A DNA stretch of 23,857 nt from a virus: positions 1-23,857 of IMG/VR virus record IMGVR_UViG_3300025131_000427; one strand, given 5' to 3'. The position numbers and the translations under genes were made by a program. Every line of letters starts with the position of its first letter. Position 1 is the stretch's first letter. Below, piece by piece: positions 1-23,857 of this stretch. The notes below the pieces were generated by a model. It saw nothing but the letters and a program-made list of their open reading frames with translations, made no database searches and was not told where the DNA came from.

Positions 1-2
1 GG

Positions 3-56
3 CCGACACCATATATTACTCCTATAATAAACAACCTTAAAAAACAGCTTAAATGA
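3..56 (+). CDS. 3' end of an upstream gene (partial)
   Basis: The reading frame from base 3 is open and stops at TGA 54-56, giving the C-terminal residues PTPYITPIINNLKKQLK. The stop overlaps the ATG of the next gene (53-55) in an ATGA junction, an arrangement also used at three other gene junctions in this window (4378, 20471 and 21214), which favours this frame. Only 17 residues are visible, so no function can be given. A competing frame ends at TAA 38-40 and cannot be excluded. Confidence 0.4.
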   Translation, partial: PTPYITPIINNLKKQLK

Positions 57-940
57 AGCCACAATTTGACAATCAGATAATGTCCAGCATGCTGCTCTGG
101 TTTGATAATAAATTATTGACCAAAGGAGAGGCTTTTCAAAATACAACGGGGCAGTTTTATAGTGTTTCTGATGATTATTATGGATATTATGCATTCGCAA
201 GTTCTTATTCTCAAATTGTAAGCGACGCCTCTATAGCGGGGGGCGTTCTTCCTACAGGGGGGGCAGATGTTTTACCGTCAACTCCCGGATTATATATAGG
301 GGGAACTTTTGTTGATGTCGGGACACCTCCTTTGGAAGCTATTGATTATAATAATGGGCGTTGTTATTTGAATCAAAGTAATTCGTCTGATATTACAGGA
401 AGTTTTGCAATTAAGGATTTTAATGTATTTTTGACCAACCAGACCGAAGATGAGATACTTTTTCAATCTCAATACACAAACCGAAACCAAATTAGTGGAA
501 TAGTTCCCACGGGGCTTGAGCCTGATACCAAAACCTATCCTGTCGTATATCTTAAAAACGATGGAAGTTATAACGAACCGTTTGCTTTTGGCGGCCAAGA
601 TAATACGGTTATGAATATTAGGGCAATTGTGGTGGCAGATAGCCAGTTTGAGGTAGATGCGATAGGGTCAATATTCAGAGACCAACGAATGACAAATATT
701 GCGTTGCTTGACGAGGCAGATATGCCTTTTAATTCATTTGGGGGGTATCGTAATGATGTTCAGTATAACTATACGGGAATAGCTGCCACCAAGAACGATT
801 CTCAGCAAATGTTTCTCGAAGACGTTAATGTGTCGCGCTTCGATAGAACGCTAGAAAACGAAGTAAGAAAATTTAATCCCAATGTTTATTCTACGATAAT
901 TGATTTTGAAGTTAATAAAATTAGATTCCCGCGATTATAG
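53..940 (+). CDS. Phage virion protein of unknown function (probable tail or neck protein)
   Basis: A 295-residue protein that I do not recognise. It has no signal peptide or membrane segment, is rich in Gly, Asn, Tyr, Ser and Thr, and looks largely beta-structured, as expected for a virion protein. The C-terminal third is more charged (for example FRDQRMTNIALLDEADMPF near residue 209). It lies directly upstream of the two tail-tube-type genes and is followed by a 66-bp gap with a promoter-like motif. In many siphophages this slot holds tail-completion or head-tail joining proteins, so a role at the tail/neck boundary is a reasonable inference from position only. The start at ATG 53 is supported by an ATGA overlap with the upstream gene; no strong ribosome binding site is seen, which suggests coupled translation. 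Confidence 0.75.
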   Translation: MKPQFDNQIMSSMLLWFDNKLLTKGEAFQNTTGQFYSVSDDYYGYYAFASSYSQIVSDASIAGGVLPTGGADVLPSTPGLYIGGTFVDVGTPPLEAIDYNNGRCYLNQSNSSDITGSFAIKDFNVFLTNQTEDEILFQSQYTNRNQISGIVPTGLEPDTKTYPVVYLKNDGSYNEPFAFGGQDNTVMNIRAIVVADSQFEVDAIGSIFRDQRMTNIALLDEADMPFNSFGGYRNDVQYNYTGIAATKNDSQQMFLEDVNVSRFDRTLENEVRKFNPNVYSTIIDFEVNKIRFPRL

Positions 941-969
941 TGAAATTAGTTCTCTTTTTGGCGTATTAA

Positions 970-987
970 CTGTAATTTAAAGTAAGA
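970..987 (+). promoter_or_regulatory. Putative phage promoter element upstream of the tube genes
   Basis: The 66-bp gap before the first tube gene contains TGTAATTTAAAGTAAGA at 971-987. It matches 15 of 17 bases with TGTAACTTATAGTAAGA at 4095-4111, which lies at a similar distance upstream of another gene (4127). The AT-rich part could act as a -10 box; no good -35 hexamer is present at standard spacing. A conserved element in two otherwise different gaps suggests a phage promoter, but this is inference. Confidence 0.4.
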
Positions 988-1006
988 ATTTGTAAAAGGA
1001 CTTAAA

Positions 1007-2350
1007 ATGGCTAGAAACAGAGTAATCTATCAGAGTGAGGCGGTTTACGTTACCCAGAGTGGTTATAACGGGGACTTGACAGCCACAAGCGGGAAAGAAG
1101 CTGACGGCATAAATATAGGTACTGCCAACGCTGCCGCGCGAGATGCAGTTATGGATTTGCATAGGGTGCAAAGCGCCAATTATAGCTTTAACATTACCCG
1201 ACAGGATGTAAATCAGTTTGGTGAGCTAGCTGCAATTGACAGGATTATCACAGATACCCCAACCGTAAGCTTCGATACCTCTTACATTTTGGCTAATTTC
1301 GACAACGAAAATAAACTTGGGTTCGAGGTTACTCCCAGCGGAAGCTCAGCCTCCACTTTTGTTTCTTGTATTTCGGGACTTATTGATTCTTCAACGAATG
1401 CCCACCAAAAAAATTATTTTATTCTTACCGCAAAAGAGGGTGCCGATGCCGTAGACAACCTACACACAGGAAAATATGAGAGCGTAATTGGTATTGGGAA
1501 CGGCTTCCTTACTTCATACAGTTCCGAAGCTTCCGTAGGAGGTCTTCCTACCGTGAGCGTCGGGGTGGAAGGTATGAACATGAATTTCAACACGATAGCT
1601 ACAGGGAATCAGATTTCTTCTGTCTCGGGACCAGCCGGTGGCGGAAAAGGATTTAGAATAAACGCTGATTCTAGTGTGTTATCGGGAATATCGGGTATAA
1701 ATCCAGCAATTGATCCCGAGAATGGTACCGCAATGCAAGGTGACGCCAGATTTGCGGTTTTACCTATCGCCACCCAAAACGCTTCCGGAGCAGGGGGAGG
1801 GTTGATTTCGGCTTTAAGGCCGGGCGATATTACTTTGAGTCTGATAGCCCATGACGCCGCCGCTGGGTTAGACGAGGTAATGGACAGTAGTGCAACTACT
1901 GATGATTTGCTGGTTGGTGCCGACGTAAAAGACGCTCACATTCAAAGTTATACTTTGAGTTTTGACTTGAGTCGTACTCCCATTCAGAAACTCGGAACTC
2001 GTTTCGCTTTTGCAAGGCCGGTTGATTTCCCTATTACGGCAAGTTTGAGTGTTGATGCCGTGTTGGCAGACTTAACCACGGGAACTGTTAGTGATTTGAT
2101 TAATTGTGACAATAGTTACGATGCCGTAATTAAAATGAAAGATCCGAGTTTATGTAATGCGACAGCAACTAGCAAGCCTGTTGCCGTATCTTACTTGGCA
2201 AGAGATCTCAAGATAGATAGCGAATCATTTACGTCTTCAATTGGAGATAGCAAATCGGTTACTTTGGATTTTACATGCCAAATAGGTGGCCCGGAGCAAA
2301 AAACCGTTGGAGTTTTCATGAGTGGTTGGTATAATCAAGAAGGTCAATAA
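1007..2350 (+). CDS. Tail tube-type major tail protein, copy 1
   Basis: A 447-residue, beta-rich protein without signal peptide or membrane segment. Its position (before the chaperone-like genes and the tape measure) and its duplicated neighbour indicate the polymerising tail tube subunit; I infer this from context, not from a recognised catalytic or fold motif. It aligns end to end with the next gene: the N-terminus (RNRVIYQS, then NQFGEL and DRIITDTPTVS at about residues 69-88), the middle (VEGMNMN 187-193), and the C-terminal half (LRPGDITL 270-277, a stretch with HIQSY and DLSRTPIQKLG, and the final DFTCQIGGPEQ...GVFMSG). Between VEGMNMN and LRPGDITL it has 76 residues, against 207 in the paralog. 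A clear AAAAGGA ribosome binding site sits at 994-1000. The gene ends in two consecutive in-frame TAA codons (2348-2353). Confidence 0.8.
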   Translation: MARNRVIYQSEAVYVTQSGYNGDLTATSGKEADGINIGTANAAARDAVMDLHRVQSANYSFNITRQDVNQFGELAAIDRIITDTPTVSFDTSYILANFDNENKLGFEVTPSGSSASTFVSCISGLIDSSTNAHQKNYFILTAKEGADAVDNLHTGKYESVIGIGNGFLTSYSSEASVGGLPTVSVGVEGMNMNFNTIATGNQISSVSGPAGGGKGFRINADSSVLSGISGINPAIDPENGTAMQGDARFAVLPIATQNASGAGGGLISALRPGDITLSLIAHDAAAGLDEVMDSSATTDDLLVGADVKDAHIQSYTLSFDLSRTPIQKLGTRFAFARPVDFPITASLSVDAVLADLTTGTVSDLINCDNSYDAVIKMKDPSLCNATATSKPVAVSYLARDLKIDSESFTSSIGDSKSVTLDFTCQIGGPEQKTVGVFMSGWYNQEGQ

Positions 2351-2366
2351 TAAAAAGGTTTAAAAG

Positions 2367-4028
2367 ATGCCAGTACGTAACAGAGTAATTTACCAAAGTC
2401 AGGCCGTTTACGTTTCGCAAGACGTAAACTGCACAGGGATAGCAACGGAAACAACTGATAACGTAGACCTCAATAGAATTCAAAGTTGTAATTACAGTTT
2501 CAATATAAGTCGACAGGACGTTAACCAGTTTGGTGAACTAGGGGCCATAGATCGAATTATTACCGATACTCCCACTGTCTCTTTGGATGGAAGCTACATG
2601 GTGGCTAACTTGGGTAACGAAGCAAAGTTGGGATTTAACGTTTGGGCAGGGCCGACAACGGCTACAAACTCTATCGTTTCCTGCATTTCGGGGATTGTCA
2701 ATTCCGAAACAAATGACGGAGTTAAGAATTACTATATTGTTACAACCGCAGAAGGTTCTGACGCCATAGAGAACACCGTTAGCGGAAAGTACGAAAGCAT
2801 AGTGGGGATAGGAAACGCAAGTTTGACTTCCTACTCTACTGAGGGCGCAGTGGGTGGATTGCCTACCGCGAGCTTCTCCGTGGAAGGTCAAAACATGAAC
2901 GTCGTTCATACTCCTTATACGGGAATGTACGAAGGGTATACTGGGACTCTCGTAGGCCTTGATCCCGAAAAAGCGTTTAACCCCCTAGCTATTGATGGTT
3001 ATGGTTACCGGACTGCGGGTCAGGTTGTCTTTACTGTCACTGGAGCGGCTCCAGTTGCGGGCGGCCCAGAACCCGTCACAGAAGGCCCAAACAAAACAGT
3101 TGAAATAACAGATGGTGTTTTTGTTGGGGCTTTGGGGGTTACTCGAACCGGAATCGCAGCTACTATTCCTTCCAACAAAGTGTTTACTCATGACGACACT
3201 GGTTCGGACGAAAAAACAATAACCCTGTCTAACATGGTGGAAAAGGGAGCTCAGCAGGTGATTGGAACTGTGGCTGGTGACGATTTAGTTACTGGGGATA
3301 CTTTTACCGGGACTTTTGATGATGTCGTTGCTTATATTTCTGGCTCCAACCCCTCAATAGATCCCACGTTAGGGGTTCAGCCAACATGGCCCCCTACTAG
3401 CGGAGGAACGGCTCTTGCTGCACCGGTTGGCACAGATGAGCCCGTGGCCCCTATTATATTACCTGTCCCGACAACAAATTTAAACACTTCAGATGTCAAC
3501 CCTAGTGGTTCTATTTCTACGTTACGCCCCGGAGACATTACGTTGACTTTGAAGCAGTCACCTTACGCAGACGATACTGCTGCTGGTGTACCGGGAGCTT
3601 CAATAACTAACGCTCATATTCAAAGTTATACCATAAGTTTTGATTTGTCCCGAACCCCTATTCAGAAACTGGGAAGTAGGTTTGCTTTTGCGCGTCCCAT
3701 TGATTTTCCGATTAGCGCTTCGTTTAGTTTTGATGCAATTCTATCTGATTTAACCACGGGAAATATTGGTGATATTATAGATTGTGATACCAATTATGAT
3801 GCGAGGGTATCTCTCAAGAATACGCCAGATTGCAATGCGCCTACCGTGAAAGATGAGATTATAGTTTATGACCTCAAAAGGCTTAAACTGGATAACCAAT
3901 CTTTTTCGTCCTCTGTCGGAGACAATAAAACCGTAACCTTTGATTTCACATGTCAAGTGGGAGGACCGGAGCAGACGGATGTTGGAGTCTTTATGAGTGG
4001 TTATTCTACCGAGCTGGCACAGCAATAA
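2367..4028 (+). CDS. Tail tube-type protein, copy 2 with large internal insertion
   Basis: A 553-residue paralog of the preceding protein, with the same start (RNRVIYQS), NQFGEL, DRIITDTPTVS, VEGQNMN (172-178), LRPGDITL (386-393), DLSRTPIQKLG and a near-identical C-terminus (DFTCQVGGPEQ...GVFMSG). The main difference is the 207-residue segment between VEGQNMN and LRPGDITL, which is 131 residues longer than in copy 1. It is Thr/Gly/Val/Pro-rich (for example GYRTAGQVVFTVTGAAPVAG from 211) and ends in a Pro-rich linker (about 335-372), consistent with an added immunoglobulin-like or other surface-exposed beta domain. It may be a decorated tube subunit or a distinct tube or tube-end protein. It lies 16 bp after copy 1 with an AAAAAGG ribosome binding site (2352-2358), so the two are co-translated from one message, and a strong terminator follows. 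Confidence 0.75.
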   Translation: MPVRNRVIYQSQAVYVSQDVNCTGIATETTDNVDLNRIQSCNYSFNISRQDVNQFGELGAIDRIITDTPTVSLDGSYMVANLGNEAKLGFNVWAGPTTATNSIVSCISGIVNSETNDGVKNYYIVTTAEGSDAIENTVSGKYESIVGIGNASLTSYSTEGAVGGLPTASFSVEGQNMNVVHTPYTGMYEGYTGTLVGLDPEKAFNPLAIDGYGYRTAGQVVFTVTGAAPVAGGPEPVTEGPNKTVEITDGVFVGALGVTRTGIAATIPSNKVFTHDDTGSDEKTITLSNMVEKGAQQVIGTVAGDDLVTGDTFTGTFDDVVAYISGSNPSIDPTLGVQPTWPPTSGGTALAAPVGTDEPVAPIILPVPTTNLNTSDVNPSGSISTLRPGDITLTLKQSPYADDTAAGVPGASITNAHIQSYTISFDLSRTPIQKLGSRFAFARPIDFPISASFSFDAILSDLTTGNIGDIIDCDTNYDARVSLKNTPDCNAPTVKDEIIVYDLKRLKLDNQSFSSSVGDNKTVTFDFTCQVGGPEQTDVGVFMSGYSTELAQQ

Positions 4029-4057
4029 CGTAATAGCCCTTTAAAAATATTTTTATT

Positions 4058-4084
4058 AAAATCCCCCCTTGGGGGATTTTTTTT
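4058..4084 (+). terminator. Rho-independent terminator after the tube genes
   Basis: A perfect 10-bp inverted repeat, AAAATCCCCC (4058-4067) and GGGGGATTTT (4071-4080), encloses a 3-nt loop and runs into an unbroken T tract (4077-4084). It starts 30 bp after the stop codon of the second tube gene and is the only strong intrinsic terminator I see in the window. Its A-rich 5' arm would give weaker termination on the opposite strand, but nothing is transcribed leftward there. Confidence 0.92.
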
Positions 4085-4093
4085 GTTTATATA

Positions 4094-4111
4094 GTGTAAC
4101 TTATAGTAAGA
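4094..4111 (+). promoter_or_regulatory. Putative promoter for the chaperone/tape-measure operon
   Basis: Just after the terminator lies GTGTAACTTATAGTAAGA (4094-4111), followed by AAGG (4115-4118) and the ATG at 4127. TATAGT (4102-4107) is a plausible -10; the T tract of the terminator occupies the -35 position. The segment is nearly identical to 970-987 upstream of the first tube gene. A promoter is needed here on logical grounds because the terminator would otherwise isolate the downstream genes. The exact hexamers are inference. Confidence 0.5.
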
Positions 4112-4126
4112 TATAAGGTAAAAGGT

Positions 4127-4381
4127 ATGTCAAAGGAAAAAGGCCCAGATAGGGATATTATCAATAATTTTTTCGCGTTTCAAACCCGGCGAAAAATAAC
4201 GAACCTTTATAAACAATTCTTCTTCATACTAGAAGACCTTCAGGTCAACGGAATAACAATCCCAGAAGAAACCCACCAAAGAATTCGCAAGAGAATCCTC
4301 GATTTAGGCAATGATTGCATCCGAGAACTAGAAGAATACTTTGAAAAATTCATAGAATATAACGATAATAAACCAAAATGA
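4127..4381 (+). CDS. Small helical tail-assembly protein (unknown)
   Basis: An 84-residue, highly charged, mostly helical protein with no membrane segment and no motif that I recognise. It sits at the head of the operon that leads through the chaperone-like genes to the tape measure, which is the slot of the smaller chaperone (gpG) in lambda, so a tail-assembly role is an inference from position. The start is supported by AAGG at 4115-4118 and AAAGG at 4121-4125. Its stop TGA overlaps the ATG of the next gene (ATGA, 4378-4381), pointing to termination-reinitiation. The next gene lies in the -1 frame, the same geometry as lambda G/T, but no canonical slippery heptamer is present at the junction. 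Confidence 0.75.
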   Translation: MSKEKGPDRDIINNFFAFQTRRKITNLYKQFFFILEDLQVNGITIPEETHQRIRKRILDLGNDCIRELEEYFEKFIEYNDNKPK

Positions 4382-5181
4382 AGCGTATATACGAGTTCAC
4401 CGTAGATAAAGAAGAAACCGTCAAGGAAGAATCCGTCGAGAAGAAAAAAGACGGTACGGAAGTTACTACAACAAAAGACGTCAAGAAGGATGTGCCGCAC
4501 AAATTCTTTTTGCGCCGTCCTACCCGCGCAATGACTGACGAGGCTGAATTATATTACGGGGTGAGGCTTGCAGAAGGAATTAGAGCGGGCCTTTTAACAC
4601 GAGCATTGCTCGAAAAAAGGTTCGAAAATGATGGGGGAACCAGAAGTGACGACGAAAATGAAGAATATAAGAAGGTAATTGAAAAACTTCAAGGGTTTCA
4701 TAAAGAACAGTCCAAAATACTCGAAATTAGCGAAAAAAAGAGGACCCCAGCGCAAAAAAAGAAAATCAAAGAATTGGATAAGGAAATTAAACCCGCGCGA
4801 AGATCTTTAAGGGACCTACAGCTAGTGGAAGATAGTCTTTATGAGGAGACTGCCGAGAGTCGCGCTAGAAATAAGGTAATTTTGTGGTGGATGTTAAATC
4901 TCGCGCATGAAGAAAAAGGCTCCAAGGACATCGAATTTTTTGGGGAAGGTGATTTGGAGGCAAAATTTGAGCGATATGACGAAATTGATGAAGGGGATGT
5001 CCTATTTGATGTGCTCGTAGCCCGAAAATTTGCTTATTATGTCAGTTTTTGGTTTGTGGGAAGACCCAATACACAAACAGAGTTCCAAGAAATGATAGAT
5101 CTCGCCTTGAAGCTGGATGAGGAAGAGGGCAACGAGGAAAACGAGGAAAACGAGGAAAAAGAAACAAAAAAAGCAAAGTAA
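4378..5181 (+). CDS. Tail assembly chaperone-like protein
   Basis: A 267-residue, very charged protein. The N-terminal part (about 1-40) is Lys/Glu-rich. Then come a helical segment with AELYYGVRLAEGIRAGLLTR (56-75), a long predicted coiled coil (about 92-155), a TAES motif at 158-161 followed by a hydrophobic helix (VILWWMLNLA, 167-176), and an acidic C-terminal tail with three NEE repeats (252-260). I do not identify a family, but position between tube and tape measure and the helical, coiled-coil character fit a tape-measure assembly chaperone. The downstream gene shows the same order of elements (AEL..., GLTTR, coiled coil, TAES), so the two look like distant paralogs. Translation is coupled to the 84-residue gene by the ATGA overlap. 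Confidence 0.7.
   Translation: MKRIYEFTVDKEETVKEESVEKKKDGTEVTTTKDVKKDVPHKFFLRRPTRAMTDEAELYYGVRLAEGIRAGLLTRALLEKRFENDGGTRSDDENEEYKKVIEKLQGFHKEQSKILEISEKKRTPAQKKKIKELDKEIKPARRSLRDLQLVEDSLYEETAESRARNKVILWWMLNLAHEEKGSKDIEFFGEGDLEAKFERYDEIDEGDVLFDVLVARKFAYYVSFWFVGRPNTQTEFQEMIDLALKLDEEEGNEENEENEEKETKKAK
5131..5157 (+). repeat. Three tandem copies of a 9-bp unit
   Basis: AACGAGGAA is repeated three times without interruption (5131-5139, 5140-5148, 5149-5157) inside the acidic 3' end of the chaperone-like gene, encoding three Asn-Glu-Glu triplets. Because the unit is a multiple of three, expansion or contraction would leave the frame intact. It probably arose by replication slippage. Confidence 0.85.
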
Positions 5182-5202
5182 AGTGCTCTTCCCCTTAAAT
5201 TG

Positions 5203-6198
5203 ATGGAAAAAGCAGGTTTAAAAGTTGTTTTTTCAGAAGTGTTGAGGGGGTATAGCCTTGTTGATTCCCCCTTGTTCGGGAAAGTTCGAGTCAAACATTT
5301 TAACAACTTCGACTCGGCAGAATTAGATATAAAAAATAAAGCTTTTTTCGACAAAGCAGTGGAAAAGGGTCTTACCACGCGAAAAGATCGTATAGACTAC
5401 CTCCTAAAGGAGAATATTTGGACACAAGAGGAGAACAAGGAAATCCTCAACACCAAAAGTGCCATTGCGGGATTGCAAAAAACCAAAACAAAAATTTTTC
5501 TTCAGTCCCATATAGATCAAGCCAACCGGGAGCTCGAGAGACAGGAGCTCCAACTCTTCGAACTCAACTCTAAGAAAGAAGATTTGATTGGTTTTACAGC
5601 GGAGTCTTACGCTTCAAGAAGAATCAATGAATATTATATGTTTAACGCGTTATTAAGTGAAAATGGGGGGAAATTATTTTCAAGGGAAGAATTTGAGGAT
5701 CTCGAAGAACAACCAATGATGGAACTCATAGGCTTGTATAACAAAACCACTAACAAGTTTAACTCTAAGACTCTAAAGCTAATTTCCGTTTCCGGGTTTT
5801 ATACTAGTTTATTTTATTTGTGCGAAAATAACGCTCACATATTCTATGGGAAGGCTCTTGTAGATTTAACTTTTTATCAAATTGAACTTTTCGGTTATGG
5901 GAGGTATTACAAGAGTATGACGGAAAATTCAGACAACAAACCTCCAGAAGAGATCTCCCGGAGTCCCGAAAGACTTGTGGAGTGGTTTGAGTCGACCAAA
6001 AGCGCCAAAGAGACGTTGGATAAATCTGAGACAACGGGAAAAGAAGGGTCCGCGATGTCGCTGGTGGGTGCTTCTAAGCAAGATCTCACCCGCTTAGGTT
6101 TAGATAACCCAAATGAAACTATAAATTTAGCCAAAAAGGCTGCTGAAAAAGGTGGAAGGCTTTCCATGGACGACTTAATGAAACTTCACGGCGTTTAA
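5203..6198 (+). CDS. Second tail assembly chaperone-like protein
   Basis: A 331-residue, mainly helical protein from ATG 5203; TTG 5200 immediately before it is an alternative start. Its elements, counted from ATG 5203, are a short N-terminal beta-like region (about 1-35), AELDI near 39, GLTTR at 56-60, a coiled coil (about 75-128), TAES at 132-135, a helical central domain with a hydrophobic patch (near 195-205 and 215-230), and a C-terminal end resembling a separate small helical motif (GGRLSMDDLMKLHGV). The order AEL-GLTTR-coiled coil-TAES parallels the upstream gene, suggesting an old duplication. No good ribosome binding site precedes it. It is in the same frame as the upstream gene, separated only by TAA and six or seven codons, so coupled reinitiation is likely. 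It directly precedes the tape measure, and a chaperone role is inferred from that. Confidence 0.7.
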   Translation: MEKAGLKVVFSEVLRGYSLVDSPLFGKVRVKHFNNFDSAELDIKNKAFFDKAVEKGLTTRKDRIDYLLKENIWTQEENKEILNTKSAIAGLQKTKTKIFLQSHIDQANRELERQELQLFELNSKKEDLIGFTAESYASRRINEYYMFNALLSENGGKLFSREEFEDLEEQPMMELIGLYNKTTNKFNSKTLKLISVSGFYTSLFYLCENNAHIFYGKALVDLTFYQIELFGYGRYYKSMTENSDNKPPEEISRSPERLVEWFESTKSAKETLDKSETTGKEGSAMSLVGASKQDLTRLGLDNPNETINLAKKAAEKGGRLSMDDLMKLHGV

Positions 6199-6228
6199 GT
6201 TAAAATTAGTGTAATTATCCCTAGGAAT

Positions 6229-9200
6229 ATGGCTAAGGATAAAATTACTATTGAACTCGAGATTGAGAGTAGAAGAGCTCAGCGAGAGGTCGACAAAATC
6301 CAAAAACAAGTTAAGGCTCTCGGGAAAAGCATGGGGGTGTCTATGGGTGGGGGGAAATCGGGGGGAGCAGACAAGGTTAGAGCTCTGGGAACCGGTCTTT
6401 CCAAGGCCACAGTTAAGGCTGACGAGTTTAGCAAGTCGATGGAGGCTTCCAATGCCCGCGTTATAGCTTTCGGGGCCTCTGCGGGGCTAATAATGGGGGT
6501 TGATCGAGCCTTAAGAGCGATGGTTGCTTCCGCCATCAAAGTCGAGAAAGCCATGATGGATGTTAATATCGTCATGGACCTCAATAGCAAACAATTAGAG
6601 AAGTTTGGGAGAGGAATGTTCAAGGTTGCCAAGGAAACGGCCCAAGGCTTTGAAACGGTGGCGGAGGCGACTACTGAATTTGCTCGTCAAGGTTTGGGGA
6701 TGGAAAAAACCTTAGTGCGAACCAAAGACGCGCTTATTTTGACTCGGCTTACAGGAATGAACGCTGCAGATTCCGTTAAGAGCCTTACTGCGGCCGTAAA
6801 CTCGTTCAATAAAGAAGGGGTAACTTCCGCCCAAGTAATCAACCGTATGGCAAAGGTTGATCAGAAGTTTGCTGTAAGTTCTGAAGATTTAGCTAAGTCC
6901 ATTTCCCGCGTGGGAGCTTCCGCTGTTGCCGCTGGTGTTAATATGAACGAGTTAATGGCCATTACTACGGCTGTGCAACAAAGAACTGCGCGTGGTGGTG
7001 CTGTTATTGGTAACGCTTTTAAGACTATTTTTACGCGTATTCAGCGTAGTGATGTGAAGACTCGTTTGAGGGATTTGGGGGTAGCCATTACCGATAACAA
7101 CGGCAAAATGCTTTCAGGAATGAAAGTTCTCCAAAATTTGGCTAATGAGTTTGATAATTTAAGTCGCGCACAAAAATCTCAAATATCAGAAAACGTAGCT
7201 GGTGTGTTTCAGGTGAATATATTGAAGGCGGCATTGGCTGATTTATCCCAAGAAACGTCAAACTATAAGGGAGCGTTAGAGGCAGCCAGCTCGGCGACTG
7301 ATGAGGCCTATCAGAAGAATGAAAAATTAAATACAACCTTAGATACTCTAGTTAACAAAACATTGGTTAATTTAACACAAGCGGGAGCTACGCTTGGTGG
7401 AGCTACTCTGGGTCCCGCAATAGAAAGGGTACTTAATACCGTAAATTCTACAATAGAAGCTTTCGGTAAAGAGGGAAGATTCGCGAGCTTTGGTGAAGGG
7501 CTTGGAAAGGATCTCTTGGCTGGAATAGGGCGCTTTATGTCAGGACCGGGGGTGGCGCTGGCCACTGCCGTCTTTGCTAAACTAGCTTTGAGCCTCGGTA
7601 AATTTGCCTCACAGGCGTTTAAGGACATTTTGGGTATAAATGACGCAACCAAACAGCGTGCCGCCTTGGAAGAAGCTGTTGTTCAAACGATAATGAAAGA
7701 GCCCGGCCTTTTAAATAAGGTAAAGAAGGGGACGCTCGATATTAAAACGCTTGAACAAGATATTTTAACCACTCTTAAGTTACAAAGCGCCGAAAGAGCC
7801 AAAATGCAGGCTTATGCGGCCCCGGTTGCAAAAGCTTTAGGAAAACGAGGGGTTGTTACTGGATCCAAGGGGGTTACTATAAAGCCACCCGGAAGAGCGG
7901 GAGGATTTGTGCCGAGTTTTGCGGCGGGCGGTGAAAGGGCCGCGGCAGCAGCCGGGGGTTATGCTGCTGGTGCTATAAAGACCATGAATCAGCCGGGGGC
8001 AGGATCTGTAATGTACAATTCTGCCGAAACAGTTAAACGTTTTCCCGGAATGTCCCAGTCAGCAATCATGCCGCCACAGGGAAGCCCTGCTGGAGCCGGA
8101 TATAAGGCTGCGTTTGGTGCGGCTCATGGTTTTGACCCCTATGCTGGCGCAGGTTTTATCCCTAATTTTCCAAGGGTCTCGACGAAGAGGAAAAAAACCG
8201 CGGCTGAGGTCCAAGAGGAGGAGATCATGAGGAACAAGAAGAAGTATAAAGAAGTTCCTCATACTATACATGTAAATTTACAGAGCAAGAAAAGAGATAT
8301 CGGTATAGTTACCGAACATGGATCCGACGCCAGCCCAATTGAATACCGTCAAGATATGAAGGGCAAAACAGGAATCCCTCAGTTAGCGAGTCACCCGAGT
8401 ATTAAGAGTTTAACGGACAAAGGAAGGATGTCTAAAGATGGGCGTCTTCATAAACTTAGTAATATAAAATTTAACGTACGTGGTATCCCGATTGTTCCCC
8501 TTTTCCCTATAGGGGACGATTCAGGAGGAGTCTTCGCTCGAGATAAGGTGGAAGGTTTTAAACCCTTGGAAACTGCTTTGAATAAATACGCCAAGACACT
8601 TTCGGCCAAAATGTTTAAGGGTGGAACCGCTCCCGAAATAGCTCCTTTTAAAACTAAAGATTTAAATAATGGAACAATGGGGGATATTTTCGAAGCCGGA
8701 CTAAGGTCTGCTGTGGGCGGTAATCCCTCGGAAGACAAGGCGGCTGCATTCGATTTTAGTGGAGCTGCTTATGCTCCCCAGAGGCTTATAGAATTTTTAA
8801 ATACAAAAAATGCGAACCTGCTGGATGTGAAATCCAAGATAGAAAGCAAAATAGGGTTTGAGGCCGCCAGTAGCGGTCATCTTCCGAAAAAATTTATTAA
8901 CGACGCGTTAGCTGCTGAACAAGGCAAAGGTGAGCGGGTAGGGTCTAAGTGGTCGAGTATTATGGCCAATATCACAAAGCAATTCAAGACCAAGGCTGGA
9001 ATCAGCTCAGCAGCAATGGGCTTCGTCCCAAATTTTTCTCCTTTAACTGATGCCGTTGGAAGGGAGATGACGGCTGGAGTTCCAGCCTCTGCGATAAAGG
9101 TGGGGTCTAATCCCGCTTTGAAGTCTTCAGGCAACCGGGGAGGGTTGGGGGTTTATAATACTATAGATGAGCCCGGCGGTCTTGGCCAAGGAATTTCAAG

Positions 9201-12200
9201 GTCCAGATCTCAAGGGATGAACCCTAAAACTCATGGGGCCGCTGGAGGTTTTGTTCCTAATTTTCCCGCGCCTTTAGTAATAGGCCCTATTTTGAAAGCG
9301 CTGGCGTGGATCGGCACCGGAATAATGTCGCTGTTGCCATTTATCAAAAAAACAGCAACGGCAACTAGTAAGACCGCTACGGCTGCGGCGGCCCCCGCCA
9401 AAGAGTTTGCTTCAAAGCATAGCACTATAGCCGGTGTGTTGGGATACGGGGTAATGGATCAATTAGCAGGAGCGGGACCGGGTGGTCAAGTCGCTTCTAC
9501 TATGGGGTGGATGGGTGGTGCCGGAGCCGCCATGGGAGGGCCCGGGAAGAGACTTAAATATGGATTAATGGGGGCAGGGTTTGGGGCTTTTACGCAATGG
9601 TCGAATATATCAAAGATGTTGGGCGAAGACGCCGATACCGTTGTGGATGCATTACAGGAGGAAGCTGAAGCGCAGAAAAGTTTGGGATCACTGGCTATGG
9701 CTGCGGCAGCTTCAGTAAAGGTTTTGGGAGAAGAGTTGGATGCTTTGACTCTTATAGAGTTAAGGAAGAAAACCATAGAGACCCTCAGAAAGGAGAATCC
9801 GGAAAGTTTTGCCCGTATGGAAGGCACTAAGGAGTATAGGAATGTGCTCAAAGCATCCTCCGCAGCTCAATTGGGAGAGAGTTTAGGGGAATACGGCGCT
9901 AGAGCGAACCGACAAAAAGCTATCAGGGAGGTAACTATGGGCGTTTCCGAAACGCAAAGCGTTGGTATATTGGGTGTTGGTCGCCAAAAACTTGATCCTA
10001 CGTTCGGACAAGGTATGGAGGAACAGTTGATGAAAAAATTTGGTGTCTCATCCAAAGCCGAAATGTTAGAAGCTTTAAAACTTCCGTCAACCGAAGGGGA
10101 TACGAGTGACTTAGCAGTAGCCACGTACAATTACTACAAAAGAAAAAAAGAAATTGAAGAAAGTGATCCGACGATCAAGGGTGTTAAAGGGGCGGGAACA
10201 GTCACGGGCAAGCAATATTTATCGGCAATAATGGGGACGGACGCTTTCAGTTCCGATAGAATAATGGCGAGACTTCGGAAAAATGAAGGGTTTGCGGCGG
10301 GAGGTGCTAATGCTGGAATAGACGATGATTATACAGCCAAGCTCAAAGAAAGTACAATCCCCCAAATCATGGCAATGGCTACGGGTGCAGACGCCAAAGA
10401 TTTTGAAAAGCAAGCTGAGTTTATTAAGAGCTTTTTGGATCCGAAACAGATAGAGGAATTTAGGGCATCCCTTATTGCGGGGGTAACTGACTTGGATACC
10501 TATAACGCCTACGTAAAGAAAGCTGAAGAGATAGAAAAACAAAAAGCCATTGATTCACAAAAAATCATTGACACGAACTTGGGTCTAATAAATTCGGTTA
10601 CCTCCCTCAATAGAAGTTTCCTTCTTGTGGGGCAAGCAGCAGATCTTACCTACAAGCTTCAGCAGAAAGCCAACAAGCAATCCTTGGCCATGTACAAGGT
10701 CGACCAACAAATTTCCATGACTGGTGCCTCCTCTTTTCAAACAAAACGAGGTATGATAGATTTACAGGAAACCACGGCCAAAAACCTTGCGGTAGAGACG
10801 CGCATAAAGGGGATTGAAGGTCTAGGGGATAAGAGGACTCGAGACATTACAAAGGCTCAAGTGAAGGCCGGGTCAAAGGCGGGTATAGAGTTCTTGAAGC
10901 TAATGGAAGAAGGGAAGCTTGCTGGTAAGGGCGGAATTAACCGCGAGGCAGGAATGAAAGCGGCCAATGCGAAGATGCAGGGTATGGCGACTGAGTTTGG
11001 GGCTGCGAAAACGCCAAAAGAAGCAGCCGCTATATTGGCTAAATACATGGGAGAGCAGAATACGTTGCTCGCAAAGAAAAGCGAAGAGGGAGCCGAGCTG
11101 AAATGGGAGGAGGGTTATACTTTGTCAGCGTTAAATACTATACTCCCTGAGTTGCAAAAAATAATGGGAGACACCATTAGTGCCCGAGAATTAATACTCG
11201 CCACAGAAGAAGATCAAAAAGAGGCAGCTGAAAAAGCCAAGGAGTTGGCTATCGCTAGGTACAAGAGTGAAATTGAATTAAACGAGGAAGAGCGGAGAAT
11301 GGCGCGAGGAAAGAAGGTGTTACTAGCCATTCAGGAAGAGGCGGAGGCTCGTACGCGTTTCGGTCAAGGTCAAATCGGGTTTGGGGGATTAATGAGCTCC
11401 AAGAGGGCTAATCTGGAGGCTAGGAGGGCTGCTACAGGCATGAACGAAGCGGAGATTAGAAAAGAGTTCGGCGACGAAGGTGCCGCCCTCCTTAAGGGAC
11501 AGAATTTAACAGCGGCGGGTATAGCCGCAGACGACTTAAAGTTAACTATAGAAGAGTTAGATAATTCCTTTAGTGGGGCGGGTAACAATATTGTCGATTC
11601 TACCAGAATAATGGCGAACGCCTTAAGGGATGCGGCGAGTGACTTGGTGTCTTTTGAGGAGGCTACTCAATCTGCAACAGCCCGAGAAAAAGCCGAAGGA
11701 TATTATAAAAAAGGTCTTATTACTTCCGATCAGTTACGTGGTCGACGGGCAGCTGACAGGTTGAATAGGAGAAGGAGGGGAGGCGCAAGATCCGGAGATA
11801 TGATGGAGGCTTTCAGGGATCAATTTTTATACAATGGTCAGGACCATATGGATGAGTTTGAAGAGGGAGTGATTGGTGTCGCGGAGACAATGAAATCTTC
11901 CTTTGCTGACGCCTTTAAGTCGCTGACAAGTGGTGCCTCTTCAGGAAAGGAGGCCCTGAAGGCTTTCGCCGATAGTATATTAAACAGCATCTCTGATATT
12001 AGTGCCAAAATGGCAACTAACATGTTGTTTTCGAGTATGGGGGGCAACGCTCAGGGTGGGTATATTCCACGGTTCCAAGGAGGAGGGGTAGTAGCTGGGG
12101 GATCGGGGTTTAAGGATGATGTTCCGGCGCTGATGAGTGGAGGAGAGTATGTTATAAAGAAATCCTCTGCTCAAAAAATTGGTTATGGTACTTTAAATGC

Positions 12201-13320
12201 AATAAACAGTGGAGGAAGTCGCGGAGGTTCTATTCCTCATTACGCAGAGGGAGGCTCTACCGCTGGTAGTGGAGAGTTTAGCGGAACTGACATGGCAAAA
12301 ATGTACGGCATATCAGCGGCGGCAAGCATGGCTTCAGGTTACCTAAATCGCCCCGACAAAACCGCCAAACAAACTTCCCGAAATTACGGATTGGGAAGAG
12401 ACGAATATGGTTATTTCGGAGGAGCCGATCCTGATGCGGGAGGGAGCGATGCTATTAGAGGTGGGGGCCGCCGAGCAAGTGTTTCCTTAAACAAGGCTTT
12501 TGTTTACTATAGGCGCGATCCAGTAACGGGTCAGTTGATTAGTGAAAGAGCTCGTCCAACAGAGGGTCGTTTTGAAACTAGTAGCCTCTTATCAACGCGA
12601 GCGATGTTGCGGGAGGATGACCCTCAGACGGCTAGGATATTCAGCAAGGAGGGAAAAATGGCCGAATACCAGCAAACCCGGGCCGATTGGAAAAAGAACA
12701 AGGAGGACACTCTTAAGGCCCACTACAAGGCTCAGAATGCTCGTACCATAGGGGCGTGGGTAAATGCCGCGATGATAATCGCGGGGGGCTACAAGAGTAT
12801 TGGGGCTGATTGGTCAGCCGCTACATCTGCGGGTGGGGCCACGCAATCTACGAGACCTTTTAAAGTGGGATCCGGCGAAATAGTGGTTGCAAGAGGAGGT
12901 TCAATTCCCAAGTTTGGTGGAGGAGGAAAAGTTTCTCCTGCGATGTTAATGGGTGGCGAATATGTGATGAGCCCCGAGGCTGTCAGGACTCATGGTGTAA
13001 ACTTCATGAGCGAATTGAATCGTGGTAATGTTCCCGGCGGGGCAGGTGGCGGTTTCTTCATGGGGGGTGGCGGAGGGGCCGTGTCTGGGTCTGCTCCGAC
13101 AACCAACAATGTAAAAATCAATATCAATATCGACAAGAGCGGCAAGGCCGAGGTTGGCTCAAGTACCGAACCGCTTTCTGATGGAGGACAGGACGAGAGA
13201 GACACCAATAACGAAGCACAAGACAACAAGAATATGGCCGAGTTATTGCAGGGTGTCGTCTTAAGTGAGATAGCCAAACAGCAACGACCGGGAGGACTGC
13301 TTCAGAATGCAAGACCTTAG
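6229..13320 (+). CDS. Tail tape measure protein, TP901-type core, with inserted domains
   Basis: A 2363-residue tape measure protein. It sets tail length, is threaded inside the tube and is normally released during infection. The N-terminus (about 1-45) is a coiled coil. Residues 60-340 match the TP901 tape-measure core: a hydrophobic helix after VIAFGASAGLIMG, then helical segments with GFETVAEATTEFARQG, TGMNAADSVKSLTAAVNSF and a TRLRDLGVAI end. Residues 558-1012 hold four GFVPNF-type repeats (558, 642, 931, 1007) flanking an inserted domain with nuclease-like residues (E822, D842, D866, K868). A hydrophobic segment follows (about 1013-1036), then long helical regions (about 1130-1900). The C-terminus is Gly-rich with three GG(Y/S)IP(R/H/K)(F/Y) motifs (1943, 1999, 2223) and two GGEYV(I/M) motifs (1971 and 2242) of the kind common near tape-measure C-termini. 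At about 0.15 nm per residue the full length would predict a tail near 350 nm, less if the inserts are globular. A weak ribosome binding site (AGG at 6223-6225) precedes ATG 6229. Confidence 0.93.
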   Translation: MAKDKITIELEIESRRAQREVDKIQKQVKALGKSMGVSMGGGKSGGADKVRALGTGLSKATVKADEFSKSMEASNARVIAFGASAGLIMGVDRALRAMVASAIKVEKAMMDVNIVMDLNSKQLEKFGRGMFKVAKETAQGFETVAEATTEFARQGLGMEKTLVRTKDALILTRLTGMNAADSVKSLTAAVNSFNKEGVTSAQVINRMAKVDQKFAVSSEDLAKSISRVGASAVAAGVNMNELMAITTAVQQRTARGGAVIGNAFKTIFTRIQRSDVKTRLRDLGVAITDNNGKMLSGMKVLQNLANEFDNLSRAQKSQISENVAGVFQVNILKAALADLSQETSNYKGALEAASSATDEAYQKNEKLNTTLDTLVNKTLVNLTQAGATLGGATLGPAIERVLNTVNSTIEAFGKEGRFASFGEGLGKDLLAGIGRFMSGPGVALATAVFAKLALSLGKFASQAFKDILGINDATKQRAALEEAVVQTIMKEPGLLNKVKKGTLDIKTLEQDILTTLKLQSAERAKMQAYAAPVAKALGKRGVVTGSKGVTIKPPGRAGGFVPSFAAGGERAAAAAGGYAAGAIKTMNQPGAGSVMYNSAETVKRFPGMSQSAIMPPQGSPAGAGYKAAFGAAHGFDPYAGAGFIPNFPRVSTKRKKTAAEVQEEEIMRNKKKYKEVPHTIHVNLQSKKRDIGIVTEHGSDASPIEYRQDMKGKTGIPQLASHPSIKSLTDKGRMSKDGRLHKLSNIKFNVRGIPIVPLFPIGDDSGGVFARDKVEGFKPLETALNKYAKTLSAKMFKGGTAPEIAPFKTKDLNNGTMGDIFEAGLRSAVGGNPSEDKAAAFDFSGAAYAPQRLIEFLNTKNANLLDVKSKIESKIGFEAASSGHLPKKFINDALAAEQGKGERVGSKWSSIMANITKQFKTKAGISSAAMGFVPNFSPLTDAVGREMTAGVPASAIKVGSNPALKSSGNRGGLGVYNTIDEPGGLGQGISRSRSQGMNPKTHGAAGGFVPNFPAPLVIGPILKALAWIGTGIMSLLPFIKKTATATSKTATAAAAPAKEFASKHSTIAGVLGYGVMDQLAGAGPGGQVASTMGWMGGAGAAMGGPGKRLKYGLMGAGFGAFTQWSNISKMLGEDADTVVDALQEEAEAQKSLGSLAMAAAASVKVLGEELDALTLIELRKKTIETLRKENPESFARMEGTKEYRNVLKASSAAQLGESLGEYGARANRQKAIREVTMGVSETQSVGILGVGRQKLDPTFGQGMEEQLMKKFGVSSKAEMLEALKLPSTEGDTSDLAVATYNYYKRKKEIEESDPTIKGVKGAGTVTGKQYLSAIMGTDAFSSDRIMARLRKNEGFAAGGANAGIDDDYTAKLKESTIPQIMAMATGADAKDFEKQAEFIKSFLDPKQIEEFRASLIAGVTDLDTYNAYVKKAEEIEKQKAIDSQKIIDTNLGLINSVTSLNRSFLLVGQAADLTYKLQQKANKQSLAMYKVDQQISMTGASSFQTKRGMIDLQETTAKNLAVETRIKGIEGLGDKRTRDITKAQVKAGSKAGIEFLKLMEEGKLAGKGGINREAGMKAANAKMQGMATEFGAAKTPKEAAAILAKYMGEQNTLLAKKSEEGAELKWEEGYTLSALNTILPELQKIMGDTISARELILATEEDQKEAAEKAKELAIARYKSEIELNEEERRMARGKKVLLAIQEEAEARTRFGQGQIGFGGLMSSKRANLEARRAATGMNEAEIRKEFGDEGAALLKGQNLTAAGIAADDLKLTIEELDNSFSGAGNNIVDSTRIMANALRDAASDLVSFEEATQSATAREKAEGYYKKGLITSDQLRGRRAADRLNRRRRGGARSGDMMEAFRDQFLYNGQDHMDEFEEGVIGVAETMKSSFADAFKSLTSGASSGKEALKAFADSILNSISDISAKMATNMLFSSMGGNAQGGYIPRFQGGGVVAGGSGFKDDVPALMSGGEYVIKKSSAQKIGYGTLNAINSGGSRGGSIPHYAEGGSTAGSGEFSGTDMAKMYGISAAASMASGYLNRPDKTAKQTSRNYGLGRDEYGYFGGADPDAGGSDAIRGGGRRASVSLNKAFVYYRRDPVTGQLISERARPTEGRFETSSLLSTRAMLREDDPQTARIFSKEGKMAEYQQTRADWKKNKEDTLKAHYKAQNARTIGAWVNAAMIIAGGYKSIGADWSAATSAGGATQSTRPFKVGSGEIVVARGGSIPKFGGGGKVSPAMLMGGEYVMSPEAVRTHGVNFMSELNRGNVPGGAGGGFFMGGGGGAVSGSAPTTNNVKININIDKSGKAEVGSSTEPLSDGGQDERDTNNEAQDNKNMAELLQGVVLSEIAKQQRPGGLLQNARP
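7900..9264 (+). repeat. GFVPNF-type protein repeats inside the tape measure gene
   Basis: Four divergent copies of the coding motif Gly-Phe-(Val/Ile)-Pro-(Asn/Ser)-Phe lie at residues 558-564 (GGFVPSF, 7900-7920), 642-647 (GFIPNF, 8152-8169), 931-936 (GFVPNF, 9019-9036) and 1007-1012 (GFVPNF, 9247-9264). Each follows an Ala/Gly-rich stretch and comes before a change in sequence character. The spacing is irregular, so they look like boundaries between modules, not a regular structural repeat. I recall similar motifs in tape measure proteins of uncultured aquatic phages, but this needs checking. Confidence 0.8.
8671..8874 (+). other. Candidate PD-(D/E)XK-like nuclease domain within the tape measure protein
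   Basis: Residues 815-882 of the tape measure protein contain, in order, a helix with GDIFEAGL (Glu822), a strand with AFDFSG (Asp842), and a strand with LLDVKSK (Asp866-Val-Lys868). The order helix-Glu, Asp, then D-x-K at a spacing of 24 residues matches the active-site layout of PD-(D/E)XK nucleases. The domain lies between the second and third GFVPNF repeats and is preceded by a beta-rich segment (about 675-790). The assignment rests on motif geometry only; a non-catalytic domain with the same fold or a chance match is possible. Confidence 0.4.
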
Positions 13321-14189
13321 TGACGTGCTCTCTCTAGTTCTTTAAGTCTGTTTTCTATCTGCGAAAGCTTCTGTTCAAGCATTTCAATGGCTTGATTATA
13401 GATGGTATGTACGTTGGGACTGTTGGGGGCCATCAAGGGGAGGTTATTTTTCGGGGAAAAATCTTTTGTGATGGTGCATACCTTACAATAACAATCTTCA
13501 AAGTTGAATTCGCGATCAATATATATGACTTGTTTGGTTAGCATCATTTCACCAACGCTTACCCCAAGAGGCAGCCTATACGAAAGCCTAAGCGTGGATT
13601 CCATGGGGGTACTTTTGATGCTCTCCACTTCCCGTTGAACCATGGGGGTGCTTTCCGCTGGTTCGAATTGGAGTTTTACTTCAACGGGAATATCCCTTTC
13701 GTTTATGGCAGTTACTTTGCCCTCAGGAATCTGCGTGTATGCCCCCGCCTTGTGTATTTCCACTTGGGAGACTTCTCCTTTTTCGGTGACTTTTGCCACC
13801 CTTATCTCGCATTGTTGTCCCGTAATGTTTTGGGTGGAGTTAGATACGATTCCTTCCTGACAGTAAAGGATTTCTCCCACATCCAGATTATAGCCTCCCT
13901 TAACTAGCTCAACACCCGAAACTCTCCATTCCTCGTAGTGAAGGTTAATACTGTCTCCCGGCGTTATTTTGTAGTTATAATTTCCTTTTATCTTTATTTC
14001 GTTTTCCTCGGGGGAAGTAAAAGGTCTCTTGATATTTAATTCCTCGGAGCTTTCTATTTTAAACAATGTTTCATTCGAGGCTATCTTTAAAAGGGCGTTA
14101 TGCGGTGTGGCTATTTTTCTATTGTTAGAAACTATATAGAGCTTGTTGGAGCTTCTGAGGATTGAACCTTCAAATACTTCGGCTTTCAT
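13317..14189 (-). CDS. Virion-associated protein with C-terminal coiled coil, distal to J
   Basis: A 290-residue protein starting at ATG 14189 (MKAEVFEGS...), 7 nt after the stop of the J gene. A longer reading from 14309 is open but would overlap J by 113 nt and adds a poor N-terminus, so I reject it. The protein is beta-rich for about 250 residues and ends in a short, regular coiled coil (IEMLEQKLSQIENRLKELER, about 267-286), as seen in trimeric fibre-associated or chaperone-like proteins. I do not recognise a family. Its position as the last gene after J suggests a tail-fibre accessory, second receptor-binding protein or fibre-assembly factor. Its stop overlaps the stop of the convergent tape measure gene. 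Confidence 0.8.
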   Translation of the reverse strand: MKAEVFEGSILRSSNKLYIVSNNRKIATPHNALLKIASNETLFKIESSEELNIKRPFTSPEENEIKIKGNYNYKITPGDSINLHYEEWRVSGVELVKGGYNLDVGEILYCQEGIVSNSTQNITGQQCEIRVAKVTEKGEVSQVEIHKAGAYTQIPEGKVTAINERDIPVEVKLQFEPAESTPMVQREVESIKSTPMESTLRLSYRLPLGVSVGEMMLTKQVIYIDREFNFEDCYCKVCTITKDFSPKNNLPLMAPNSPNVHTIYNQAIEMLEQKLSQIENRLKELERARH

Positions 14190-14196
14190 TACTGTA

Positions 14197-17100
14197 TTAT
14201 ACGTGTCTATGGTAGGAGTTTTCCAAAAATCCAACGACAATTTGCAGATTATAAGGGATGTCAGGGTTTGCAAAGCTTCCATCATACCAAAAATTGGAAT
14301 CGTTTCCATACTGTACGAAAAGTTTAACAGATGACTGGCTTTCTTTAGTTTCCAGCATCTTCACAGTAGGGTATACACGGTTTACATTGGATGCCCAACT
14401 AAAGACGTCATTGGGGGTGGTAACGCCACCAATAGGTATAAGCGCCCGAACTACTTCCGGTTGAGGGGTTGGTTGTCTGTATGCGTTATCGTACCACGAC
14501 CAACTGCTGTAGACCTGTATAATTGGAGTGGGTTGTGTTAAGCTATTAAGGGGTTCATTAAAGAAAATTTCTATGGTTGTGCAAAGCAACGGGAAAGACG
14601 CTTCGTAGTCGTCGGGATCTTTCCCGCCATGCTTCGTTATTACCCTTTCGAAAGAGTTTTCTATTATTTGTACATCTTTAATGTTTCTTCCCACCAAGTT
14701 GTTTTTGTCGATTTGTTTAATATTTTCTCTTCCAACGGAGCCCACGGCCTCAACGCCAGCTGGAGTAAGGTGCCATGTGTAGTATCCGGGAGGTTGCGGT
14801 AAGAACCATTCAGGTTTCATCTCCTGCCAATAAGTTGGATATAGGCTATCGCCGCCTGCAGGTCCATAGACCGCAGGTCTGCAGGGTTTGAAACTAAAAT
14901 CGCACCACGCTTTATAGCTTAGATCTTTGTCTTTTGTCGTAATCATACTTTCCTCAACAACAAGAAAAGAAGTTGGGTTTTCTGTAGTTTTGTATCTTCC
15001 GTGTTCGGTTCCCCCAAATGATATATTTATGTTTTCTAAACCGTCTACAAAAAACTTGGTTGCAAGCTTGGAAAATTTAATACTGGGGTCTGTAAAGATA
15101 GTGGCTATTTCTTCTGTCGCGGGCCCGGGGCTTTCTCCAGAGTCTTCTGGGGGTGTCCTTGTGTAAGTTACGGTTTTTGTTTTGGGAGATCCGTCATCAT
15201 TGAAATGAGCAAGATAAGAGAGTTGATCGAAAACTCCAATACAGAATTGGGCATTGTCGACGCTTACAACTTTTGATTTTGGACCAGCTCCCGGCAGAAC
15301 TTCTAAGATGTCAGAAACTTTTTGCCCCGGCTCCAAAAGCATATAATCCCTGAAGACAGTTGAGTTTTCTGTATTGGCTTCGTTGTACTCTGTGGGCTTA
15401 ATTAATACGCTGGCGTCTTTTTGGGCTTGTCCTGCGACATCGGTGGCCACATTTCCGAACTTTCTACCACTTATAGAACCGGCTATTGCATTTCGATCAA
15501 TTATAAATTGAGGCGCGCGCCACAGGGGTATTCTATTTACCACAGGCGTGTTAGGGTTTCCCGGTGTTTTGTGAACCTCATACAAGTCTTCGTTACCTGT
15601 GGTATAATAGTAAACGATTCCAGCCGCTTCAGCAAATATATCGTCAATTTGAGTTTGGTTAAGTATAAAGTTGCCTTCTTGAGAGCTTTCGGATTCATCT
15701 ATGGCCAGTTGGGTCATCCCGTTAGGGAAGGTTTTCATCGATGCCAAGTAAGGGTAGTCTAGATTAAAGGCTTGTGCCGGTGAGACAAATTGGGAATCCA
15801 GCAGGTTTCCTTCAGAGGGAAATACTATTCCTGATATGGGTTCTATGTAGCAGCCGAGAATGTCGTAGCCTCCCAAATGACCCGCGCTGTTGTCTGTGTT
15901 TCTATAGTCCCAAGTCTCACTGCTATCGTCATTGGTGTTTATAGTGTTGTCATATACCCTGTTTGAGTTTTTAGTGGCTACTATGGTGGAGTTTCCTACG
16001 CTGGTTCTTCCTTCGGTGTCATGGGCTTCTACTACGATGTCAAATTTACGAATTGGTAATGAAAGTCCCGACTGCACCAAATACCCACTTGCATCGTTTT
16101 TGAAGTAGTTCTTATTTATCGCTACTCCTCCTCCAGCCACAGAGTTTGAGTGGTTGTATGCGTCGTAAATATTGGGGTTATTGTAATCTGTGCCGAATGT
16201 AAATGAAGGGGCACTCATTACGGTCGAATTGTAACCGGTGAACTCAAAATATATGTTTGTGCTGGGTGTGTTTTTTGAGCTGGGATCAGCTGGTTCTCTT
16301 ATTGTTATTCGATAGTCTACTTCATCATTGGTTATATAAATTCCCGGTTCATCAAATTGTATGTTAATTCCGGCTTGCCAAGTGAAGTTCGGGGTGTTTC
16401 CCGGAATAGGTATAGAGTTGACTGAAGTGGGTTTTTCTCCCGGAGTTCCCCCAGTTCCGCTGGGGATATTGGAAGTGGTTAATCCGTAAATGTCAATCGC
16501 ATTAGCTAAACTTTGGGTTCCTATAATATCCTCTTTGGCGAGTACTCCTATAGCTCCGCAAGGGGCCAATACCCCGTAGGGAGAAATAGCAAAAACACTA
16601 ATATGGTGGTCTACCTGTTCCGAGATAAATACGTTCCCTTCTATTATATCTGAGGGAAGCCCGTCGGAGTTAAGTTGTCTTTTGGATTCGTCAGAACCGG
16701 GGATTACGAGTTGATGGTAGGGTTCGTGATAAAGTTTGTAGCCGGTTGCGTCTGTGCCATTGTACCCTAGATCTGTAGGGGTGTCCCCGGGGATTGTCGT
16801 AAAATCTTCGCCTGTTTTAATGGCAACCAAATAATCTATTGAATTGTTTATTGTTCCGTCTTCAATGGAACTATAACCAACCGCCATGAAGGAAAAATTT
16901 AAAAGTTCATATTGTTGTTGATCTGCTCCTCCTATTTTGGGGTCTCTTCGTCCTACCGAAAGACTTTTTACGCAATTTGGTTTACTCTTCAGGAAAGAAT
17001 TTTCGAAGGTAACTTTCTGTTCAACATTGTCATATTTTCCGCTAAAATAGGAAAGCGCCGAAATGTCATAAGTCTGGTCGGTGTTTTCCTTGGAGTTTAT

Positions 17101-19683
17101 TATTCGGAAGTTAGAGAAGTTTCCGCTGTAAAATTCCTTATCAGTTTCATCATATGGTTCCACGCTCCACACTAAATTTTCTCCGCTAAAATATCCTCCA
17201 GAATATTCGACTGAAGTGTTGGAGTTTCCATCCACATTTACGCCACTGTTGATGTACCCTGTTATTACATAATTATCAAAATCTAGTTGATTGCCGGTGG
17301 GTGCGTCGAAGTCCGCGTTAGCAAAATAGGATTGATTAAATGGAGCGCCCGTCTTGAAGAAGATCTGAGTGTTAACCCCGCTTCCCCCTAGTTCAAAATC
17401 GGATCGATAGTCTCCTGTCGTGGTGGTGGTATGGGCTCCACTGAAGTATAAGGTTTGCAGGTTGCTTCTCTTGAGTTCTCTTATTCCGCTTGAGTTTAGC
17501 CCCTCTACGCTAGCGTCATAGTTGTATGTTGGGGTAAGTAGGGAGAATTTGTAAGCTTTGTCCGCGGTGAAATTCAAGGCTGAATCTAATATAACACTAT
17601 TGTAGGCAGGGTTGTTTATGGCGCTGCTAGCGGGGCTGTCGGTGGGGGTTAGTCCGTTAACCATGTTGGTTCTGCCGCTATATTTCAGCGGGCTTATATT
17701 GTTATCATAAATTTGAACTATATCGCCGGGTTTAAGATAGGCTCCTGCTGTTCCCATTTTAAAACTTACCGAATCTGTTTCGTCTTTTTCGCTCGCCAAT
17801 ATCCACAACCCAAACCTTCGGGCTTGGCCCCGGCTTGTGCACCCTATAGCGGCGGTTTCTATTTGGCGGATGCCGTATTTCTTGATTGCTTCTTCGTCAG
17901 AAACATATTCTATGGCGGGTTGGAAAAAGTTTCTTTTATCAATGTACCTGACGAGAGCCACCGTATGACGAGCCTTCTTGGCAGATGATGCGTACGTAAA
18001 GTCTCCGTCAACCACATTTGAGTTATTAAGTTGGTAAATGGGTTTCTTGTAGGCGTCCTGAACTGCAAAAACCAAACCGTTTGAATAATAGGTCAATCCA
18101 CGAAAGGCCGAGGCCAAATCGTTTATTAGTTTGTACGCTTCCTCTCTCGATATTATAAGATGGTTTAGGGTGAATCGAGGTTCAACTGACCCGTAGCCGT
18201 CTGGCACAAGGACATCGCAATACTGGGCTATTTCGTACAAAGCCCATTTGTCTATTTCCGATTCTTTTAAATACCCCCCTAATCCGTATCGGGGGTTGGT
18301 GAGCATGTCGTAGAAACACCAAGCAGGGTTATCACTCCATACTTTTTCATCTAAAAAATTTCCATCCCAAAAATTGGCAGGATCAGTGCCGTAATTATTT
18401 GATGGATTGGTGGTGGGGCTCACTCCCCCACTTTGACCGTAGGTTTTCGTTACAGGGTCATAGTTATTTGGGATTTTTATTTTTTGCAGTTTCGCGTCAT
18501 AAGCTCGTGCGGGAATTCGACTAAAGTTATCGGCGTCAAATTTGGAATAAACCATGGCGGTATAGGGATAGCGCAGTTTGGTTCCGTAAATTTCTACGAT
18601 TGAGTCCACAAAAGTTACCGCCCTAAAAAAGGAGGTAAGCGGTTCGGGGGTAAGCCTTACTATTCTTACTCTCCATCCGTCAAAGCCGTCTTCGTCTTTA
18701 TAGTTCCCCACGTCCGCCTCTAGGTTTATTTTGGTAGAACGAATGTATCCTTGGTCTATTTTACCGAACACCCTTTCTGTTACTGGTCCATACCACTTGG
18801 TTTGTCTTTTTTTTGTTGTTATGTCGTCGTTGGTAGTTGGATTTTTAAACTCACTGTCGGAGGGTAAGCTAAACCTCTCATCAAAAACAGGTTGGTAATA
18901 TATCCAGTACTCCACGGTACGGGCTTTTATGTCGCCGTACCCTACTGGGCCAGTATCAAACATCATCGGTGCCGGTTTGATTCTTTTGAAGGTTTTTGGG
19001 GCGTTAGGATTTCGTATACTTTCGCTGAGGGCTGATACCTTGACATTAACGATTAACGAACTGCATTCGCGGTTGAGTACAGTATAAGTCTTGGCGTTTT
19101 TATCTATTTTGGTGTTGGTTTTTAATTCCGCTCCCGTGGAGTACGTTGGAGCGTTTTCGTTTCCTTTAATGTCGGGTCCGTAAAGTCTTTCTCCGATATT
19201 TCGGTTGACGCTTAAGTCTAAAATTTCTGAAGCGGTCAATCCTCCCATGTTGGCATTTAAGGATGGCAAGTTTCCCCCCGGTTCACCATTGACCCATTCC
19301 ACGTTAATACTTTGAAAATTGTAATAACCGTCTTCATCAACCACCGGCACTTGATTCCAATATACGGATCGGAGAAATCCCAAAGATGGCAACGGGTTAT
19401 CTAGGTCAAAGCTCGTTCCTGTGGCTTTGTAGCGGTTATTGGGATCGTAAGTTCCAAAGGGGGAACCTTCATCGGGAGTAACTACTTTCTGGAACCCCGT
19501 TTCCCCTGCTGTTCCGAAATAGTCGTAGCGTCCACTAACCAGTCCCTGTATGGGTCCTTCGCACAGTAAGTCGGCAACCTCTATGTGAGACTCAGAAACA
19601 ACCGGAATGCCGGTATTTCCCCCGCTCGCAACAGCTCCTATGTCAGTTACGTTAGGTCTTGCTTGTTCTACATATTCTCCCAT
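14197..19683 (-). CDS. J: Central tail fibre / host-specificity protein J
   Basis: An 1828-residue J-family tip protein; lambda J has 1132 residues. It forms the central tip and fibre and determines receptor binding. Evidence: near the N-terminus EVADLLCEGPIQGLVSG (35-51) matches the J signature EGPI-x-G. The region around 452-507 is typical J: NPAWCFYDML, GLGGYL, DKWALYEIAQYCD, VPDG and EPRFTLN. Near 640-680 comes the J-type AxxRxG segment (GQARRFGLWILASE) followed by LKPGDIVQI. The N-terminal third is therefore well supported. After about residue 700 the sequence is Gly/Ser/Asn/Tyr-rich and beta-structured, with a possible fibronectin-III-like stretch near 1115-1160, and then unrecognised to the end, consistent with a host-specific region. 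A strong AAGGAG site (19694-19699) lies 10 bp before ATG 19683. The gene follows I by 14 bp. Confidence 0.93.
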   Translation of the reverse strand: MGEYVEQARPNVTDIGAVASGGNTGIPVVSESHIEVADLLCEGPIQGLVSGRYDYFGTAGETGFQKVVTPDEGSPFGTYDPNNRYKATGTSFDLDNPLPSLGFLRSVYWNQVPVVDEDGYYNFQSINVEWVNGEPGGNLPSLNANMGGLTASEILDLSVNRNIGERLYGPDIKGNENAPTYSTGAELKTNTKIDKNAKTYTVLNRECSSLIVNVKVSALSESIRNPNAPKTFKRIKPAPMMFDTGPVGYGDIKARTVEYWIYYQPVFDERFSLPSDSEFKNPTTNDDITTKKRQTKWYGPVTERVFGKIDQGYIRSTKINLEADVGNYKDEDGFDGWRVRIVRLTPEPLTSFFRAVTFVDSIVEIYGTKLRYPYTAMVYSKFDADNFSRIPARAYDAKLQKIKIPNNYDPVTKTYGQSGGVSPTTNPSNNYGTDPANFWDGNFLDEKVWSDNPAWCFYDMLTNPRYGLGGYLKESEIDKWALYEIAQYCDVLVPDGYGSVEPRFTLNHLIISREEAYKLINDLASAFRGLTYYSNGLVFAVQDAYKKPIYQLNNSNVVDGDFTYASSAKKARHTVALVRYIDKRNFFQPAIEYVSDEEAIKKYGIRQIETAAIGCTSRGQARRFGLWILASEKDETDSVSFKMGTAGAYLKPGDIVQIYDNNISPLKYSGRTNMVNGLTPTDSPASSAINNPAYNSVILDSALNFTADKAYKFSLLTPTYNYDASVEGLNSSGIRELKRSNLQTLYFSGAHTTTTTGDYRSDFELGGSGVNTQIFFKTGAPFNQSYFANADFDAPTGNQLDFDNYVITGYINSGVNVDGNSNTSVEYSGGYFSGENLVWSVEPYDETDKEFYSGNFSNFRIINSKENTDQTYDISALSYFSGKYDNVEQKVTFENSFLKSKPNCVKSLSVGRRDPKIGGADQQQYELLNFSFMAVGYSSIEDGTINNSIDYLVAIKTGEDFTTIPGDTPTDLGYNGTDATGYKLYHEPYHQLVIPGSDESKRQLNSDGLPSDIIEGNVFISEQVDHHISVFAISPYGVLAPCGAIGVLAKEDIIGTQSLANAIDIYGLTTSNIPSGTGGTPGEKPTSVNSIPIPGNTPNFTWQAGINIQFDEPGIYITNDEVDYRITIREPADPSSKNTPSTNIYFEFTGYNSTVMSAPSFTFGTDYNNPNIYDAYNHSNSVAGGGVAINKNYFKNDASGYLVQSGLSLPIRKFDIVVEAHDTEGRTSVGNSTIVATKNSNRVYDNTINTNDDSSETWDYRNTDNSAGHLGGYDILGCYIEPISGIVFPSEGNLLDSQFVSPAQAFNLDYPYLASMKTFPNGMTQLAIDESESSQEGNFILNQTQIDDIFAEAAGIVYYYTTGNEDLYEVHKTPGNPNTPVVNRIPLWRAPQFIIDRNAIAGSISGRKFGNVATDVAGQAQKDASVLIKPTEYNEANTENSTVFRDYMLLEPGQKVSDILEVLPGAGPKSKVVSVDNAQFCIGVFDQLSYLAHFNDDGSPKTKTVTYTRTPPEDSGESPGPATEEIATIFTDPSIKFSKLATKFFVDGLENINISFGGTEHGRYKTTENPTSFLVVEESMITTKDKDLSYKAWCDFSFKPCRPAVYGPAGGDSLYPTYWQEMKPEWFLPQPPGYYTWHLTPAGVEAVGSVGRENIKQIDKNNLVGRNIKDVQIIENSFERVITKHGGKDPDDYEASFPLLCTTIEIFFNEPLNSLTQPTPIIQVYSSWSWYDNAYRQPTPQPEVVRALIPIGGVTTPNDVFSWASNVNRVYPTVKMLETKESQSSVKLFVQYGNDSNFWYDGSFANPDIPYNLQIVVGFLENSYHRHV

Positions 19684-19697
19684 TTACTTTTTTCTCC

Positions 19698-20474
19698 TTA
19701 TCCGCCCGGGGTTCCTGACCAGTCTGAGTCGTATTGCACCCTGCGCTTGAGACGTTCTCCTGCCGATGGATTAGTTACCCTATAAATCAGTCCTTTGGCT
19801 GCATTTCCCCATGTCTTGTTCAGGGAGATATCCGCAGCCGTGTCAAGTGTATCCAGAGAGGTTTGAATGACGTGACTTCCGACTAGAAGTCTGCCGTACC
19901 CTACAAAAACAGGGCCACCTTCCCTTACGGTATTTTGGGGACCACTAAACATGTAGGAGGGTTTCCCTCCCCCTTCAATTTCTCTTACGTCTTCAAATTT
20001 AGGGGTGGGGGTAAGGAGGTTAGATACTCCTGCCGCCAAAAGCCCTATACCTGCCATTATTAAATAAGGATTGCCTCCCATCCAAATCCCAACAGCTATT
20101 AATATAATTCCGGCAATTATTGCAAAGATAGACTTTGAATCCGCTTTTTTTTCGGCGGATGATTCTCCTTCCATTACCGGAACTATATCGATTGTTTTAA
20201 GCTCTTTAAACTTCATCGCCAGTTCTGATGACCTGATTCCCTCTTCGGTGTTTGGGTCTTTGCCTTCTTCTACCAAGAAATCTTTTTTGTTTATTAATAC
20301 CCTGTATTTAATATTTTTCTCGTCATTTTCTATAAGAGATTTATAGAGCGTTTTGCAGTTGGCCTGAATCCCTCTCATAGCTTCTCCCACGCTGCTTGCA
20401 GCCAAGTCAAAATGTTGTCTTCCTACCTGTTCCGACAGGACACCATGCAAAGTTATGTGTGTTAGTTTTCTCAT
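19698..20474 (-). CDS. I: Tail assembly protein I
   Basis: A 258-residue homolog of lambda gpI, required for assembly of the tail tip with J. The N-terminal ~105 residues have the beta-grasp-like character of the family, starting with ITLHGVLSEQVGRQHFDLAA. A central Ala/Gly/Ile-rich segment (about 115-155, with SIFAIIAGIILIAVGIWMGG and a second hydrophobic helix) is typical of I proteins and can score as membrane-spanning. The C-terminal part contains the PxFVGYGRLLVGS motif (about 188-200) seen in this family, and ends in a short Arg-rich stretch. The start ATG (20474) overlaps the stop of K as ATGA, and J follows after 14 bp, the lambda order K-I-J. Confidence 0.9.
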   Translation of the reverse strand: MRKLTHITLHGVLSEQVGRQHFDLAASSVGEAMRGIQANCKTLYKSLIENDEKNIKYRVLINKKDFLVEEGKDPNTEEGIRSSELAMKFKELKTIDIVPVMEGESSAEKKADSKSIFAIIAGIILIAVGIWMGGNPYLIMAGIGLLAAGVSNLLTPTPKFEDVREIEGGGKPSYMFSGPQNTVREGGPVFVGYGRLLVGSHVIQTSLDTLDTAADISLNKTWGNAAKGLIYRVTNPSAGERLKRRVQYDSDWSGTPGG

Positions 20475-21217
20475 TGGGGTCTATAGGCGTAAATTATTCG
20501 GTTGGAAAAGGAGGTGCTCACCCTTTCTGTAGTAACATGTTTGTTTCTGGGGTGATGGATAACCATATTATTTCCTAAATACACTGCTAAGTGAAGCGGA
20601 GTATCGTTTTCCCGCAATCCTATCACTAAAATATCGTTCTTCTTTAAGTCCTCCATTTGGGATACAGCTATCTTTAGGAAATCTTTTTTAGTATAAGATA
20701 CCGCTACTTCGTCAATAAGGTCTATAGCTTTCTGTAGGTTTTCTTTTTGAGCTCCAAAAGAGTAAGCTTCACACACCTCCTGAGGAAGTTTAGCCTGTGT
20801 GTTTTTGTTTATATAGTCTCGGACCAAAGTAAAACAATCGTTTACCCCAACTTTGAAAGGCTTGTTGAGGTACAGCGTCTTGTGCTTTTTGGGGTTAAAT
20901 TCGCGAAAAGAATTATTTTTGATGTTAAACATTATGTAGTTAACGTTGTGGTAGGAACTATTTGTCTTGTCCGCTTCCGAAAACTCTTCTTCTTCTAAGT
21001 GGGAATGGTAAACGCTTTTAATTTTTCCTCGGGAGGAGCACTTCAGGTAGTCCAGTGGGTCTAGGGAAAAGCTGGTTAGCGGGGAAGTGGAAATGTTTCG
21101 GCATTTAAAAACTTTATAGGCGGTATCTTTTTTAACTATCAAACCACAGCACTCGTTTGGGGAGTCTTCCAAGGCGTGGGACTTAATGTGTTCTTTTATG
21201 TGTTGTGTTAGTTTCAT
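20471..21217 (-). CDS. K: Tail assembly protein K: JAMM/MPN peptidase plus NlpC/P60 domain
   Basis: A 248-residue two-domain hydrolase of the lambda gpK type. The N-terminal JAMM/MPN domain (about 1-115) has Glu22 in NECCGLIV, then His71-Ser-His73, Ser80 and Asp83, the zinc-binding JAMM set. The loop between the second His and the Ser has six residues; the usual JAMM consensus has seven. The C-terminal NlpC/P60 domain (about 118-248) has Cys128 in VNDCFTLVRDYI, His209 in LHLAVYLGNN and His221/222 in VIHHPR as the likely catalytic triad. NlpC/P60 domains cleave cell-wall peptides, so K may process a tip component and locally open the peptidoglycan; this is family knowledge. ATG 21217 overlaps the L stop and the K stop overlaps the I start, so L-K-I are translationally coupled. 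Confidence 0.93.
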   Translation of the reverse strand: MKLTQHIKEHIKSHALEDSPNECCGLIVKKDTAYKVFKCRNISTSPLTSFSLDPLDYLKCSSRGKIKSVYHSHLEEEEFSEADKTNSSYHNVNYIMFNIKNNSFREFNPKKHKTLYLNKPFKVGVNDCFTLVRDYINKNTQAKLPQEVCEAYSFGAQKENLQKAIDLIDEVAVSYTKKDFLKIAVSQMEDLKKNDILVIGLRENDTPLHLAVYLGNNMVIHHPRNKHVTTERVSTSFSNRIIYAYRPQ

Positions 21218-23163
21218 TGGGACCTAAAGGTTTGTTGTATTTGGGTGGCGGCGGGGAATCCTCCGTAGGGAAGACCGCCCTTGTCGGTTGCTGCTGCAGC
21301 AGCTCCTCCTATAACGCAAACGCTCCCTTCCTTTTTGATTGCTCCACCTTTATTGATGGCTTTGGTCCCCCATCTTAATCGGCATCCCGTTAGACTTTTC
21401 GAGCATTGGTCTGCAATCCAATAAGTTGAGTTGGGAGGGGGAAACCCGCTGTGAGTTTTTTGGCATACATAATAATATTTTAAATCGTCTTTTACCGTAT
21501 AGACGTAATCTCCGACGTTATACTGGAGAGAGCTTTGCCAGAGCCCTTTGTCGTCAAAATTGGACCTTTTAAGTTGGCTTCCTAAAGCTTCAATTACTTT
21601 TTCGTCATTGTCTGTAGCTACCGGTGGGGCTTCATCCGGAAGCAGGGTTTCCCCCGAATCTAACCCTGCCTTAGTAATGATCGGGGGGGTGGAGTCTTCC
21701 ATTTTAGAGAGGGTAACGTCTGTTATTTTCCAATTTGCGTATCCCGTGTTCCAGACTTGAAGCATCCCATTACTGCCTGTTCCCACAGCTCTATCGTTAA
21801 CTTTAAAGTGCAAAGTGATGGTGCCTTCTTGGTTTGGTGTATTGCTGTTTGACCATGCTTGTTTCCAGCCTACTTTGCTTTGTATAGTGGTGGCATTTAC
21901 TATTTGAAACTTTGGGTAGGTGCTTGCCGCGTTTAAAAAAGTTAAATTAAATTTTAATTGATATTCTTCCTTGGGGACCACGGGGAAAGCGGGAGAGTTG
22001 GCTACTGAGAAGTTTACATTGTGTCCACTCGGTCCCGCATTTCTTATGGCGGCGGTTATTCCTGTGTTAGATGTATTGCTGGTGAGAGTGTCGTAGCTAT
22101 AATCTATTGTTCCCGTTTCGTCGTCCTGTATTGTAGCGCTTAAAGTTCCGTAAAGTCGCTCAGATCCAACTGCGTACTGGCTGGACGGGGGAGAGACCGA
22201 TATATCATCACTTATCGTAAACGTCGCACCGCTTGTAAAGTTAATAACGTAGCCCGTATGAAAAATGGTGTTGATGGGGTCTACCCTTATACTGCTTCCA
22301 ATATCTAAAGAAATGCCGTCAGCTACTACTTGGTCTCGGGCGCTTGCATTAGCCCAGTTTCCAGCTCCGCTTCCAGACCAAATCGACGACGCGATCTTGT
22401 AGCTTTCGATATCATACTTGTGCTGGTACCAGCATCCGGGTCCCCGATAGTCAAACATGCAACGGTTAGCCAATATCATTCTTTTAGGAATTTGTATTCC
22501 TTCCAAGTCTAAATTAGAAGAAAGTTGGTATCTTAAAATTGATTTGTTTTCTGATTCTTTTCTTTCTATATAATATATATCACGGGGAAGTTCCGCATAA
22601 GGGTCCGGCTCGAAACCTAACGGTATTTCTCCCAAGTTTTCAGTAGCCATGTCTTCTAAAGCGTTCGGAGAAACTTTTCCTTCCGCATTTACCGCTAAAA
22701 AATTATCTATGTCCAAATATTTGGCGAAAGTTCTTATCCGCGTTACTTTGGCCCCCACTATGTCTCCAAATTTTCTTATCTGATGCCTGAGGAGGCCCAT
22801 TAGGTCCTGCTGGGAGCCTTGGGTTGCTATCATTAGAACTGGCGTTGGGAGCGTTCCCCGGGAGGAGGTCTCGAACCCTTCTCCTTGTATGGGGGCTGGG
22901 TAGTAGGTGTTTCCCTGCCATTTTAAAAATGAATTGAAAACATTAATACTGTTGTGGAAACGTAAAATATTATCTTGAACGGTTTGAGTCACTCCGTAAG
23001 CGTCTGCCTCCGCCCCGAGATTGGATATATTGTTTGACTCCATTACATTGGTGACATCTATTTCAAAGAAGGTCACAATCGCGGACGGGTTGAGGTTGGC
23101 GAGTTCTGCGCTAACAGATTTGAAAGAAGACTGGGCTCTGTTCTTGGTCGGAGAGTAGGGCAT
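21214..23163 (-). CDS. L: Tail tip protein L (Fe-S type) with large insertion
   Basis: A 649-residue L protein; lambda L has 232. The N-terminal ~235 residues match the family by order and context (PYSPTKNR start; LRHQIRKFGDIVGAKVTRIR; the DIYYIERKESENK stretch). The four cysteines that hold the iron-sulfur cluster in lambda L are kept: C235 and C244 (CMFDYRGPGC) and C587 and C594 (CSKSLTGC), followed by a CRLRWG-like end. In lambda L the two pairs are separated by a couple of dozen residues; here 342 lie between them. The insert (about 255-580) is beta-rich. It includes a carbohydrate-binding-like jelly-roll-type stretch (about 265-490) and a small CBM5/12-like module (about 540-583: W542, YNVGDYV, YYYVC, PPP, W582). 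It starts 2 bp after M (stop TAA 23168-23166) and overlaps K by ATGA. Confidence 0.88.
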   Translation of the reverse strand: MPYSPTKNRAQSSFKSVSAELANLNPSAIVTFFEIDVTNVMESNNISNLGAEADAYGVTQTVQDNILRFHNSINVFNSFLKWQGNTYYPAPIQGEGFETSSRGTLPTPVLMIATQGSQQDLMGLLRHQIRKFGDIVGAKVTRIRTFAKYLDIDNFLAVNAEGKVSPNALEDMATENLGEIPLGFEPDPYAELPRDIYYIERKESENKSILRYQLSSNLDLEGIQIPKRMILANRCMFDYRGPGCWYQHKYDIESYKIASSIWSGSGAGNWANASARDQVVADGISLDIGSSIRVDPINTIFHTGYVINFTSGATFTISDDISVSPPSSQYAVGSERLYGTLSATIQDDETGTIDYSYDTLTSNTSNTGITAAIRNAGPSGHNVNFSVANSPAFPVVPKEEYQLKFNLTFLNAASTYPKFQIVNATTIQSKVGWKQAWSNSNTPNQEGTITLHFKVNDRAVGTGSNGMLQVWNTGYANWKITDVTLSKMEDSTPPIITKAGLDSGETLLPDEAPPVATDNDEKVIEALGSQLKRSNFDDKGLWQSSLQYNVGDYVYTVKDDLKYYYVCQKTHSGFPPPNSTYWIADQCSKSLTGCRLRWGTKAINKGGAIKKEGSVCVIGGAAAAATDKGGLPYGGFPAATQIQQTFRSQ

Positions 23164-23165
23164 TT

Positions 23166-23735
23166 TTAGTTATTTTTTTGCACAAAGGTGGCTTTGACCG
23201 TATAGTTATTGTGAAAAGAAAAGTTGCTGGAGAAGTTGGGGCATATAAACTTCTTCCTATAACCGCCTCCCGGTATATCCGCGTAAGGTTGAGGGAGATT
23301 TTGTACGATAAAGCTTTCGGTTCCTTTCCGGGCCCTAAGGAAGTGCAGAATAGCCGTGGTTTCTGTCTCGCTTCTCAGGTCGAATGACAGGTCTAGGGTT
23401 ATTAGTGTGTTAAATATCCCGTCAGGAATCCTTTCTTCATAACCGTTGCCAAAATTTACGGTCAAAGTTCTCGGTTTATGGCTAGTGGTGACATTGTAGG
23501 AGGGTGTCCATGTAAAAAATGGGACAGAGGCTCCATTTGAATCAATGTATCCGGTCCAGTATTGATCATTGTTGGTTGGTGGGGTAGCGTTTGTACTGCT
23601 TTTTGAGGCATAATAATATTTAATTTTCGTGGGGATTCCTGTATCTCCGATGTTTTCCCTCAGCAAAACGATATTGTTTTTCGAGTAAGATGTAGTGTCC
23701 GCCCAATCTTTTACTGTGTAAATACTTTCAGCCAT
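23166..23735 (-). CDS. M: Tail tip protein M with N-terminal CBM5/12-like module
   Basis: A 189-residue M-family minor tail protein. The C-terminal ~115 residues (about 72-189) carry the M-type signature FGNGYEERIPDGIFNTL, then a charged LRSETETTAILHFLRARKG segment and a final VKATF strand; M sits at the tail tip next to L. The N-terminal ~60 residues are not part of the lambda M family (109 residues): W11, Y17, YYYAS (40-44), TPP (51-53) and W60 are arranged like a CBM5/12 (chitin-binding-like) module. The same type of module occurs in L, so tip proteins may carry extra sugar-binding sites. M is the first gene of the leftward operon. An AAGG site lies just upstream of ATG 23735 and a promoter is visible beyond. 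Confidence 0.88.
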   Translation of the reverse strand: MAESIYTVKDWADTTSYSKNNIVLLRENIGDTGIPTKIKYYYASKSSTNATPPTNNDQYWTGYIDSNGASVPFFTWTPSYNVTTSHKPRTLTVNFGNGYEERIPDGIFNTLITLDLSFDLRSETETTAILHFLRARKGTESFIVQNLPQPYADIPGGGYRKKFICPNFSSNFSFHNNYTVKATFVQKNN

Positions 23736-23755
23736 TTTCCCTTAATCCTTTATTT

Positions 23756-23784
23756 ATTATATTACACGTAAAAACAAGTGTAAA
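23756..23784 (-). promoter_or_regulatory. Sigma70-like promoter for the leftward M-L-K-I-J operon
   Basis: On the minus strand a -35 TTTACA (plus 23779-23784), a 17-bp spacer and a perfect -10 TATAAT (plus 23756-23761) lie upstream of M, whose ATG starts 21 bp beyond the -10 (23735). Against the consensus TTGACA/TATAAT this scores 5/6 and 6/6 with ideal spacing. The host sigma70-type polymerase could therefore transcribe the tip genes. No phage-specific factor is needed to explain it, although the GTGTAA element is also present. Confidence 0.75.
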
Positions 23785-23787
23785 ATA
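23758..23787. repeat. Inverted repeat in the divergent promoter region
   Basis: The arms TATATTACAC (23758-23767) and GTGTAAAATA (23778-23787) are reverse complements except for one base, separated by 10 bp. The inner six bases TTACAC/GTGTAA are perfect. The repeat spans the spacer and both hexamers of the leftward promoter and lies between two divergent genes. This layout suits either mirror-image copies of one promoter element or an operator for a dimeric regulator. Confidence 0.7.
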
Positions 23788-23798
23788 AAGATAAGGTA

Positions 23799-23857
23799 AT
23801 GTTAGGAAGAATTAGGAGAGAGGCTGAGAAAATCACCATTAACGGTAGTGGTATACA
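23799..23857 (+). CDS. Start of a rightward gene cut by the window edge (partial)
   Basis: An open frame starts at ATG 23799 and continues to the window end. It encodes MLGRIRREAEKITINGSGI in the visible part, too short to assign. It lies 63 bp from M on the opposite strand. An AAGG precedes the ATG closely (23793-23796), and a GTGTAA element is at 23778-23783. The open frame and promoter context support a real gene, but function and length are unknown. Confidence 0.5.
   Translation, partial: MLGRIRREAEKITINGSGI

Follow-up and report, generated by a model that had tools for sequence, protein, structure and literature searches.

The tail tape measure protein (TMP) encoded in a 23,857-nucleotide stretch of viral DNA (IMG/VR record IMGVR_UViG_3300025131_000427, hereafter the window) contains a discrete domain that bears the residue pattern of PD-(D/E)XK nucleases and sits at a fixed slot, where it has been replaced repeatedly in related phages, also by unrelated nuclease-like domains. 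This cassette is probably an exchangeable, virion-delivered and metal-dependent nuclease with an active site of the PD-(D/E)XK type.

Organization of the tape measure protein and its cassette

Both its homology to known tape measure families and its position among tail genes identify the protein as a phage TMP. The lambda-type tail genes of the window comprise minor tail protein L, NlpC/JAB, and J-like tip and minor tail families, encoded on the minus strand. The domain occupies residues 648-930, between the repeats GFIPNF-642 and GFVPNF-931 (Table 1). The first-pass annotation had pointed to positions 8155-9036 of the window, corresponding to TMP residues 643-936, as a stretch bracketed by two such repeats with a beta-rich segment ahead of E822. 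The bracketing is confirmed, with GFIPNF on the left and GFVPNF on the right, and the AlphaFold model indeed places strands at residues 675-685, 691-698, 701-709 and 740-760. On both sides, the slot is flanked by conserved sequence: the pre-block is 75-92% identical across 9 related TMPs and the post-block 68-92% identical over residues 951-1000 among related TMPs. A hydropathy scan also revealed a hydrophobic helix before or after the cassette in many related TMPs.

Table 1. Coordinates of the TMP, its cassette slot and the motif residues in the window
Feature	Positions	Strand	Evidence
Tail TMP, 2363 aa	6229..13320	+	open frame; Pfam PhageMin_Tail 1e-26; PHROG tape measure families to 8e-56
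PhageMin_Tail homology region of TMP, aa 135-325	6631..7203	+	Pfam
Pre-block, upstream edge of cassette slot; repeats GFVPSF (aa 559) and GFIPNF (aa 642)	7873..8169	+	
GFIPNF repeat, aa 642, left cassette border	8152..8169	+	DNA repeat family with 9018-9038 and 9246-9266
Cassette, PD-(D/E)XK-like domain, aa 648-930	8170..9018	+	family alignments A3, A4, A9; purifying constraint
E822, predicted metal ligand, on helix	8692..8694	+	invariant 50/50; helix 814-828 in model
F841-D842, predicted 'PD' acidic residue	8749..8754	+	invariant 50/50
D866-V-K868, motif of the first-pass annotation, within insertion, not conserved	8824..8832	+	DVR in L012, PTK in L016, mostly gap
E872-S-K874, conserved (D/E)xK	8842..8850	+	872 D/E 50/50; K874 50/50; strand 870-874
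K888, further invariant lysine, in the helix that follows	8890..8892	+	49/49 in A9, 28/28 in A4
Post-block, downstream edge, GFVPNF (aa 931) to GFVPNF (aa 1007)	9019..9264	+	
Membrane-helix-like hydrophobic stretch, aa 1021-1039, directly past cassette	9289..9345	+	hydropathy scan

Several other genes of the window were noted. A JAB and NlpC/P60 protein of the lambda K type (20471-21217, minus strand) belongs to a tail-tip module convergent to the TMP gene. Two minus-strand frames, 13317-14309 and 14197-19683, overlap by about 110 bases, and the shorter of them, of 330 residues, is without a family match. The consecutive genes 1007-2350 and 2367-4028 have similar starts (RNRVIYQSxAVYV) and similar ends, which makes them tandem paralogues; they could perhaps encode two tail tube proteins, with no family match.

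Conserved residues of the cassette domain

E822, D842, D866 and K868, previously put forward as the catalytic set, all sit at the assigned positions of the translation. Their conservation was assessed in an alignment of 50 non-redundant relatives of the cassette domain (A9), where E822 and D842 are invariant; D866 and K868 are not conserved among the relatives. The closest relative found by direct search (L001, on the same contig as L012; 82% identical) has DVR where the window has D866-V-K868, and the next one (L016; 42%) has PTK aligned to it. The insertion carrying this motif is largely confined to the window, L012 and L016, while mostly gaps or other residues occupy it in 28 relatives. D866 and K868 were therefore rejected as active-site residues, and the role of the third motif passes to E872-x-K874. 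Indeed, when the relatives are aligned to the window, their (D/E)xK falls on E872-S-K874, six residues away from D866-V-K868, with D at position 872 in 45 of the 50 and E in the other 5.

Across these relatives, the only columns of the domain that are at least 95% acidic are those of E822, D842 and position 872, and the only invariant lysines are K874 and K888, the latter in the 49 rows that reach its column. In sub-family B, described below, the D lies in an FDV motif two columns away in alignment A4 and is kept as FD in the sub-family's own alignment. An FE ... DF ... (D/E)xK pattern recurs at the slot in TMP orthologues found via the N-terminus and the upstream flank. Furthermore, the domain is under purifying constraint, with a dN of 0.106 and a dS of 0.61 between the window and L012. 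As judged from these alignments, the ordered set of an acidic residue, D and (D/E)xK kept in the relatives (E822, D842, E872-x-K874) is the PD-(D/E)XK pattern. The proposal of such a pattern embedded in the TMP thus stands with E822 and D842, and falls for D866 and K868 as catalytic residues.

Replacement of the cassette at a fixed slot

TMPs that are 72-79% identical to that of the window over the first ~424 residues carry unalignable domains in the slot. Indeed, in comparisons of close TMPs, the flanking blocks are mostly ~72-96% identical and the cassettes 3-32%. A scan with the upstream flank (pre-block) alone retrieved 51 viral loci, one of which (L062) ends ahead of the slot, leaving 50 resolvable loci, some of them nearly identical to each other and the window not counted. 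Their occupants belong to sub-families A (11 loci), B (12) and C (10), to family D (16) and, in L060, to an SNase-like type, an assignment that used models built from the same sequences, so that the residues, and not the assignment, constitute the evidence. An E...D...(D/E)xK domain is present in 49 of these 50 slots, in two mutually unalignable families (A-C and D). Since hhalign, run with the flanking repeats removed, linked A to C with 97.9% and A to B with 83.7% probability, these three sub-families, which align onto the motif, most likely form one family. Family D, found in the same slot, could not be aligned to A-C by hhalign; its E, P-x-D and ExK are nearly invariant, with the textbook form PVDLIG...P-x-EVKSG, in an alignment that also took in the SNase-like L060, the row that departs. 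In L060 (7548-9461) the SNase-like domain fills the slot itself and gives weak nuclease matches in Pfam, PHROG and NCBIfam, and in L043 (3582-5624) such a domain forms a second cassette, scoring 25.6 bits in Pfam against a cut-off of 21.

Profile searches with the B and C domains led to TMP frames in 73 of 73 loci (L068-L140, partly on the same contigs as earlier loci), mostly at residues 620-950, and TMP N-terminal homology was detected wherever the contig includes that end. A natural empty site was found in L011, whose TMP is 67% identical to that of the window in the N-terminus and has neither the GFVPNF pre-block nor a cassette. On a tree of TMP N-termini (82 rows), the distribution of cassette types needs at least 12 changes, the least possible number being 5. 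The types are clustered on this tree yet repeatedly replaced, and the clade of the window alone holds A, B, C and 'none'. The cargo-like behaviour suggested by the first-pass annotation is thus borne out, since the domain swaps between TMPs at a fixed slot and SNase-like domains occur as alternative occupants.

Additional cassettes were seen in two further loci. L061 (10256-14212) has a second TMP cassette with NDWYDFDETL, which is HAD phosphatase-like, and L015 (11077-12253, on the same contig as L009) carries, past its nuclease-like cassette, an extra one that contains LANELTHLIQDRF and is possibly a peptidase; Pfam gave no match for either.

Fold and family searches

AlphaFold models were generated for the window domain (28 sequences; pLDDT 77, pTM 0.65) and for the relative L085 (50 sequences; pLDDT 84.6, pTM 0.75). 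In each model the E822 position is helical and (D/E)xK lies on a strand, after which come one or more helices that carry K888; a helical E822 and a strand with E872-K874 are as expected for PD-(D/E)XK enzymes. The region of D842 is one of the parts with the lowest confidence in either model, and the secondary structure departs from the canonical alpha-beta-beta-beta-alpha-beta order, with the motif region of low confidence. Foldseek searches with the two models, in which the D842 region is of low confidence, gave no significant match and none to the restriction-endonuclease fold (best E 0.9, 0.38 and 0.7). The PD-(D/E)XK superfamily is structurally divergent.

Sequence searches with the window domain against Pfam, PHROGs and the solved structures of the PDB gave no match, and Pfam searches with its relatives gave none that was significant. 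In an hhalign family comparison that included two control families, no match to UPF0102, Mrr, RecB-like or VRR_NUC was obtained, and the known families mostly missed each other too; against RecB-like, ADFK/EVK was placed on the DYK motif at a non-significant level. The domain, the flank and two cassette types had no match among 50,697 annotated phage records, and no mention of the GFVPNF motif was found in the literature covered. When a genome collection was searched with the flank, only 5 contigs were retrieved, all binned in metagenome-assembled genomes. The metagenome-assembled genomes that hold the related TMP contigs L064, L065 and L066 carry the labels Flavobacteriales and Halobacteriovorax; these labels are the only host hint and may be binning artefacts.

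Proposed function of the cassette

E822, D842 and E872-x-K874 would constitute the active site, with K888 probably assisting. The TMP, packed in the tail lumen, would exit on infection together with the DNA or before it, and insert in the envelope. There is support from other phages for TMPs reaching the envelope; during injection, for instance, the lambda TMP is found at ManYZ, an inner-membrane complex (PMC13190303). The cassette would travel with the TMP into the new host and cut nucleic acid there, the likeliest target being host or competitor DNA and not the phage's own genome. Recombination in the conserved flanks would allow phages to swap the cassette, presumably in response to resistance evolving in hosts or rival elements. 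Against this nuclease reading stand the negative Foldseek and Pfam searches and the lack of an immunity-type gene after the TMP gene, and a folded 30-kDa domain inside the tail lumen is a steric problem. A toxin with an adjacent immunity gene was considered and rejected, since no immunity-type gene lies 3' of the TMP gene, where the neighbouring gene is a convergent one on the minus strand.

The cassette could instead be a non-catalytic structural or binding module, for example one that binds an envelope receptor or an inner-membrane protein and diversifies with the host, its acidic/lysine set being structural or metal-binding. The restriction of the domain to TMPs (73 loci) and the fold unrecognised by Foldseek would suit such a module, as would the contact of the lambda TMP with a host inner-membrane protein, where a variable TMP region tracks host-factor use. 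However, it would be unexpected for a binding module under host pressure to retain E/D/(D/E)xK as the sole invariant charged residues of two families that cannot be aligned, or to give way to SNase-like domains, and we consider this explanation unlikely, though worth keeping in mind. The same SNase-like occupants, together with the order E, D, (D/E)xK, which is that of PD-(D/E)XK enzymes, and the textbook spacing of family D, render it improbable that the cassette is another enzyme with a similar acidic/lysine set, such as a phosphoesterase or a nucleotide-processing enzyme acting on host signals. This possibility draws on the non-canonical secondary structure of the AlphaFold models and on the several enzymes of this kind that polyvalent phage proteins carry (PMC5512222).

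A selfish homing-type nuclease, which would cut cassette-less or differently occupied TMP genes and be copied in by repair without any cargo benefit, could account for the fixed insertion site, the gains and replacements that recur on the backbone tree and the natural empty site in L011. It is nevertheless highly improbable, as the domain is translated in frame within the TMP with no splicing element, nearly all members are occupied, unrelated families alternate in one slot and the domain itself is under purifying constraint. An intein or intein-borne homing endonuclease was rejected, since the TMP has no intein/Hint family match and the domain lies in frame between conserved repeats.

On the exchangeable nuclease reading, the TMP of a large group of uncultured lambda-type tailed phages may well be a platform for an interchangeable injected nuclease, a polymorphic effector sent in with every genome, with PD-(D/E)XK-like families and SNase-like domains alternating in one slot. 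TMPs, usually the largest proteins of the tail, are also among the least understood of them, and the TMP gene of a pelagiphage is reported to be a hypervariable 'metaviromic island' (PMC5628999). A slot for nuclease-like cassettes would offer a testable reason for such hypervariability, namely a tail-borne antibacterial or anti-rival enzyme that keeps changing. It would also connect phage tails with contractile injection systems loaded with effectors, and add a new and so far unannotated family of candidate nucleases whose active-site residues can be named. The literature covered, which lacks most subscription papers and preprints, yielded no cassette slot of this kind in phage TMPs.

Comparison with known systems

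The cassette shares with the PD-(D/E)XK superfamily the ordered E (helix), D and (D/E)xK (strand), and family D has the classic PVD...EVK. On the other hand, it has no detectable sequence or fold match to the described families (which mostly missed each other in hhalign), and its spacing from D to (D/E)xK is longer, with 30 residues in the window.

Polyvalent proteins and MuF fusions are likewise linked to virions and composed of multiple domains, and they carry effector enzymes, nucleases among them, that can be exchanged; their context is head/MuF or conjugative, and the passages of PMC5512222 that were covered do not describe TMP cassettes. Effectors of the Sle1 type also combine a TMP-like scaffold with swappable functional domains, but they belong to actinobacterial injection systems and their domains are C-terminal, with no nuclease reported (PMC13277306).

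That TMPs or TMP-related effectors are able to carry enzymes has been shown for P23-45 and Tme, both precedents for the putative enzymatic cassette. In P23-45, gp96 is a virion RNA polymerase fused to the TMP, so that the enzyme is embedded in a phage TMP and present in the virion as part of it (PMC10770324); unlike the cassette, it is an N-terminal RNA polymerase and no exchangeable slot has been described. Tme, a TMP-related effector of a Streptomyces contractile injection system, has an endonuclease domain (PMC11126660). Its domain is EndA-like, of the DNA/RNA non-specific type, C-terminal and part of a bacterial system, whereas the cassette is internal to a phage TMP and of another nuclease type; in Tme, as proposed here for the cassette, the nuclease is borne by a TMP-related protein, and Tme is delivered by a phage-tail-like machine (PMC11126660).
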